Part shown: positions 1 to 64,000 of the stretch, piece by piece | How positions within the stretch are numbered: position 1 is the first letter of the stretch | Layout of the letters: the number at the start of each line of letters is the position of its first letter | NCBI GenBank assembly: GCA_029262275.1 | Contig: JAJCZS010000007.1 | Span: forward strand, 308,785-372,784 | Reading direction: 5' to 3' | From: Deltaproteobacteria bacterium | GTDB lineage: Bacteria > Desulfobacterota_D > UBA1144 > Nemesobacterales > UBA2774 | DNA length: 64,000 nt | Position numbers and translations under genes: made by a program | The notes under the pieces: model-generated | Database searches by the model: none | What the model was told of the DNA's origin: nothing | Seen by the model: only the letters and a program-made list of their open reading frames with translations

Positions 1-1324
1 TAGAATTATCAGTGGATGCTACTCTGTCAAGGTTTATCTTTGGCACTACGCATTTTGTAAAGCCAAGTTTCTGAGCCTCGTTTATTCTCATATCAATATG
101 AGAGACCCCTCTTACTTCTCCTGCCAAACCAATTTCACCAAACACGACAACGCCTGGATCAAGGGGTTTGTTTAAGAAGCTTGATACGAGAGCTATAGAG
201 ATTGCAAGGTCAATTGCGGGTTCCTCTATCTTCACTCCCCCTGCTACATTCATAAACACGTCTTGACCTAGAATTTGAAGTCCAGCTCTTTTCTCTAAAA
301 CTGCTAGCAGTAATGACACGCGATTGTTGTCTAGCCCTATAGTAGTTCTTCTGGGCACACCAAAGCTGCAAGGGGAAACAAGGGCTTGAATCTCAACTAA
401 GATTGGCCTTGTTCCTTCAATGCTAGGAGTAACAACTGAGCCTGAAGCATTCTCAGGACGTTCTGATAAGAATATTTCTGACGGGTTCTTAACCTCTTTG
501 AGTCCTACATCCATCATCTCAAAAACGCCAATTTCATTAGTCGAGCCAAATCTGTTTTTTATAGCCCTAAGTATTCTGTATGGATGGTCTTTCCCGCCTT
601 CAAAATAAAGCACAGTGTCCACTAAGTGCTCTAGCACTTTAGGTCCAGCAATAGCCCCTTCTTTTGTAACGTGGCCTACTAGAAAAATTGCTGGGCCGTT
701 TGCTTTCGCGTGTTGCATTAGCTTGGCCGTGCATTCTCTTATCTGCCCCACACTTCCAGGGGCAGAGGCAAGCTCTTCTGTGTACATAGTTTGGATTGAA
801 TCAATTACAGCAATCTGAGGTGAGAGACTCTTAATCTCTTTTATTATGCTCTCAACAGAAGTTTCTGAAAGTACAAAAACACTATTTGATTTAACACCAA
901 TTCTCTCTGCCCTGATTTTAACCTGCTCAGGAGACTCTTCTCCAGTGACGTATAGTAGATTTAGGTCCTCAGCGCTGTTGGATGATGAGCTAATGTCGTT
1001 AAGCATCTGAAGGGCTAGAGTAGATTTCCCAATACCTGGGTCGCCTCCTACCAGTATCACTGATCCCGGCACAAACCCCCCACCGAGTACTCGATCCAAC
1101 TCTTTATTATGCGTTGGGATCCTCTCTTCTCTCCCGCTTTGTATCTCTGTTATTGCAACAGGATCAGAAGTCTTTTGTGTTCTAGATAATTTGTTAGGTT
1201 TTTCTTGCTGTTCTTCAACATACGTATTCCAGCTCTCACACTCCGGGCATTTCCCTAACCATCTTGGTGAAGAGTTCCCGCAGTTCTGGCATACGTACAG
1301 AGTAATTGTTTTTGATTTTTTCAT
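1..1324 (-). CDS. radA: DNA repair protein RadA (Sms), C-terminus cut by window edge
   Basis: RadA is a RecA-like ATPase that drives branch migration of recombination intermediates. About 441 codons are visible; the C-terminal end lies beyond base 1. Translating the reverse strand from the ATG at 1324 gives an N-terminal zinc finger (C12, C15, C26, C29), a Walker A motif GDPGIGKST, a Walker B region ending in DSIQT, the RadA-specific KNRFGS motif, and the start of the Lon-protease-like domain (GGVKIEEPAIDLA). All family hallmarks are intact. It is divergent from the gene starting at 1462, so the 137 bases between should hold both promoters. Confidence 0.97.
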   Translation of the reverse strand, partial: MKKSKTITLYVCQNCGNSSPRWLGKCPECESWNTYVEEQQEKPNKLSRTQKTSDPVAITEIQSGREERIPTHNKELDRVLGGGFVPGSVILVGGDPGIGKSTLALQMLNDISSSSNSAEDLNLLYVTGEESPEQVKIRAERIGVKSNSVFVLSETSVESIIKEIKSLSPQIAVIDSIQTMYTEELASAPGSVGQIRECTAKLMQHAKANGPAIFLVGHVTKEGAIAGPKVLEHLVDTVLYFEGGKDHPYRILRAIKNRFGSTNEIGVFEMMDVGLKEVKNPSEIFLSERPENASGSVVTPSIEGTRPILVEIQALVSPCSFGVPRRTTIGLDNNRVSLLLAVLEKRAGLQILGQDVFMNVAGGVKIEEPAIDLAISIALVSSFLNKPLDPGVVVFGEIGLAGEVRGVSHIDMRINEAQKLGFTKCVVPKINLDRVASTDNS

Positions 1325-1461
1325 TTTATTTTAAGTTGATAAAGTTAAAGAGATTATACTACATAATTTAGGAGCGATAGTCAGTCTAATTGGAGATTAT
1401 ATAATTGATTTTTATATCTCTCTTATTACAATCATTTATAGAAAAGAAACTGGAGGATTAT

Positions 1462-1905
1462 ATGCAAAGACTTAGTATTTCTACATTTTTAGTTTTGTTA
1501 GTGGTTGCACTATCTATCACAAGTACTTATGCGGATACATCTGATGATGTAGAGGCTCTAGAAAGGCAGTATTTTACTGCGCTTGAGAACCAGGACCAAA
1601 AGCTTATGGACTCGCTTCTTGCAGACGACTTTGTTATATCGAGTATGAGCAGCAATTGGTCAATGAATAAAGACGAGTTTCTCAAAACGGTTCCTAAACA
1701 AGTTATTACCGCTCAAGATATAACTGCTGTAAAAGTAGATGTCGAAGGAGATAGGGCCAACTCCCAAGTGAACATAAGTATGACAAAGACCTTTGATGGT
1801 AAGGACCACAGCGGGGACTATGAGGTATATAGTGTCTGGGTCAATAAAGATGGAAATTGGAAATTGATTGAGCGTAAAATAAAATTTTTAGAACCATCTG
1901 AATAA
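1462..1905 (+). CDS. Secreted NTF2-like (SnoaL/DUF4440) protein
   Basis: A 147-residue protein with a signal peptide (residues 1 to about 24, ending STYA) and an NTF2-like cone fold recognisable from the pattern VEALERQYFTALENQD, LMDSLLADDFV and a final GNWKLIERK strand. Such domains are small ligand-binding or enzyme scaffolds; the substrate cannot be told from sequence. The ATG at 1462 is preferred over the upstream ATG at 1405 because GGAGG lies 5 to 6 bases before it and the signal peptide then starts cleanly. It is probably periplasmic. No functional link to radA or msrA is evident. Confidence 0.8.
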   Translation: MQRLSISTFLVLLVVALSITSTYADTSDDVEALERQYFTALENQDQKLMDSLLADDFVISSMSSNWSMNKDEFLKTVPKQVITAQDITAVKVDVEGDRANSQVNISMTKTFDGKDHSGDYEVYSVWVNKDGNWKLIERKIKFLEPSE

Positions 1906-1960
1906 CTTGCTTCGTATGTGTTGATACGTTTACTAAATCAACAGCAGAGGAGTATATCAA

Positions 1961-2647
1961 TTGAGCCAAACATCAACCATATTAGACTCTAAGAGCAAGA
2001 TTCCCACAATAGACTTGTCTGCCGCTAACAAGGTAGAGACTTTTACCTGTGCACTGGGCTGTTTTTGGGCTCCTGATTGTAAGTTTGGGGTTACAAAGGG
2101 CGTAGTAAGGACTAGGGTAGGGTATGCAGGAGGTACAACGGATAATCCTACGTATCATAATTTAGGTGATCACATAGAAACAGTCCAGATAGATTATGAC
2201 CCTAATGTAATTTCGTTTGAGGAGCTGCTCTCCATATTTTGGACTAGTCACAAACCCTCTCGAGTTGTATGGAAGAGGCAATATGCGACTGCGCTATTTT
2301 TTCATAACGAGCATCAGGAAAAGTTAGCTCGAGAGACCAGGGATGAAATATCTTCTAGCATTGGTGAGAGGGTTCAGACTGAAATTATAGACTTTACTAA
2401 GTTCTATCTGGCAGAAATGTATCACCAAAAATATCATCTTCAGGGCTATGAAGGTCTTATGGCTGAGTACAGAGATATATATCCGGAAATGACGGATATT
2501 TTAAATTCTACCTCTGCTGCTAGAGTGAATGGATATATTGGAGGTTATGGTGACATCTCTCAATTCGAAAATGATTTTCCAGCCCTTGGGTTATCAGAGG
2601 ATAAAGAGAATTTCCTAAAGAGTATTATAAAGAATAATAGAAGATAG
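1961..2647 (+). CDS. msrA: Peptide-methionine (S)-S-oxide reductase MsrA
   Basis: Repairs methionine-S-sulfoxide in proteins. The 228-residue product has the catalytic GCFW motif (C34), the VGYAGGTTDNPTYHNLGDH block that binds substrate, and the late motif EMYHQKYHLQ. The form GCFWAPDCKFG, with a C-terminal extension after the catalytic domain, resembles the longer MsrA subgroup rather than E. coli MsrA. The start is TTG at 1961, supported by AGAGGAG about 8 bases upstream; no better ATG is present. No signal peptide is seen, so it should be cytoplasmic. A second MsrA-like domain occurs in the gene at 11978. Confidence 0.93.
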   Translation: MSQTSTILDSKSKIPTIDLSAANKVETFTCALGCFWAPDCKFGVTKGVVRTRVGYAGGTTDNPTYHNLGDHIETVQIDYDPNVISFEELLSIFWTSHKPSRVVWKRQYATALFFHNEHQEKLARETRDEISSSIGERVQTEIIDFTKFYLAEMYHQKYHLQGYEGLMAEYRDIYPEMTDILNSTSAARVNGYIGGYGDISQFENDFPALGLSEDKENFLKSIIKNNRR

Positions 2648-2753
2648 AATACAATCTTGATAAAAGATGTCTTTGTATTAAAGTCTTATCTAGCAGTACT
2701 TAGGCGGTGCTGAATTAAAACTTCAACTCTCTTTAATATATAGGGGGATTAAT

Positions 2754-3482
2754 ATGTCAGACAATTCGTTTTCAAGAAGAAATTTTCTGAAAATAAGTGG
2801 CGTAGGGGCATTCACAGCAGCTACTTTGAATGTTGGCGGTATGTTTTCCATTCCAGAGGCTGTGGCTCAGGAATCTAAAAGACCGCAAAACGCTGATGAA
2901 GCTCTTGAAGCTTTGATACAAGGGAACAATAGATTTGTGAACTCTCTAAAAAAAAGTCCTAGAAGATCTGCTAAGTGTCGTAAAGAAATTGCAGCGGGGC
3001 AGAATCCATTTGTATCAATATTGGTATGTGCTGATTCGAGAGTTGCTCCTGAGATAATCTTTGATCAAGGTCTAGGAGATCTCTTTGTAGTCAGTGTTGC
3101 AGGAAATATTGTGAACCCTACTAACTATGGAATTCAGGGGAGCCTTGAGTTTGGAGTACTTTCTCTGGGAACTCCGCTTATAATGGTACTGGGGCATAGC
3201 GGATGCGGAGCAGTTGCAAGTGCTATTGAGGCTTCACAGGATGGAACTCAGTTCCCTGGTTCTATTAATAACATTGTTCAAACCATTAAACCTGCTGTAG
3301 AAGAAGCGAAGGGCGAGAAGGGGAACTTACTTCATAACTCGATTATTTCTAATGTGCAGATGGGAGTTAATAAACTTAACAATTCAGATCCAGTAATTTC
3401 TGATATGGTAAAAAAAGGAAAAGTAAACGTTGTTGGCGCCAATTACGATCTAAAAACTGGCGAGGTTAAGTTAGTTAGCTAG
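2754..3482 (+). CDS. Beta-carbonic anhydrase with Tat signal
   Basis: Interconverts CO2 and bicarbonate. The N-terminus carries a twin-arginine signal (SRRNFLK, R8-R9) and a hydrophobic stretch ending AVAQ near residue 39, so the folded zinc enzyme should be exported to the periplasm. The beta-class zinc ligands are visible as C92 and D94/R96 (CADSRV) and H148/C151 (GHSGCGA). At 242 residues it matches Tat-exported beta-CAs of proteobacteria. A GGGG ribosome site lies about 10 bases before the ATG. The cation transporter follows 93 bases downstream. Confidence 0.93.
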   Translation: MSDNSFSRRNFLKISGVGAFTAATLNVGGMFSIPEAVAQESKRPQNADEALEALIQGNNRFVNSLKKSPRRSAKCRKEIAAGQNPFVSILVCADSRVAPEIIFDQGLGDLFVVSVAGNIVNPTNYGIQGSLEFGVLSLGTPLIMVLGHSGCGAVASAIEASQDGTQFPGSINNIVQTIKPAVEEAKGEKGNLLHNSIISNVQMGVNKLNNSDPVISDMVKKGKVNVVGANYDLKTGEVKLVS

Positions 3483-3574
3483 CTCTAGATTGTAATCTAA
3501 TTATATTCCATTAATATTCTCTTCTAAATATTGAGGATGAGTACTTATCAAATTTGTAAAAGTATATTTTTGCT

Positions 3575-4495
3575 ATGGCAACAGGATCTAAAAAAGTTAT
3601 ATACGCTGCACTCATTGGGAATGGCTTAATTGCTATAACTAAGTTTATAGCTGCGTCAATTACCGGGAGCTCAGCAATGTTATCAGAGGGTATTCACTCT
3701 TTGGTAGATACCGGAAACCAGGTTCTTCTCTTAAATGGCCTAAAGAGAGCTCAAAAACCACCCGATAAAGATTTTCCTTTTGGATATGGGAAAGAGATAT
3801 ATTTCTGGAGTTTCATTGTTGCAATACTGATTTTTGCTCTGGGTGCCGGTATTTCCATCTATGAAGGCATAACTCATATTCTTCATCCAAAACCTATGAC
3901 TACTCCATATATAAATTACATTGTTATTGGATTTGCTTTAGTGTTCGAAGGATTCGCCTGGTATTTTGCTTTTAAAGAGTTTGTGAAGTCTAAGGGTAAG
4001 TGGAGTTATATAACTGCTGTACAAAGAGCTAAGGATCCCTCTATTTTTGTAGTACTTTTCGAAGATTCTGCTGCAATGATAGGTCTTGTGGTTGCATTTC
4101 TTGGAATTTTTCTCGGTCAGGTAACAGGCATTGTCTATTTTGATGGCGCCGCATCAATTGTTATAGGACTTATTCTCGCAGGTACAGCCGCGTGGCTGGC
4201 CTATGAAACAAAAGGGCTGTTAATTGGCGAGAGCGCCAACGAATCAAAAGTGAAGGGGATAAGAGAACTTGCATCATCTCTAGATAATGTTCTGCATGTA
4301 AACGAGGTTCTTACTCTTCATATGGGCCCTGAGTTTATCCTAGTTAATATAAGCCTTGAATTCATAGATGAAGCCGATGCTGATCTAATAGAGCAAACCA
4401 TTGAAGAGCTTGACAGAAAGATAAAGAAAAACTATCCACTGGTCAAAAGAGTTTTTGTAGAGGCTGAAGCCAGGAAAGCATCAAAAATTACATAA
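3575..4495 (+). CDS. Cation diffusion facilitator (CDF) family transporter
   Basis: Exports divalent metals, usually Zn, Fe or Mn, by proton antiport across the inner membrane. The 306-residue protein has about six membrane segments and a cytoplasmic C-terminal domain (VNISLEFIDEADADLIEQ). The first half-site is a canonical H-S-L-V-D within SEGIHSLVDTGNQ. The second half-site reads FEDSAAMIGL, with Glu-Asp instead of the usual His-x3-Asp, as in the ZnT9-like branch. Metal specificity is therefore uncertain. No metal-responsive regulator is adjacent. Confidence 0.9.
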   Translation: MATGSKKVIYAALIGNGLIAITKFIAASITGSSAMLSEGIHSLVDTGNQVLLLNGLKRAQKPPDKDFPFGYGKEIYFWSFIVAILIFALGAGISIYEGITHILHPKPMTTPYINYIVIGFALVFEGFAWYFAFKEFVKSKGKWSYITAVQRAKDPSIFVVLFEDSAAMIGLVVAFLGIFLGQVTGIVYFDGAASIVIGLILAGTAAWLAYETKGLLIGESANESKVKGIRELASSLDNVLHVNEVLTLHMGPEFILVNISLEFIDEADADLIEQTIEELDRKIKKNYPLVKRVFVEAEARKASKIT

Positions 4496-4511
4496 TGAAT
4501 AGAGTTTGCAG

Positions 4512-4545
4512 CCCTTGAAAAATCCATATCAGTGACTATCTTAAA
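4512..4545 (+). promoter_or_regulatory. Candidate sigma-32 (RpoH) heat-shock promoter for htpG
   Basis: CCCTTGAA at 4512-4519 matches the -35 core of RpoH promoters exactly. After 14 bases comes GACTATCTT, which matches only about four of nine positions of the -10 consensus CCCCATTTA. It lies about 65 bases before htpG, a common heat-shock gene. The -35 is convincing, the -10 is weak. Confidence 0.4.
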
Positions 4546-4608
4546 GCTGAATTAGTAAAAGATCCTATTATTGTATCCAAGCAAATTAAACGGGGGTAGA
4601 TTACGCAA

Positions 4609-6462
4609 ATGGCTGAAAAAGCTACAAAAAAACATGAATTTCAGGCTGAGGTAAAACAGGTTTTAGATATTGTTATTAACTCTCTCTACACGGATAAAGA
4701 GGTTTTTATAAGAGAGCTTGTATCCAATGCCTCAGATGCGCTTGAGAAACTTAGATATCTTCAATTAACAGAAAAAGAAGTATACGACGAAGAGCTTGCT
4801 TTAGAAATACACATTTCAACCGATGACCAAGAAAACACTATCACTATTGAGGATCATGGAATTGGAATGACCCGTGATGATCTCAGTCAGAATCTGGGCA
4901 CAATTGCACATTCTGGCTCTAAGGCTTTCTTGGACGCAGTGAAAAAGAGTGGAGAGGATAATCAAAACCTAATCGGGCAATTTGGAGTGGGATTTTATAG
5001 CGTGTTTATGGTTGCGGAGTCTGTTGAGGTTTATACACATAACTGGAAAAAAACTGCAAAGAGCCTTCTGTGGAAGAGCGACGGATCGGGGACTTATGAG
5101 ATCGAAAGTACAAAGGGTGTGCAGCGCGGTACAAAGGTCGTGGTTCATCTGAAAGAAGAAGATAAAGAGTTTGCCAATAGTGAGAGGGTTAAGCATGTGC
5201 TTACCCATTATTCAAGCTTCGTTCAGTTCCCTATTAAGCTAAATGGGGAGCAGATCAATAACGTCCAGCCCATATGGATGCGCAATAAAAATGAGATTAA
5301 GGAAGAGGAATATAACGAATTTTATAAATTTCAGGCAAATGCTTTTGATGAACCTGCATATCGAATGCACTTTAGTTCAGATGCACCTATTGAGATAAAT
5401 TCACTTGTTTTTGTTCCATCGATCAACCCTGAGCAGATGGGTTTTGGTAAAGTTGATCCTGGAGTGAGTCTGTATTGCAAGAAAATACTCATCGACTCAA
5501 AACCAAAAGGCCTTCTTCCTGACTGGATGCGTTTTCTAAAGGGTGTCATAGATAGTGCAGATCTTCCTCTTAATATATCAAGAGAAACTATGCAGGATAG
5601 TGTGCTGACTAATAAAATCGGCCAGGTAATAGTCGGGCGTTTTATAAAGATGCTAGAGGATGAATCCAAAAAAGATGCAGATAAATACAATGAATTCTAT
5701 AAGAATTTCGCAATTTACTTAAAAGAAGGAGTTGCCGCGGATTTTAAGAACCGTGACCAGCTCGCAAAGCTACTTAGGTATGAATCTTCAGCTACCGAAA
5801 AAGACAAGTTTACAACACTAGATGATTATGTATCTCGAATGAAGGATGGGCAAAAAGAGATTTATTATCTATATGCTCCAAACAGAGAAACAATAGACGG
5901 CGGCCCTCATATAGAGGCATTTAAAGCCCGCGGTATTGAGGTTCTGTATCTTTACGAGCCAGTTGATGAATTTGTTATGACAAGTGTCTCTAAATACGCC
6001 GATAAAGACTTGGTTTCTGCTGACAACTCGGACATCAAGCTTGATGAGGTCAAAGCTGGTAAGAAAAAAGACTTGTTATCTGATAAAGATGGGACAGCTC
6101 TTTGTGAATGGATAAAAGAAACATTAGGTGAGTCTGTCAATGATGTCAGCATAAGCAAACGTCTTGTTGATAGCCCCGCGATTGCTCTAAATGCAGATAA
6201 GGTTATGACCCCATCAATGCGCCGTATGATGAAAGCTATGAAACAGGATGTTGGTGTTCAGAACTCCGTTAACCTTGAGATTAATCCAGGTCATGAGCTC
6301 ATTAAAAACTTATCTGCCCTTAAAGACAATGAAGCAGATACGGCTAAACTCGTAGCTGAACAAATACTGGATAATGCATTGATTGCAGCTGGTTATCTGG
6401 AAGATCCAAGGGAAATGGTAAGCCGTGTTTACAAAATTTTAGAGCGGGTGTCCCAGAAATAA
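4609..6462 (+). CDS. htpG: Chaperone protein HtpG (Hsp90)
   Basis: ATP-dependent cytosolic chaperone. The 617-residue protein has the complete GHKL ATP-binding site: E36/N40 in RELVSNASDA, D82 in EDHGIGMT, and GQFGVGF at 123-129. The middle-domain catalytic-loop block NISRETMQ and a C-terminal dimerisation domain follow. Length and domain order match bacterial HtpG. The ATG at 4609 is preceded by GGGGG about 12 bases upstream. A candidate heat-shock promoter lies at 4512. The downstream cupin gene begins 23 bases after the stop and may be cotranscribed. Confidence 0.98.
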   Translation: MAEKATKKHEFQAEVKQVLDIVINSLYTDKEVFIRELVSNASDALEKLRYLQLTEKEVYDEELALEIHISTDDQENTITIEDHGIGMTRDDLSQNLGTIAHSGSKAFLDAVKKSGEDNQNLIGQFGVGFYSVFMVAESVEVYTHNWKKTAKSLLWKSDGSGTYEIESTKGVQRGTKVVVHLKEEDKEFANSERVKHVLTHYSSFVQFPIKLNGEQINNVQPIWMRNKNEIKEEEYNEFYKFQANAFDEPAYRMHFSSDAPIEINSLVFVPSINPEQMGFGKVDPGVSLYCKKILIDSKPKGLLPDWMRFLKGVIDSADLPLNISRETMQDSVLTNKIGQVIVGRFIKMLEDESKKDADKYNEFYKNFAIYLKEGVAADFKNRDQLAKLLRYESSATEKDKFTTLDDYVSRMKDGQKEIYYLYAPNRETIDGGPHIEAFKARGIEVLYLYEPVDEFVMTSVSKYADKDLVSADNSDIKLDEVKAGKKKDLLSDKDGTALCEWIKETLGESVNDVSISKRLVDSPAIALNADKVMTPSMRRMMKAMKQDVGVQNSVNLEINPGHELIKNLSALKDNEADTAKLVAEQILDNALIAAGYLEDPREMVSRVYKILERVSQK

Positions 6463-6485
6463 AGATCAGTGTATAGAGGACTGTT

Positions 6486-6857
6486 ATGATTAATAAGAAA
6501 TATGAAGAGCATAACGTTTTGGAATCCCCATATGCAAGGGAAATGAGGGAAATAGTAAATGCAAGTGAATATGACAAAGCCGCAGTAGCAATAGCCGTTG
6601 ATCTGGAGCAGATGGATGCTCATTATCATAGGACTTTCGATGAAATTTTCTTTGTCCTAGATGGAGACATGAAGTTTGAGTTTTATGATCCTCAAGATGG
6701 TAATGTTTGGACTGAGGAGCTATCATTGAATGAAACTATTATTGTTAAAAAAGGTATCCACCATAAAATACTAAGAGCATCTGAGCATAATAGACTTTTT
6801 GTTGTATCTATACCTCCGTACCATCCTGATGATGAAAACCCATCTGATAAGATTTAA
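6486..6857 (+). CDS. Small single-domain cupin protein
   Basis: A 123-residue cupin. Motif 1 is visible as H46-x-H48-x4-E53 and motif 2 around H92/H93 (KKGIHHKIL), so a metal site is likely. Cupins of this size act as isomerases, dioxygenases or ligand sensors; nothing here settles the substrate. The start is supported by GAGGA 5 bases before the ATG. It lies between htpG and the first MoxR gene on the same strand, with gaps of 23 and 49 bases, so it may be in either operon. Confidence 0.8.
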   Translation: MINKKYEEHNVLESPYAREMREIVNASEYDKAAVAIAVDLEQMDAHYHRTFDEIFFVLDGDMKFEFYDPQDGNVWTEELSLNETIIVKKGIHHKILRASEHNRLFVVSIPPYHPDDENPSDKI

Positions 6858-6906
6858 GTAAATTGCGCTTAGCGGGTATTCTTAGTTATCATTTTGGAGA
6901 ATAAAG

Positions 6907-7752
6907 ATGAAAAATACGAAATTTAAAGGTACAGATAATTATATTTCGACTAGGGATCTTAACCTAGCAGTAAACGCTTCCATAACCTTGGAACGACCTC
7001 TTATAATTAAAGGCGAGCCTGGAACTGGTAAGACTATGCTTGCGTTCGAAGTGGCCGAGGCTCTTGGCAAAGAAATTATCACTTGGCATGTAAAGTCCTC
7101 TACCACAGCCCAGCAGGGGCTCTACGAATATGATGCAGTCTCTAGGTTACGTGATTCACAGCTCGGGGATGACAGGGTGAGTGATATTGCAAATTACATT
7201 GAAAAAGGGAAATTATGGGAGGCCTTTGAATCTAAGAAACAGGTTGTACTCCTAATAGACGAAATCGACAAGGCTGACATTGAGTTTCCTAATGACTTGC
7301 TTCTCGAGTTAGATAAAATGGAGTTCTACTGCTACGAGCTTCAAAAAACCATAAAGGCAAAACACCGTCCAATCATTATAATCACTTCCAACAACGAAAA
7401 AGAGCTGCCCGACGCATTTTTGAGAAGATGCTTCTTTCATTACATAAGTTTTCCTGAACGTGAGACGCTTAAATCAATTGTAAAGGTTCATTATCCTAAG
7501 CTCGAGACCAAACTTATTAATAACGCAATGAATATTTTCTATGACCTTAGAGAGATTGATGGTCTTAAGAAAAAGCCTTCAACTAGTGAGTTAATAGACT
7601 GGATTAAGCTGCTAATGGTTGGCAAAATCACCGAGTCTGAGCTGGCTGACTTGGATCTGTCTGAAAAACTTCCCCCATACGCCGGAGCACTTCTTAAAAA
7701 CGAGCAGGACCACAATCTACTTAATCGCATCAGACTTAGATTTAGAAGGTAA
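6907..7752 (+). CDS. MoxR-family AAA+ ATPase (pair 1)
   Basis: MoxR ATPases work with VWA-domain partners as chaperones that insert metals or activate enzymes. The 281-residue protein has Walker A GEPGTGKT (36-43), Walker B LLIDEIDKAD (115-124), sensor 1 IIITSNNEKELP and an arginine-finger region DAFLRRCFFHYI. GGAG lies about 7 bases before the ATG. The VWA partner follows after 34 bases, which is the classic pairing. The CoxD/CoxE carbon monoxide dehydrogenase system is the closest named analogy, but no CODH subunit is in the window, so the client is unknown. Confidence 0.93.
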   Translation: MKNTKFKGTDNYISTRDLNLAVNASITLERPLIIKGEPGTGKTMLAFEVAEALGKEIITWHVKSSTTAQQGLYEYDAVSRLRDSQLGDDRVSDIANYIEKGKLWEAFESKKQVVLLIDEIDKADIEFPNDLLLELDKMEFYCYELQKTIKAKHRPIIIITSNNEKELPDAFLRRCFFHYISFPERETLKSIVKVHYPKLETKLINNAMNIFYDLREIDGLKKKPSTSELIDWIKLLMVGKITESELADLDLSEKLPPYAGALLKNEQDHNLLNRIRLRFRR

Positions 7753-7786
7753 CTTCGTTACTTTTTCATATTAATTTGGGTGAGCT

Positions 7787-8992
7787 ATGTTCTTAGATTT
7801 TTTCTTACTACTAAAAAATGATGGTATTCCGGTGACAATCCGTGAGTATCTCACATTCCTAGAGGCGCTGGATAAAGATGTTGCCCAATACAGCGTGGAT
7901 GACTTCTACTATTTAAGTCGCACGTCGTTAATCAAGCGTGAACATCATTTAGATAGATTCGATATGCTATTTGGCTATTACTTTGAGGGTATAGAACAGA
8001 TAGATCTAGAGGATTTTATGAAAATACCTGAGGAGTGGCTTAAGAAGAGTTTTAACGCTCAATTTACTGAAGAAGATAAGGCTATGATTAAGGCTATGGG
8101 CGGGCTTGATAAACTGCTCGAGCGCTTAAAGGAGCTCATGGAAACACAGAAGAAAAGGCACGAGGGCGGTAGCAAGTGGATTGGCACAGGTGGGAGATCT
8201 CCTTTTGGTTCAGGTGGTTATAACCCCGAGGGAATTAGAATGGGACCGCACGAAGGAGTGGGCAGCAGAAGAGCTGTAAAGGTATGGGATAAGAGGGAAT
8301 ATAAAGATTTGGACGATGGAGTTGAGCTTGAGACCAGAAATATGAAGATGGCACTCAGGCGCCTACGCATATTAACCCGTGAGGGAACAAAAGAAGAGCT
8401 GGACCTGGACCAGACGATTGATAAGACATCCAGAAACGCAGGCCTTTTAGAGCTTGAGATGGTTGCAGCAAAGAAAAACAATATAAAAGTGCTGCTTCTT
8501 TTAGATATCGGAGGCTCGATGGACGACCACATAGAGCTTTGCTCAAGATTATTCTCAGCAGCCAAATACGAATTCAAACATCTAGAGCACTACTATTTTC
8601 ATAACTGTCTCTATGAGTCGGTCTGGAGAGATAATAAAAGAAGAAAACAGGAAGCAGTTCCAACATTTGAAATACTGCATAAATACAACAGTGACTACAA
8701 GGTAATTATTGTTGGAGATGCGTCGATGTCTCCTTATGAGATTCTTTATCCAAACGGAAGTATTGAGCATAGTAACGATGAGGCGGGCATGATTTGGCTT
8801 GAGCGCCTTAAAGAGCAGTTCCCTGATATTGTATGGCTAAACCCTATGCCATATGAGGAGTGGAGATACACAGAATCCATTGGAATCATCAGGGAGTTTA
8901 CAGGTGACCGCATGTTCCCACTCACAATGGGCGGTCTGCAGCAGGCAATCAAAGCACTTAAAGATAAAAAGATAAAGTATGAAGGCCACTGA
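7787..8992 (+). CDS. VWA-domain protein, CoxE-like (COG3825-type), partner of MoxR pair 1
   Basis: A 401-residue cytoplasmic protein. The N-terminal half is helical and includes a Gly-rich stretch (about 127-150). The C-terminal von Willebrand A domain begins near residue 230. The MIDAS motif reads D240-I-G-G-S244-M-D, so the first Ser of the canonical DxSxS is Gly; I recall this variant in the COG3825 group. It probably forms a client-activating complex with the MoxR ATPase encoded just upstream. Substrate unknown. The VOC gene starts 6 bases after its stop, suggesting one operon. Confidence 0.88.
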   Translation: MFLDFFLLLKNDGIPVTIREYLTFLEALDKDVAQYSVDDFYYLSRTSLIKREHHLDRFDMLFGYYFEGIEQIDLEDFMKIPEEWLKKSFNAQFTEEDKAMIKAMGGLDKLLERLKELMETQKKRHEGGSKWIGTGGRSPFGSGGYNPEGIRMGPHEGVGSRRAVKVWDKREYKDLDDGVELETRNMKMALRRLRILTREGTKEELDLDQTIDKTSRNAGLLELEMVAAKKNNIKVLLLLDIGGSMDDHIELCSRLFSAAKYEFKHLEHYYFHNCLYESVWRDNKRRKQEAVPTFEILHKYNSDYKVIIVGDASMSPYEILYPNGSIEHSNDEAGMIWLERLKEQFPDIVWLNPMPYEEWRYTESIGIIREFTGDRMFPLTMGGLQQAIKALKDKKIKYEGH

Positions 8993-8998
8993 TTCTAA

Positions 8999-9457
8999 AT
9001 GATCAAAGCCGTAGACCATATAAATATTGTTGTATCTGATCTGGAGCGCTCGGTTAAGTTCTACACTGAGGTTCTTGGGTTTGAGAAGATAAATGTTGTA
9101 CACCTTGAGGGCGGTTGGATAGACGACATAGTTGGTCTAAAGGACGTGAAGGCTGATGTTGCCTTTATTGTTGCCCCAGAGGGAGAGCCTAAGATTGAGC
9201 TTCTTTGCTATAAGTCTCCAACTGGCGAGTCACTGCTGGCTAATTCTAATGCTAATACCGTTGGTCTAAGACACATAGCGCTTAGAGTTGATGATATTCA
9301 AGCTGCATATAAAAAGTTAAAGGATTCTGGAGTAAAACTTCAAAGTGAGCCTGTAGAAGTTCCCTTAGCCACTCCTGCTCAGAACCCTATTCGTAAATCA
9401 CTCTTTTACTTTTATGATCCAGACGGTGTGCTATTAGAAATTGCCCAGTATAAATAA
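8999..9457 (+). CDS. VOC-family (glyoxalase/bleomycin resistance/dioxygenase) protein
   Basis: A 152-residue vicinal-oxygen-chelate protein with two beta-alpha-beta-beta-beta units. The expected metal ligands are all present: H7 (VDHINIVV), E67 (KIELL), H92 (LRHIALRV) and E147 (LLEIAQ), so it is probably an active metalloenzyme of the lactoylglutathione lyase or methylmalonyl-CoA epimerase type. Which of these cannot be decided. It begins 6 bases after the VWA gene. Its TAA stop at 9455-9457 directly abuts the reverse-strand stop of the next gene. Confidence 0.88.
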   Translation: MIKAVDHINIVVSDLERSVKFYTEVLGFEKINVVHLEGGWIDDIVGLKDVKADVAFIVAPEGEPKIELLCYKSPTGESLLANSNANTVGLRHIALRVDDIQAAYKKLKDSGVKLQSEPVEVPLATPAQNPIRKSLFYFYDPDGVLLEIAQYK

Positions 9458-10099
9458 CTAAACCAATCCCAGGACAAATGCTTTATTAGATAAGTTAACG
9501 ACCACATGCATTATGTATGCAGGCCAAAAGGATTTTCCCCGGTAGCATATATATCCCCATAGTAGACCTGTGAATATTGTGCTTATAGTCTCAATCTCAG
9601 GCTTCCCTATGTGCAAGAGTACAAAGGGGATCATCTGCACAATAATGCTACCTTCTTTGAATTTATCCTTTAGACCAAAAAGCATGAATCCTCGGAATAA
9701 GAACTCCCAGCCTAGCATATAAACACCAATCTGAAGAGCATATGTAGCGAAGTCAAAACCTCTATGCGTGCGGTAGTAACCCTGCACTGAAGACATGTCA
9801 GATGTGAAATAGAGCACTGGAATTGCTATTACTAAAAAGATTACAACGTAGGGAATCCATACTCTGTAATTGCCTATCCTTAGACCAAAGTTAAGGGGGT
9901 TTTTTCTTAAGAAAATTAATATTACTAGTACGGGTAATAGGCCAAAATAAACAAGTGAGCTGATCCAAAAGTTTTCTATTTCATGGTGCGCATGAAGGAT
10001 CATGAAGAGAGTCGCAAAACCTATAACTACAATTTCCTGATACCAGGCTCTCAGAAACCCGACCAAGTTATTTAGATCTAGTGAGAAATTATTTGGCAT
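9458..10099 (-). CDS. CPBP-family intramembrane glutamic endopeptidase
   Basis: A 213-residue membrane protein with six or more hydrophobic segments. The CPBP (Abi/Rce1) motif 1, normally EExxxR, reads W-E132-F-L-F-R136-G, so only one of the two Glu residues remains. Motif 2 gives H163 (LLHIG) and motif 4 gives H198 (YIMHVVVN). It should be an inner-membrane protease. CPBP proteases have been proposed as the processing enzymes (myxosortases) for C-terminal sorting signals with an invariant Cys; two such signals occur in this window (near 39580 and 47570), but a link is only inference. It lies 6 bases downstream of the thioredoxin gene. Confidence 0.88.
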   Translation of the reverse strand: MPNNFSLDLNNLVGFLRAWYQEIVVIGFATLFMILHAHHEIENFWISSLVYFGLLPVLVILIFLRKNPLNFGLRIGNYRVWIPYVVIFLVIAIPVLYFTSDMSSVQGYYRTHRGFDFATYALQIGVYMLGWEFLFRGFMLFGLKDKFKEGSIIVQMIPFVLLHIGKPEIETISTIFTGLLWGYICYRGKSFWPAYIMHVVVNLSNKAFVLGLV

Positions 10100-10105
10100 T
10101 TGTTG

Positions 10106-10543
10106 TTATTGGTTCTCAGAAGCAATTTGCTTAAGAAGTTTTTTTGAAAGCATGGGGCCACGCTCAAGAAACTTTCCGTCTGGACCGTAGATAATAAAGT
10201 ATGGAATTGAAGGGAGATTATAATATTTAACCAGCGGATTCTCCAGGTTAATTATATCTATCTCTCGAAGAGCCATGTTATGGACCCTTACTGCAAGCTC
10301 TCCTAGTTTTTCCTTAAGCGGACCACAAGGAGCGCACCAGTCTGCATAAAACATAAACACATTATATTTATGAGGCTCAATGTAATCTATAACATTTATA
10401 AGCTTGCCTCTGCTAATTAGTTTAACTTTTTCGAATTGGGCACTATACGCTATTTCACTGGTTTCTGAGCCAAGGGATAGTATTGGGAAAGTAAAAATTA
10501 CCAAAGATAAGATAAAAAAACTTATGGCTGTAAACTTTTTCAT
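10106..10543 (-). CDS. Secreted or membrane-anchored thioredoxin-fold protein
   Basis: A 145-residue protein with a signal sequence or anchor (residues 1-25) and a thioredoxin fold containing YADWCAPCGPLKEKL, active-site C70 and C73, plus the cis-proline loop LPSIPYFIIYG. It is probably a periplasmic thiol-disulfide reductant, of the kind that serves cytochrome c maturation or DsbD-like pathways. A CcsA-type cytochrome assembly gene lies further along the same strand at 15470. It sits 5 bases downstream of purU and 6 bases upstream of the CPBP protease gene, so the three are probably cotranscribed. Confidence 0.88.
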   Translation of the reverse strand: MKKFTAISFFILSLVIFTFPILSLGSETSEIAYSAQFEKVKLISRGKLINVIDYIEPHKYNVFMFYADWCAPCGPLKEKLGELAVRVHNMALREIDIINLENPLVKYYNLPSIPYFIIYGPDGKFLERGPMLSKKLLKQIASENQ

Positions 10544-10548
10544 AGTTG

Positions 10549-11421
10549 TTAGTCAAAGATTAGAGTACGGTTGCCGTATACGAGTATTTGGCGCTTTAGG
10601 TGGTGCCAGATAGCCTGTGATAGTACTACTTTCTCTAAATCACGCCCCTTTCTGACCAAGTCATCAATGTTGTCCTTGTGGCTCACACGTACTACGCTCT
10701 GCTCTATTATGGGGCCAGCGTCCAGCTCTGCTGTTACGTAGTGACTTGTGGCGCCTATGATCTTAACTCCTCTCTCGTATGCCGAGTGATACGGCTTTGC
10801 TCCAGGAAATGCTGGTAGAAATGAGTGATGTATGTTTATTACCTTATTTGGATAGTGAGATACGAAATCGTCACTTAGAATCTGCATGTATCTAGCTAAC
10901 ACAACGAAATTGATTTCATATTTTCTAAGTAGCTCTAGTTGTATTGCCTCAGCCTCTTTTTTGTTCTCTTTAGTGACCGGTACATGGTGATAGTCTATTC
11001 CAAAGCTTTTTGCAATCGGCTCTAAATCTAAATGGTTGCTAATAATTAGGGGCACATCTACATTCCACTCACCTGAGTGACTTCGTGAGAGAATATCGTG
11101 CAAACAGTGGGACATTTTAGATACAAAGATTGCCATTTTAGGCTTTTGGTCTGAGAAATAAAGACGCCACTGCATCTCGAATTTCTCACCTATCAGAGTA
11201 TCAAAATACTCTCCGATTTTATCAGCGGGTATTGAGAAATTGGCCAAATCCCATTCTACTCTCATAAAAAAGACATCTTGTTCTGCATCCACATGTTGGT
11301 CGAGGTATAGAATGTTACCGTCATTTTTAAAAATGAATTCTGTTATAGCTGAAACCAACCCCTTTTTATCAGGGCAGTGTATGAGTAATATGGCTGATCT
11401 ATTTTGTTCCTGTGTAGTCAT
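10549..11421 (-). CDS. purU: Formyltetrahydrofolate deformylase PurU
   Basis: Hydrolyses 10-formyl-THF to THF and formate, balancing one-carbon units. The 290-residue protein begins with an ACT domain (LLIHCPDKKGLVSAITEFI) and continues with a formyltransferase-like domain carrying INIHHSFLPAF, GAKPYHSAYERG and TAELDAGPIIEQ; the Asn-His-Asp catalytic residues of this superfamily lie in these blocks. Length and order are normal for PurU. The zincin gene ends 16 bases upstream on the same strand, and folate genes elsewhere in the window (5-formyl-THF cyclo-ligase, TrmFO) show an active folate cycle. Confidence 0.96.
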   Translation of the reverse strand: MTTQEQNRSAILLIHCPDKKGLVSAITEFIFKNDGNILYLDQHVDAEQDVFFMRVEWDLANFSIPADKIGEYFDTLIGEKFEMQWRLYFSDQKPKMAIFVSKMSHCLHDILSRSHSGEWNVDVPLIISNHLDLEPIAKSFGIDYHHVPVTKENKKEAEAIQLELLRKYEINFVVLARYMQILSDDFVSHYPNKVINIHHSFLPAFPGAKPYHSAYERGVKIIGATSHYVTAELDAGPIIEQSVVRVSHKDNIDDLVRKGRDLEKVVLSQAIWHHLKRQILVYGNRTLIFD

Positions 11422-11437
11422 TTCTGCTCCATCTGTG

Positions 11438-11764
11438 TTAGTGTCTTCCCATTAGCTCATAGATTTCATCATCATTGAGGCCAAAATAATGAGCTATTTC
11501 ATGCTGTAGAACCTCATTTACTCTCTCTTCTATCTCTTTGTCCGTTTTGCATACTTTTTCTATGTCTTTTTGAAACAGTACTATCTCGTCCGGCATCCTG
11601 ACTCCCTGCCATACACTTCTTTTAGGAAGAGGTGTACCTCTGTATAACCCGAGAAGTAATCCCTTACCTCTGATCTTAAGTGTCTCAAGATCCTGTGCGC
11701 TAGGATAGTCCTCCACTGTGATTGCAACGTTATCAATCTTATCCCTAAATTGCTCTGGGATCAT
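11438..11764 (-). CDS. Zincin-like metallopeptidase family protein (COG3824)
   Basis: A short protein (108 residues from the ATG at 11764) ending in an HEIAHYFGLNDDEI zinc-protease signature, with the family block VDDYP/VEDYPSAQDLETL and GLYRGTPLPKRS upstream. Physiological substrates of this family are unknown. The annotated ATG is probably not the true start: the frame upstream stays open back to a TGA at 11809, and the 14 extra codons read like the usual family N-terminus (KKFEGLVEKAYE). There is no ATG, GTG or TTG among them; only an ATA at 11806. Either initiation is non-canonical or the N-terminus is shortened. Confidence 0.82.
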   Translation of the reverse strand: MIPEQFRDKIDNVAITVEDYPSAQDLETLKIRGKGLLLGLYRGTPLPKRSVWQGVRMPDEIVLFQKDIEKVCKTDKEIEERVNEVLQHEIAHYFGLNDDEIYELMGRH

Positions 11765-11977
11765 CTCATACGCTTTTTCAACTAACCCTTCAAACTTTTT
11801 CCTATTCAGTTTTCTAACCTACCAGATTTATTATGAAATCTAATAAAATACTATATTATGTTTATGAGCGTTTCAATTCGCTTTAATAATAAAATGCTGC
11901 AACTTTTTGAGCTACCTATTATCATATACATAAATAGACTTTTGTTTAAAACTACAAAATAGATTAAGGAGTACGTT

Positions 11978-13060
11978 ATGAATAGATTATTACTAATAAT
12001 TCCCTTATTACTAACCTTCCTTTTTATGACCGCATTTGTTTCCAATGTTTCATTAGCTGAGTTTCAGTCTGTAAAAGATGCACCAGTTGAGCTTGGCCAG
12101 GTGGATTGGATTAGAAATTTTGATGAGGGGGCTTCTAAGGCAATACAGCAGAACAAACCGCTTCTTGTATTATTTCAAGAGGTGCCGGGTTGCAACACGT
12201 CTTCTGGCTATGGGAAAAATGTTCTGAGCCATCCTCTTATAGTTGAGGCGATTGAAACCTTATTTGTGCCTGTTGCTATATACAATAATCACAGTGGAGA
12301 GGATGAGAGGGTGCTCAAGTCATTTAGGGAGCCTTCTTGGAACAATCCTGTTGTTCGGATCATTACTCCGGATAGAGAGGAGCTTGTCTCAAGGTTGAGT
12401 GGGGATTATACAAAAGCTGGTTTAGTGAGAGCAATGATCACTGCCTTGGAGAATGATAATAAGCCCGTACCGCAATATTTAACACTCTTAGCTCAGGAAT
12501 TAAATGTTAAATCCGGCAGATCGGAGCGGGCAACTTTTGCAATGCACTGTTTTTGGGTAGGTGAGGGTACGCTTGCACCTATAAATGGTGTTATTTCGAC
12601 AAACCCGGGCTTTATGGGTGGCCATGAAGTTGTTGAGGTTAAATTCAACCCTGATGTTATTTCTTATGAGGATCTAGTTAGAAAAGCGAAATCTGGAAGA
12701 GTTGCAAGCCATGTATTTACCGTAAACAGCAAACAAAATGAAGCTGCTAAAGAAATCGTAGGTAATGACTCTGTCTCGCCAAGCAGTAGTTTTAGGGCAG
12801 ACAGCCGACCTAAATACTATATGTCCGGCACTTTATACAAATATGTGCCTATGACCAATACACAAATCGCCAGAGTGAATGCTGCACTAGGAAGTATGCA
12901 GTCTCCTGACATTTTTCTTTCCCCAAGGCAGGTCTCAATTTATAAATATATTCAAGACAACAAAGATCTTAACTGGGCGGATATTGTACGGAGCTCAGAT
13001 TTTAATACTGCTTGGAATCAGACAGTGTCTTTGATGGGAGAGCAAATTACTAGAAGATAG
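11978..13060 (+). CDS. VPGC-type thioredoxin-like protein with C-terminal MsrA-like domain
   Basis: A 360-residue exported protein: signal peptide (1-27), a thioredoxin-like domain with the motif VPGCNT (69-74, C72), and a C-terminal segment resembling MsrA (residues 185-235: FAMHCFWVGEG with C191, then GVISTNPGFMGGHEVVEVKFNPDVISYEDL). This matches the VPGUxxT family, whose members often carry selenocysteine where this one has C72. The MsrA-like part keeps the CFW core but lacks the usual stretch between GY.GG and the E-V-V-E-V strand, so it may no longer reduce methionine sulfoxide. AAGGAG lies 9 bases before the ATG. It probably acts in periplasmic redox repair. Confidence 0.82.
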   Translation: MNRLLLIIPLLLTFLFMTAFVSNVSLAEFQSVKDAPVELGQVDWIRNFDEGASKAIQQNKPLLVLFQEVPGCNTSSGYGKNVLSHPLIVEAIETLFVPVAIYNNHSGEDERVLKSFREPSWNNPVVRIITPDREELVSRLSGDYTKAGLVRAMITALENDNKPVPQYLTLLAQELNVKSGRSERATFAMHCFWVGEGTLAPINGVISTNPGFMGGHEVVEVKFNPDVISYEDLVRKAKSGRVASHVFTVNSKQNEAAKEIVGNDSVSPSSSFRADSRPKYYMSGTLYKYVPMTNTQIARVNAALGSMQSPDIFLSPRQVSIYKYIQDNKDLNWADIVRSSDFNTAWNQTVSLMGEQITRR

Positions 13061-13062
13061 TG

Positions 13063-13659
13063 TTAAAACTGTTTTCTATTGTCTTCTACAAAAGCTACCA
13101 ATTCTGGGAAAAACTCGCCGAACTTCTGCTCGAGCTCTTCGTAGTTAGATTTGATATCATCTATCCCATATTTAATTATTCTAGCTCTTTCAAAACGACT
13201 TCCAAGTCTCCTAGAAATCGCATTTAGAGCAAGTCCAATAGTGTCTATGTTTTTATATGAGCCCAACCAGTCATCCCCGATCATATAGGGCATACGTTCA
13301 CGAAGCTTTTGAGGGAGGGTGCTTTCATGTTCTAATAGCAAAGCATAGACCCTGTTTGTAAATTCAGATAACTCGATGTTTGAGTACTGAGACCAGTTTT
13401 TGGCCAGGAAGTGGTCAAAGCTCATATCGATAATGATGCCGGCAAATCTTCTCCTCTCCGGTGTGAGCAACTTCTTGCACTCTAGGAACTTTGCATTGGC
13501 ATCTGTGTAGGAATCAACCTTACGGTGTGTTTTTATGCCTTTAATAATCTCAGGGCTGTATTGGTTTTCAAGACGCCCTTTGACAAAATCTCCCAATAGA
13601 TTTCCTAGTAAGGATTCATCTGAATCTTCTGCTAAATATAGATGAGCTAAATAATTCAT
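13063..13659 (-). CDS. acpH: ACP phosphodiesterase-like protein (AcpH/DUF479)
   Basis: A 198-residue protein of the AcpH family, which removes phosphopantetheine from acyl carrier protein. The characteristic start MNYLAHLYLA, followed by LLGNLLGDFVKGR, GIKTHRKVDSYTD and IIDMSFDHFLAKNW, gives the HD-like histidine and aspartate set. The stop codon lies 2 bases from that of the convergent gene at 11978. The function of the family outside enterobacteria is less certain, so the reaction is by homology only. Confidence 0.9.
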   Translation of the reverse strand: MNYLAHLYLAEDSDESLLGNLLGDFVKGRLENQYSPEIIKGIKTHRKVDSYTDANAKFLECKKLLTPERRRFAGIIIDMSFDHFLAKNWSQYSNIELSEFTNRVYALLLEHESTLPQKLRERMPYMIGDDWLGSYKNIDTIGLALNAISRRLGSRFERARIIKYGIDDIKSNYEELEQKFGEFFPELVAFVEDNRKQF

Positions 13660-13712
13660 TGTCCCTCTTTAAGGACAGCTAGAATGTAAGTCAATCTATT
13701 GGGAGAACCAAA

Positions 13713-14168
13713 TTAATTAACTTCTACTAATTCTGTGTCAAAAATAAGTGTAGAATTAGCCGGAATCACAGGTGGATACCCGTTAGGTCCATATCCTAAA
13801 TCAGGAGGAATAATAAGCTGACGCTTCTCTCCAACCTTCATATCGGAAATCCCTTCGTCCCAACCTTTAATAACCTGTCCCACGCCAAGAGTGAACTCAA
13901 TTGGTGTTCCCCTTTCAACAGAGCTGTCAAATACGCTTCCGTCTTCAAGTTTTCCTGTATAATGGACTTTTACTTTCTGGCCCTTTGTGGGTTTATCCCC
14001 GGTACCTTCTTCAATAATAATATATTTTAAGCCCGATGGCGTTTCCTGAATATCTCCAGACATTTTCTCCTCCTTTGAGAATGCATTTGTACTTAAATTA
14101 AATGAGACTGCTAATAACAATACTAATAAAGAAAAAGCTATACGACTACTTCTTATAATTGGTATCAT
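13713..14168 (-). CDS. FKBP-type peptidyl-prolyl cis-trans isomerase, exported
   Basis: A 151-residue protein with a hydrophobic signal segment (residues 9-30, ending TNAFS) and one FKBP domain: [52 protein letters not shown] and [16 protein letters not shown]. All FKBP active-site aromatic and aspartate positions look intact. It should assist folding in the periplasm. GGAGG-like sequence (ACGGAGGTTAG) precedes the ATG. It ends 53 bases downstream of the AcpH start, and may share a transcript with it. Confidence 0.95.
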
Positions 14169-14255
14169 TCTAACCTCCGTTTTGTTTGAATTGATTTATT
14201 TAGGTGTGTTAACTATAGATTAATAATCTACCTTATACATATTATTAAACCACAA

Positions 14256-15041
14256 TTATTTTCCCTTGAAATCAGGGTCTCTTTTTTCCAAAAATGCTTT
14301 CATTCCCTCGGCTCTGTCATCTGTATCAAAACAACCATCTATAAGATCTTTCTCTAGATTGAGAGCTTCTTTCAGCTTCATCTCGGATCCAGTATTTATA
14401 GCCTGCTTTGCTGCACTGATTGCAAGAGGTGCCCGCGCGGCTATAGACGCTGCAAGCTCCATTGCTTCTTTCATAACTACTTCATGTGGGACCACTCTTT
14501 CCACAAGACCAAGCCTGAGAGCCTCTTCTGCGCTAACCATCTCGCCGGTGTATATAAGCTCTTTTGCCTTACCATTGCCCATAATTCTTGTAACTCTTTG
14601 TGATCCACCCCAGCCTGGAAATATTCCAAGCTTAACCTCGGGGAAACCAAGCTTCGCTTTTTCTGATGCTATTCTGATATCACATGTAAGCGCAAGCTCA
14701 CAGCCACCTCCAAGGGCGTATCCGTTTACAGCTGCTATTGAGGGGTAAGGGCTGTTTTCAATTAGGTCATAAATTTTGTGTGCATAATCTACATACTCTC
14801 TAAACTCTGAGCTGCTCATTTCACTCATCTGCGCTATATCAGCGCCAGCAACAAAAGCTTTATCTCCTGCACCTGTAATTATTAAGACTCTTAATTCTTG
14901 GTTAGGAAGATCATTTTCAACAAAGCTGCCAAGATCCTTAAGTGTGTCCCAGTTAAGTGCATTTAGAGCTTTTGGGCGGCTAATTGTAAGAGTTCCTATA
15001 GCCCCATCTTTTTCAAATCCTATATATTCATATCCCATCAT
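14256..15041 (-). CDS. Enoyl-CoA hydratase/isomerase (crotonase) family protein
   Basis: A 261-residue crotonase. Both catalytic glutamates of the hydratase type are present, in GGGCELALTCD and GFPEVKLGIFPGWGG, and the CoA/oxyanion-hole region AGADIAQM is intact. It should hydrate short-chain enoyl-CoA, in fatty-acid oxidation or butyrate-type metabolism. AGGAG lies about 7 bases before the ATG, which is the first of two consecutive Met codons. The PhaE-like gene lies 29 bases upstream on the same strand, which hints at acyl-CoA or polyhydroxyalkanoate metabolism, though no PhaC is in the window. Confidence 0.95.
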   Translation of the reverse strand: MMGYEYIGFEKDGAIGTLTISRPKALNALNWDTLKDLGSFVENDLPNQELRVLIITGAGDKAFVAGADIAQMSEMSSSEFREYVDYAHKIYDLIENSPYPSIAAVNGYALGGGCELALTCDIRIASEKAKLGFPEVKLGIFPGWGGSQRVTRIMGNGKAKELIYTGEMVSAEEALRLGLVERVVPHEVVMKEAMELAASIAARAPLAISAAKQAINTGSEMKLKEALNLEKDLIDGCFDTDDRAEGMKAFLEKRDPDFKGK

Positions 15042-15070
15042 ATTCTCCTGTCTATTTTGTTCGATGAGTA

Positions 15071-15436
15071 TTAAGTTTTTTGATCTTTGGTTTTAGGCTT
15101 CTTAGTTTTGCCTTTAGTTGATGTTTTTTGAGGAGGGGGTTCTAAATCTTCAATCTTTTCTTCTAATTTGGCTATTTTCATTTCTAAGGAGTCTATCGTG
15201 TTGATAAGCTTGTCCATTTCCTTTCGCTCTGGGATGTTTCTTTGCTCTAGGGACTGTTCCATAAATACCTGAACATAGTTTTTGAATTCTGAGGACTTTT
15301 CTACCGCTCTATCCATAAGTGGGCTATTGAACCATACATCCATCATCTTATGCGTGGATTCTTCCCATGATTCATATAACTTCTTAAAGTATCCCAGATA
15401 GTAAACTTCATCGAGCTCTTTTCTTTTTCTAGCCAC
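15071..15436 (-). CDS. PhaE/phasin-like coiled-coil protein
   Basis: A 121-residue soluble protein. Residues 1-60 are helical (YYLGYFKKLYESWEEST), followed by the block RNIPERKEMDKLINTI and a coiled coil (ELEEKIEDLE-like heptads, about 75-100), then a Lys/Thr/Pro-rich tail. The arrangement of a proline-containing dip before a regulatory coiled coil resembles the C-terminus of the PHA synthase subunit PhaE and phasin-like proteins. The resemblance is by pattern, not certain. It sits between the crotonase and cytochrome assembly genes on the same strand. Confidence 0.55.
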   Translation of the reverse strand: MARKRKELDEVYYLGYFKKLYESWEESTHKMMDVWFNSPLMDRAVEKSSEFKNYVQVFMEQSLEQRNIPERKEMDKLINTIDSLEMKIAKLEEKIEDLEPPPQKTSTKGKTKKPKTKDQKT

Positions 15437-15469
15437 ACTATTCTCCTAAGTAGTCACGTTCAATTAGTA

Positions 15470-16279
15470 TTAACCGAGGAAATCATGTTGTCCAGGGGCT
15501 AAGTACCCTATAACAAAGAGAGTAAAAAGTATGATTCCAAAACCAAGTATTGCGCCCCAAGCTGCCTTTCTTCCCTTCCAGCCGGATGATAACCTTCCGT
15601 GAATAAGTACTGCATACAGAAGCCATGTAACCATAGACCAGGTTTCTTTATGTCCCCAGTCCCAAGCAGTTCCTCTAAGTTCTTTTGCCAGCAGTAGTCC
15701 CAAAGCTATACCAATTGTTACAAGAGGGAAACCAATCATTAGGCAAATATGGTTTATTCTGTCTAAAGTTATGAGTGAGGGAAAATTCTTTAAAAACCTT
15801 CCAACATGTTTAGATTTAATTTGATTTTCCTGGAAAATGTAAAGAACCCCCGAAATGAAGGCTACAGTGAATAAGGCCTCGCCCATTAGTATTAGAGCTA
15901 TATGAATCAGTATCCATGGATTGCTTAGGGTCTGAATGGGATCAATTATGCCTTGAGGAACTATTATATAGGGGAGGGTCATAATGAACGCAAGCGGGGC
16001 AGCAAAAGCTCCCAAAAGAGAAGCCTTGAATTTAAATTGAGATGCAACAAAGACTATGGATATAAACCAAGCGAACAGATAAAGCGTAGTATCAAATCCC
16101 TGAGCTAAAGACTGTCCGCTTCTATAGGCATATATAATGCTTGCAGTTTGAACTACTGCTCCTGCCAAAATAAAATAGAAACCAATTTTAGATAGATTTC
16201 TACTTTTGCTCCAAAAATGGCTGCTATATAATATCGAAGATAAAAAATAACATAGAACTACAATCCAGTACCAATCCAT
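15470..16279 (-). CDS. Cytochrome c assembly protein, CcsA/HemX type
   Basis: A 269-residue integral membrane protein with about eight hydrophobic segments. The haem-handling Trp-rich motif reads GTAWDWGHKETWSM (near residue 210) and is preceded by conserved His positions in the membrane (LIHIALILMGEA; NHICLMIG). The family moves haem across the membrane in the system II pathway of cytochrome c maturation, or acts as HemX near haem biosynthesis genes. CcsB (ResB) is not in the window. prfA, which often sits near hem genes, lies 118 bases upstream. Confidence 0.85.
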   Translation of the reverse strand: MDWYWIVVLCYFLSSILYSSHFWSKSRNLSKIGFYFILAGAVVQTASIIYAYRSGQSLAQGFDTTLYLFAWFISIVFVASQFKFKASLLGAFAAPLAFIMTLPYIIVPQGIIDPIQTLSNPWILIHIALILMGEALFTVAFISGVLYIFQENQIKSKHVGRFLKNFPSLITLDRINHICLMIGFPLVTIGIALGLLLAKELRGTAWDWGHKETWSMVTWLLYAVLIHGRLSSGWKGRKAAWGAILGFGIILFTLFVIGYLAPGQHDFLG

Positions 16280-16397
16280 ATCTATATTTTATTACCCATG
16301 AAGGTAAATACAATAAAACCTCTTAAATTATCATTCTAGTAAAAAAGTTTAGGCATAATAATTGGGAAATTTTCAGTACATATCTATAAAATTAGAT

Positions 16398-17462
16398 TTA
16401 ATTGCCTTTTAAGCTTTCGGTTTGATAATATGTTGTAAGAGCGTCAATTAATTCGTCTAGCTCCCCGCCCAATATCGCATCTATTTTATAGAGTGTAAGG
16501 TTAATTCGGTGATCTGTGATTCTTCCGTCACGGAAATTGTAGGTTCTTATTTTCTCACTCCTCTCACCACTTCCCACCTGAGTCTTACGCTCATCCGCAA
16601 ATTCACTCTTAGTTTTTTCTTCTTCAATCTCAAAGAGTTTTGCTTTTAACATTCTCATGGCATGTGCGCGGTTTTTATGCTGTGATCTTTCATCCTGGCA
16701 CTGAACTACAATGCCAGAGGGTAGGTGTGTGATTCTAATTGCGGAGTCGGTTTTGTTGACATGCTGACCACCAGGGCCTGAAGCTCGGTATGTGTCTATT
16801 TTTAAATCTTTCTCATCAATTTCAACTTCTACATCATCGGGTTCAGCAAGTATTGCTACAGTCGCAGTCGAGGTATGGATCCTTCCACTAGTCTCTGTTG
16901 AAGGAACTCTCTGTACTCTATGCACGCCACTCTCGTATTTTAATTTGCTGTATACGTTTTTTCCTTCTATAGATCCAATTATTTCCTTAACTCCCCCGCC
17001 ACCTGTCTCACTAATGTTTAAAACTTCTACTTTCCATTTTTTCTCTTCAGCGTAACGGGAATACATTCTAAAGAGATCTCCTGCAAAAAGTGCAGCCTCA
17101 TCACCACCCGTGCCACCCCTTATTTCTAAAAAAACGTTCTTGCCGTCGTTTGGATCTTTTGGCAGCAAGAGAATACGTAATTGATTCTCAAGTTTGTCTC
17201 TTTGTTTTGTCAATTCACCAAGCTCTTCTTTTGCTAACTCCCCTAAATCCTTATCTTTTAGCAGAGCTTGATTACTTTCTATTTCCTCAAGTGTGTGTCT
17301 GAACTCTCTATATATTCCTATTACTTCTTCGAGGTCTGAGAGCTCTTTTGAGTACTGGTGTATGTCTGACGGAGTTATATCCGGTTGACTAAGACTTTGC
17401 TCTATCTCTATATACTTCTTCTCGACTTCCTCGAGCCTCTGTAACATTGAACCTTCTGCCAT
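16398..17462 (-). CDS. prfA: Peptide chain release factor 1
   Basis: Terminates translation at UAA and UAG. The GGQ motif that triggers peptide release lies in [14 protein letters not shown], and the RF1 stop-codon recognition tripeptide, usually PxT, reads PST in [14 protein letters not shown]. The remainder matches RF1 throughout. Three starts are possible: GTG at 17480, ATG at 17462 and ATG at 17447. The last two each have a short-spaced purine-rich site; family alignments favour the start close to [11 protein letters not shown]. 17462 is a compromise. It is divergent from the zapB-like gene at 17530. Confidence 0.96.
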
Positions 17463-17529
17463 TTCGCCTTTTATCTTCACACATCTTGCAAAAATTTCAA
17501 GATAAGATTAAACTTGTAGTGGTAAAGCA

Positions 17530-17739
17530 ATGGAAACAATGGATATTCTTGAGAATAAGATTAAAGAGGCTTTGTCTAAGAAGACAAAGTTAGAGGCTGA
17601 ACATAAAACTCTTTCTGATGAAGTTCTAAAGCTTCGTGAGAGTATTGAAAGGCTTGAGCAGGAACGCAGTGACATGAAACTTAAGTTGGACCAGGTTATT
17701 GAAAAAGTGGAAATTTATTTAAGTAGGTCAGAGGCTTAA
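17530..17739 (+). CDS. ZapB-like short coiled-coil protein
   Basis: A 69-residue, almost entirely coiled-coil protein (MDILENKIKEALSKK to LDQVIEKVEIYL) rich in Glu, Lys and Leu heptads. In proteobacteria a coiled-coil gene of this size commonly precedes zapA and is annotated zapB-like; it would link ZapA to the Z-ring during division. Here its stop (TAA, 17737-17739) is one base from the GTG of zapA, giving strong translational coupling. Function is inferred from position and shape rather than from a motif. Confidence 0.7.
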   Translation: METMDILENKIKEALSKKTKLEAEHKTLSDEVLKLRESIERLEQERSDMKLKLDQVIEKVEIYLSRSEA

Positions 17740-17740
17740 T

Positions 17741-18103
17741 GTGAAACGTCTAAAAATCAGGTTTTTTGATATCGATTACGTAATTAAAACAGATGCAGAA
17801 GAGGACTATGTCCAAAAAATAGCATCTTATATAGAGGATAAAGTTAGAGAAATTTCTAATGTTGAAAATGCTATGGTTGTGCCTCGCTCGTTTCTTTTAG
17901 CTATGCTCAAGATTACTGATGATTACTTTAAAGTAGAAAAAGATTTCGAGGAATTCAAAGATCGTGCTGAGGAAAGATCAAATAGATTGTTACAAATATT
18001 GGAAAGCTCCCTTAAAGAAAACGAATCATTTAGTTCCGCAGTTGGAACACGTACAGAGGAACCTGGTAGAGAAGAAGTGGAAGACTCCTTTAAACAAAGA
18101 TGA
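17741..18103 (+). CDS. zapA: Cell division protein ZapA
   Basis: ZapA bundles FtsZ filaments. The 120-residue protein has the family pattern: a short beta domain (KIRFFDIDYVIKTDAEEDYVQKIASYIEDKV), the ALLAMLKITDDYF-like central helix and a C-terminal coiled coil (KDFEEFKDRAEERSNRLL). Translation probably starts at GTG 17741, one base after the zapB-like stop. The zapA-5-formyl-THF cyclo-ligase order is the same as in many proteobacteria, where 6S RNA often lies between; here there is no room for it. Confidence 0.88.
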   Translation: MKRLKIRFFDIDYVIKTDAEEDYVQKIASYIEDKVREISNVENAMVVPRSFLLAMLKITDDYFKVEKDFEEFKDRAEERSNRLLQILESSLKENESFSSAVGTRTEEPGREEVEDSFKQR

Positions 18104-18155
18104 TAATAAGCAAATTAAGTCGTTTCTCTCCCTTTTAAGAGCAGGGAGTTTCAAT

Positions 18156-18737
18156 ATTACAGAAGAAAAAGACAGCATACGAAGTTATGTTGCTAATAGA
18201 AGGTCTGCACTTTCTGATTATGAGGTTATAGAGAAAAGCTCTAAAATCTCAAAGAATCTGAGCAGTTTAGAATCATACAAACACTCTAAAAGTATTGCTC
18301 TTTATTCCCCAATTCTAAATGAAGTTAGAACCCAGTCTATATTCTACGACGCACTTGGGTTTGAGAAAGAAGTTTATTTCCCTAGAGTAAACGGCTCTTC
18401 TCTAGACTTCCATAGAATTCACAATCTTGAACAACTCAAAGTGGGTAAATTTGGAGTTTTAGAACCCCAAAGCCATTTGTTTAAAGTGGATATTGAACAA
18501 GGTCTTGAACAGATTGACCTCTTTATACTACCGGGGCTTGCATTTGATAAAACCGGTAACCGCGTGGGTTATGGAAAAGGCTACTATGATAGGGCCTTAA
18601 TAAATGTTCCAGAGATTAAGAAGGTAGGCCTTTGTTACAGTTTTCAGATACTCGATTCTGTGCCGGCTGATCTAAATGATCAGAAAGTGGGCACCATAGT
18701 TACGGAGCAGGGTATAGTTTTTCTAGGAGAAATGTAG
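18156..18737 (+). CDS. 5-formyltetrahydrofolate cyclo-ligase, apparent ATT start
   Basis: Converts 5-formyl-THF to 5,10-methenyl-THF with ATP. The protein contains the family motifs SYVANRRSALS, FDKTGNRVGYGKGYYDRAL and VGTIVTEQGIVF. The frame has no ATG, GTG or TTG between the zapA overlap and this region. The in-frame ATG at 17964 would add 64 residues unlike the family and overlap zapA by 140 bases. An ATT at 18156 has a strong ribosome site (AGGGAG, 18143-18148) 7 bases upstream and gives 193 residues, the normal family length. I therefore place the start there; infC is the well-known precedent for ATT. Confidence 0.9.
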   Translation: MTEEKDSIRSYVANRRSALSDYEVIEKSSKISKNLSSLESYKHSKSIALYSPILNEVRTQSIFYDALGFEKEVYFPRVNGSSLDFHRIHNLEQLKVGKFGVLEPQSHLFKVDIEQGLEQIDLFILPGLAFDKTGNRVGYGKGYYDRALINVPEIKKVGLCYSFQILDSVPADLNDQKVGTIVTEQGIVFLGEM

Positions 18738-18749
18738 GAGGAAAACAAC

Positions 18750-20309
18750 ATGTCAGCATGGATAGTTATTGTGGTGGCGGCTATATCATTAGTTGTAGGT
18801 TTTGCGATTCATTACATCTATAGACAAATTGAGTTAAAAAAGAATATAGGTATAAAAAAGGGCGAAGCTGAGACTATTATAGAGCTTGCTAAGAAAGAAT
18901 CTGAAAAGATTAAAATTCAAGGTGAATTAAAAGCCAAAGAGATTCTCGAGAAAAGAAATGTGGAGATGGACCGTGAAGCTCGGGAAAAGCAAAAAGAGTT
19001 CTCAAAAGTTGAGAAAAGACTTCAGAAAAGAGAGGAAACTCTTGATAATAAATTTGAGGCCTTTGATAAGAAAGAGAGGGAAGTCTCAAAGCTAGAGCGC
19101 GATATGACGCACAAAGAGAAAGCTCTTGAAGAAAAAGAAAAAGAGCTTGATGCGGTGGTTGAAGAAGCTAGAACAAAAATTGAAGAAATAGCGGGTATGA
19201 CCCAGGAAGCAGCTAGAACCGAGCTTATTAATATAATTGAAGATGAAGCAAGGCACCAAGCTGCTAAAAGACTCAAACAGATAGAAGATCAGCTTAATGA
19301 GGATGCGGAGCGAAAATCCAAAGACATTATTGCTCTCGCAATCGGCAAATACGCTGGTGAATATACCAGTGAGAAAACTATATCTGTTGTGAATTTGCCA
19401 AATGACGATATGAAAGGGCGCATAATAGGGCGTGAGGGTAGGAATATACGCTCAATCGAGTCCAGAACAGGAGTCGATATCATAATTGATGATACACCTG
19501 AAACCGTTGTTGTTTCTTCTCTTAATCCTGTCAGAAGGGAAGTTGCAAGGATATCCCTTGAGAAGTTAATAGATGACGGCCGTATTCACCCTACAAGGAT
19601 AGAAGAGATAGTCTCTGATGTGGAGAAGCAAATTGAGCGCGAGATTCAAAAATCAGGTGAAGAAGCTCTTTTTGATCTTGGCATAGGAAATATGAATCCA
19701 GAGCTCACTAAGCATGTAGGAAGGCTGAAGTATAGAACTAGCTATTCTCAGAATATCCTTAATCACTCAATCGAAGTAGCTTTCATTTGCGGTATTTTGG
19801 CTGCCGAGATTGGTTTTGACATAAAGCTGGCAAAAAGAGGCGGTCTCTTGCACGACATTGGTAAAGCGGTTGATCATGAGATTGAAGGATCCCACGTGGA
19901 TATAGGAGAGGACCTTGTAAAGAAGTATGGGGAATCAGACGAGATTATCCAGGCAGTTGCTTCCGCCCACGATCCTCAGCCGCAGTCTCTATTGGGCATA
20001 CTATGCCAGGCGGCAGATGCTATCTCGGCTGCAAGGCCAGGGGCCAGAAGGGAGACCTACGAGGCTTACGTTAAGAGGATTGAAGACATAGAAAATATTG
20101 CCGGCTCATTTAGAGGCGTTGAGAAATGCTACGCGATTCAGGCTGGCCGTGAAGTAAGAGTGATTGTTGAAAGCACTAAAGTGACTGATGAAGAGGGAGC
20201 ACTACTGTCTCATGAAATAGCACAGAAGATTGAGAAAGAAGTTGCTTATCCCGGGCAGGTTAAGATTACTGTTATCAGAGAAGTTAGAGCGACAGCAATT
20301 GCTAGTTAG
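18750..20309 (+). CDS. rny: Ribonuclease Y
   Basis: Membrane-anchored endoribonuclease that starts mRNA decay. The 519-residue protein has an N-terminal membrane helix (residues 4-24), a long charged coiled coil (about 40-180), a KH RNA-binding domain (GRIIGREGRNIRSIESRTG) and an HD catalytic domain (LLHDIGKAVDHEIEGSH). Domain order and length are those of RNase Y. AGGAGG precedes the ATG and only 12 bases separate it from the cyclo-ligase, so zapB-like, zapA, the cyclo-ligase and rny probably form one operon. It converges with glyS. Confidence 0.98.
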   Translation: MSAWIVIVVAAISLVVGFAIHYIYRQIELKKNIGIKKGEAETIIELAKKESEKIKIQGELKAKEILEKRNVEMDREAREKQKEFSKVEKRLQKREETLDNKFEAFDKKEREVSKLERDMTHKEKALEEKEKELDAVVEEARTKIEEIAGMTQEAARTELINIIEDEARHQAAKRLKQIEDQLNEDAERKSKDIIALAIGKYAGEYTSEKTISVVNLPNDDMKGRIIGREGRNIRSIESRTGVDIIIDDTPETVVVSSLNPVRREVARISLEKLIDDGRIHPTRIEEIVSDVEKQIEREIQKSGEEALFDLGIGNMNPELTKHVGRLKYRTSYSQNILNHSIEVAFICGILAAEIGFDIKLAKRGGLLHDIGKAVDHEIEGSHVDIGEDLVKKYGESDEIIQAVASAHDPQPQSLLGILCQAADAISAARPGARRETYEAYVKRIEDIENIAGSFRGVEKCYAIQAGREVRVIVESTKVTDEEGALLSHEIAQKIEKEVAYPGQVKITVIREVRATAIAS

Positions 20310-20317
20310 ATTGGAAA

Positions 20318-22405
20318 TTAAACACTAAGTTTTGAAAAATCGGCAATTTTGAAGAACAGGCTCTTTATGTTAGCTAACATAGAGAGTCTGTTTTCTTTTA
20401 TCTTGGTGTCTTTGTCCATAACCATCACATTATCAAAAAAGTTGTCTACAGGATCTTTTAGATTCTTCATGAGTAGAAGTGACTCTAAATAGTTTTTTTC
20501 GACTATCTTATCCTCAACTTTTCCTCGAACATCATTTAAGGAATCATGCAGGTGTTTTTCCGCACTTTCTACAAAATGTTCATCTAAAACATTTTTCCCA
20601 GCGTGGTCTTTAACAATGTTGACAACTCGTTTAAATGCTACACCCAAAGCTTCAAAGTCCGCTGCTTTACGGAATTCAGTTAGAGCTTCAATCTTTCTCT
20701 TGGCATCTAGGATGTCATCAAATTCTACTGAGACCACAGCTTCTACCACATCTTGAGCAAACCCTTCTGAAGTCATCAAGTTTCTGAACCTCTCTGTCAT
20801 AAAGGTCATAATAGTGTCCAGAGTATCATCTAGAGAGTCAGAATATTTGCTCTCTGTCTGATCAATAATTGCTTTTAGGCCTATACGGAAAGATTCCTTT
20901 AAGCTCAGATGTAGGTTTTTTTCTAAAACAATGTTTATTATTCCAATTGCTTGTCTTCTAAGTGCATAAGGGTCAGAAGTTCCTGTAGGGATAAGTCCTG
21001 ATATAAAGCAAGATGAAATATTATCAATTTTATCTACTATGCTTAGGACTGATCCATAGTCACTCTCAGGCAGATCTCCATCGCGTCCTGTTGGCATGTA
21101 GTGTTCTTCAATAGCTTTTGCCACCTCAGGTGTCTCACCTGATATCTCGGCATAATATTTCCCCATAATTCCCTGAAGCTCTGGGAATTCAAAAACCATC
21201 TGTGTTGCAAGATCAGCCTTCGATAAAAAGGCAGCTCTTACTATATGTCTTGTGTTGTTATCAAATCCAAGGTTATTACCAAGTTCGTTTGCCAATGTCT
21301 TAAGACGATCAGTTTTATCATAATAAGATCCCACATCCGATAAATAAACCATTCCTTTAAGGTCCTCAAGCTTATCCCAAAGAGGAGCACTCTTGTCTTC
21401 ATCATAGAAAAACCTGGCATCGGTGAATCTGGCTCTTATTACTCTCTCATTACCCTTGCTTACTACATCTGAATCATTGACTGGTGTTCCACAGACAAAA
21501 ATAAAGTGCGGGAGCAGTTCTTCAGTCTCAGATTTTGAGAATACCGGGAAGTATTTTTGATGGTTCTTCATTACACTGATGAGAACTTCTTTGGGTAGAG
21601 TCAAAAATTCCTTCTCATAGTTACCTTTTAAAACTACCGGTATCTCTACAAGGTTGCTTACTGTTTCTAATAGATCAGGGTCTTTGGGGATATAACCACC
21701 AATCTTGTCTGCAAGCTCGGCAGTCTCAATATTAATAGTTTCTCTTCTCTTCTTCTGATCTAATTGTACGTATCCTTGCTCAAGTCCTTTCTCATATTCA
21801 TCCCAATTTGTAACTTTGAACCCCTTTGGATGCATAAACCTGTGGCCGTAGCTCTTATTAGAGCTCTTTAGATCTTCAATGTTGAACGAGAGTGTTTTGC
21901 CTCCATAGATTGAGAGTATCCATTTGAGCGGTCTTACAAAAGTCACACTGCCGTCTCCCCATTTCATAGACTTTCTAAATGGGATGGACAAAACTAAATC
22001 AGGAAGGATTTCTTTTAATATTTTATCAGTCTTCTGACCTTTTATTTTTTTCTTTAGTGCTAGGATTTCCCCTCTGTCACGTTGAATGGTTGTTAACTCT
22101 TTAAAATCGACGCCTTGGGCCTTGGCAAAACCAAGAGCTGGCTTTGTGGGGTTTCCTTCAGCATCAAAAGCTATTTTTACAGGAGGGCCGTATGCTTCCT
22201 CTGTGCGGTCTTCTTGTTTCTCTGGGAGCCCTTCGACTCTAAGAGCCAGTCTCCTGGGGGTGCCATAGCACTCTACATTCTCATAGCTTAAAGAGTTCTC
22301 ATCCAGCATTTTTTTTGTGAGGGATTTTAAGTCTTCTACGGCGTAGTCTAAAAACCCTGCCGGTATTTCTTCTGTACCTATTTCTAATATTAGCTCTTTT
22401 GCCAT
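20318..22405 (-). CDS. glyS: Glycine--tRNA ligase beta subunit
   Basis: Beta subunit of the heterotetrameric glycyl-tRNA synthetase; it binds tRNA-Gly and contains the editing-like and anticodon-binding (DALR-type) domains. The 695-residue protein starts [21 protein letters not shown], the typical GlyS N-terminus, and includes [10 protein letters not shown] and the HD-like [23 protein letters not shown] block. It overlaps the 3' end of glyQ by 16 bases, so the two are translationally coupled. A cognate tRNA-Gly gene lies at 58012 in this window. Confidence 0.98.
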
Positions 22406-23277
22406 GGATTCTTTTTCAATAGGGGAAATCCCATTTCCTCCCTTTCAAGTAAATAAGCCTCAGCGCACATCTTGGCAAGCGCTCTAACACGTCCTATATA
22501 AGAGGCGCGCTCAGAGACTCCAATTGCTCCTCTGGCATCTAGTAGGTTAAAAGTGTGTGAGCATTTTAGACAGTAGTCATAGGCGGGTAGGGGGAGTCTC
22601 TTTCCTGCCATGCTTGAGCATTCTTTCTCAAACTTCTCAAATAGATCTCTCAGCATTTCAGGATCGGACTCTTCGAAATTATATTTAGAAAACTCATATT
22701 CATCTCTGTGGTGAATCTCTCCGTACGTAACCCCTTTTGTCCACTCAAGGTCATATACGCTCTCAACACCTTGCAAGTACATTGCAATTCTTTCAGTTCC
22801 GTAGGTTATCTCACCTGAAACAGGTTTTAGGTCTATTCCACCCGCTTGCTGGAAATAGGTGAACTGGGTTATCTCCATGCCGTCTAGCCATACTTCCCAG
22901 CCAAGTCCCCAAGCTCCAAGTGTGGGGGATTCCCAGTCGTCCTCGACAAATCTTATGTCGTGTGCGAGAGGATCAATCCCTAAGTGCTTTAAACTTTCTA
23001 AGTAAAGGTCTTGAATGTCTATGGGCGAGGGTTTTAGAAGTACTTGGAACTGATAGTAGTGCTGAAGCCTGTTTGGGTTATCCCCGTAGCGTCCGTCAGT
23101 TGGACGGCGGGAGGGCTCAACGTAGGCCACCTGCCAGGGCTCAGGTCCTAGGCATCTTAGAAAGGTTGCAGGATGAAAAGTCCCCGCACCTTTTTCCAGA
23201 TCGTAGGGCTGTACAATAATGCAACCCTTCTTTGCCCAAAATTCCTGAAGTCCTAAAATAAGTTCTTGAAATGTCAT
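22390..23277 (-). CDS. glyQ: Glycine--tRNA ligase alpha subunit
   Basis: Catalytic class II subunit that activates glycine. The 295-residue protein is nearly textbook Gly[55 protein letters not shown], and [19 protein letters not shown], with the C-terminal [20 protein letters not shown]. Start at ATG 23277. The first gene of a glyQS pair; about 97 bases separate it from the upstream nitronate monooxygenase gene. Confidence 0.98.
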
Positions 23278-23374
23278 ATGTGTTTAAGAAAAATCATCCT
23301 CTGGAAATATGAGGGAAAATAATACCATTATTAATCTTTTTTGGAAGTTATGTTCTATTTGAGTACAAGAAATG

Positions 23375-24313
23375 TCATATTTCACTAGTAAGTTCGTTCA
23401 TAATATCCGCTGCGGACTGTGTCTCTTTAATGGCTCCGACTGATTCTCCTGCATAAAGCGCCATAGCTTCAATATAGCCAGTAGTCTGCTTTGTAGGAAG
23501 TGCTATGCTGCCTTTTGGTACTGGCTTCTTTACTCCAGCCAGATCCCTTTCTCCCACTACCTCTCCCTCAAAAGAGTTTACTTCATCCACACATGATTTA
23601 AGCACACGGTGATGAGCATGGGGCCATCCGACTGAAAATGTTTCGGTGAGCACAGTGTCTTCAGCTCCGGCATCTATCAGCGCTTGAACATATTTAGGAT
23701 GAGCTCCTGATTCTTTTGCAGCAAGGAATCTGGTTCCAATCCGCACTGCTGAAGCACCTGCATTTAATACCTCCACTATTTGCTCCGAGGTGCCTATTCC
23801 ACCAGCGGCTATTACTGGAATGTTTACCGAATCCAAGACTTCTTCAAGCAAAGGTAAAAGTTTAATATCTCCACGGACGTGCCCTCCTGCCTGAGTCCCC
23901 TGTGCAACTATCAGGTCACAGCCGGCCACTTGTGCTTGTACCGCTTCTTCTTTTGATCCAATCTGCCAGCAAGCAAGTGCTCCTTCGTTGTGAATGATCT
24001 CAACTAGTGTGGGGTCCGGGTCTCCATAAAAGAATTCAACTACTCTTGCTTTTGAGGCAGCTACTTTTACTGAATCAAGGTTTATAAAAGGTATTAGAAA
24101 ATTAACCCCAAGAAGACTAGTCTTCCTTTTTACATTTTCTATAGTATTGCTTAGGTATTCCTGATCCATGTGGGTTCCCGAGATCATGCCTAGTCCACCA
24201 GAGTTAGATATAGCTGCAGCGAGCTCGGTAGTATTCACCCCGGGCATGCCCGCTAGTTGTATGGGAACTTTGCAATCTATTAATTCGGTGAATTGTGTTT
24301 GTCGCATAGGCAT
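23375..24313 (-). CDS. Nitronate monooxygenase (2-nitropropane dioxygenase family)
   Basis: An FMN-binding TIM-barrel enzyme of about 312 residues that oxidises alkyl nitronates, or in related branches acts as an enoyl reductase. FMN-binding segments are visible in IQLAGMPGVNTTELAAAISNS, AQGTQAGGHVRG (catalytic His region), VIAAGGIGTSEQI and AVRIGTRFLAAKESG. Starts at GTG 24334, ATG 24313 or ATG 24307 are possible and none has a clear ribosome site; ATG 24313 is chosen by likeness to homologues. It is divergent from purM, with about 70 bases between starts. Confidence 0.9.
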   Translation of the reverse strand: MPMRQTQFTELIDCKVPIQLAGMPGVNTTELAAAISNSGGLGMISGTHMDQEYLSNTIENVKRKTSLLGVNFLIPFINLDSVKVAASKARVVEFFYGDPDPTLVEIIHNEGALACWQIGSKEEAVQAQVAGCDLIVAQGTQAGGHVRGDIKLLPLLEEVLDSVNIPVIAAGGIGTSEQIVEVLNAGASAVRIGTRFLAAKESGAHPKYVQALIDAGAEDTVLTETFSVGWPHAHHRVLKSCVDEVNSFEGEVVGERDLAGVKKPVPKGSIALPTKQTTGYIEAMALYAGESVGAIKETQSAADIMNELTSEI

Positions 24314-24384
24314 TATAAATTTATATATTATCACGGAGAGGATATTCCTCTAATAGATTTAATCAGGTATCTTTCATTTTCTAA

Positions 24385-25422
24385 ATGGCAAAGACCACTT
24401 ATAAAAGCTCGGGCGTTGATATAGATGCCGGAAACCTATTTGTAGACCTGATAAAACCGCTTGCGAAATCCACTTCAAATAAGCAGGTGCTGGGCAAGCT
24501 AGGTGGGTTCTCAGGAGCTTATGCAATCCCAACAAAATACAAGAACCCAATTCTGCTTGCAGCTGCAGACGGAGTTGGTACCAAGCTTAAAATCGCATTT
24601 ATGACCGGCAAGTTCGACACAGTTGGGATTGATCTTGTGGCAATGAATGTAAATGACGTTGTTACTTGCGGTGCTGAGCCGCTCTTTTTCCTCGACTACA
24701 TTGCTACATCTAAACTGACAGTAAAAGAAGGCGTAGATATTGTTAAGGGGATAGTAAAGGGATGCAAGCAGGCAGGTTGTGTATTGCTTGGTGGTGAGAC
24801 AGCCGAGATGCCAGGGTTTTATAAGAAGGACGAATTTGACCTAGCCGGTTTCGTGGTTGGTATTGTAGATAAGAATGAAGTAATTGACGGCTCTAAAGTT
24901 AAGCCAGGGGATGCAGTAATAGGAATTGCATCAAGTGGACTTCACTCAAATGGTTATTCACTTGCCAGGAAAGTTCTTTTGGGCAGAAATAAATATAAGT
25001 TGTCTGATAAACCTAAGCCGCTTAGGCGCACTTTGGATAAAGAACTCCTTGAGCCTACTAGGATTTATGTAAAGACCCTCTTGGACATTAAAAAGAAATA
25101 TAAGTTAAAAGCAGCCGCGCACATCACAGGCGGCGGCTTGCTTGAAAATATCCCTCGCGTGCTTCCTAAGAGCTGTTCAGTGGAGATAGATTCATCCACT
25201 TGGAAAATGCCAGCAATAATGAAGCTTATAATGGAAGAAGGGCGCATCGACGTAGATGAGATGTATAGAACATTTAACTGCGGTATTGGTATGGTCCTGG
25301 TTATAGATTCAAAAGATGCAGGAAAAGTGCTTAGAAGGCTTACGAGTCTAGGTGAAAAAGCATCAGTAATAGGAGAAGTTAGTAAAAAGAAAAGACAGCA
25401 AGATCAAGTTGTTATAACTTAA
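24385..25422 (+). CDS. purM: Phosphoribosylformylglycinamidine cyclo-ligase
   Basis: Purine biosynthesis step 5: FGAM to AIR with ATP. The 345-residue protein shows the PurM series SSGVDIDAGN, ADGVGTKLKIAF, GIDLVAMNVNDVVTCGAEPLFFLDYIA, CVLLGGETAEMPGFY, GIASSGLHSNGYSLARKV and HITGGGLLENIPRVLP. All the ATP-grasp-like PurM/PurL motifs are intact. It stands alone among pur genes in this window. It converges with the TonB-like gene, with 12 bases between stops. Confidence 0.98.
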   Translation: MAKTTYKSSGVDIDAGNLFVDLIKPLAKSTSNKQVLGKLGGFSGAYAIPTKYKNPILLAAADGVGTKLKIAFMTGKFDTVGIDLVAMNVNDVVTCGAEPLFFLDYIATSKLTVKEGVDIVKGIVKGCKQAGCVLLGGETAEMPGFYKKDEFDLAGFVVGIVDKNEVIDGSKVKPGDAVIGIASSGLHSNGYSLARKVLLGRNKYKLSDKPKPLRRTLDKELLEPTRIYVKTLLDIKKKYKLKAAAHITGGGLLENIPRVLPKSCSVEIDSSTWKMPAIMKLIMEEGRIDVDEMYRTFNCGIGMVLVIDSKDAGKVLRRLTSLGEKASVIGEVSKKKRQQDQVVIT

Positions 25423-25434
25423 GTATCAAGTTTA

Positions 25435-26373
25435 CTAAAAAATTCTCCTGCCCGTATATTCAAATGTCGCTCTGATATTTAGCTTCTCTAGACCACCCCA
25501 ACCTTTGGGGAATGGTGCAAAGGGTGCAGCTGCCGTAATAGCACGGACTGCTTCATTGTCGAGCCTGGCATAACCTGAGGATGTAATTAATCGGACGCCT
25601 TCCAAATCTCCATTGCTCCTAAGAGTAAACATGAGAAATAGAGTTCCATGTTCTCCACGTATTCGAGATTCTCTAGGGTATGTCCAAACAGATTCTATTT
25701 GTCTCTTCATTTTAATAAAATATGAAAGGTATTTAAACTCAGTGGTGCTTAGATCCACAGTGTCTTCTTTTTTATCTACATTTGGAGCCCCACGTAGGTC
25801 TTGAGGATTTCTCCTGTTTTGGGGAAGAGTTTGAGGCTGAGGTCTTGAGCTGAAGAGTTGTTCTCTTGTTAAGTTAGGTGTCTCTTTAGTTGTTTTCTTT
25901 TCTTTCTTTAGTTGTTTTTCAGGTAAAGAAGCTACTTTTTTCTGTTTGGTTATATCAGATCTTGTCATCTGCTTTTTAGGCTCTTTTTGTGGTTTTTTCT
26001 CGGCTTTCTTAGGTTGTTTTTTTGCTTGAGGTTTTTGAACTGACGGCGGAGATTGAGGTGTGCTGGCTGATTGTTTCGTATAACGATCTCTTGTTTTCTC
26101 TTCAGGAACCTCGCGGTTTCTCTCAGCTAGTCGTTTAGTGACCTTAGGAGGTTTAGTTTCTTTCTTCTCCGGTACTGGCAGCTCTGTAATTTCGATAAAT
26201 TCCGGTTGTTTCTGTTCCTGGGCGAGTTTGCTTCTGAGATTTAAAATATCGATTAAGTATAGGTGAAGAAATAATAGAATTAGTATAAAGATCGCCGACG
26301 AGCCCAAAATATAGGGCATAAGTTTACTTCTGCGGCGTCTTTTCCTTCTTCTTATTTGGATCTGTTTCACCAT
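25435..26373 (-). CDS. TonB-like energy-transducing protein (TonB C-terminal domain)
   Basis: A 312-residue protein: a very basic N-terminus (RRRKRRRRSK), one membrane helix (about 20-42), a long Pro/Lys/Gln-rich spacer (about 60-215) and a C-terminal TonB domain (VWTYPRESRIRGEHGTLFLMF, SSGYARLDNEAVRAI, APFAPFPKGW). It should span the periplasm and pass proton-motive energy to outer-membrane receptors. ExbB, ExbD and a TonB-dependent receptor are not in the window. The architecture also fits TolA-like proteins, but the YxDxAxxxxi-type C-terminal block favours TonB. Confidence 0.88.
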   Translation of the reverse strand: MVKQIQIRRRKRRRRSKLMPYILGSSAIFILILLFLHLYLIDILNLRSKLAQEQKQPEFIEITELPVPEKKETKPPKVTKRLAERNREVPEEKTRDRYTKQSASTPQSPPSVQKPQAKKQPKKAEKKPQKEPKKQMTRSDITKQKKVASLPEKQLKKEKKTTKETPNLTREQLFSSRPQPQTLPQNRRNPQDLRGAPNVDKKEDTVDLSTTEFKYLSYFIKMKRQIESVWTYPRESRIRGEHGTLFLMFTLRSNGDLEGVRLITSSGYARLDNEAVRAITAAAPFAPFPKGWGGLEKLNIRATFEYTGRRIF

Positions 26374-26424
26374 CTTTTAGTTTACCACTGGCTAGTTTTA
26401 AATGCCATCATTATTAGTAGGTTC

Positions 26425-27252
26425 TTAATCAAAGTTCATAAAGAGCTTTAACGTTGAAGAGTTCCATCCGGAAGGACCGGATCCTTTTGCATATGTTAAA
26501 TTTGTCAGCTTAATTCCTTGGTCGTATCCGCCGTCTGGTTTTTCTACAATTATAGGAATATCAACTGCTTCCAGCATAGGAAGATCGTTTAAGCTGTCTC
26601 CTATTCCTACTGTTTTTATATCCCCAAATTCAGACTTATATATATTTGCTAGAATTTCCACTGCCACTCCCTTATCATTTCCGCCAAGTATGTGGTGAAA
26701 CCTTCCTCCCCTAGTATGCTTATAACCTTTTAGATTAATTTCTTTCTCTATGGGTGCAGTATTTTTATTCTCATCTTTTATAATGAAAGGCTCACTATAA
26801 TCTCTCTTTATTGCTAGTTTTGCCAAATTATCCTCAAGACCTGTCAGTTCTGTCACCTCCCCTGGTGTCATTTCCGAAAATCCTTTTATCTCAATACCAG
26901 TCTCATTGGCGATTGACTTTAAGGTTGCTACAAGTGTTTCTCTCTGGGTTCCAAGTTCAATTACCTTATATCCGTCGATCTCTCTATCATAATTGAAATC
27001 TGATGAGAAATAGTTTTTTGGAATAAATATCCCCCCTCCGTTCTCTGAAATAAAAGGATATTTGTTATCTAAAAGATCTCTATAATATTGGATTTCCTCT
27101 CGGGTTTTACTAGTGCATAAGATAAGAGGGATATAGTTGGTCTTTATATGTTTCAGTGCTTCGGACGCGTCTTGAAATGAGTAAGTGTCGTGATCAAGGA
27201 GTGTGCCGTCAAGATCAGAGAATATTACAACTTTAGGCATTGTCTTCTTCAA
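26425..27252 (-). CDS. gpgP: Glucosyl-3-phosphoglycerate (or mannosyl-3-phosphoglycerate) phosphatase, HAD family
   Basis: Dephosphorylates glucosyl-3-phosphoglycerate to the compatible solute glucosylglycerate. The 275-residue protein is a HAD-IIB phosphatase of the MpgP family: motif I FSDLDGTLLDHDTYSF, motif II CTSKTREEI, motif IV VGIGDSLNDLPML. The specific assignment rests on context: it overlaps the upstream synthase gene by 20 bases, as in the gpgS-gpgP pairs of bacteria such as Persephonella. If the synthase uses GDP-mannose the product would be mannosylglycerate instead. Confidence 0.85.
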   Translation of the reverse strand: MKKTMPKVVIFSDLDGTLLDHDTYSFQDASEALKHIKTNYIPLILCTSKTREEIQYYRDLLDNKYPFISENGGGIFIPKNYFSSDFNYDREIDGYKVIELGTQRETLVATLKSIANETGIEIKGFSEMTPGEVTELTGLEDNLAKLAIKRDYSEPFIIKDENKNTAPIEKEINLKGYKHTRGGRFHHILGGNDKGVAVEILANIYKSEFGDIKTVGIGDSLNDLPMLEAVDIPIIVEKPDGGYDQGIKLTNLTYAKGSGPSGWNSSTLKLFMNFD

Positions 27253-28441
27253 CAGCTAGCTCTAGTTGGTCCAGAAAATCAGGGATAGCAGAGGTGACCC
27301 TGCTCCAGTTAGGAATTAGTGGGGATGCAAGAGGGTCTTCAAGAAACTTCTGGCTGGCAATTCTTATTCCCTGCACAAAAGTTTCAACAGCAAGTCCTTC
27401 TGCATGTCTATCAAAGAATAGACCATTAATAGAAGCATCATCGTTATACATTTTTATAGAATCCTGCGCAATTCGGAGATAAGTTACATAAAGTGTGTTG
27501 AACAGGCTTTCAGAGAACTGAACTCCTTCAGATGACAATACGGTAAATAGTGACGTAGATATGTCTGTGCACATTTTAAGAAGCCCGCTATCTGCATCAT
27601 GAGCGGACACATCCTGGTGCTTGTGTTCATAGTTGTCAGCCAAATCCACCTGGCAAATTCTTTTTAGGGAAACATTTCTATAAACTTCGGCTAACGAGCC
27701 TACTTCTAATCCCCAGTCTGCGGGGATACGGTTTATCCTTGCCAGATCAGCTTTCATAGAAAATTCTCCAGCAAGTGGATATCTAAAACTATCGAGATAG
27801 ACCAGAAAAGGCATATGGCCTACTATTTTTTTAAGCGCTCTTATTATAGGTGATATAAAAAGTCTTGTTACACGACCGTAAAGTCTGTCCGTTACACGTG
27901 GGTAATATCCTTTGCAAAATTCGTAATCCATATTGGGATTAGCAAGTGGGTAGCACAGTCTAGCAAGCAGTTCTCGGTTATATGTAAGAACATCGCAGTC
28001 ATGTAGAGCAATCACTTCACTTTGTTCTCTTGCAAGTACGTAACCATATGCAATCCAAGCCGCTCTTCCCTTTCCAGGATCGCCTACATCCAGACCGTTT
28101 TCTTTTAAGAGATTAAAAAGAGATTGAACTCTTTCTCCGTCATCCCATATTAGCTTGTAATTTTGAGGTAGGATTGAGAAATATTCCTGAGCATGTTTGA
28201 ATTCATCCTCATTTGCCCTTCCTATAGTAATAACTATTTCGTTTAAATACGTAACATCTTTTAGGTGATCTAATATATTCTTTAGAGCCACTCTCTGAAG
28301 CTCTGAATAGAGACAAGGGAGAACAAGTGCTATGGGACGGCTCGCTGAGAACTCGTTTAATTGTTCCTCAAGCTGCTCAACATTGTCCTTCTTTAGCCTA
28401 TGAAGTGTTGATATAGTTTCTGTTTGGTGAAAATCGCCCAT
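27233..28441 (-). CDS. gpgS: Glucosyl-3-phosphoglycerate synthase (GT81-like)
   Basis: Transfers glucose from a nucleotide sugar to 3-phosphoglycerate. The 402-residue GT-A enzyme has GKGRAAWIAYGYVLA, a D-x-D-like metal motif in ALHDCDVLTY, and the family blocks CYPLANPNMDYEFCKGYYPRV (partly quoted) and AGEFSMKADLARINRIPADWGLEVG with VDLADNYEHKHQ. These match the GpgS type from Persephonella and methanogens rather than GT55 MpgS. With the overlapping gpgP it forms a two-step route to glucosylglycerate, an osmolyte also linked to nitrogen limitation. Confidence 0.85.
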   Translation of the reverse strand: MGDFHQTETISTLHRLKKDNVEQLEEQLNEFSASRPIALVLPCLYSELQRVALKNILDHLKDVTYLNEIVITIGRANEDEFKHAQEYFSILPQNYKLIWDDGERVQSLFNLLKENGLDVGDPGKGRAAWIAYGYVLAREQSEVIALHDCDVLTYNRELLARLCYPLANPNMDYEFCKGYYPRVTDRLYGRVTRLFISPIIRALKKIVGHMPFLVYLDSFRYPLAGEFSMKADLARINRIPADWGLEVGSLAEVYRNVSLKRICQVDLADNYEHKHQDVSAHDADSGLLKMCTDISTSLFTVLSSEGVQFSESLFNTLYVTYLRIAQDSIKMYNDDASINGLFFDRHAEGLAVETFVQGIRIASQKFLEDPLASPLIPNWSRVTSAIPDFLDQLELAVEEDNA

Positions 28442-28486
28442 ATGTTAATCCCTCCCTACAATCTTATCATAAAGGTCTCTTAGCTA

Positions 28487-29074
28487 CTAATGTTTTAATA
28501 GGAACTTAACAATTATGAATCCTAATACTATGAGTATAAAGAAAAGTGTGAGCAATAGATTGAAATATTTATCGATAAAATTCCTTATTCTTTCCCCGAA
28601 GAAATAAATTAATCCAGCTTCCAGAAAAAATCTTGCAGATCTGCCTATTGCAGATGCGATTATCAGGTAAAGAAGATTTATATGAAATGCTCCGGCTGCT
28701 ACAGTGAAAACTTTGTAGGGTATGGGAGTAATTGCTGCACCTAGTATTGTAAGAAAAGCGTTTTCCTTATATAGAGCTCCTACATACTCAAAAGCTTCAA
28801 TGCTGAAGACATAGGTTAAAAAGAAATTGCTCAGAAGGTCCCACAGGGCCCATCCAATGAAATATCCGGCTATGCCTCCGAGTACTGACATGATAGAGCA
28901 TACGAATGCATACCAAAGTGCTTTTTTGGGTTTGCCTAACGATAGAGCCATCAAGAGTGGGTCTGGGGGTATAGGAAAAAAAGATGACTCCATAAAAGAA
29001 ATAATTGCTAAAGCAGGCACACCATATCTTGTCTCAGACCAACTAAGCACCCAATCATAGAGTTTTCTAAACAT
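28487..29074 (-). CDS. VTT/DedA-type (YqaA family) inner-membrane protein
   Basis: A 195-residue polytopic membrane protein with the VTT (SNARE-associated/DedA) core: YGVPALAIISFMESSFFPIPPDPLL (partly quoted) followed by GGIAGYFIGWALWD, the re-entrant GAAITPIPYKVFTVAAGAF loop and the GRSARFFLEAG block. The short form with these motifs is the YqaA branch. Members are scramblases or transporters involved in membrane lipid or undecaprenyl-phosphate handling. Its first 8 bases overlap the end of surE, so they are coupled. Confidence 0.85.
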   Translation of the reverse strand: MFRKLYDWVLSWSETRYGVPALAIISFMESSFFPIPPDPLLMALSLGKPKKALWYAFVCSIMSVLGGIAGYFIGWALWDLLSNFFLTYVFSIEAFEYVGALYKENAFLTILGAAITPIPYKVFTVAAGAFHINLLYLIIASAIGRSARFFLEAGLIYFFGERIRNFIDKYFNLLLTLFFILIVLGFIIVKFLLKH

Positions 29075-29834
29075 CGTTACTGTCCTTTATTAAATGAGAC
29101 CTTAGAGTCTCTAAGAAATCATGCTTAGTAAGATCCAGGGTTATCGGGGTGACCGAAATATATCCATCTCTTACTGCTACTATGTCCGATTTTTCAATAT
29201 GTACGTGTCCCAACTCATCGCCGCCAATCCAGTAGTATTTTTTCCCTCTGGGGTCTACTTTTTCCACAATAGGCTCATCGTAAAGACGCTTTCCCTGTTT
29301 AGTGATCATCATTCCCTTATGCTCGGTATGTGGGGTATTAGGAATATTTACATTGAGCAACGTGTCTATGGGCAACCCTCTTTCCAAAACATATTTTGCT
29401 ATTGATTCTGCGTGGAGTAGGGCATGGTCAAAATTGAAGTCCTTTCTTCCAACAAGCGAGATTGCGATTGAAGGCACGCCCAGCAATGTTCCTTCCATAG
29501 CTGCGCTTACCGTACCAGAATAGGTTATGTCATCTCCAAGGTTCTCCCCCTTGTTGATTCCAGAGACTACCAAATCAGGTTTCTTGTCTCGTAGGATTCC
29601 ATTTATTGCCAGATTGACACAGTCCGTAGGTGTTCCATCAACTGAGTACACATATTCTGAAACCTTATCCAATCTAAGGGGCCGGAATAAGCTAAGGGAG
29701 TGACTAACAGCGCTTTGGTCTCTATCGGGGGCTACAACATATACTTCGCCCAATTTCTTGAGAGTCTCATGAAGTTTGTGAATTCCCTCAGAGTTTATTC
29801 CGTCATCGTTTGAGATTAATATTCTTTTAGGCAT
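29067..29834 (-). CDS. surE: 5'/3'-nucleotidase SurE
   Basis: Metal-dependent nucleoside monophosphate phosphatase connected to stationary-phase survival. The 255-residue protein has the N-terminal metal motif ISNDDGINSEGI (D-D pair), APDRDQSAVSHSLSL, SGINKGENLGDDITYSGTVSAAMEG and DGYISVTPITLDLT, the complete SurE set. It overlaps the VTT membrane protein gene downstream by 8 bases, and a tRNA-Pro gene lies upstream. Confidence 0.97.
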   Translation of the reverse strand: MPKRILISNDDGINSEGIHKLHETLKKLGEVYVVAPDRDQSAVSHSLSLFRPLRLDKVSEYVYSVDGTPTDCVNLAINGILRDKKPDLVVSGINKGENLGDDITYSGTVSAAMEGTLLGVPSIAISLVGRKDFNFDHALLHAESIAKYVLERGLPIDTLLNVNIPNTPHTEHKGMMITKQGKRLYDEPIVEKVDPRGKKYYWIGGDELGHVHIEKSDIVAVRDGYISVTPITLDLTKHDFLETLRSHLIKDSNDV

Positions 29835-29916
29835 ATGCTCCTACATCGATAGAATGGATTATAATCAAGAAATACAAAATACATGATTAATACTCTAGTT
29901 AAAAGAAATATAAGAG

Positions 29917-29993
29917 TGGTCGGGGTGGCCGGACTTGAACCGGCGACCCCCGGTCCCCCAGACCGATGCGCTACCAGTCTGCGCCACACCCCG
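29917..29993 (-). tRNA. tRNA-Pro (anticodon GGG)
   Basis: Reverse-strand cloverleaf of 77 bases. The acceptor CGGGGTG pairs with CACCCCG, followed by discriminator A and an encoded CCA at 29919-29917. The anticodon loop CTGGGGG between the arms TCGGT and ACCGG gives GGG. The T arm contains GGTTCAAGTCC. Confidence 0.96.
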
Positions 29994-30041
29994 ACTATAT
30001 AGTTATACTAATTATAAATGGAAATTGGTAAATTGGGGAGA

Positions 30042-30386
30042 TTATCCGAGTTCTTGCTTTAAGGATTTAAGCTCAGCTAGTACTTCATGGAGAAGCACAT
30101 TAACTTTTGTGCTAACTCTTTTTTGGTTAGCTTCTTCTTTAAGCTTTTTCTTGGCGCCTGCTATAGTGAAGTTCTGTTCATACAGCATGTTCTTTATCTT
30201 GATCACTGTATGAATTGTATCCCTATCATACAAACGCTGCGACTTTCTTCTAATAGGATTTATCTCGTCAAACTCACTCTCCCAGTATCTAAGCACATAT
30301 GGCTTGATACCGGTGAAGTCGCTAACTTCCCCTATCCGAAAGTATATTTTATCAGGTAACTGAATCTCTGCTTGCTGCCCGTACAT
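30042..30386 (-). CDS. MerR-family transcriptional regulator
   Basis: A 114-residue protein with an N-terminal winged helix of the MerR type (FRIGEVSDFTGIKPYVLRYWESEF, partly quoted; then SQRLYDRDTIHTVIKIK) and a helical tail, but no ligand-binding domain or Cys cluster. Such short MerR proteins are common beside tRNA-Pro or ihf genes in deltaproteobacteria; the target is unknown. The ATG at 30386 is chosen over an upstream start at 30422 because it places the helix-turn-helix at the usual distance and has AGG about 9 bases upstream. Confidence 0.86.
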   Translation of the reverse strand: MYGQQAEIQLPDKIYFRIGEVSDFTGIKPYVLRYWESEFDEINPIRRKSQRLYDRDTIHTVIKIKNMLYEQNFTIAGAKKKLKEEANQKRVSTKVNVLLHEVLAELKSLKQELG

Positions 30387-30508
30387 ACTTTTAAACCTAG
30401 TCCAAATTAAATTAAAAGTCAAGTGTTTCTAAGAAAAATACATAATTATTGCCGGAGCTTATGGAGCATGTCTAAGTTTGAGAGGTTTAGGAATGTTGGC
30501 TAGTAATA

Positions 30509-31831
30509 TTAGGGATTAATGAAGCTAGATATATTATCTAAAGCCGTCTTCGCTATCAGCTTCCTCTTCTCAGCTTTTCGCATTTTACCTTCTACCGCAG
30601 GGAAGAGGCCAAAATTGATATTCATTGGCTGAAAGTTTTTAGCTTCAGCGTCGGTTATGTATTTAATGAGTGAGCCAAGCGCGGTTTCCCTTGGGGGCGT
30701 TATAAGCGGCTCGCTGCGTACAACTTTTGCTGCATTTATACCTGAGATGATGCCCATGGCTGCAGATTCAACATAGCCTTCTACGCCCAGTATCTGACCT
30801 GCAAAAAACAGCAAGTCATTATTCTTAAACTGAAGAGTAGGGCGCATTAGTTCCGGCGAGTTTATATATGTATTTCTGTGCATGCTCCCGTATCTCATAA
30901 ATTCGGCATTCTCAAGTCCGGGTATTTTTCTGAACACTCTTCGTTGCTCAGGATATTTAAGCTTAGTTTGAAACCCAACTATGTTATACATTGAGGCTTC
31001 TTTGTTTTCACATCTTAGCTGAACTACTGCATAAGGCATTCTACCATCTCTTGGATCAATGAGTCCTACGGGTCTCGCGGGGCCAAATCTGAGTGTATCC
31101 TTTCCTCTCTCAGCTATTACTTCTACAGGCAGACAACTCTCAAAATAAATCCCTTTTTCAAAATCCCGTGTTTCTATTTTCTCTGATGAAAGAAGCTCCT
31201 CGATGAACTCGTAGTACTGCTCACGATTAAGAGGGCAATTTAGGTAATCACCTTCTTCCTCTACACCGTTTTCATATCTCGATGCCTTGTATACAATCTC
31301 GTAGTCTATGCTCTCAGCATCGATGATGGGAGATATCGAGTCATAGAAATATAGGTGGTCTGAGTCAGATAGCTGCTTAATGCTCTCTGAAAGTGATTCC
31401 GAAGTAAGAGGGCCGCTTGCAATAATTAGAGGGGATTCCAAGTCCTGTGGTATCTCTTTAAATTCTTCCCTAACTAAGTTTATGAGCGGATTACTTTCTA
31501 TTTTATCTGTTAAATACTCTGCAAATTTGGTGCGGTCTACAGCAAGTGCTTTACCCGCGGGGACACGGTTGTTATCGGCGGCTTCAATGATTAGTGAGCC
31601 CATCTGTCTCATCTCTTCTTTAAGAATTCCACTTGCGTTCTCTAATGAGTCAGACTTAAGAGAGTTACTACATACAAGTTCTGCAAGGTCGTTTGAGTTA
31701 TGTGCAGGGGAGGTCTTTTCAGGACGCATCTCGATTAGTTTGACCTCTATTCCAAGCTTAGATATCTGGTGAGCTGCTTCACATCCGGCAAGTCCACCGC
31801 CTACTACCGTTACAATCTTTTTATTAGACAT
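30509..31831 (-). CDS. trmFO: Methylenetetrahydrofolate--tRNA-(uracil-5-)-methyltransferase TrmFO
   Basis: Makes m5U54 in the tRNA T loop using methylene-THF and FADH2, in lineages lacking the SAM-dependent TrmA. The 440-residue flavoprotein begins VVGGGLAGCEAAHQISKLG (dinucleotide-binding fold) and includes IEMRPEKTSPAHNSNDLAELVCSNS (partly quoted), LVCSNSLKSDSLENASG with the catalytic-region Cys, and GQILGVEGYVESAAMG. Length and motifs are normal. It heads a reverse-strand group whose other members (DUF151, miaB) lie upstream. Confidence 0.97.
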   Translation of the reverse strand: MSNKKIVTVVGGGLAGCEAAHQISKLGIEVKLIEMRPEKTSPAHNSNDLAELVCSNSLKSDSLENASGILKEEMRQMGSLIIEAADNNRVPAGKALAVDRTKFAEYLTDKIESNPLINLVREEFKEIPQDLESPLIIASGPLTSESLSESIKQLSDSDHLYFYDSISPIIDAESIDYEIVYKASRYENGVEEEGDYLNCPLNREQYYEFIEELLSSEKIETRDFEKGIYFESCLPVEVIAERGKDTLRFGPARPVGLIDPRDGRMPYAVVQLRCENKEASMYNIVGFQTKLKYPEQRRVFRKIPGLENAEFMRYGSMHRNTYINSPELMRPTLQFKNNDLLFFAGQILGVEGYVESAAMGIISGINAAKVVRSEPLITPPRETALGSLIKYITDAEAKNFQPMNINFGLFPAVEGKMRKAEKRKLIAKTALDNISSFINP

Positions 31832-31930
31832 GGCGGATATTCTACCTGAATAAAACTTCTTTAAACTGGCAGGAAAAAATTTGGGAGTTTAGAAGTATAT
31901 AGAAAAATTGGTTGGAGAAATTATACAGAT

Positions 31931-32404
31931 TTACATCTTGTATTTGCCGAAGTCTCCCTCGGGTAGGTCGTCTAAAAGTTTGTTAAGTTTTTGCTTGTCT
32001 TCATCTATATCTATACTTTTAGATTTTTCAATAACCTCTTCATTTACAAAAATGGGGGAGTCGCACCTGAGTGCAATCGCTATTGCATCACTTGGTCGTG
32101 CATCAAGTATGTATTCCTCAGCCTCTCTCTTTAAGTGCATGCTCGCGTAAAAAGTATCGTCTCTTAGGTCTGTTACCTCAATTTTAGAGACAAGAAACCC
32201 AAGTTTCTCAATCAAGTTCTTAACCAGATCATGAGTAATAGGCCTTATGCGTGGTGTTTTCTCAAGCTCCATGGCAATAGAGCTTGCTTCCATAAACCCT
32301 ATCCATATAGGGAGCGTTTTTTCGTTTGTTGAATCTTTTAAGATTACAATTGGAGTATTGGTAAAGGGGTCAAGAGCTATTCCGGACACTTTCATCTGTA
32401 ACAT
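31931..32404 (-). CDS. Bifunctional nuclease family protein (DUF151)
   Basis: A 157-residue protein of the DUF151/BFN group: MKVSGIALDPFTNTPIVILKD, LPIWIGFMEASSIAMELE, RPITHDLVKNLIEKLG, then DARPSDAIAIALR with the conserved acidic residues and an acidic C-terminal UVR-like tail. Some members show DNase and RNase activity in vitro; the cellular role is uncertain. It is frequently next to miaB in deltaproteobacteria-like genomes, and here its start lies 19 bases downstream of the miaB stop, so they are probably cotranscribed. Confidence 0.9.
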   Translation of the reverse strand: MLQMKVSGIALDPFTNTPIVILKDSTNEKTLPIWIGFMEASSIAMELEKTPRIRPITHDLVKNLIEKLGFLVSKIEVTDLRDDTFYASMHLKREAEEYILDARPSDAIAIALRCDSPIFVNEEVIEKSKSIDIDEDKQKLNKLLDDLPEGDFGKYKM

Positions 32405-32423
32405 ATGCAGCCTCCTATTTGAA

Positions 32424-33731
32424 TTATACCACCAATTCTCCTCTAAGAGAGTTTAAAAGACCTTCCTTAACTTCTACCTCTACAGTTTTTCCCACAAGGT
32501 CCTTAGGCCCCTTGAAGTTTAAAATCCTATTATGATCCGTTCTTCCTGATAAAAATTCCGGATCGTTGCGGCTTTCACCTTCAACTAAAACTTTTTCAAT
32601 TTTACCTACTCTGCTTTGATTCTTTGTTTCAGTTATTTCTTTTTGATATGCCTGAAGCTCAGACAGCCTGGCGCTTGCAACTTGAGGGTCAACTATGTCT
32701 TCACCTGAATACTCAGCTGCAACTGTTCCTGGACGAGGGGAGAATTTAAAAGAATAAGAGCTTTCAAATTCCATCTCTCTCATAAGTGACATAGTCTCTT
32801 GGAAATCTTGATCTGTTTCTCCAGGGAAGCCAATGATAATATCGGTCGATATTGTAATATCAGGAATAGCGTCCTTTAACCTATTTATCGTATCAACATA
32901 CCACTGCCTGGTATATGTCCTCTTCATCATGCTGAGCACTTTGTCTGATCCCGATTGAACCGGAAGGTGAAGGTGGTGACATACTTGTGGTACATCTTTC
33001 ATGGCATCAATCATTTTTTTTGTTATGTCCCTTGGGTAAGAGGTCGTAAAGCGTATTCTATCTAGGTTTTCTATTTCTCCTGCTGCCCTTATTAAGTCAC
33101 CGAATTTATGCCCGTCTTTTTTCCAGGAATTTACAGTCTGCCCAATGAAAGATATTTCCCTAACACCTTTACTGACCAGATTGTTAGTTTCTCTAAGAAT
33201 ATCATTTAGATCTCTATTTACTTCGTCGCCTCTTACTGTAGGAACTATGCAGTAGGTGCACCTCTTGTTGCATCCCTGCTGAACTGATACGAACGCAGTC
33301 ACTTTCCCTTCTTTGTGATATGGCTCGATTTCAAATAGCTCTTCTATATCATATGAGGTTTCGACAGTTCTTCTTTTTTCACTTTCAATTCTGGCAATAA
33401 TATCAGGGAGTTTTGGGATTGCCCTTGGCCCTAGCACGAAGTCCAGATGGGGTATCTTTTTTAGGAGTTTGTCACCATAGAGCTGCGCTACACAGCCTGA
33501 AATTCCAACTATTACGTTTGGATCATTGGCTTTTCTTGACTTAAATTTCCCTAAACTACTAAAGGCCTTCTGATCTGCCTTATCTCTGATTGCGCATGTA
33601 TTAACTATAATAATATCGGCACTCTTAGGGTCGTCAGTAGGTTCTGCGTCAAGCGCGTTTTTGATTCTGTCAGTATCGTATTCATTCATCTGACAGCCAT
33701 ATGTTTCTATATATAGTTTTTTGGTGCCCAT
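32424..33731 (-). CDS. miaB: tRNA-2-methylthio-N6-dimethylallyladenosine synthase MiaB
   Basis: Radical-SAM methylthiotransferase acting on i6A37 of tRNAs. The 435-residue protein has the UPF0004 domain with its three cluster cysteines (TYGCQMNEYD, NTCAIRDKA, SGCVAQ), the radical-SAM motif CNKRCTYC, and a C-terminal TRAM domain (VEGESRNDPEFLSGRTDHNR). All six cluster cysteines are present. It is divergent from the MFS transporter at 33917. Confidence 0.97.
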   Translation of the reverse strand: MGTKKLYIETYGCQMNEYDTDRIKNALDAEPTDDPKSADIIIVNTCAIRDKADQKAFSSLGKFKSRKANDPNVIVGISGCVAQLYGDKLLKKIPHLDFVLGPRAIPKLPDIIARIESEKRRTVETSYDIEELFEIEPYHKEGKVTAFVSVQQGCNKRCTYCIVPTVRGDEVNRDLNDILRETNNLVSKGVREISFIGQTVNSWKKDGHKFGDLIRAAGEIENLDRIRFTTSYPRDITKKMIDAMKDVPQVCHHLHLPVQSGSDKVLSMMKRTYTRQWYVDTINRLKDAIPDITISTDIIIGFPGETDQDFQETMSLMREMEFESSYSFKFSPRPGTVAAEYSGEDIVDPQVASARLSELQAYQKEITETKNQSRVGKIEKVLVEGESRNDPEFLSGRTDHNRILNFKGPKDLVGKTVEVEVKEGLLNSLRGELVV

Positions 33732-33848
33732 CGCACTTACAATTTAACGCTGTCCCCTCTCTAAGTCAAGAAAACGATTTGGTGAAAAAAAGCGCCTGAC
33801 ACTGTAAGATTAAGCTGTTAATAAAGGACTTATTGATGTTTTATGGGA

Positions 33849-33877
33849 TTGACACGGCTTAAGGAATTTAGTAGGAT
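33849..33877 (+). promoter_or_regulatory. Sigma-70 type promoter for the MFS transporter
   Basis: A perfect -35 box TTGACA (33849-33854) is followed after exactly 17 bases by TAGGAT (33872-33877; four of six consensus positions). Transcription would begin near 33884 and give a short leader of about 33 bases containing the ribosome site CGGAGGA. Confidence 0.65.
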
Positions 33878-33916
33878 GGAAAACACACGTATCACAAATG
33901 TCTCGGAGGATAGGAT

Positions 33917-35242
33917 ATGAGTAACAGCACTTCAAGTAAAGGTCTATTTGGCTGGGTTAAGGAGATTAACTCGGAGCAGTGGAAAGCTTTTTACGCAGCA
34001 TTAATAGGATGGACGCTTGATGCAATGGACCTGCTGTTATTTGCTTTTGCTGTGGGTTCCATTGGCAAAGTATTCAATCTTTCAGAAGCCTGGGTTGGCG
34101 CTTTATTTTCTGTGACTCTCTTTTCCTCTGCATTTGGCGGAGCCGCTTTTGGTATTATTTCGGACTACATTGGTAGAGTAAGAGCCCTTACTTATAGCAT
34201 CTTGTTGTATTCCTTGTTTACAGGATTAAGTGCTTTCTCTCCAAACATAGCATTTTTACTGGTTTGCCGAGTGTTTTTAGGTTTTGGCATGGGCGGTGAG
34301 TGGGCGTCAGGTGAAGTTCTGGTTGCCGAGAAATGGCCCAACGAACATAGAGGTAAAGTGATAGGTATGGTACAAAGCGGCTGGGGAATAGGATATATTC
34401 TTGCTGCCATTCTAGCTACTTTAGTTATTCCTACTTTCCAAGAGGGTGTTACCTACACGATTCCAATTTTAGGCATTACAATGGACGGGCTTGATTTGGG
34501 GTGGAGGGTTCTTTTCCTTATTGGTGTATTGCCTGCATTTTTGGTTTTCTATATCAGGAGAAACATCGATGAGCCCGAGGTGTGGAAAAAAAACAAGGTT
34601 GTTAGGGATGAAGTTAAGTTAAGCGGTAAAGCTCAGTCCTTTACGCTAAAACAGATATTTGAACCTGATCTTCTAAGATATACAATCACAGCGACTCTTC
34701 TAACTAGCTTGTGTATGATCGCATATTGGGGGCTTTATTTCTGGCTTCCGCAATTTCTGGCAAGTGAGAAGGGTGTAGGGCTTGATACAAAAGGTTATAT
34801 TTGGATTATTCCCATTAATCTTGGGGCTTTTATTGGATGTAATACCTTTGGATTTATTAGTGATAGGATTGGAAGGAGACCTGTATTTGTAGCTTATCTT
34901 CTAATCATGGCTATCCTGGTTTGGTTCTTCGGTCATGCAACCACTCTTAAAGAAGTTTTAATTTTAGGACCGTTTATAGGCTTCTTCGGAACAGGTTTTT
35001 ATTCAGGCTTTGGCGCTATCTTCTCAGAGATTTTCCCAACGAGAGCTAGAGGGACTGCTCAGGGGTTCTGCTACAATGTAGGGCGTGGTGTATCAGCTAT
35101 CGCACCCCCTATGATTGGCTATATAGTGAGCCTTCATGGTTTCTCAACGGGGCTGGCAACCGTTTCTATTTTTGCGGTTGCAGCGGCAGTAGTAGTGATG
35201 ACTTTGCCTGAAACCAAGGGTAAAGCCCTGGATATCGATTAG
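33917..35242 (+). CDS. MFS transporter (metabolite:H+ symporter type)
   Basis: A 441-residue protein with 12 predicted membrane segments. The MFS signature [13 protein letters not shown] lies between helices 2 and 3, and its second-half counterpart DRIGRRPVFVAYL between helices 8 and 9. GMGGEWASGEVLVAEKWP and WLPQFLASEKGVGL resemble the sialate/aromatic acid/sugar-acid symporters (NanT, ShiA or benzoate type). The substrate is likely a small organic anion but cannot be named. GGAGGA lies 8 bases before the ATG; a good promoter is at 33849 and a terminator at 35327. Confidence 0.9.
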   Translation: MSNSTSSKGLFGWVKEINSEQWKAFYAALIGWTLDAMDLLLFAFAVGSIGKVFNLSEAWVGALFSVTLFSSAFGGAAFGIISDYIGRVRALTYSILLYSLFTGLSAFSPNIAFLLVCRVFLGFGMGGEWASGEVLVAEKWPNEHRGKVIGMVQSGWGIGYILAAILATLVIPTFQEGVTYTIPILGITMDGLDLGWRVLFLIGVLPAFLVFYIRRNIDEPEVWKKNKVVRDEVKLSGKAQSFTLKQIFEPDLLRYTITATLLTSLCMIAYWGLYFWLPQFLASEKGVGLDTKGYIWIIPINLGAFIGCNTFGFISDRIGRRPVFVAYLLIMAILVWFFGHATTLKEVLILGPFIGFFGTGFYSGFGAIFSEIFPTRARGTAQGFCYNVGRGVSAIAPPMIGYIVSLHGFSTGLATVSIFAVAAAVVVMTLPETKGKALDID

Positions 35243-35326
35243 CTAATTAGTTTGGGAATAGCCTTTTCTAGTTTCCATGCTTATATCTTCTTTATATTGG
35301 CAAACTTAATGCATCAAAATCGAACT

Positions 35327-35360
35327 AATGTGCTTAATTCCTAAGCACATTTCCTTTTTG
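35327..35360 (+). terminator. Rho-independent terminator after the MFS gene
   Basis: AATGTGCTTA (35327-35336) pairs perfectly with TAAGCACATT (35342-35351) around a five-base loop, followed by TCCTTTTTG. It separates the MFS gene from the independently regulated amt gene. Confidence 0.8.
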
Positions 35361-35455
35361 TTTAAACCCTCTCCTGTGCGACAAATCTACTTATCTTTTT
35401 GAAATTCTTTGTGTTAACAGCAAGTTACAGCTATTCGTTTATCTCTACTCCAACT

Positions 35456-35472
35456 TGGCATAGCTCTTGCAT
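35456..35472 (+). promoter_or_regulatory. Sigma-54 (RpoN) promoter for the ammonium transporter
   Basis: TTGGCATAGCTCTTGCATTT contains the invariant GG (35457-35458) and GC (35469-35470) of -24/-12 promoters with exactly 10 bases between. It matches TGGCAC-N5-TTGCA at all but one position. Transcription would start near 35482, just before the coding region. This implies control by an NtrC-like activator under nitrogen limitation. Confidence 0.8.
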
Positions 35473-35528
35473 TTTATTGATTGAAAAATCTATTTTTATA
35501 TAGACCTGGCCAAAGGAGGAGTGCAGAG

Positions 35529-36923
35529 ATGAAAGATTTTTTATACAGTTTTAAAGCAAAGCCCACAAGGGCGACTATTTTCACCATGTTGAGTTTGTTA
35601 GCTCTTGGAACTTACTCATCATATGCTCAGGAGGATGCGGGCCCAACTGTAGCAGACGCTATTTTTACTGCTAACAACATTTGGATGCTTGTTGCAACAT
35701 TTCTTGTCTTTATTATGCACCTAGGATTTGCTTCAATCGAGACAGGACTTACCCGAGCCAAAAACACTACAAATATTCTATTTAAAAATGTTTCAATCAT
35801 TGCAATAGGTATTCTCACATACGCGATAGTTGGTTTTAACCTTATGTACCCAGGCGATTTTTCCATCGGGCAGTTTTTTGGATTCGCCGGTTTTGGAATA
35901 GCCTCTCCTGAAGGGGCTGAAGGGCTTATTGCTTATGCGGATGGTGGCTATACATATTGGACTGATTTTATATTCCAGGCAATGTTTGCTGCAACAGCGG
36001 CAACAATTGTATCTGGAGCAGTTGCTGAAAGAATGAAACTTAGTAGTTTCCTCGTATTCTCAACAATCTTTGTTGCAATAGTCTATACAATTGCCGGTTC
36101 ATGGAAGTGGGGTGGAGGATGGTTAGATGCAATGGGCTTTTATGATTTTGCAGGCTCAACACTAGTGCACAGCGTAGGAGGTTGGGGCGCGCTAATAGGA
36201 GCTATTATTCTTGGCCCACGTCTTGGTAAATATACCAAATCAGGGATTAGACCTATACCTGGTCATAGTCTTCCATTAGCAGCAGCCGGAATGTTTTTGC
36301 TATGGTTCGGATGGTACGGGTTTAACGGCGGCTCTGTTCTCTCTGCCGACCCGGAGCTCATTTCGCTAGTATTTGTAACCACTTCGCTTGCAGCAGCAGC
36401 AGGGATAATCGGGGCAATGGTTCTTTCATGGATTGTTTTTAAAAAACCAGATCTCTCAATGATTCTAAACGGCTCTCTTGCAGGACTTGTTGGTATAACC
36501 GCAGGAGCTGATGTTATGAGCCCAATGAGCGCTGTAATAATTGGTCTTATCGCAGGTTTGTTGGTAGTAGCTTCAGTAATTTTCTTTGACAAATATGCCA
36601 AGGTAGACGATCCGGTTGGAGCTATCTCCGTGCATCTTGTTTGTGGAATATGGGGCACGCTCGCAGTAGGTATTTTTGCTGCAGAGTTCAGCTTCATTAC
36701 ACAGCTAATTGGTGTGGTTGCCTACGGTGTCTTCACTGTTATTTGCGCCCTTATCCTGTTCTTCGGAATTAAGCTGATAATGGGTATTAGAGTCTCCGAG
36801 GAAGAAGAACTAATGGGACTTGATCTTGGAGAGCATGGAATGATGGCATACCCAGACTTCCAGCAGATTGCTGAAGCTGGTGGCTCAACAATGACCATGC
36901 CTTCATATCAGAATGAAGAATAA
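35529..36923 (+). CDS. amt: Ammonium transporter (Amt/Rh family)
   Basis: Conducts ammonium across the inner membrane. After a signal peptide (about 1-36, ending SYAQ) the 464-residue protein has the 11-helix Amt core: GFASIETGLTRAKNT, the conserved His pair in STLVHSVGGWGALIGA and ISVHLVCGIWGTLAVG, and WFGWYGFNGGS. AAGGAGG about 9 bases upstream fixes the start at 35529; a TTG at 35481 would lie at or before the sigma-54 transcription start and is excluded. No glnK gene follows, which is unusual; a porin gene does. Confidence 0.96.
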   Translation: MKDFLYSFKAKPTRATIFTMLSLLALGTYSSYAQEDAGPTVADAIFTANNIWMLVATFLVFIMHLGFASIETGLTRAKNTTNILFKNVSIIAIGILTYAIVGFNLMYPGDFSIGQFFGFAGFGIASPEGAEGLIAYADGGYTYWTDFIFQAMFAATAATIVSGAVAERMKLSSFLVFSTIFVAIVYTIAGSWKWGGGWLDAMGFYDFAGSTLVHSVGGWGALIGAIILGPRLGKYTKSGIRPIPGHSLPLAAAGMFLLWFGWYGFNGGSVLSADPELISLVFVTTSLAAAAGIIGAMVLSWIVFKKPDLSMILNGSLAGLVGITAGADVMSPMSAVIIGLIAGLLVVASVIFFDKYAKVDDPVGAISVHLVCGIWGTLAVGIFAAEFSFITQLIGVVAYGVFTVICALILFFGIKLIMGIRVSEEEELMGLDLGEHGMMAYPDFQQIAEAGGSTMTMPSYQNEE

Positions 36924-36943
36924 ATCAAATAAAGGACTCAAGA

Positions 36944-36986
36944 TAACTGCTCCCCCGATTGGGGGGCAGTTAAATAAAATTTTTTT
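36944..36986 (+). terminator. Terminator or attenuator between amt and the porin gene
   Basis: TAACTGCTCCCC pairs with GGGGGGCAGTTA (12 pairs, one wobble) and is followed, after a short AAATAAAA spacer, by a run of seven T at 36980-36986. The spacer is long for a textbook terminator, so partial read-through into the porin gene is possible. Confidence 0.65.
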
Positions 36987-37015
36987 AAATCCAATTAAAG
37001 GAGGATAAGTCAGAT

Positions 37016-38344
37016 ATGAAAAGGTTAACAATTTTATTTCTAGCGTTAACACTTTTACTGCCACTAGGCACTCTATCATCAAATGCTCAATCAACTCAAG
37101 AGCTTAAGCAGATGATTGAGGAAAACCGTCGTCAGAATGAGATGCTGATGCAGAAGATAGAGCAAATGGAAGCTGAAAAGGCAGCAACTCAGGTGCAGGT
37201 TGAGGCGATCCAAACTAAGCAGGAGGATACAGATCTTAAGATCGATGGTTTCATGAGCTTTTTTGACGCCATTGATATTGGTTTTTATGTAGATACCACT
37301 TATCAGTATGTATTTGATCGTGGTTCTACCAATGATCTGCAGTTAAGATCGCTTTATCCAGACAATGAGCAGTTCTCTATTAACGCATTTACCATCTCTG
37401 TTGCTAAAACACCAACATTAGAAGGTGGCGTTATGGATCTTATAGGATTTAGAGCTGATATTCTAATAGGTGAGCAGGCTCCACTGTTGGCTTCAAACGG
37501 ACTTAGCAGTGATGTCATAGATCCATACCAGGCTTACCTGCAGTTCTTAGCACCTGTTGGTAACGGAATTAACTTCTATGCAGGAAAGTTTGTAACTCTT
37601 GCTGGATATGAGGTAATTGAGGCTAAAGATAATCCTAACATTACGCGTTCCATTCTGTTCGGTTTCGCTATACCGTTTACACACACCGGTATAAGGGCTG
37701 ACTATTCAGCTGGACCGCTAACCTTCACAGCCGGTCTTAACAACGGTTGGGATCAGGTTAAGGACTTAAACGATAATGTAACAATAGAGAGTCAGATAGC
37801 CTTTAGCCATTCTGGTGGCGCAATTACCGATCTCTGGATTGGTCTTACAGGTTATTTCGGTAGAGAACCAGGCGAGTTAGGCTTTGATGAAACCAACGGA
37901 TGGCGAGAGCTTATCACCGCTGTTGGTACTGTTACTTTCCACGACTGGCTGACTTTCATTGTTGATGCCGATTTTGGTTGGCAGCAAGATATTGTCTTCA
38001 ATGAGCTAGGCTCAGAAGAGAGTGTGTCATGGTGGGGTATCGCTGGTTATGTTGTTGCCGATGTTCATCCCGCAATTTCACTTGCTCTTAGGGGTGAGTA
38101 CTTTGATGATGAGGATGGATTCAGAACCGGTACAGCTCAGAAGGTTTTTGAGTTAACACCAACACTATCAGTTAAACCGTTTAAAGGCTTGATTGCTGGA
38201 AACAGATTTGTTGATAACTTTGAGGCCAGAGCGGAGTTTAGATGGGACCACTCAGATGAGAGGTTCTTTGAGACAGAAGATGGTGGAGCTAAAAAAGACC
38301 AGTACGGCGTAATGGGACAGCTGCTGTATTGGATTGATTTATAA
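37016..38344 (+). CDS. Outer-membrane beta-barrel porin (BBP2/OmpL-like)
   Basis: A 442-residue protein with a signal peptide (1-25, ending SNAQS), a coiled coil (about 28-65, LKQMIEENRRQNEMLMQKIE), and a long series of amphipathic strands ending in an aromatic-rich C-terminus (MGQLLYWIDL). Blocks such as NGINFYAGKFVTLAGYEVIEA, FTHTGIRADY and LTFTAGLNNGWD match the putative porin family PF07642. It should form an outer-membrane channel. The gene follows amt across an imperfect terminator, so it may share nitrogen-regulated transcription. AGGAGG precedes the ATG. Confidence 0.88.
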   Translation: MKRLTILFLALTLLLPLGTLSSNAQSTQELKQMIEENRRQNEMLMQKIEQMEAEKAATQVQVEAIQTKQEDTDLKIDGFMSFFDAIDIGFYVDTTYQYVFDRGSTNDLQLRSLYPDNEQFSINAFTISVAKTPTLEGGVMDLIGFRADILIGEQAPLLASNGLSSDVIDPYQAYLQFLAPVGNGINFYAGKFVTLAGYEVIEAKDNPNITRSILFGFAIPFTHTGIRADYSAGPLTFTAGLNNGWDQVKDLNDNVTIESQIAFSHSGGAITDLWIGLTGYFGREPGELGFDETNGWRELITAVGTVTFHDWLTFIVDADFGWQQDIVFNELGSEESVSWWGIAGYVVADVHPAISLALRGEYFDDEDGFRTGTAQKVFELTPTLSVKPFKGLIAGNRFVDNFEARAEFRWDHSDERFFETEDGGAKKDQYGVMGQLLYWIDL

Positions 38345-38364
38345 AAATACGAGATTAAAACCAT

Positions 38365-38392
38365 TAAGGACTCTAGTTTATTAGAGTCCTTA
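38365..38392 (+). terminator. Inverted repeat just after the porin gene
   Basis: TAAGGACTCTA and TAGAGTCCTTA form a perfect 11-base stem with a six-base loop, 20 bases after the porin stop. No T tract follows (TCTCTCC), so it may protect the 3' end or work with the stronger hairpin at 38423. Confidence 0.5.
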
Positions 38393-38412
38393 TCTCTCCA
38401 TATCTCCTTTGT

Positions 38413-38462
38413 GTGGGCGGGGGGGAGGACGGTTCTTAGGGCTAAGACTGTTCTCCCTTTTG
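38413..38462 (+). repeat. Direct repeat copy A, a terminator-like hairpin
   Basis: Positions 38423-38457 fold into a long stem (GGGAGGACGG.. against ..ACTGTTCTCCC, with one bulged T and CTTAG/CTAAG at the tip) followed by TTTT, so on the + strand it is a terminator for the porin gene. Positions 38435-38462 are identical over 28 bases to 41011-41038, and the left arm is also similar. The two copies bracket the gene at 38483-40825. Confidence 0.8.
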
Positions 38463-38482
38463 TCTTAATTAAAGGATTACAA

Positions 38483-40825
38483 TTATGGTGTTCGTACAAT
38501 TGTAAAAACGTCAGTTCTACCATTGCCGTCAAAGTCTCCAAATTCCAAAGTATGTAGAGGTTTGTTAGAAGTGTTTATAGTATCCCAGGGAGTTTTTCCT
38601 TGCCATGATACATGCCACTGACCTCCTGAGGAAGTGAACACATCAGCTTTTCCATCGCCGTTGAAATCTCCGATGCGCAAGTATGGTACTTTAATGTTAG
38701 ATGTGTTAATTGATTTCCAGGGGCTTGTACCATTATCAGAAACCCACCACTTTCCATCCCAGGTAGCAAACACATCAGCTCTGCCATCCCCCTCAAAATC
38801 TGCAATTAGTAGTTGAGAAACTTTAACGGCAGAGTTATTAATCGGATCCCAGGGGCTCTCTCCACTATATGAGACATGCCACTTGCCACCCCAAGAACTA
38901 AACACATCAGTTCTACCATCGTTATTGAAATCTCCAAAACGTAAATCCTTAACCTCAATATTAGAATTCCTTAGAACCTTCCAAGGCCCGGTGCCATCTT
39001 CTGAAACTCTCCACTTCCCACCCCATGTAGCAAAAACATCGGTCCTGCAATCACCATCGAAATCTACTAGGCGCAAATCGAGAGTTGAAACTTTAGAACT
39101 ATTCAAATAATGGTAATCGCTAGCTTCCCAACCAGTGCGTCCAGATTTTGATATTGTCCTAAATCTCCACTTCCCATTGGCACCTACGAACACATCAGTT
39201 GATCCATGGGGAAAATTGGTGACTGCGTGGTCGAAATATCCTGCATGCTGTAGAGATGTTTCTTGTTTGGCACAAGCGTTGGATCTTTTCGTATGGCAGC
39301 AATCACCGATTATTACATCTAGAGGAGATGAGCCATCTAGAGCGATTTTTTGCCAATTTCCTCGTCCACCATCAGTTACCAGCCAGTCATGGGACTTTAT
39401 CTTTCCCTCTTCATCTAAATCACAGGAAGCTGTGAATATAGGAAGAGAAATAAGTATTAACAAAATTGTTAAAGGGAAACTGCGAATATTGATTTTTGCT
39501 ATAATCCTTCTCAATACTAATAAAGCAGGTATTAACAAGAATAATGATATATCAGCAAAATTATTGTTAGATGGTGCTAATGAGCATCCTCCGCCACCAC
39601 TGCTATCATCGTTTTGTAAAATTCTTATGCAATCTGCTATAAATATCTCAACACTTTCGTCAGGGTTTTCACCTGTTATATCTGAAGCAGTCCTTGCAGC
39701 CATGAAAGTAAGATCGGAATCAAACGAAGAACCAATTCCGAAGTCTCCTCCAATAGTATCTGTATACTGAAGGAACCTATCATCATTTATATCGTATAGA
39801 AATATCTCCGCGTTAAGGTCGGAATTCCCCCCAGTGATATCTTTTTCACTTGAGAAAATTACATAGTTCCCATCTGCACTAAATGTAGGAATGCCATCAG
39901 GGAATATTGATGTGGTTATCTGAGTGATACTATCAGTAACGATGTCGTAGAGAAATATCTCATTACCAGAGGGATTTTCACCAGTTAGGTCCAGATTAGA
40001 CTTAAATGTAATTAACGTCCCATCAGGACTAAATGAAGAAAATCTGTTGCTCTGAAAAGTGCTATCTGTGCTTTCAGTTACTTGTGTAGTTGTGTCAGTA
40101 TTTGCATCATAGAGAAACAATTCCTCACTTAGATCAACATTGTTACCTGTTAAATTGCCTTCTGATTGGAAGGATACTTGTGTTCCATCAGCACTAATGG
40201 CTGGTCTATCACTATGGCTTATAACAGTAGTATCTGTGATTTGAGTAATTACTAAGGACATAAGATCGAGAAGGAATACTTCTTGATTTCCATCTGCATT
40301 GCCGCCGGTGTAATCTCTGTTGGAATGAAAAGCCATGTGAGTACCCTTGGAATTAATTATTGGATTATCGTTTGCGGTAGATCCGCCCCCAGATGAATCA
40401 GTGAGTTGGGTTAGTGTAAGCGTATCTGTTTTAAGTAAAAACAACTCACTATTTCCATCAACATTAAAACCGATAAGATCATGTGTAGACCTAAAAACAA
40501 CGAGCGAGCCATCGCTACTCATCTTGGGACTAATGTTTAAATTTCCTATTGTATCGGTTACCTGGGTGTAGAAGTCAAAGTTTACGTCGTATAGGAAAAT
40601 CTCTAGATTTCCATCAGCATTCAAACCTGTAAAATCTTGGTCTGATACAAAGACTAACAGCGTCCCGTCTGAATTAGTGCTAACAGATCTCGTATCTGGA
40701 TCAATAGTATCTGTGATCTGTATGTAGTTACATTCAAAATCTTGGGAATAAACAGATTGTGAAACTGAAAAAACTGCCAATAATAAAACTACGATTAATG
40801 ATCTCTGTATATTTTGAATACTCAT
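38483..40825 (-). CDS. PD40 propeller / Cys-type sorting segment / lipobox / FG-GAP repeat surface protein
   Basis: A 780-residue exported protein with two halves. Residues 1-28 are a signal peptide; about 30-400 form seven TolB-like PD40 blades (repeats of DGTLLVFVSDQDFTG.N.DGN.EIFLYD type). Then comes GGGGC414SLAP, a hydrophobic helix (426-438) and RR, resembling Cys-containing C-terminal sorting tails. A second hydrophobic stretch (450-466) ends in a lipobox-like TASC468. Residues 583-780 are four and a half 44-residue FG-GAP repeats with Ca-binding DFNGDGxxDVF loops. It looks like a sorted protein fused in frame to a lipoprotein; no ATG/GTG lies at the junction. The ATG at 40825 has AAAGGAGA upstream. 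Confidence 0.85.
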   Translation of the reverse strand: MSIQNIQRSLIVVLLLAVFSVSQSVYSQDFECNYIQITDTIDPDTRSVSTNSDGTLLVFVSDQDFTGLNADGNLEIFLYDVNFDFYTQVTDTIGNLNISPKMSSDGSLVVFRSTHDLIGFNVDGNSELFLLKTDTLTLTQLTDSSGGGSTANDNPIINSKGTHMAFHSNRDYTGGNADGNQEVFLLDLMSLVITQITDTTVISHSDRPAISADGTQVSFQSEGNLTGNNVDLSEELFLYDANTDTTTQVTESTDSTFQSNRFSSFSPDGTLITFKSNLDLTGENPSGNEIFLYDIVTDSITQITTSIFPDGIPTFSADGNYVIFSSEKDITGGNSDLNAEIFLYDINDDRFLQYTDTIGGDFGIGSSFDSDLTFMAARTASDITGENPDESVEIFIADCIRILQNDDSSGGGGCSLAPSNNNFADISLFLLIPALLVLRRIIAKINIRSFPLTILLILISLPIFTASCDLDEEGKIKSHDWLVTDGGRGNWQKIALDGSSPLDVIIGDCCHTKRSNACAKQETSLQHAGYFDHAVTNFPHGSTDVFVGANGKWRFRTISKSGRTGWEASDYHYLNSSKVSTLDLRLVDFDGDCRTDVFATWGGKWRVSEDGTGPWKVLRNSNIEVKDLRFGDFNNDGRTDVFSSWGGKWHVSYSGESPWDPINNSAVKVSQLLIADFEGDGRADVFATWDGKWWVSDNGTSPWKSINTSNIKVPYLRIGDFNGDGKADVFTSSGGQWHVSWQGKTPWDTINTSNKPLHTLEFGDFDGNGRTDVFTIVRTP

Positions 40826-40934
40826 TGTTACATCTCCTTTAAAATTAGATTTCAAAAGTGAGTAACATGTCATAGAAGAAAAGTTCAAATTAGATCACAA
40901 GTTTTTCACAATTCTGCAGGATATAAAATACGGA

Positions 40935-40952
40935 CAACGCTTTAAAGCGTTG
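40935..40952. repeat. 18-base perfect palindrome upstream of the propeller gene
   Basis: CAACGCTTTAAAGCGTTG is its own reverse complement and lies about 110 bases before the reverse-strand start at 40825. On the + strand it is followed by ATTTT. It could be an operator for the propeller gene or a weak terminator. The rest of the 354-base gap 40826-41179 holds only repeat copy B and a possible tRNA promoter; I see no gene in it. Confidence 0.5.
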
Positions 40953-40990
40953 ATTTTATGGAAGCACTTTCAAACGATTCAAAATACTAG

Positions 40991-41038
40991 GTGGGCTGGA
41001 GGAGGATACCCTTAGGGCTAAGACTGTTCTCCCTTTTG
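40991..41038 (+). repeat. Direct repeat copy B, a terminator-like hairpin
   Basis: The right copy of the repeat at 38413. The last 28 bases (41011-41038) are identical to copy A; the left arm differs (GGAGGATACC against GGGAGGACGGTT) yet still pairs with TGTTCTCC, so the hairpin is kept (41001-41032) and followed by CTTTT. On the + strand no gene precedes it, so it has no obvious terminator role here. Confidence 0.75.
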
Positions 41039-41082
41039 CCATTATTGTCACACTGCCAACAAACATTTAGTTCTAATTACTC

Positions 41083-41111
41083 TTGCTTGTAAATTTGTCT
41101 TTAGGTAGAAT
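41083..41111 (+). promoter_or_regulatory. Possible promoter for tRNA-Phe
   Basis: TTGCTT (41083-41088) and TAGAAT (41106-41111, five of six matches to TATAAT) are spaced by 17 bases. Transcription would begin about 60 bases before the tRNA. The -35 is weak. Confidence 0.35.
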
Positions 41112-41179
41112 AACATCCGCTTTTTAATGCATACCGTAATGCATCATTAACAAAGCATTTATTCATCCAACTTTAGTAC

Positions 41180-41252
41180 GCCCGGATAGCTCAGTCGGTA
41201 GAGCAGAGGATTGAAAATCCTCGTGTCGGCAGTTCGATTCTGTCTCCGGGCA
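41180..41252 (+). tRNA. tRNA-Phe (anticodon GAA)
   Basis: A 73-base cloverleaf: acceptor GCCCGGA pairs with TCCGGGC, discriminator A at 41252, and CCA is not encoded (TAC follows). The anticodon loop TTGAAAA in the arm AGGAT/ATCCT gives GAA. D arm TAGCTCAGTCGGTAGAGC and T arm AGTTCGATTCT are standard. Confidence 0.97.
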
Positions 41253-41473
41253 TACTACTTATCTTGCTTGCAATCCTTGCCTATCTCAGTCAATAAAAAA
41301 ACTTATCTGCCGAATATATAGTTTTTCTATAATAATTTGCTTTTATTTCTCGTAATTATTATAAATTTTCTCCAAAATAGTGTTGCTTTTCAGTAGGTTT
41401 GTAATGTAAACTTAATATGAATTGTTTTATTTAATGAGGTTGGAGAATTTACGATAGCTGGAGGTATTAATAT

Positions 41474-41890
41474 ATGAGGTTCGGTGATTATTTAAAGAGT
41501 AAGAGGAAGCAGAGGAATATTACCCAAGAAGAGCTTGCTCGCAGTCTTGAAGTATCAAGTGTATTTGTACATCAGCTTGAGACGGGGAAAGTAGACGCCC
41601 CATCGATCGATCGATGTCATCAGATGGCAGTCATTCTAGAGATAGAGATTGAAGAGTTGTGGAATGTTGCCAAGAAGGAACGTCTCAAAAGGTTTATGGA
41701 CAAAGAGGATATCCAGCAGGATAGCTTTGAGGTCCTAACAGATTCAGAGAAGGCACTTATTAATCTTTATAGAAGCCTTGATAGTGATATGAGGCGAGAT
41801 TTTGGCGGAATGATATTTATGTTGTTAAGACATACCAAAGACCAAGGGGTCCAGGAGATACTCGAAGAGTTCATGAAAAAATGCGCTTAA
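41474..41890 (+). CDS. XRE-family helix-turn-helix regulator
   Basis: A 138-residue protein. Residues 1-65 are a Cro/C1-type HTH (FGDYLKSKRKQRNITQEELA, EVSSVFVHQLETGKVDAPS). The C-terminal half is helical (EKALINLYRSLDSDMRRDFGG) and resembles no ligand domain I recognise. GGAGG lies 9 bases before the ATG. Its last 10 bases overlap the next gene (membrane protein), which in turn overlaps a lipoprotein gene by 4 bases, so all three form one tightly coupled operon. The regulator may control this operon in response to envelope signals sensed by its partners; that is inference. Confidence 0.88.
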   Translation: MRFGDYLKSKRKQRNITQEELARSLEVSSVFVHQLETGKVDAPSIDRCHQMAVILEIEIEELWNVAKKERLKRFMDKEDIQQDSFEVLTDSEKALINLYRSLDSDMRRDFGGMIFMLLRHTKDQGVQEILEEFMKKCA

Positions 41891-42624
41891 CGAACAATCT
41901 TTCATTTATCTTAAAAGCAATTGGTATAGAGATCTGCATTCTTGCTCTCATCGGACTGGTGTTCCTTTTTCAGTTCAATAGAGCAAAGACTGAGTTTGTC
42001 TCTAAAACAAGGGCTATATCGGAGACGATTGGTGACCTTGCTATTGATTTCTATACAGAAGAGGGCATTGAGCCTACCAGTGGAGACTTTTATTTGTTCT
42101 TAGATAAAACGCTCGGTAGGAAAAAGCTCTTTAACACTTTTGAGATATCCCCTAAGTTTTTTAGCGTAGTTTTTAACAACGAAGGGTTTTTAACAAATGA
42201 TTATGATTTGGAGGGAGGTTATTCCGTTAGAGATTCAAACGGAATATTATCCGTATTGGTTCCTTTCTCAGGCAGTGACCAAACTGAGCATTTAGGTATT
42301 GTGAAGATAGACTCAGACACAAGGGCAATATTGAAGAAGGTATTTGCGGATAACTACCTTCTATATGCAGCCATGTTGATAGTTCTCAACAACCAGGCCT
42401 TTATTTTCTATCTCCTTATGAGAAGAAAAAGAGAGGTTGTTTTTGAGAAGGGGTACCTAAAAGAGCATTCAATTGGAGCGCTCAAGATTATGCACAAGGT
42501 TCTGGGTGACATAATAGAAGACCATCAGACCGAATTTGAACCGGATGATGATAAGAAAAAAGCCCAGGATGAGGATAAGAATGTTATCTCAATATCTGAT
42601 TTAGCAGATAAGAGGAAAGGATGA
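41881..42624 (+). CDS. Membrane protein with extracytoplasmic sensor-like domain, no output domain
   Basis: A 247-residue protein: one membrane helix (about 12-30), an extracytoplasmic domain of about 140 residues (AKTEFVSKTRAISETIGD onwards, with a PAS/Cache-like SVVFNNEGFLTNDYDLEGGY stretch), a second helix (about 160-178), then a cytoplasmic helical tail (HSIGALKIMHKVLGDIIEDHQ) ending in an acidic/Lys-rich region. This is the layout of a sensor kinase or chemoreceptor without kinase, HAMP or methylation domains. Not a family I can name. It lies between an XRE regulator and a lipoprotein in an overlapping operon. Confidence 0.75.
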   Translation: MRLTNNLSFILKAIGIEICILALIGLVFLFQFNRAKTEFVSKTRAISETIGDLAIDFYTEEGIEPTSGDFYLFLDKTLGRKKLFNTFEISPKFFSVVFNNEGFLTNDYDLEGGYSVRDSNGILSVLVPFSGSDQTEHLGIVKIDSDTRAILKKVFADNYLLYAAMLIVLNNQAFIFYLLMRRKREVVFEKGYLKEHSIGALKIMHKVLGDIIEDHQTEFEPDDDKKKAQDEDKNVISISDLADKRKG

Positions 42625-42995
42625 AGAAATATATCCTAATAGTTCTTGTAATGATGTTTTTTGCGTCGGGATGCGACTCTCCTGAAGATGACGGAGTAGT
42701 TGGATTGGATGGCCCTATACTTGAGAGTGTTAACAGTGATGGGTTATTCGAGTTCAACGGCGCTGTTATAAATAATGGTGACAACCCCGTGCAGTCGGTT
42801 TATGTTGTAATCGTCCTCAAGGATGAAAGTGGCAGCATTATCGAAGCCAATTCTATATCCTTGTTTGAAGAGGGCACTGACGCACTTCTATATCCTTATG
42901 AGAGAGCATTTTTCAATGTTTCTGTAAGTGTCGATCCAAATAGAGTCTTCTCAAAAGATGTGGAGATCTATTATGAAGATCCTCTTGGTAATTGA
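42621..42995 (+). CDS. FxLYD-like lipoprotein
   Basis: A 124-residue lipoprotein with signal MKKYILIVLVMMFFASGC (lipobox ASGC, C18) and a single beta-sandwich domain of FxLYD type: LFEFNGAVINNGDNPVQSVY, VIVLKDESGSIIEA, LYPYERAFFNVSVSVD. Such domains modulate or bind envelope proteins; the ligand is unknown. Its ATG overlaps the TGA of the membrane protein gene (ATGA, 42621-42624), implying translational coupling and a shared pathway with it and the XRE regulator. Confidence 0.82.
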   Translation: MKKYILIVLVMMFFASGCDSPEDDGVVGLDGPILESVNSDGLFEFNGAVINNGDNPVQSVYVVIVLKDESGSIIEANSISLFEEGTDALLYPYERAFFNVSVSVDPNRVFSKDVEIYYEDPLGN

Positions 42996-43229
42996 TTTAC
43001 TTCCTAGTATATAATCCCACCAAGTAATTCTAGTTGTTTCTAAAGAACTTTATTTTTTGAGTTTTGTAAGTAAATCTCCAGTCTCAAGAATTTCTCTGTC
43101 GAGATATTTCCTTTTAAGACAAAAAACTGAAGATAACTGCTCAATAGCAGATATACTTAGATATAAGATTGGCTTTAGCATCTAGATTTCATTGGCGGTT
43201 TAAATCCTACCCAATAAAAGGAGCAGAAG

Positions 43230-44267
43230 TTGTTATTAGGCAATGGTGCGATTTTGGGCATAGATATAGGCTCAAATTCAATTAAAGTTGTAGAGCTTGA
43301 AGAGGTCGGAACCAATTATCAACTAAAGAGTCTTGGAGAAGTTCCTTTGGCTCGGGGATCGATAGTAGATAAGGCTATTGTTAACTCTGACGAGGTTTCT
43401 CGAACACTTTCAAAATTAATAGATGATCTTGGTATTGAAGCAGATGATGCAGCTATTTCCATCTCTGGAGACCCCGTGTTGTTAAAAAGGGTAAGCTTGC
43501 CTCATATGTCTGATGCAGAATTAAAAAAGTCTATTAAATGGGAGTTGGAAAAGCTGAATACGCAGGCTATTAATGAATTTAGTTATGACTACCAGGTCCT
43601 ATCAGCACAAGCTGGTAAGGATATGATAGATGTATTAATTGTGGCAGCCAATAAAAATGTTACAAGGGATTATCTGTCGATTTTGACTAACGTGGGTTTG
43701 AACCCAGTTCTAATTGACCTAGATGTTTTTTCTCTACAAAGCGTATACGAAGTGAACTACCCTGAATCAACCGGGCTCTTGGCTTTAATTAACATAGGGG
43801 CCTCTGTTACAAACGTTTTGATTATAGATAATGGAGAGTCGGTTTTTGCAAAGGACTTGCCAGTAGGTGGGGATCAGTATACGGATTTGATAATAGATAA
43901 GATGGGACTTACTTATGATGAGGCAGAAGAGGTTAAGCATAACCTAAGAGCAGGATTGACTGACCCCGCTATAGAAGAGTTAGCAGATAATTTCATCCAA
44001 TCTATATCTTATGAAATAAAAAGTATATTAGACCACTTTTCGGCTACTCATAGCAGCGAGAAAGTAAAAAGGATAATGATAGGAGGCGGGAGTGCCACTT
44101 TGCCTGGTATGAACAATACTCTCTCTACAGTTGCTCAATCCTACGTAGGTATTTTGAATCCTTTTAGAAATATAGACTATAGTGAAGCTGCGTTTGATCC
44201 TGAATATATTAGCGACATCTCACCGAAGATGAATATTGCCACCGGGATTGCTTTGAGAAAGCCCTAA
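43230..44267 (+). CDS. pilM: PilM-like actin-fold ATPase
   Basis: A 345-residue PilM/FtsA-type protein of the type IV pilus inner-membrane platform. ATP-binding motifs: GIDIGSNSIKVVELEE (phosphate 1), ALINIGASVTNVLII (phosphate 2) and IMIGGGSATLPGM (adenosine). SMC-like KKSIKWELEKL precedes. The start is TTG at 43230, backed by AAAAGGAG 6 to 7 bases upstream. Normally pilM is followed by pilNOPQ, but none is present here, so this copy stands alone; it may work with pilus genes elsewhere or in another role. Confidence 0.9.
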   Translation: MLLGNGAILGIDIGSNSIKVVELEEVGTNYQLKSLGEVPLARGSIVDKAIVNSDEVSRTLSKLIDDLGIEADDAAISISGDPVLLKRVSLPHMSDAELKKSIKWELEKLNTQAINEFSYDYQVLSAQAGKDMIDVLIVAANKNVTRDYLSILTNVGLNPVLIDLDVFSLQSVYEVNYPESTGLLALINIGASVTNVLIIDNGESVFAKDLPVGGDQYTDLIIDKMGLTYDEAEEVKHNLRAGLTDPAIEELADNFIQSISYEIKSILDHFSATHSSEKVKRIMIGGGSATLPGMNNTLSTVAQSYVGILNPFRNIDYSEAAFDPEYISDISPKMNIATGIALRKP

Positions 44268-44375
44268 CCCAGTACCATAAAAGTAGAACATCGTCTGCTT
44301 GATGAATATTGAGAGAATGATATCCTAAGTTCTCAAAAGACATGAGAAGGTTTAACTTTCTCAGATAGGGTTAAT

Positions 44376-45017
44376 ATGAAGTGCATACTGTGTGAAAAAA
44401 GAAAACCAAAAAGGTATTGTCCTGCTAAGAAAGCTTCCATTTGTCCTGTTTGCTGTGGCGAAAAGAGGGGAGTCACTATAAATTGCCCGCTTGATTGCCA
44501 ATATTATGTGGAGGGTCAAAAACACCACCAGCAAAAGATAATGCATCAGAGAATTAAAAAAGAAGGTACTAGGAGCTATGCTCGTAAGGCGGAGCTCTTT
44601 AAACATAACCCAGAGCTCTTTGCTCATTTAGAAAAGGGTTTTGTCACTATTTTCAGATCAGACAAAAGTTTGACGAATAAGGATTTAGTATCAGGATTGG
44701 ACTTGGCATATAAAACTCTTGAGACTGAGAAGAAAGGAGTTATCTATCAGCACCAGAGTGGGAATAAATATGCAGATGAGATCTCAGATCATGTGCTTGG
44801 CATTGTAAGCCAATTTAAGGACAGCCCCGAGCTTGGACCAAACAGGATAACTCTTGATTTTGGGGTTATGGTAATAAAAGAGTTTTTGGATGAAGCACGG
44901 TTCTATATGGAAAATGATGAGAATCCCAAGAGTTACCTAATTCACTTGATGAGATATCATCCTGAGGAAGAAGCACCATCAGCGCAATCAGAAAGTAAAC
45001 TAATAATTACGCCCTAG
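44376..45017 (+). CDS. Conserved protein with N-terminal cysteine cluster (zinc-ribbon-like)
   Basis: A 213-residue protein of unknown function. The first 45 residues hold eight cysteines: CILCEKRKPKRYCPA, ICPVCCGEKRG, NCPLDCQYY. This probably binds one or two Zn ions. The rest is helical (SYARKAELFKHNPELFAHLEK; LDFGVMVIKEFLDEARFY) with no motif I recognise. Similar Cys-cluster proteins occur in acidobacterial and deltaproteobacterial genomes as uncharacterised. AGGG lies about 5 bases before the ATG. It converges with a small reverse-strand gene, 13 bases between stops. Confidence 0.75.
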   Translation: MKCILCEKRKPKRYCPAKKASICPVCCGEKRGVTINCPLDCQYYVEGQKHHQQKIMHQRIKKEGTRSYARKAELFKHNPELFAHLEKGFVTIFRSDKSLTNKDLVSGLDLAYKTLETEKKGVIYQHQSGNKYADEISDHVLGIVSQFKDSPELGPNRITLDFGVMVIKEFLDEARFYMENDENPKSYLIHLMRYHPEEEAPSAQSESKLIITP

Positions 45018-45030
45018 TGATAGAAGATTA

Positions 45031-45219
45031 CTATTTGGAGTTGCCAGAAGGCACGGTGTTGATAATCGCTGAGATTATAAATGCAACTACAGCTACTATT
45101 CCAAGAATTTTAAAATAACGTTCCCAATCTAAAGAAATTCCTAGATAAAAACCGATTCCTACAAAAGTAAAAAGTATAAGGCAAACAACTATAGCGCCTG
45201 GAATATTTTTCTTTAACAC
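45031..45219 (-). CDS. Small two-helix membrane protein
   Basis: A 62-residue protein with two hydrophobic segments (residues 8-28 and 36-53) joined by a short polar loop (SLDWERYFK). It starts at GTG 45219 with AGGAGG 10 bases upstream, which is the main support that it is real. No family is recognised. It would sit in the inner membrane with both ends probably on the same side. Confidence 0.6.
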   Translation of the reverse strand: MLKKNIPGAIVVCLILFTFVGIGFYLGISLDWERYFKILGIVAVVAFIISAIINTVPSGNSK

Positions 45220-45447
45220 TTCGAGTTTTCCTCCTGGATAAATATAGCAAGGGAATTGTATCTGAATTGTAGAGAAGATTCAAATAGTGAGAAAACAACG
45301 ATCTGCTACACAAAATTCTATTATATATTCTCTAATTGAAGTTGAAGCAGAATCAATGTAGAATTATATATACTTATTTTTTCATATCCTTTTTTCACAT
45401 TTTCACGACTAGTCCTAAGAGTCGGCTTTAATCTTCTGTGATGATTT

Positions 45448-47382
45448 ATGAAGATCCCAAAACCTAAAGAGATTATTCAGGTACTAAAGAGCTCAAACGG
45501 CCGCCCTATGAGATCCAAAGAGATCTCTAGACGCCTTGGTATGCCTAAGGAAGCCCGAGATATATTAAAGAAGATTCTTAGAAAGATGCTCTCACAAGAA
45601 AAATTATCTAGAGTCGAGGGCGGTAAATATGCTATTGCTGATTATAAGAAAAAAGAACCAAAAACCAAAGAGCACGAAAAGAAACCAGAGAGAACTTCTA
45701 CTAGTGCTAGAATGAAGGGTGTTGCAAAAGATGGCAGAGTGATAGGAAAGTTTTTAAGAACTGGAAAAACCGGCAAAATCGTTCCTCGAGATAGTTTCAT
45801 ACCCCACATACTCCTTCAACCAAATGACATTAAAGATCTTAGGAACCACAGCCTAGTTGTAGCAGAGCTGCAGAACAAGATATCCAGCACGGGCCGTCTA
45901 CGAGGCAGAGTTGTAGAAGTTTTGGGTAAAGCCGGTGATTTGGATACTGAAAAAAAGGGCTTAATGATTGAATATGATCTGTCCGATGACTTCCCAAACA
46001 ATATAAAAATGGAATTAGATAAGACCTCAGAGCGGATTTCTAGCACAGAGGTTGCAAGAAGGGTTGATTTAAGACAACGAACTATATTTACTATTGACGG
46101 AGAAGATGCCAAGGATTTTGATGACGCCGTTGGGATAGAGATAACCAAAAGCGGCTACAAACTTTGGGTATCCATTGCGGATGTTTCCTATTATGTGAAA
46201 ATGGGAAGCGCTATTGATAATGAAGCTTTGAGTAGGGGAACTAGTGTTTATCTTCCAGACAGAGTCATTCCTATGCTCCCTGAGAAACTCTCCAATAATC
46301 TCTGCAGTCTTGTCCCCAACGAGGATCGTCTGACTAAAACTGCCGAGATGGACTTTAACAGAAAAGGGGAGATGGTGAATTTTAAGATCTACAACAGCGT
46401 GATTAATAGCTCCGCCCGTCTTACCTATACACAAGTAGTTAAAGACCTATCGCAAAAGGAACGTATTCCCAAAGAACAGAAAGATGTTATTTCAGTGCTT
46501 AAGAACATGAAAGAGCTTTATGAGAAGATAAGAGAGATTAGAATAAAGAGCGGTAAGCTTGATTTTGATATTCCTGAGCCAAATCTGGTAAGGGATGAGC
46601 TTGGAAGGGTAGTAGATGTCATTAAGTCCCAAAGGAACTTTGCTCATGAGATGATTGAAGAATTTATGATTGCCGCCAATGTTGCTGTTGCAAATTATCT
46701 GTGTGACTCAGAGGTTCCTTCAATATATAGGATTCATGAAACTCCTGATCCGGACTCGCTTGTAAAACTTAAGGAGGGGCTTAAAAAACTGGGCTACATG
46801 CTCTCAGCGAGTGATGATATAGATACTCATGATTTACAAAGAATAATTTATCAGGCCAAAGGTAAAAATGACGAAGTGCCGGTTAACATGTTGATCCTTC
46901 GTTCCCTAAAGAGGGCTTTTTACTCAGTCCTAGATGAGGAGCATTTTGGACTTGCACTTGTTCACTACACCCATTTCACCTCCCCCATTAGGCGTTATCC
47001 TGATTTAATAGTTCACAGGATGTTAGATTCTCTTTTCTTAAAAAAATCCCCTCCATATGATGAAAAAACGGTTGAGTGGATAGCGGAGAACTCTTCCAAA
47101 CAAGAAAGACTTGCAAACGAAGTTGAGAGAGAGGCTATGAGTATTGAGAGGACGCAGCTCATGAAACCTTATATTGGAGAGGAATTTGAAGGAATCGTCA
47201 TTAGTGTAATGCCCTTTGGTATGTTTGTTGAAGTCAAAGAAATGTTTGTTGAAGGTCTTGTTCCTAAAGATACAGTTCCCAACTGGAGAAACCGCTGGTT
47301 TGATATAGGACAGAAGCTTAAGGTTAAGGTCGTGGACGCCAATCTAGAGAAGAGGGGTATAACCCTGAACTTAGTATCTTAA
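45448..47382 (+). CDS. rnr: Ribonuclease R (RNB-family exoribonuclease)
   Basis: Processive 3'-5' exoribonuclease. The 644-residue protein has an N-terminal winged helix (SKEISRRLGMPKEARDIL), a cold-shock-like domain, the RNB catalytic core with the Asp cluster in IDGEDAKDFDDAVGIE, the late core motif HFTSPIRRYPDLIVHRML, and a C-terminal S1 domain (EGIVISVMPFGMFVEVKE). It is shorter than E. coli RNase R (about 800 residues), mainly through a trimmed C-terminus, as in other deltaproteobacteria-like copies. A bidirectional terminator at 47402 follows. Confidence 0.95.
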   Translation: MKIPKPKEIIQVLKSSNGRPMRSKEISRRLGMPKEARDILKKILRKMLSQEKLSRVEGGKYAIADYKKKEPKTKEHEKKPERTSTSARMKGVAKDGRVIGKFLRTGKTGKIVPRDSFIPHILLQPNDIKDLRNHSLVVAELQNKISSTGRLRGRVVEVLGKAGDLDTEKKGLMIEYDLSDDFPNNIKMELDKTSERISSTEVARRVDLRQRTIFTIDGEDAKDFDDAVGIEITKSGYKLWVSIADVSYYVKMGSAIDNEALSRGTSVYLPDRVIPMLPEKLSNNLCSLVPNEDRLTKTAEMDFNRKGEMVNFKIYNSVINSSARLTYTQVVKDLSQKERIPKEQKDVISVLKNMKELYEKIREIRIKSGKLDFDIPEPNLVRDELGRVVDVIKSQRNFAHEMIEEFMIAANVAVANYLCDSEVPSIYRIHETPDPDSLVKLKEGLKKLGYMLSASDDIDTHDLQRIIYQAKGKNDEVPVNMLILRSLKRAFYSVLDEEHFGLALVHYTHFTSPIRRYPDLIVHRMLDSLFLKKSPPYDEKTVEWIAENSSKQERLANEVEREAMSIERTQLMKPYIGEEFEGIVISVMPFGMFVEVKEMFVEGLVPKDTVPNWRNRWFDIGQKLKVKVVDANLEKRGITLNLVS

Positions 47383-47396
47383 ATTTACCTACCAAA

Positions 47397-47427
47397 TAAA
47401 AAGGGCCTCCCAAACTTGAGAAGCCCT
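47397..47427 (-). terminator. Terminator for the subtilase gene, probably bidirectional
   Basis: On the reverse strand AGGGCTTCTC and GGGAGGCCCT form a 10-pair stem (two or three wobbles; 47402-47427) with a six-base loop, followed by TTTTATTT. It lies between the convergent rnr and subtilase genes; on the + strand the T tract is weaker. Confidence 0.75.
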
Positions 47428-47462
47428 CTTAAATAATTTAGAAATTTCTAATCGCTAAGTAA

Positions 47463-49436
47463 TTATTTTTTCTTTCTTCTGGCTCTTAGAGCAAATGCGA
47501 ATGCTATTGGTACCAGAGGAATCAGCAAGTTAGCAACTGCAGTGCTCAATTGAACAGGGCCTCCTGCTATAGCACAACCACTGCCATCACTTTTACCTTC
47601 ATCTGTTGTAGGTGGAGTTGTTGTTGGAGGTGCCGTTCCAGTAGGGGTTGGAGTTGGGCCAGGTGTAGCTGTTGGACCCGGCGTCGCTGTAGGTCCAGGG
47701 GTTGCAGTCGGAGTAGCTGAGACTACTGATTGAACAGCTGCAAAAGCGTCTATTCTTCCAGCACCCGATATGAAATCAAAACCTGGTGAGCCTAAGTCTA
47801 CTGCTGTACTGGTTAGAGCATTTCTTATAACGTTAACATTCCTTGTAGCTGTTGTAGGATCATTGGCTTGACTAATCTGAGAATCCTCAAAAGCTTCATA
47901 CACTAGCGCAGCCACTGCAGCTACATGTGGGGCTGCTGCTGAGGTTCCAAAGAATGTTCCAAACCCTGGTGCTGTTGTGGAAACACCGTCAGGACCAGCA
48001 ATGTCAGGTTTGTTTCTTTGCACTGATATTGGAGCTCTTGTTGTTTCAAATTCGGAAAGAACAGCATCTGTGGGCGTTATTAATGACGCAGGTCCATGGG
48101 AGCTAAAAGACTCTATTGTATTAGGAGTTCTCCAATCAAAGGCTGCAGTTGCGATAACCCCAGCTGCCGAAGGATGTCCATATATTGCATCAGCAGACAC
48201 ATTGAACTCTGTAATACTTTCATTGCCGTTAAAATGCATTTCAAGCGTTTGCGCTGTTCCTGAGAATTTTCTAATAAGAATCTCTGCAAATTGCGTATCA
48301 AAAAGATCCGGATTGTCAAAAACTATAAACTCAAAAGGATCATCATTGCCGTTTTGTACTAATTCACTCATAGCTAAAGTGCCTGCTCCGAAAGAATCTA
48401 TTAATAGAAGATCATAGTCGTTTGAGGAAGCCCCAAAAGGGTCGCTCCACTGAAGGAATATTACTGCTGTTCCTCCGCCTGGGATGGCGATTGTCATGCC
48501 TGCATTGGTTGATCCGCCTGCTGCAGCTCCGAAATCGTGAAGGTCTAAAGTAGGATTAAATCCTCCATCATCAATATAAAAAGCTTGGTAGTGTTTCTGT
48601 GCATCATTCCCAGCAGCAGAGACAAAAACTATTCCCATATCAACTGCTTCTTGTGCTTTTTGGGCTAAAGAGCCATCCTGAAAATAAGGCTGTGTTAGAA
48701 AACCTACATCATCAACAATAATGTCTGCTCCAATACTAATGAAAAAGTCGATAGCCGCAATAAAAGTTAAGCTTGATGGAAAGGCTGTGTGAAAAGCTAG
48801 GCTTGCCCCAGGAGCTACGTCATGGATAATCTCCAGCATTGCTGTTCCCTCATCTCCTCCAAAAGCATTGCTTCCAACATTAACTGAAAGCAAATCTCCC
48901 GTTGCTTGAGATACGGCAAGACTGTCTACACCATCTGAAATTACGCCAATTAATATTCCACTACCATCCACACCAAAGGTTGATCTGGCGGTATCAGCAT
49001 TCATAGCCGCGTCCCCTTGGGTTTGTACTGAACCCACACGTGTGTGGGCATAATCAGGAGTTGTAACTCTGTCTATAAATTCCATTTCTGCAGCTTCTTT
49101 TAGGTTATCAGATGACATCCAGCCCTGAACAATTTTTAGGTCTTCATTTACTATTTCAACCTCTAAACCCTGATCAAGTAGTTTCTGTAGATTCTCATCA
49201 CTGACTTCATTGCAATGCAAATAGACTTGAATATTTCCTGCATTATCAACTTTAATCACCTGGTTGGATAATTTGCTTAAGTCTAAGTCTGGAGAAGCAT
49301 TTCTAGTTGCTGCCATCTCTGACATCTCATTGATTTTCCCTTCGACAATGGGACTTATCTTAGAATCAGCGCTAGATATTAGCGGTGATATGAGAGTTAG
49401 TGTTATTGCAATAATAGCTAAAGATATTTTGTTCAT
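47463..49436 (-). CDS. Subtilase-like (S8/S53) secreted serine peptidase with Cys-type sorting tail
   Basis: A 657-residue secreted peptidase: signal peptide (1-22), pro-region, and a catalytic domain with D168 (GVISDGVDS) and S499 (FGTSAAAPHVAAVAALV). Where subtilisins have His-Gly-Thr, this reads D-E196-G-T-A-M-L-E-I-I-H-D, so Glu replaces His, as in the S53-like (sedolisin) group. A Pro/Thr-rich linker with repeated ATPGPT units (about 575-612) leads to a tail GSGC621AIAGG, a hydrophobic helix and RARRKKK. The tail resembles Cys-containing sorting signals (MYXO-CTERM type). It probably ends anchored at the cell surface. Confidence 0.9.
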   Translation of the reverse strand: MNKISLAIIAITLTLISPLISSADSKISPIVEGKINEMSEMAATRNASPDLDLSKLSNQVIKVDNAGNIQVYLHCNEVSDENLQKLLDQGLEVEIVNEDLKIVQGWMSSDNLKEAAEMEFIDRVTTPDYAHTRVGSVQTQGDAAMNADTARSTFGVDGSGILIGVISDGVDSLAVSQATGDLLSVNVGSNAFGGDEGTAMLEIIHDVAPGASLAFHTAFPSSLTFIAAIDFFISIGADIIVDDVGFLTQPYFQDGSLAQKAQEAVDMGIVFVSAAGNDAQKHYQAFYIDDGGFNPTLDLHDFGAAAGGSTNAGMTIAIPGGGTAVIFLQWSDPFGASSNDYDLLLIDSFGAGTLAMSELVQNGNDDPFEFIVFDNPDLFDTQFAEILIRKFSGTAQTLEMHFNGNESITEFNVSADAIYGHPSAAGVIATAAFDWRTPNTIESFSSHGPASLITPTDAVLSEFETTRAPISVQRNKPDIAGPDGVSTTAPGFGTFFGTSAAAPHVAAVAALVYEAFEDSQISQANDPTTATRNVNVIRNALTSTAVDLGSPGFDFISGAGRIDAFAAVQSVVSATPTATPGPTATPGPTATPGPTPTPTGTAPPTTTPPTTDEGKSDGSGCAIAGGPVQLSTAVANLLIPLVPIAFAFALRARRKKK

Positions 49437-49547
49437 TTAATCCTCCTGAGGATTCTTGCTTAACTAATATTATAACCAATAGTTTATCATAAGCGCGCGT
49501 TTTTTAGCTTGGTTATAAACTTTATCTAAGCTCAAAGCTATATATAC

Positions 49548-49637
49548 TGGCGGAGGGAGTGGGATTCGAACCCACGATACGGTTGCCCGCATACTGGTTT
49601 TCGAGACCAGCGCCTTCGTCCGCTCGGCCATCCCTCC
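49548..49637 (-). tRNA. tRNA-Ser (anticodon CGA)
   Basis: A 90-base class II tRNA on the reverse strand with a long variable arm (TATGCGGGCAACCGTA). The acceptor GGAGGGA pairs with TCCCTCC; discriminator G and CCA are encoded (49550-49548). The anticodon loop CTCGAAA gives CGA, reading UCG. Confidence 0.96.
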
Positions 49638-49739
49638 CAGCATATAATCCACATAAACTACCGAACCAGATAAATTAAGGCAACATAGCATAATCATGTG
49701 ATCTGGGAAACTTGACTAAATAATGTAGACTTCTTCCTT

Positions 49740-52250
49740 GTGAATAAAGATTTCTTCTCTGACAGTGTTAAATCAACCATAAAAAGCGCTATCGATGAGG
49801 CATCCGGGAACGAGGTTTTCTTTGTAGGCTCATTTTCCCAAAATAAGGTTATTGAAGAAGTGCAGGTTATAGCCAGGGGGAACGATTATTCCGTCCCTGC
49901 GGTGATAGAGTCTGCAAGCCCAGGAGATGTTGTTATTCATAACCATCCTTCGGGCAAACTGAGCCCTTCTAACCAGGATATACAGATAGCATCTGTTTTT
50001 GGAAACCATGGGGTAGGTTTCTTAATTGTTAATAATACTGCCTCCCAGGTTTATGTGGTTGTAGAGCCCTTTTTTAGTAAGGAGATAGAACCTCTAGATA
50101 TAGAAGAGACTAGAAAAGCGCTTTTACCCAAAGGCAAAGTAGCTGAAGTAATGGGAGATAAGTACGAGCTCAGAGATGAGCAGCTCCAAATGCTAGAGAC
50201 TGTCTCCGGCTCTTTTAATAACAATTCAATTTCTTTGGTTGAGGCAGGCACAGGAACCGGCAAAACACTTTCTTATTTAATCCCTGCAATTTCCTGGGCG
50301 CTTAAGAACCAAGAGCGCATTGTTATATCGACTAACACAATAAATCTTCAGGAACAGCTCATTGAAAAAGATATACCTCTTCTATACGAAGCATTTGAGG
50401 AGGATTTCAAATACTCCTTAGTCAAAGGCATGAGGAATTATCTGTGTCTTCTGCGCACCGAGACTATACAAGAAGGGCTTTTTGAGATGGCCGATGATGA
50501 TGAGATGGGCTCGATCGATGACATCTTGGAATGGGCTAAGGTTACAGAGGACGGCTCCCTTTCTGATCTTAACTATACGCCCACCGATAGTGTATGGGAC
50601 AAAGTGTCTGCAGAGAGTGATAGTTGTCTTAGGGCTAGGTGTCCATATTATTCTAGGTGTTTTTTCTATAAATCCAGACGGGAGATAGCTTCCTCACAGC
50701 TCCTGGTTGTGAATCATCATCTTCTTTTCTCTGATCTTGCTATAAAGAACGCCTCTGAGAGCAGCGATGCCGGGATATTGCCGCCTTTTAAGAGAGTAAT
50801 TTTTGATGAAGCACATCATCTAAATGACGCGGCCACTTCTCACTTTGGAATGAGGGCTACAAAGTTTGGTGTTCTAAGGGTTCTAAGAAGGCTTAAGAGA
50901 AAGGGTAAAGGTGGTCAGGGGAAGGGCTTAATTTACTATACAGCCTCACTTGCTGCTAAGCTTGTGAAAATTTCTAAAAAAGGGGTTGTAAATGAGCTGT
51001 TAGGTAAAGTTGAGGGCTTACTTTCAACTAAAGTTGATACGGTTGAACAATATGTAGGCGACTCATTTGATTCGCTTTATACATTTTGTCTCCCCATAAT
51101 TCAAGAAAAAGAGGGTGGAAAAGAAGATATTAACCTCAGGATTACAGAAGATGTTACCTCTGTGGATGGATGGGAGGATGTAGATAAGAAATTTTCCATA
51201 TTGAGAATTAGGCTTAAGGAGCTTCATGAGGAAATTAAGGCAATAAACGATATTTTAATTGATTATGAAGTTGAGAGTGATATTGCCAAGCTCATAGTTG
51301 AATTTAGGGGTGTGAGCAATAAACTCGATTATTACTCTGATGTTGTAAGCACCTTTTTGAGCACTGAGGATGATGGTTTTGTAAGATGGGTAGAGGGTAG
51401 AATGGGAAAAAGTGGAATACTCTCAGGAATAGGACTCTCGCCCCTTGATATTTCACCTACCCTAAAGGATAGACTCTACTCGAAGTGCGATACAGTTGTA
51501 ATGACATCTGCAACCATGGCTGTGAACAAGAGCTTCGATTTCCTCAAATCTGGACTCGGGCTTCAAGATGAGCTGAGGGTAGATGAGCAAATACTTCTAT
51601 CGCCCTTTGACTACAAAGAGCAGCTTCTCTTGACTGTACCGAATGATATACCTGAGCCTGGGAATGTTGGTTTTGCTGAGGCCGTATCAAAACTCATAAG
51701 AGATGCAACTTTAGCTTCGAAGGGTAACGCACTCATACTTTTTACATCCTACACACTTTTAGAAACTGTTTATAGAAACATCTCAGGTGTGTTAGAGGAT
51801 GAGGGTATACTTGCTCTAAAACAGGGAGCAGCTCCAAGGGCCAGATTGTTAGATAAGTTTAGGATTGAAGACAACTCCGTACTTTTTGCAACCGATAGCT
51901 TCTGGGAAGGGGTTGATGTTCCAGGTGATGCCCTAAAATTAGTAATTATCACGAGGCTTCCATTTAGAGTTCCTACAGAGCCTATAATTGAAGCACGAGT
52001 CGAATACATGGAAAACCAGGGACTTAATTCTTTTACCGATTATAGCGTTCCTGTAGCTGTTTTAAAATTTAAGCAAGGCTTTGGTAGACTAATAAGGACC
52101 AAGACCGACAAGGGTGCTGTGCTTGTCTTAGATAGAAGATTGATAAGTAAGTTTTATGGGAAGTTCTTTTTGAACTCCCTTCCTGAGTCTACAAGGCTAG
52201 TGGACAGTTCTGAGAATATAATTAATAACCTAAAACTCTTTATAGGATGA
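49740..52250 (+). CDS. JAMM/JAB-domain DinG-family DNA helicase
   Basis: An 836-residue fusion. Residues 1-115 are a JAB/MPN (RadC-like) domain with a complete JAMM metalloprotease-like set: E25, H67-x-H69, S77 and D80 (IHNHPSGKLSPSNQD). The remainder is a DinG/XPD-type helicase: Q motif region LRDEQLQML, Walker A EAGTGTGKT, four Fe-S cysteines (NYLCLLR, SCLRARCPYYSRC), DEAH in FDEAHHLND, and late motifs FATDSFWEGVDVPG and GFGRLIRTKTDKG. It should unwind damaged or R-loop DNA 5'-3'. Many DinG proteins carry an N-terminal exonuclease; a JAB domain is unusual. GTG start, no clear ribosome site. Confidence 0.93.
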   Translation: MNKDFFSDSVKSTIKSAIDEASGNEVFFVGSFSQNKVIEEVQVIARGNDYSVPAVIESASPGDVVIHNHPSGKLSPSNQDIQIASVFGNHGVGFLIVNNTASQVYVVVEPFFSKEIEPLDIEETRKALLPKGKVAEVMGDKYELRDEQLQMLETVSGSFNNNSISLVEAGTGTGKTLSYLIPAISWALKNQERIVISTNTINLQEQLIEKDIPLLYEAFEEDFKYSLVKGMRNYLCLLRTETIQEGLFEMADDDEMGSIDDILEWAKVTEDGSLSDLNYTPTDSVWDKVSAESDSCLRARCPYYSRCFFYKSRREIASSQLLVVNHHLLFSDLAIKNASESSDAGILPPFKRVIFDEAHHLNDAATSHFGMRATKFGVLRVLRRLKRKGKGGQGKGLIYYTASLAAKLVKISKKGVVNELLGKVEGLLSTKVDTVEQYVGDSFDSLYTFCLPIIQEKEGGKEDINLRITEDVTSVDGWEDVDKKFSILRIRLKELHEEIKAINDILIDYEVESDIAKLIVEFRGVSNKLDYYSDVVSTFLSTEDDGFVRWVEGRMGKSGILSGIGLSPLDISPTLKDRLYSKCDTVVMTSATMAVNKSFDFLKSGLGLQDELRVDEQILLSPFDYKEQLLLTVPNDIPEPGNVGFAEAVSKLIRDATLASKGNALILFTSYTLLETVYRNISGVLEDEGILALKQGAAPRARLLDKFRIEDNSVLFATDSFWEGVDVPGDALKLVIITRLPFRVPTEPIIEARVEYMENQGLNSFTDYSVPVAVLKFKQGFGRLIRTKTDKGAVLVLDRRLISKFYGKFFLNSLPESTRLVDSSENIINNLKLFIG

Positions 52251-52259
52251 CCTTTCGTG

Positions 52260-52409
52260 TTAACTCAAATTTATTGTAGATGAGCTTCCGTCCGGCACGT
52301 CAACAGAACCTGAGCAGTGAACTATTCCCGGTGCGATCAGCACGACTGCTAGACTTGTAAATAGAAAAGAAATTCTAAGTGCTCTGGATAATCTTTTTGG
52401 TAGTTTCAA
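52260..52409 (-). CDS. Very short lipoprotein-like protein, second of a pair
   Basis: A 49-residue peptide: basic N-terminus (MKLPKRLSRALR), hydrophobic helix (13-27) and a Cys at position 32 (GIVHC) followed by 17 polar residues ending SSSTINLS. The start is TTG 52409 with AGGAGG 8 to 9 bases upstream. The His before the Cys is atypical for a lipobox, so it may be a secreted or membrane-anchored peptide instead. Its tail (C-S-G-S-V then SSST-I-N) resembles that of the neighbouring lipoprotein at 52449, suggesting a small duplicated family. It fills part of the gap 52251-52697. Confidence 0.5.
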   Translation of the reverse strand: MKLPKRLSRALRISFLFTSLAVVLIAPGIVHCSGSVDVPDGSSSTINLS

Positions 52410-52448
52410 TTCTGTAATCCTCCTGGTCTATATTCTTGTGTTGGTAAA

Positions 52449-52607
52449 CTATTTGCTTCCAGATTGAGTGTTGATAGTCTGAGTATTATTTGAAGAATTA
52501 CCTATCGACCCTTCACACTGACACCCATAAATAAAAGTAAGTGTAACGAGCAGCATTATAGTAAGCAAAACACTTTTTCTCTCTTTAAATATTTGAATAA
52601 GTTTCAT
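52449..52607 (-). CDS. Very short lipoprotein, first of a pair
   Basis: A 52-residue lipoprotein: MKLIQIFKERKS, hydrophobic helix (13-27) and lipobox I-Y-G-C29, then 23 polar residues rich in Ser, Asn, Thr and Gln. The ATG at 52607 has GAGGT 6 bases upstream. Mature size would be only about 24 residues, so it is likely a small anchored peptide, perhaps of entericidin or signalling type. It shares the pattern C-x-G-S-[VI] ... SS ... T-x-I-N with the gene at 52260, 39 bases downstream on the same strand. Confidence 0.6.
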   Translation of the reverse strand: MKLIQIFKERKSVLLTIMLLVTLTFIYGCQCEGSIGNSSNNTQTINTQSGSK

Positions 52608-52697
52608 CTATTTACCTCAATTATATTAGTAAAATCTAATGATATCATAGTAAAGAAAGTAGAGCAACAAGTTTAATCCTGAGCTCCGATATGTTGA

Positions 52698-53471
52698 TCA
52701 AGAGTTCAGTTTCTTTGCAATTTTTCTTACCAATAAGCGTGGAGTGAATCTGTTTAAGAAAGGTACGATTTGCTGTTTTAGACCTGGTATAACTATTGTC
52801 TGACCATTTCTAAAGCCCTGATATCCAGCTTTTACCACTGGCTCCATTTCCATTAAACTCATCTTAAAGAGTAGCGAGTCCTCAAGATCGGACTTTTCAC
52901 CAAACTCTGTTTTGACAGGCCCTGGAGCAAGACATGAGATTTTAATATCAGGATTTGAGATTTCCTCAGCAAGTGCCTCAGTAAATGAAAGCACATAGGC
53001 TTTAGTTGCGAAATAGACGGCAAGATTTGGCCCAGGTTGGAAACCAGCCAGTGAGCCTACATTCAATATTCCTCCGTGTCCTCTCTCTATAATTCCTGGC
53101 AAAAATAGTCTTGTAAGATGAGTAAGAGCAACAAGGTTTACTTGTATCATGTCTAGTTGCAGGTCTGTGTCTAGCTCGGCAATATGACCTTTGTTGCCAA
53201 AACCAGCATTGTTTACTACAACATCAATCTGTACTTTCTCTTTATTTAAATGACTAAATATTTCTTTGGGTGCAGTTTTTTTAGATAGATCTTTGGGGAG
53301 AACGTGAACCTCTATTCCATGCTCGGATTTTAATTGCTGAGCGAGTTCATTTAATCTCTCTTCCCTTCGAGCCACCAATACTAGATCTGACCCATCTGCT
53401 GCAAAAAGTTTTGCAAGCTCCATACCTAACCCGGAGGATGCACCTGTAATTAAAACAGTTTCATTAGCCAT
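52698..53471 (-). CDS. Short-chain dehydrogenase/reductase (SDR)
   Basis: A 257-residue classical SDR. The nucleotide-binding motif is TGASSGLG (9-16), NNAG at 87-90, and the catalytic set is S140, Y153 and K157 (VYFATKAY). The ATG at 53471 is chosen over an upstream frame at 53531 because the Rossmann strand then begins at once and GGGG precedes it. The closest shape is the YqjQ/DltE-like oxidoreductase branch; the substrate is unknown. A 28-residue tail rich in basic residues follows. Confidence 0.92.
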   Translation of the reverse strand: MANETVLITGASSGLGMELAKLFAADGSDLVLVARREERLNELAQQLKSEHGIEVHVLPKDLSKKTAPKEIFSHLNKEKVQIDVVVNNAGFGNKGHIAELDTDLQLDMIQVNLVALTHLTRLFLPGIIERGHGGILNVGSLAGFQPGPNLAVYFATKAYVLSFTEALAEEISNPDIKISCLAPGPVKTEFGEKSDLEDSLLFKMSLMEMEPVVKAGYQGFRNGQTIVIPGLKQQIVPFLNRFTPRLLVRKIAKKLNS

Positions 53472-53548
53472 ATTCTTTTTCCCCGTATTAAAAGTTACTA
53501 TTGTTTTACACCCAAGGCCTTGTAATGTCAATCAGGATCTCAGTGTGT

Positions 53549-54253
53549 TTACTTTATCTTCTTTAGATAACTAAGACCTCCTAGATATCCCACCTGCTCT
53601 CTAATCCACCTCTCTCTTTCTAGAACATATTCTGAGGGTTTAGAGGCCGACATAACTCTGGGGTTTGGAAGTGTAGCTGCAATTAGTGCTGAATCTACAA
53701 GATCTAGACCTTTAGCGGATCTACCAAAATAAACTTGAGCAGCCTCATCTACTCCATATATGCCATTTCCGGTCTCGATAACGTTTAAATAAACCTCAAG
53801 TATCCTCTTTTTGCCCCATATATTATCAATCAATACAGCAAAATATGCTTCTAACACTTTTCTAGTCCATGATCTTTCAGGCCAGAGAAAGACATTTTTA
53901 GCTGTCTGCTGAGTGATTGTGCTGGCTCCTCTTAGTCTGTTGCCTTCAAGTTTGTCATCAATCGCCTCCTCAATTGCATGGAAATCAAATCCATCATGAT
54001 CTGCAAATGTTTGGTCTTCCGCCGCGATTACAGCCATTTTCATATAGTCAGAAATATCGTCATATTTCTTCCAATCCGTTTTAATCAAATTCAGCCCGCT
54101 ATTTCCTTCAAAGGAACGTATTATCATTAAAGGAGTTGTGGGAGGATTTACAAATTTATAAAGCGTAACCCATGCGATTGAAATAATGATTAATAGTAGT
54201 AAAAGTTTGATTGCAAAAATCGAGATTTTTCGAAGGTTTTTCTTCATTTTCAT
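53549..54253 (-). CDS. mtgA: Monofunctional peptidoglycan glycosyltransferase
   Basis: Polymerises lipid II into glycan strands. The 234-residue protein has one N-terminal membrane helix (about 8-28) and a GT51 domain with the catalytic Glu in AAEDQTFADHDGFDFHAI, then RGASTITQQTAKNVFLWPERSW and EAYFAVLIDNIWGKKRILEVYLN (partly quoted). It lacks a transpeptidase domain, as expected for MtgA. Alternative starts are GTG 54259 and ATG 54247. It is divergent from gyrA and 17 bases downstream of nothing on its own strand, so it probably has its own promoter. Confidence 0.95.
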   Translation of the reverse strand: MKMKKNLRKISIFAIKLLLLLIIISIAWVTLYKFVNPPTTPLMIIRSFEGNSGLNLIKTDWKKYDDISDYMKMAVIAAEDQTFADHDGFDFHAIEEAIDDKLEGNRLRGASTITQQTAKNVFLWPERSWTRKVLEAYFAVLIDNIWGKKRILEVYLNVIETGNGIYGVDEAAQVYFGRSAKGLDLVDSALIAATLPNPRVMSASKPSEYVLERERWIREQVGYLGGLSYLKKIK

Positions 54254-54333
54254 GAACACTATTGTTTTCTAAGAATTTTAACCAGTTTCTGGTTTTCTAG
54301 CCATTGAAATTATATGTTTTCTTGTTCTGGCAA

Positions 54334-54360
54334 TTGACTCTTAGTGTCGTCTCATATAAG
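54334..54360 (+). promoter_or_regulatory. Possible promoter for gyrA
   Basis: TTGACT (54334-54339) and TATAAG (54355-54360) each match the consensus at five of six positions, but the spacing is only 15 bases. A strong ribosome site AGGAGG lies further down, about 12 bases before the ATG. Confidence 0.35.
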
Positions 54361-54404
54361 CTTATTGATCAATATTTATAGATATTTAGGAGGCTTCCCC
54401 CCGC

Positions 54405-56852
54405 ATGACAACACCGTCTCAGATTATACCTATTAACATCGAAGATGAAATGAAAGAGTCTTACCTTTCCTATTCGATGAGCGTTATTATTGGACGCGCT
54501 CTTCCGGATGTGAGGGACGGGCTTAAACCTGTACATAGACGAATTCTATTTGGTATGGATGAGGTCGGTAATCAGTGGAACAGGCCTTATAAAAAGTCCG
54601 CAAGAATTGTAGGTGACGTGATGGGTAAATACCACCCTCACGGAGACGCTGCTATTTATGACACACTCGTTAGAATGGCGCAGGATTTCTCCATGCGCTA
54701 CACACTCGTTGATGGACAGGGCAATTTCGGATCTATTGACGGCGATCCTCCTGCAGCAATGAGGTACACCGAAGTCCGCCTCGACAGAATTGCAACCGAG
54801 ATGCTAGATGATCTCGAGAAAGAAACTGTGGACTTTGTGCCTAACTATGACGGTGGAGAGCATGAGCCTCTGGTGCTGCCCTCAAAAATACCGAATCTCC
54901 TTTTAAACGGGTCCTCAGGTATAGCTGTTGGTATGTCAACGAATATTCCCCCACATAACCTGACCGAATTAGTAAATGCAGTTATAGCTCAAGCCGAAAA
55001 ACCTGAGATTACAGTTGATGAATTAATGGAGCATGTACCGGGTCCCGATTTTCCTACTGCTGGTTTTATAATGGGTAAAAATCCGATACGTCAAGCGTAT
55101 GAAACCGGTCGGGGAATTATAAAACTCAGAGCAAAGGCTAAGATAGAGAAACAAAAAAAGGGTGACAGAGAAGTAATTATTATCAATGAAATTCCTTATC
55201 AGGTTAATAAATCCAGACTCATTGAGCGAATGGCTGATCTTGTAAAAGAAGACAAGATAAGTGGGATATCGGATATAAGAGATGAGTCCGATAGAGATGG
55301 AATCAGAGTAGTTGTAGACTTAAAGAGGGGTGAGATTGGTGAGGTTATCTTAAACCAGCTCTACAAACATACCCCAATGGATACTTCCTTTGGTATTATC
55401 ATGCTTGCGCTTGTGAGAAACCAGCCACGGGTGATGTCTCTAAAAGAAATTATTAATCACTTTATTGAACATAGAAAAGAGGTCGTAACCAGACGTACGC
55501 AGTTTGAATTGGCTAAGGCTGAGGCACGGCTTCATATATTAGAGGGACTTAAAATTGCTCTTGATAATATTGATGAAGTAATTGCACTTATTCGCAAATC
55601 AAGTAGCCCACAGGTTGCAAAAGAAGGGCTTATGCAAAAGCTTGGTCTAAGCGCTATACAGGCCCAAGCCATTTTGGATATGCGTCTGCAAAGACTCACC
55701 GCTTTAGAGCGTGATAAAATACTTGATGAAAGAAAAGAGCTTATTGCTACAGTAATAAGCTTAAAAGAAGTTCTGGACAAAGAAAATCTTATACTGGGAA
55801 TAGTTACAGACGAGCTTAAAGAGATAAAAGACCGCTACGGGGATGTAAGAAAAACTGAGATCCTAGACAGCGCAGAGGAAATATCTATTGAAGACCTCAT
55901 AGCAGATGAAGATATGGTGGTTACTATAACCCACGAGGGTTATATAAAAACTACACCTTTGAGTATATATAGAAGCCAGCGTAGGGGAGGCAAGGGGCGC
56001 ACTGGCATGACTACGAAGGATCTGGACTTTGTAGTGAATCTCTTTATTGCTTCACAGCATAATTACGTTCTATTTTTCTCTAATCATGGTAAATGTTACT
56101 GGCTAAAAGTTCATGAGATTCCCGAATCAGGCCCTACAACTAGGGGGAAAGCATTGGTTAATCTGTTAAACCTGGCTGAAGGGGAGAAAATAGCAGCGGT
56201 GCTTCCAGTTATAGAGTTCAATGATAATCAATCTATCTTAATGGCAACCAAAGAGGGAGTGGTTAAAAAGACAAGACTGAGTGCATACTCCAAGCCTCGC
56301 GTAGGCGGCATAATAGCTCTCAACATAAGAGACGATGATGAACTTATAGAGGCTAAGCTAACAAGCGGAAGTGATGAAATATTGATATCCTCTCATTTTG
56401 GACAAGCAATTAGGTTTAAAGAAGAAGATGTAAGGGATATGGGCAGAACCGCCACCGGGGTTAGAGGAATTAGATTAGATAAAGGTGATGAGGTCGTAAG
56501 TTTAGAGGTGATTGAGAATCCTGAGGCCCAAATTCTCACCGTAACGGAAAAAGGCTATGGTAAAAGAACTCTTGTCTCCGAATATAGAATTACCGGGAGA
56601 GGAGGTAAGGGGGTTATAACCATAAAGACGACAGGCAAAAACGGCAGAGTCGTAGGCACTTTCCAGGTAACAAACGATACTGAGATAATGATGATTACAA
56701 CACAGGCTGGAAAAGTAATACGCATGAATGCATCTGAAATAAGTATTTTTGGCAGGGGCACGCAGGGTGTCAGGCTTATAGGGCTTGCTGAGGACGAAAA
56801 AGTTGCTTCTGTAGCAAAGGTCTTGGAGAGAGAACAAGATTCCTACACCTAA
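54405..56852 (+). CDS. gyrA: DNA gyrase subunit A
   Basis: Breaks and rejoins DNA to introduce negative supercoils. The 815-residue protein has the catalytic Tyr121 in [29 protein letters not shown] in the DNA-gate region, and the GyrA box QRRGGKG in the C-terminal wrapping domain ([13 protein letters not shown]), which marks it as gyrase rather than topoisomerase IV. Six beta-pinwheel blades follow. At the quinolone-resistance position equivalent to E. coli Ser83 it has Ala82. gyrB is not adjacent. Confidence 0.98.
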
Positions 56853-56886
56853 TCTTCTTGTGTACTAAAGAGAGAATTTCCCATCA

Positions 56887-57381
56887 ATGACTCGAGAGAT
56901 CGAAAACATATTTCTTGATTTCCCAGATTACGGGTGCTTTGCCTGTGATCCTAGAAATCATAAGGGTCTTCGCCTTAAATTCTTTGCTGACGATGAAAAA
57001 GGTGAAGTGTTCACAACATACAACCCAGAGGTCCATCTTGAGGGTTTTCCTGGAATATTGCACGGTGGAATACAATGTGCGCTAATAGATGAAGTGGCAT
57101 TTTGGACTATGTTTGATAAATATAAAAAGATAGCACTTACTTCAAAACTAGATATGGAATTTTTAAGACCCGTCAATACTCCTTGTGAGTTGACGATACG
57201 TGGAAAAGTGACTCAGATTGACGGACGAAAGGTTCAGGTTCAAGTAAATCTTTTTAATGAAAAAAATAAGGTATGTACAAGAAGTGCTGTTGATTACACT
57301 ATAACAACTAGAGAAGTAACCTATAAATTAATAGGGAAGGAAAGGTTTACAGAGGAATTTCAGAAATATTTGGAAGACTAA
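56887..57381 (+). CDS. Hotdog-fold thioesterase (PaaI-like)
   Basis: A 164-residue single hotdog protein: CFACDPRNHKGLRLKFF, then the central helix region GFPGILHGGIQCALIDEVAFWTMF with the conserved H-G-G and the acidic residue that act in thioester hydrolysis. Members cleave acyl-CoA or phenylacetyl-CoA type thioesters. It starts 34 bases after gyrA and ends 2 bases before the GST gene; the three may be partly cotranscribed. Confidence 0.85.
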   Translation: MTREIENIFLDFPDYGCFACDPRNHKGLRLKFFADDEKGEVFTTYNPEVHLEGFPGILHGGIQCALIDEVAFWTMFDKYKKIALTSKLDMEFLRPVNTPCELTIRGKVTQIDGRKVQVQVNLFNEKNKVCTRSAVDYTITTREVTYKLIGKERFTEEFQKYLED

Positions 57382-57383
57382 CC

Positions 57384-57989
57384 ATGATAAAACTATATGA
57401 CCACCCGCTTTCGGGAAACAGCTATAAATCTAGACTTGCTTTAAATCACCTGGGGATTGAATATGAGAGAATAAATGTGGATGTCTTTAAAGGTGAGCAG
57501 AACGATCCCAAATTTGCAGCACTAAATCCCAATAAGAAAATTCCTGTGCTGGTTGATGAGGATTTTGTTATGTGGGAGTCAAACGCTCTTTTGTTTTATA
57601 TAGGGAAGAAGTACTCACCAAACGATATATATCCCGAAGATCCCAGAACTCATGGCCTGGTTGCCCAGTGGCTTCTTTTTGGAAAGACTTCTATAGACCC
57701 TAACCTTGCTATGGCCAGATATTTAACGAGGTTTGGCTCTGGTGAAGAGCATGAACTGCAGCAACTTGCAAAATGCAGGGCCCATGGGATGCAGGCGCTT
57801 AAAATTCTAGATGATCACCTGCATGATAACGAATTTCTGGCAGGTGACTACACGATTGCTGATATTGGTTGTTATCCTTATGTACATTTGGGTCCTGAGG
57901 GTGAGGTTGATATTGAGGCCTACTCCTCTGTGATGTCATGGATTGAGCGTATTCAATCTCAACCCGGATATATTTCTATGGAAGATTAA
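57384..57989 (+). CDS. Glutathione S-transferase
   Basis: A 201-residue GST. The N-terminal thioredoxin-like domain shows LYDHPLSGNSYKSRLALNHL (Ser as the likely thiol-activating residue), NPNKKIPVLVDEDFVMWESNALLFY with the cis-Pro and E-S pair, and an all-helical C-terminal domain (DYTIADIGCYPYVHL, the conserved N-capping/hydrophobic staple). It resembles the bacterial Yfcg/theta-like class. It starts 2 bases after the hotdog gene, so they are cotranscribed. Confidence 0.92.
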   Translation: MIKLYDHPLSGNSYKSRLALNHLGIEYERINVDVFKGEQNDPKFAALNPNKKIPVLVDEDFVMWESNALLFYIGKKYSPNDIYPEDPRTHGLVAQWLLFGKTSIDPNLAMARYLTRFGSGEEHELQQLAKCRAHGMQALKILDDHLHDNEFLAGDYTIADIGCYPYVHLGPEGEVDIEAYSSVMSWIERIQSQPGYISMED

Positions 57990-58011
57990 TTTGATATGGA
58001 GATAATAAGGG

Positions 58012-58088
58012 TGGAGCGGGAAACGGGATTCGAACCCGCGACCTTCTCCTTGGCAAGGAGACGCTCTAGCCAGCTGAGCTATTCCCGC
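58012..58088 (-). tRNA. tRNA-Gly (anticodon GCC)
   Basis: A 77-base cloverleaf: acceptor GCGGGAA pairs with TTCCCGC, discriminator T, and CCA is encoded at 58014-58012. The anticodon arm CTCCT/AGGAG with loop TGCCA context gives GCC. T arm GCGGGTTCGAATCCCGT. Confidence 0.96.
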
Positions 58089-58175
58089 TTAGCAAGCCCC
58101 GTAAATGTATCAAGCCCAATGATTATTGTCAAGAATTACGCTATACTCCTTCCTTTTAGGTAATATACTTGGCCA

Positions 58176-59324
58176 GTGAATAAAATGAGTAAAGACATAA
58201 GAAAAACTATAATATCCAAAGTCCACAGAGTAATAATAAAAGTTGGAAGCAGCGTGCTGACCGATCAAAGCGGAGGTTTGTCCGATAGTATTTTTGAGAA
58301 GCTTGCCGAGCAAATTTCAAAAATTAAAGATAAGAACATTGAAGTTATTGTAGTTTCCTCGGGTGCTATTGCCTCAGGTATGAAGAAACTGGGTCTTGCA
58401 GAAAGACCTACAGAGATATCAATGAAACAGGCTATAGCAGCTGCAGGGCAGAGCACTCTTATATGGCATTATGAAAAAGCTTTTTCCGATTTCAATAAAA
58501 ATGTTGCTCAAATTCTCCTAACTCTAGATGGGTTATCTGATAGAAAGCGGTTTTTAAATGCGCGTAAAACTGTAAGCACACTTCTCTCAATGGGAATAAT
58601 TCCAATTATAAATGAGAATGATACTGTAGCGGTTGAAGAAATCATGCTTGGGGATAACGATAACCTTGCAGCTCATATTACCTCTCTTATTGAGGCTGAT
58701 CTGCTTATAATGCTCACAGATATTGAGGGGCTCTATAACAAGGATCCCAGGGTTAATAAGGATGCAGAGTTAATATCACTTATAGATCATATTGGAGAAG
58801 AGATTGAAAATACCGCTGGAGATACTTTTGGCAAAACCACGATTGGTGGAATGAAAACCAAAATTGAAGCAGCAAAGAAAGCTGCGGCTTATGGTGTTCC
58901 AACAATAATTGCGAATGGAAATAATGGATCAACTCTAGAGGAGATATTTGAAGGAAAAGAAGTAGGAACACTTTTTCTCCCTTCAGAGCAAAGCTTGAGC
59001 GGACGCAAACACTGGATCGCTTTTACTCTTAAGTCAGCAGGAGAGATTATCATTGATGGGGGGGCTGTGAGTGCCATATCTTCCTCAGGGAAAAGTTTGC
59101 TACCCTCTGGAATTAAAGATGTTAAGGGCAGCTTTGGAGTGGGGGAGTCTGTAACATGTGTTGATGAAAGTGGTAAACCTGTTGCACGTGGTCTTACGTC
59201 CTATAGCTCTGAGGACATAAAGAAGATAAAAGGTTCCAAGACTTCTGACATTGAGGCCATACTAGGGTACAAGTACAGCGATGAAGTAATTCACCGAGAC
59301 GACCTTGCCGTTATTGTGGAATAG
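58176..59324 (+). CDS. proB: Glutamate 5-kinase
   Basis: First step of proline synthesis: glutamate to glutamyl-5-phosphate. The 382-residue protein has the amino-acid-kinase core (IIKVGSSVLTDQSGG, VVSSGAIASGMKKLGL, INENDTVAVEEIMLGDNDNLAAH partly quoted, GMKTKIEAAKKAAAYGV) and a C-terminal PUA domain (SLLPSGIKDVKGSFGVGESV). The start may be GTG 58176 or ATG 58185; neither has a strong ribosome site. mltG follows after 19 bases. Confidence 0.97.
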   Translation: MNKMSKDIRKTIISKVHRVIIKVGSSVLTDQSGGLSDSIFEKLAEQISKIKDKNIEVIVVSSGAIASGMKKLGLAERPTEISMKQAIAAAGQSTLIWHYEKAFSDFNKNVAQILLTLDGLSDRKRFLNARKTVSTLLSMGIIPIINENDTVAVEEIMLGDNDNLAAHITSLIEADLLIMLTDIEGLYNKDPRVNKDAELISLIDHIGEEIENTAGDTFGKTTIGGMKTKIEAAKKAAAYGVPTIIANGNNGSTLEEIFEGKEVGTLFLPSEQSLSGRKHWIAFTLKSAGEIIIDGGAVSAISSSGKSLLPSGIKDVKGSFGVGESVTCVDESGKPVARGLTSYSSEDIKKIKGSKTSDIEAILGYKYSDEVIHRDDLAVIVE

Positions 59325-59343
59325 ACGTTTTTGAAATCTAGCT

Positions 59344-60345
59344 ATGAAGTCCAGAAAACTCTTATACCTATTAATCTTTTTTATTCTTATTCTGACAACT
59401 CTTGGAGTTTCTTATCTTACTGTTTCGAACTACATATACAGCGTCCCTTCAGTTAAAGATGATACGATAGTTTCAATTCCCAAGGGCTCAGGCCTCACAA
59501 CCATATCTGATACCCTTATGAATTCTGGAGTCATAGCAAATGACAAACTTTTTATTCTATATGTCATGAAAGAGGGGCTTCAAGGCGACCTAAAAGCAGG
59601 TGAGTATGAGTTTGAAAAAGGTAGCACCATGGCAGGGGTCGTAAGTCAGCTTGTAGCAGGGGATGTTTTGCTCTATAGAGTTACGATACCTGAGGGACTA
59701 ACGGTTAAAGAGATTGCCAAATTGTTGGATAGTAAGGGAGTAGTTGATGAAAAGGACTTTATTTTAGAGACTAAGGATGAAGAATTTATAAAAGAACTTC
59801 TTGGCCCTGGAGCAACTAGTTTTGAAGGATACCTATTTCCCGAAACCTATTCTTATTCTAGATCACCGAATGCAAAAGAGTTGATTGTCTTAATGGTGGA
59901 GAGATTCAAAGCTGTTTTTGAGCCTCTTCAGGAGCTTAGGGATAAAACCAATCTCTCAGATGAGGAGATTGTTATATTAGCTTCAATCATTGAAAAAGAG
60001 ACTGGTGCTGCGTTTGAGCGGCCTGTGATTTCAGCTGTTTTTCAAAACCGCCTCAGAATTGGAATGAAACTAGATAGCGATCCTACTGTGATTTATGGAA
60101 TGGGGGAGAACTATAGAGGCAATATCAGGAAAAAGGATCTAAAGGAAGAGACTCCTTATAATACCTATGTAATAAAAGGGCTTCCGGCTGGACCTATTGC
60201 CAATCCTGGGAAGGATTCGATCATGGCGGTGTTTGAACCTGCAGATGTAAAATATCTCTACTTTGTATCCAAAGGAGATGGTACCCATCATTTCTCGAAC
60301 AGTTACAGAGAGCACCAAAATGCAGTAAACAAGTATCAGAGATGA
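59344..60345 (+). CDS. mltG: Endolytic murein transglycosylase MltG
   Basis: Cleaves nascent glycan strands, setting their length. The 333-residue protein has an N-terminal membrane anchor (about 6-28), a LysM-like subdomain and the YceG catalytic domain: EGLTVKEIAKLLDSKGV, SFEGYLFPETYSY, and ILASIIEKETGAAFERPVISAVFQNRL (partly quoted) with the catalytic Glu, then MKLDSDPTVIYGMG and YNTYVIKGLPAGPIANPG. All motifs present. It ends 5 bases from the convergent VWA gene. Confidence 0.96.
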   Translation: MKSRKLLYLLIFFILILTTLGVSYLTVSNYIYSVPSVKDDTIVSIPKGSGLTTISDTLMNSGVIANDKLFILYVMKEGLQGDLKAGEYEFEKGSTMAGVVSQLVAGDVLLYRVTIPEGLTVKEIAKLLDSKGVVDEKDFILETKDEEFIKELLGPGATSFEGYLFPETYSYSRSPNAKELIVLMVERFKAVFEPLQELRDKTNLSDEEIVILASIIEKETGAAFERPVISAVFQNRLRIGMKLDSDPTVIYGMGENYRGNIRKKDLKEETPYNTYVIKGLPAGPIANPGKDSIMAVFEPADVKYLYFVSKGDGTHHFSNSYREHQNAVNKYQR

Positions 60346-60350
60346 TTGTT

Positions 60351-61325
60351 CTAGGCAAATACTTCGCTGAATGGATCTACACTCGTTCCTTCTGATACAT
60401 GCTTAGGAATTTTTCTGTCTTCTCTTTCTATTCTGATAAGTCCGTTCTTTCTTCGAGTAGCGATAAACTGAGTGCCGCTAGTTTCTCTTGAAATTCTCTC
60501 TAAAATCCTCGGGTAGTTCTTAGAGCCTATGAATATTGAGTGGATACATACTCCTAGTTTCTTGGCGCGCAACCTCTCACTTATGACATCACAGTCTCCC
60601 GAGGTGGGAATACCGTCTGTAATAAAAAGTATATGCTTATTTCTGAGCCCTCTTCCTCTAAACTCGCCAAGTGCGTCTTTGAGAGCGTCTTCATAGTTCG
60701 TGTTTCCTGAGCATTCAGTTTTAGAAGCAAGATCCAGCATCCAGGTGTAGTCTCTTGTAAAGAATTGCGCATTCCTTTTATATTTGTAAGAGCGGTGATT
60801 AAATTCAACGTAGCCTACTCTCATTCTCTTAGATCTAGCAAGCTCCACAACACCCCTTACAACAGATGAAGACCATTCGCTGTATACTCCCATCATAGAA
60901 GTACTAACATCTCTTAGGATTGCTATTTCTCCACCCATCATTTCTTTCTCTCTTTTGTGGACGCGGGGTAGAGTAGGGGTTGTATTTTCTGTCCAGATCA
61001 TTGCTTCAAATGGATCTATATCTTCGATTTCATCGAAGTGTTTCATTCTCTTCCATGTTCTGGGCATCCCTCCGGGGTGGGGTGCTCTAAGAGCCATACT
61101 TTTTTGGAAGTTGCCTTCCAGTACTTTCATTATAATTCTTACGTTATCAGCAGTATCGGTATTTTTCTTTCCTCCTACCCAGTAGTCATCTTCGTCTCCG
61201 GGATCAGGGGATTTACTTGCAAATACCTTGTTTGATTCAGGGGCATCTCTATCTTCATCTCCCCCGTCATCACTAAGCTGGCCCTCAGGATCAGATGGTA
61301 TATCCATATCATCTGGCGGGGCCAT
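60351..61325 (-). CDS. VWA-domain protein (pair 2), probably the C-terminal part of a frameshift fusion with MoxR
   Basis: A 324-residue segment with an acidic start (PPDDMDIPSDPEGQ) and a von Willebrand A domain whose MIDAS is intact (D139-V-S-T-S143). The ATG at 61325 has no good ribosome site. In the same frame, 72 further codons upstream are open, rich in Glu, Asp and Gln, contain no ATG, GTG or TTG, and run back into the A11 tract at the end of the MoxR gene. Such acidic linkers are typical of VWA partners and of ChlD. It is therefore likely made as a MoxR-linker-VWA fusion of 709 residues. Confidence 0.88.
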   Translation of the reverse strand: MAPPDDMDIPSDPEGQLSDDGGDEDRDAPESNKVFASKSPDPGDEDDYWVGGKKNTDTADNVRIIMKVLEGNFQKSMALRAPHPGGMPRTWKRMKHFDEIEDIDPFEAMIWTENTTPTLPRVHKREKEMMGGEIAILRDVSTSMMGVYSEWSSSVVRGVVELARSKRMRVGYVEFNHRSYKYKRNAQFFTRDYTWMLDLASKTECSGNTNYEDALKDALGEFRGRGLRNKHILFITDGIPTSGDCDVISERLRAKKLGVCIHSIFIGSKNYPRILERISRETSGTQFIATRRKNGLIRIEREDRKIPKHVSEGTSVDPFSEVFA

Positions 61326-61516
61326 TTGGTTCTCTTTTTCTATATTATCTTTGAGTTCTTTAAGTGCTTGAAAAAAGGTTTTTCTAGCTTCGGAAAGTTC
61401 GTCTTCATTGTCGGATTCCTTCTCCCCATCTTCATCAGGAACCTCTCCGTGATCATTTTCATCCTCAGCCTGAGTATCTTGTTCAAACTCCGGCTGTTGT
61501 TCTTCTTCTTGTCTTT

Positions 61517-62479
61517 CTAGCTCACTCTGTCTGTCCCTGTCTTTTTTTTTTTGGACGTCAGATCATCAATAATTTGATCTAGCTGCTGGAATACTTCCTC
61601 AGGAACTCTGAAAGCAGACATATATTTTAGAGCGTTTAGATCTTCAGTTGTGCAACTTTCTCTGTCATGTAGAAGAGCATGTGCACGCATTATCTTAAGC
61701 GCTTTAACAAAGAAGGTTCTGTCTGATATAAGTGAATTACTTTCATTACAGCCATAGTCCTCAATTAGTGTTGCAACGAAGTTGGCCAGTGCTTCTTGCA
61801 CAACCAAAGGTATATCAACACTGCTTAATTTCTCATAATATTCGTCAAATACTTCTCTGCTTACCCTTGCAGGAACCTCGTATTCGCTAGGCCTCTCACT
61901 GTATAGCTTTATTACTTGTTTTGCTTGGTCCCACTTCCTTCCATAAGAGAGTCCCTGAGAGTTTATCTGGAGGACAAACCTATCTAAGTTTGCAGGGTCA
62001 AGAGGTTCGTTGTAATACTCATCAGCTGTTGGGTTACTTGTTGCAATTGCAGTTAGCAGAGGAATGCCTTCGTCAAAGAATTTCCTTTCGTTAAGAATTC
62101 TTAGAAGTACGTTAAGTGATTCTCCAGGTGCTCTTGAGATATCATCGAGCAGGCAAATCTCAGAAGTTAATATTCCACCCTTTACAACTTCTTGTTTTAT
62201 TATTTCACCGGTATCGGTAGCTTCTTTTGAAATTACAAGATCACCTATTAATTCTGATAGTCTTGTGTCTCTATGGAGCTGATAGAAAAAGAACCGCAGG
62301 CTTGCTGCAGCTGAGACTATTTCTGACAACATAGTTTTAGCTGTTCCTGGAGGCCCCTCTACATATATATGTTCTCTGGAAATAATACCTAGAAGTAGAG
62401 CGTACTTTACTTCCTCATGCCCTACCACTAAATTATCCATTTCTTCTTTAAGAACTACGAATGGATTTTGTGTTGTCAT
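61517..62479 (-). CDS. MoxR-family AAA+ ATPase (pair 2), with -1 slippery site at its end
   Basis: A 320-residue AAA+ ATPase with Walker A GPPGTAKT (42-49), Walker B EICLLDDISRAPG and sensor 1 LTAIATSNPTADEYYN. It belongs with the VWA protein encoded just downstream as a metal- or enzyme-activating chaperone; the client is unknown. The last codons include K310-K313 read from AAA AAA AAA AAG, an A11 tract (61542-61552) holding the heptamer A AAA AAG known from dnaX. A -1 shift there joins it to the VWA frame; without it translation stops seven codons later at TAG 61517. Confidence 0.93.
   Translation of the reverse strand: MTTQNPFVVLKEEMDNLVVGHEEVKYALLLGIISREHIYVEGPPGTAKTMLSEIVSAAASLRFFFYQLHRDTRLSELIGDLVISKEATDTGEIIKQEVVKGGILTSEICLLDDISRAPGESLNVLLRILNERKFFDEGIPLLTAIATSNPTADEYYNEPLDPANLDRFVLQINSQGLSYGRKWDQAKQVIKLYSERPSEYEVPARVSREVFDEYYEKLSSVDIPLVVQEALANFVATLIEDYGCNESNSLISDRTFFVKALKIMRAHALLHDRESCTTEDLNALKYMSAFRVPEEVFQQLDQIIDDLTSKKKKTGTDRVS
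61541..61552 (-). promoter_or_regulatory. Putative -1 frameshift or slippage site (A11 containing A AAA AAG)
   Basis: On the reverse strand the run of eleven A followed by G reads, in MoxR frame, AAA AAA AAA AAG. Slipping back one base turns the last codons into AAA AAA followed by GAC AGG, which enters the open VWA frame. No ribosome-site stimulator within 15 bases upstream and no clear hairpin downstream was found, so RNA-polymerase slippage on the A tract is an equal alternative, as is a miscounted homopolymer. Confidence 0.6.
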
Positions 62480-62656
62480 TATTAGGTTAAGCCTCCATGT
62501 TATCGATTATATAAGAAGTGTGTTAACTAAGTGTACATAAGAGGTGTTTTTTTTGCAATAAAATCCTCACTCAAATATTTCCACTTGCGCAACTTTACTT
62601 TAGATTAATTAATATGATAAGTTTACTGACTAAATCCATTTCCAAAAAAATATCAC

Positions 62657-64000
62657 ATGCAACATGACGTTCTGACAATTCTATCTGAAATAAGCAGCCT
62701 AGTTTGGGGCATGCCGCTTATCGTTTTACTTCTGGGCACTGGAATATATCTAACGGTACTACTTAGAGGAATTCAATTTAGAGCTCTCTTGCCTGCTCTA
62801 TCTTTAGCTCTGATTAAGAGAAAGGAAGACCGGGATGCTCAAGGAGATATCTCCCACTTTCAGGCCCTCATGACTGCTCTCTCGGCAACAGTGGGAGTTG
62901 GGAACATTGCTGGAGTTGCGGCTGCGATTGCCGTAGGAGGTCCTGGTGCGCTTTTTTGGATGTGGGTCACGGGTCTTTTAGGGATGGCTACAAAGTACTC
63001 GGAAGCGGTGCTTGCTGTTAAGTACAGAGAGCTCGATAAACGAGGCACAATGAGTGGAGGCCCTATGTACTATATTTCAAAGGGCCTAGGGCTTAAATGG
63101 CTTGGGATGCTGTTTGCTATCTTCGCTTCCCTTGCTGCTTTTGGAATTGGTAATATGGTTCAGTCAAACTCTGTAGCTGACGCACTCGGTCAAGCATTTG
63201 GCATACCATTTTGGCTTACTGGTCTTGTTTTGTGTGTGGCCACAGGGCTGGTCATAGTTGGTGGCATTAAGAGTATTGCCAGGGTTACAAGCGCTATCGT
63301 ACCCATAATGATTATCTTCTACATGGTAGGAGCAATTCTGGTTCTAATTGTCTTTTGGAGAAACATACCTCACGCTTTCTCTTTGATCTTTTATCATGCT
63401 TTTAATCCAACTGCTGCTGCCGGCGGTTTTCTGGGAGCAACTATAAGCCAGACTGTAAGAATGGGTGTTGCCAGGGGAATATTCTCAAACGAATCTGGAT
63501 TAGGCAGCTCTCCAATTGCTGCAGCTGCAGCTAAAACCCCAAACCCGGTAGCTCAGGGTCTTGTATCCATGACCCAGACTTTTATTGATACTATTGTTGT
63601 TTGCACATTCACAGGGCTTGTAATTATTAGCAGTGGTCTGTGGTCTGACGGGGATACCGGAGCCGGTCTTTCCGCTCGGGCATTTGATATTGGACTGCCC
63701 AATCTGGGTGCTGATATAGTTGCACTAAGTCTCGCTTTTTTTGCTTACTCCACCTTGCTTGGCTGGAGTTATTATGGAGAGAAATCTATAGAATATATAT
63801 TTAAAGAAAAAGCAGTGATGCCATATAGAATTATTTTTACGGGAGTTGTTTTTGTAGGTGCAGTTGTGAAATTGGATTTGGTCTGGACCTTTGCAGATGT
63901 GATGAATGGGTTAATGGCTTTTCCTAATCTGATAGGTCTTTTAGGTTTATCAAGGGTTGTTCTTGAGGAAACAAAGAAATATCTGCCGATTGAAATGTCG
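62657..64000 (+). CDS. Sodium:alanine/glycine symporter (AGCS family), 3' end cut by window edge
   Basis: A partial membrane protein, 448 codons visible from ATG 62657, running off the right edge. The AGCS hallmarks are present: [30 protein letters not shown] (partly quoted), [49 protein letters not shown] and [16 protein letters not shown]. It should import alanine or glycine with Na+, and many polytopic segments are evident. No strong ribosome site is seen; the 177 bases upstream separate it from the divergent MoxR gene and hold nothing else that I can identify. Confidence 0.93.

Follow-up and report, generated by a model that had tools for sequence, protein, structure and literature searches.

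A MoxR-type ATPase frame and a VWA frame meet at an A11 tract

The window, the whole stretch of 64,000 nucleotides that was analysed, carries on its reverse strand a MoxR-type AAA+ ATPase frame followed by a VWA frame (Table 1). Both the host, with a genome of 2,475,536 bases, and the gene family belong to Candidatus Dadabacteria. The ATPase frame ends 3' in ACG TCC AAA AAA AAA AAG ACA GGG ACA GAC AGA GTG AGC TAG. On rereading, the layout proved to be as the earlier note had described it, with a MoxR frame that passes through the A tract to the TAG at 61517 and a −1 frame, beginning with the codon GAC at 61541, that stays open for exactly 72 codons without a stop, ATG, GTG or TTG until the ATG at 61325. 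The free ATPase would comprise about 320 residues, and the predicted MoxR-VWA fusion about 709.

Table 1. Features of the MoxR-VWA locus, in window coordinates.
Feature	Positions	Strand	Basis
MoxR-type AAA+ ATPase ORF, 320 codons + TAG (short product)	61517..62479	-	ORF call, Pfam, profile match
Walker A motif GPPGTAKT	62333..62356	-	Translation; near-invariant in MoxR alignment
A11 slip site (predicted)	61542..61552	-	Tract kept in relatives
MoxR stop TAG, inside VWA-frame codon pair CTA/GAA	61517..61519	-	Stop comparison
Acidic linker in VWA frame, 72 codons, no start codon	61326..61541	-	pN/pS; class-wide alignment
Conserved linker helix LSEARKTFFQALKELKDNI, upstream of apparent VWA ATG	61341..61397	-	Alignment; helix in AlphaFold model, residues 44-72
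VWA part as ordinary ORF, 324 aa, C-terminal part of predicted fusion	60351..61325	-	Pfam VWA/VWA_3/VWA_CoxE-like
MIDAS motif DVSTS	60897..60911	-	Invariant or near-invariant in alignment

The ATPase frame matched the Pfam models bpMoxR (4e-20), AAA_5, AAA_3 and AAA_lid_8; its AAA core with Walker A/B motifs and its MoxR lid are those of the MoxR AAA+ family, and a MoxR profile search against the PDB led to 2R44 and RavA, not to ChlI. The Mg_chelatase model (PF01078) reached 19.5 bits against a cut-off of 20.3, and the MoxR models were far stronger. The architecture of magnesium chelatase ChlD/BchD, to which the earlier note had likened the fusion, is therefore shared in its domain order, whereas the AAA+ part is of MoxR/RavA type. 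The VWA part, with its VWA fold (Pfam) and MIDAS motif, has the features of the VWA proteins that partner MoxR ATPases. A second MoxR and CoxE-like VWA pair on the forward strand of the window (6907-7752 and 7787-8992) is ordinary, as had been noted, with a 34-base gap and no comparable poly-A run; its VWA protein was too dissimilar to be matched by the present VWA query at a threshold of 1e-3.

Profile search detected the locus in all but three of the 58 genomes of the Dadabacterial class (55). The neighbours mltG and/or proB (convergent) adjoin it in examined members from family f1 to f8, which shows vertical inheritance; these two neighbours gave no hint at a client of the MoxR-VWA protein. 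When 387 genomes were searched by profile, orthologues came to light in three other phylum-level groups as well (G151, G289 and G388; G366, G228 and G081; and G089), and no relative of the locus was found in the viral contigs searched. One of these outgroup genomes, G151, additionally encodes a divergent fused MoxR-VWA paralogue (L119; C1:1542500-1546500), which lies some 19 kb away from the gene with the tract and has no A run at its junction. In one further genome (G042; L048/L093), the VWA part contains several frame changes and stops next to an A9 tract, the mark of a pseudogene or else of errors in a long-read consensus.

Conservation of the tract and variation of the genomic frame

The earlier note had asked whether the A tract is conserved among homologues, and such conservation was found throughout. 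A9, A10 or A11 is present at the junction in 46 of 46 Dadabacterial copies in which MoxR and VWA are both intact, a result repeated on independently fetched records, and A10 or A11 occupies the same place in all seven outgroup orthologues, in genes of 53-62% GC. A homopolymer of at least nine A/T thus persists across homologues, as in genes with transcriptional slippage. A sequencing error within a plain A12 fusion is ruled out by the genus-wide occurrence of A11, with the same −1 offset, in all six sampled species of the window's genus with the locus, and by the out-of-frame layout of OX638332 (L077), which is a closed chromosome, and of AG-470-J09 (L086), which comes from a single cell. As a general cause, sequencing error is excluded by the presence of that layout in 35 independently assembled genomes.

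Runs of this length are rare in the genomes concerned. The genome of the window has no A11/T11 besides the tract, and no second A10/T10 occurs in 11 further Dadabacterial genomes or in G151, G289, G388 and G228 (3.6-6 Mb). With residues and codon usage held fixed, the expectation for the 28 genus representatives was 8.2 with a run of at least nine A, and all 28 have one; relatives share ancestry and are not independent samples, so that product probabilities for the tract overstate its significance. Synonymous identity is complete within the tract and ordinary just upstream. Among relatives the run begins in codon phase 0, 1 or 2, its A's being supplied by Lys codons or by Gln CAA, Asn AAT, Ser TCA or Arg CGA codons. 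Because the run occurs in all three phases and is built from such varied codons, the constraint acts on nucleotides rather than on lysines. Frame 0 across the tract does encode KK(K) in every copy, and AAA runs cause ribosome pausing (PMC4363877), both of which would suit a run kept for a lysine-rich peptide or for pausing, with no second product. This explanation is scarcely credible, as the two tract lysine codons are AAA in 45 of 45 copies as against 31-84% at other conserved lysine columns, and the residues of the tract differ (QKKN, SKKK, RKKK, DKKK or KKKK) while the run stays.

The genomic frame of the VWA part relative to MoxR is variable. It is −1 in f1, f3, f6, f7, most of f8 and one f5 genome, and 0, giving a fused gene, in eight Dadabacterial copies, comprising seven from f4 (all f4 genomes) and that of f2. 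The outgroup orthologues are all fused, with a single open frame across the junction in 7 of 7, although the G089 sequence ends at a contig end. A +1 offset with an A9 tract occurs in two single genomes (G047, L040; G019, L047); these two may be homopolymer length errors, and a slip of one or two A's would still yield both products from them. Mapped on trees, the frame has changed at least four times within Dadabacteria, and five times when the outgroups are included.

A translated linker and conserved out-of-frame stops

The pN/pS ratios between relatives were 0.107 for the linker (22 pairs) and, not far below, 0.071 for MoxR and 0.054 for VWA. By this measure, purifying selection acts on the linker as a sequence translated in the VWA frame. 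The linker helix LSEARKTFFQALKELK is present in the alignment across the class. In f3 and several f8 members the linker has no start codon at all, and no ribosome site precedes the ATG at 61325; since the linker is nonetheless conserved, it must be reached through the tract. Two ordinary genes, with VWA beginning at its own ATG at 61325 through coupling or internal initiation, would correspond to the natural ORF call, and the ATG does occupy the same place in most f1, f6 and f7 copies. That arrangement is highly improbable given the purifying selection and conserved helix in the 72 codons upstream of the ATG, the start-free linkers, the lack of a ribosome site and the many relatives that are fused; a separate VWA start was accordingly rejected.

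Termination signals for a short product are also retained. Wherever the gene is split, the stop of MoxR lies on the same VWA-frame Leu/Ile/Val codon (NTA/G, CTA/A or CTG/A, with the slash at the codon boundary). The codon is CTA, TTA, ATA, GTA or CTG, and it is kept even where NTA makes up only 5-9% of Leu codons. Relatives, including fused ones, keep an out-of-frame stop at the site homologous to the TAG at 61519-61517, and fused copies have a stop within 15 codons in both shifted frames in 13 of 13 cases, as compared to 4.5 expected from synonymous resampling. Nearby stops in both other frames are likewise a feature of dnaX of the Thermus type. The conserved out-of-frame stops argue further against retention of the run for its peptide or for pausing, as does the split state of most copies, in which the tract must be crossed for the conserved linker to be translated.

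Taken with the translated linker, this pattern supports the earlier note's proposal that one locus yields free MoxR and a MoxR-acidic linker-VWA protein by way of the A run; as read from sequence, one gene very probably gives both the free ATPase and the ATPase-VWA fusion, whichever frame its DNA encodes. Some relatives do contain the single fused frame that the note had raised as an alternative state of the gene. They do not refute the dual-product idea, because they keep both the tract and the out-of-frame stops. Selection keeps the putative slip site and the predicted short product, not the genomic frame, as judged from tracts and stops that are kept while the frame varies and from a linker that is translated.

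A tract that merely rescues frame lesions, the fusion being the sole functional product, would resemble the poly-A genes of Blochmannia and Buchnera, and poly-A rescue of such lesions is documented (Wernegreen 2010, as cited in PMC3711429). The fused state of the outgroups, f4 and f2 means that fusion may be ancestral, which would fit such a rescue. Rescue as the whole explanation is nevertheless very unlikely: fused lineages need no rescue yet retain A9-A11, even at 60-62% GC, along with stops in both other frames, and long A runs are otherwise few in the genomes that carry the tract.

Slippage at the tract and its possible role in subunit stoichiometry

The reading favored here, with a probability of roughly three in four, is a dual-product gene with a selected slip site, at which mainly RNA polymerase slippage would give both free MoxR and MoxR-VWA. 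The A9-A11 run at the border of MoxR and linker would be the slip site, where RNA polymerase, most likely, adds or drops A's and ribosomes perhaps slide on the same A's. A share of the transcripts, or of the translation events, would be read onward through the acidic, helical linker into VWA to form the fusion; the remainder would stop a few codons past the tract and release free MoxR. Because slippage would feed every frame, the frame encoded would matter little, and the tract and nearby out-of-frame stops could stay while the genomic frame shifted several times. The sequences themselves show a conserved tract, a translated linker, stops retained in the shifted frames and both fused and split states, and from there we infer slippage itself, its mainly transcriptional nature and its purpose of setting a ratio.

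A more specific shift had been suggested by the earlier note, namely a dnaX-type −1 frameshift at A AAA AAG. That heptamer is present; as the definition of the site it is too narrow, its phase being absent in several families, as in AAA AAA AAA AGC, and what is conserved is a run of nine or more A in any codon phase with an offset of −1, 0 or +1. In an E. coli dnaX-type programmed ribosomal shift, uniform messages would yield the fusion by tandem tRNA-Lys slippage at A_AAA_AAG. Consistent with this, the heptamer stands in the correct phase in the window gene and f8, and the −1 split of most Dadabacteria fits, as would the production of long and short AAA+ forms. Against it, A_AAA_AAG in the 0 frame is found in f1 and f8 and not in f2, f3, f4, f6 or f7; the shortest run in every copy is nine, not seven; phases and offsets differ; and fused genes also keep a +1-frame stop, for which a −1 ribosomal shift has no need. 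The stimulators of E. coli dnaX, an upstream Shine-Dalgarno-like element and a downstream stem-loop, are not conserved in the window family: upstream, synonymous conservation is limited to the tract, no Shine-Dalgarno-like element or properly spaced hairpin is conserved nearby, and downstream folds have mean z-scores of −0.7 to −0.8. Such a shift is accordingly an unlikely account of the locus.

RNA polymerase slippage in the style of Thermus dnaX is favored over E. coli-type ribosomal −1 frameshifting because the run is always at least nine, phase and frame are indifferent, conserved stimulators are lacking and the design is that of Thermus dnaX. In Thermus thermophilus, transcriptional slippage at an A9 run in dnaX gives about 50% full-length product, both other frames stopping at once (PMC5009743). 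As predicted for the window family, long and short AAA+ forms come from one gene with a run of at least nine A; like the fused relatives, Thermus encodes the long form as one uninterrupted ORF, and stops close the other two frames. The gene is, however, a different one, and in most Dadabacteria it is the short form that the genomic frame encodes. Translation may contribute a share at the tract: ribosomes slide on A11 (PMC4363877), and poly-A runs of 11, 9 and 7 gave 63, 40 and 10% frameshift product in E. coli reporters of Mg-chelatase fs-genes of like layout (PMC3711429). At A10-A11, sequence does not separate ribosome sliding from polymerase slippage. A pattern search for lysine tRNAs matched Lys-UUU and no Lys-CUU in the window's genome, and Lys-CUU in some relatives. 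A hairpin downstream of the tract occurs in f6/f7 members only; in the f6 sponge symbionts (L027-L031, L050 and L051) it is CCGGATCAG-ATGC-CTGATTCGG, about 20 nt after the tract and with strong z-scores, which is farther away than frameshift stimulators usually lie.

Among known systems the closest is fs-chlD, the "magnesium chelatase" fs-genes in which an AAA+ domain is followed by VWA through a poly-A slip site (Antonov 2013, PMC3711429; Kuznetsov 2022, PMC9227772). The window gene shares with them the order of AAA+, acidic linker and VWA with a poly-A junction, small AAA+ and AAA+-VWA subunits (predicted in its case), and the existence of fused homologues. In contrast to fs-chlD, its AAA+ part is of MoxR/RavA type with AAA_lid_8 rather than ChlI type, no downstream RNA structure of the kind described at fs-chlD sites is conserved, and the tract persists whether the frame is −1, 0 or +1. 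In the limited literature searched, slippage was reported neither for MoxR-VWA genes nor for Dadabacteria; the slippage gene family proposed here, which is unusual in that the tract and hidden stops outlast changes of genomic frame, would be new. That the same solution recurs in fs-chlD and at the MoxR-VWA locus suggests convergent use of slippage in AAA+/VWA machines.

In NorQ-NorD, CbbQ-CbbO and RavA-ViaA, MoxR-type and VWA proteins also cooperate, with a MIDAS VWA and the AAA+ partner in excess. A NorQ hexamer carries one NorD, 6:1 (PMC9976466), and cells contain 350 RavA as compared to 90 ViaA, about 4:1 (PMC3893208). Those partners are separate genes, whereas in the window family VWA would be fused to a MoxR copy and free AAA+ supplied by slippage. 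By analogy, slippage probably sets the ratio of MoxR to MoxR-VWA for mixed AAA+ hexamers: a VWA on every subunit would crowd the MoxR ring, and the free MoxR from slippage would act as a diluent. An evenly poised extension of this reading is a frame-indifferent slippage device, in which the run and out-of-frame stops are selected, the frame drifts among three states, the share of subunits in a MoxR ring that bear VWA is set, and the whole predates the split of Dadabacteria from three other phylum-level lineages.

If this is correct, a core cellular gene of uncultured phyla contains a programmed slippage site that is deeply conserved, and slipperiness together with stop layout, rather than the encoded frame, can be a unit of selection. 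It would also bear on how MoxR-VWA complexes fix unequal stoichiometry. Gene callers would either split the locus into "MoxR" and "VWA", losing the 72-residue linker, or call a plain fusion, and each annotation would miss one product. The family offers a natural series of A9, A10 and A11 in combination with −1, 0 and +1 for measuring the effect of slippage on AAA+ subunit ratios.

The mixed-hexamer assembly is drawn by analogy because the structure models are poor: AlphaFold returned a pLDDT of 38 for the fused protein and 56 for linker plus VWA, showing only the VWA fold and the linker helix. The low-confidence VWA model matches VWA folds, including that of NorD in NorQD complexes. Within the VWA part, the f5 sequences (L046 and L047) have about 40 extra residues inserted behind the TSGD motif, seen in the alignment in f5 only.
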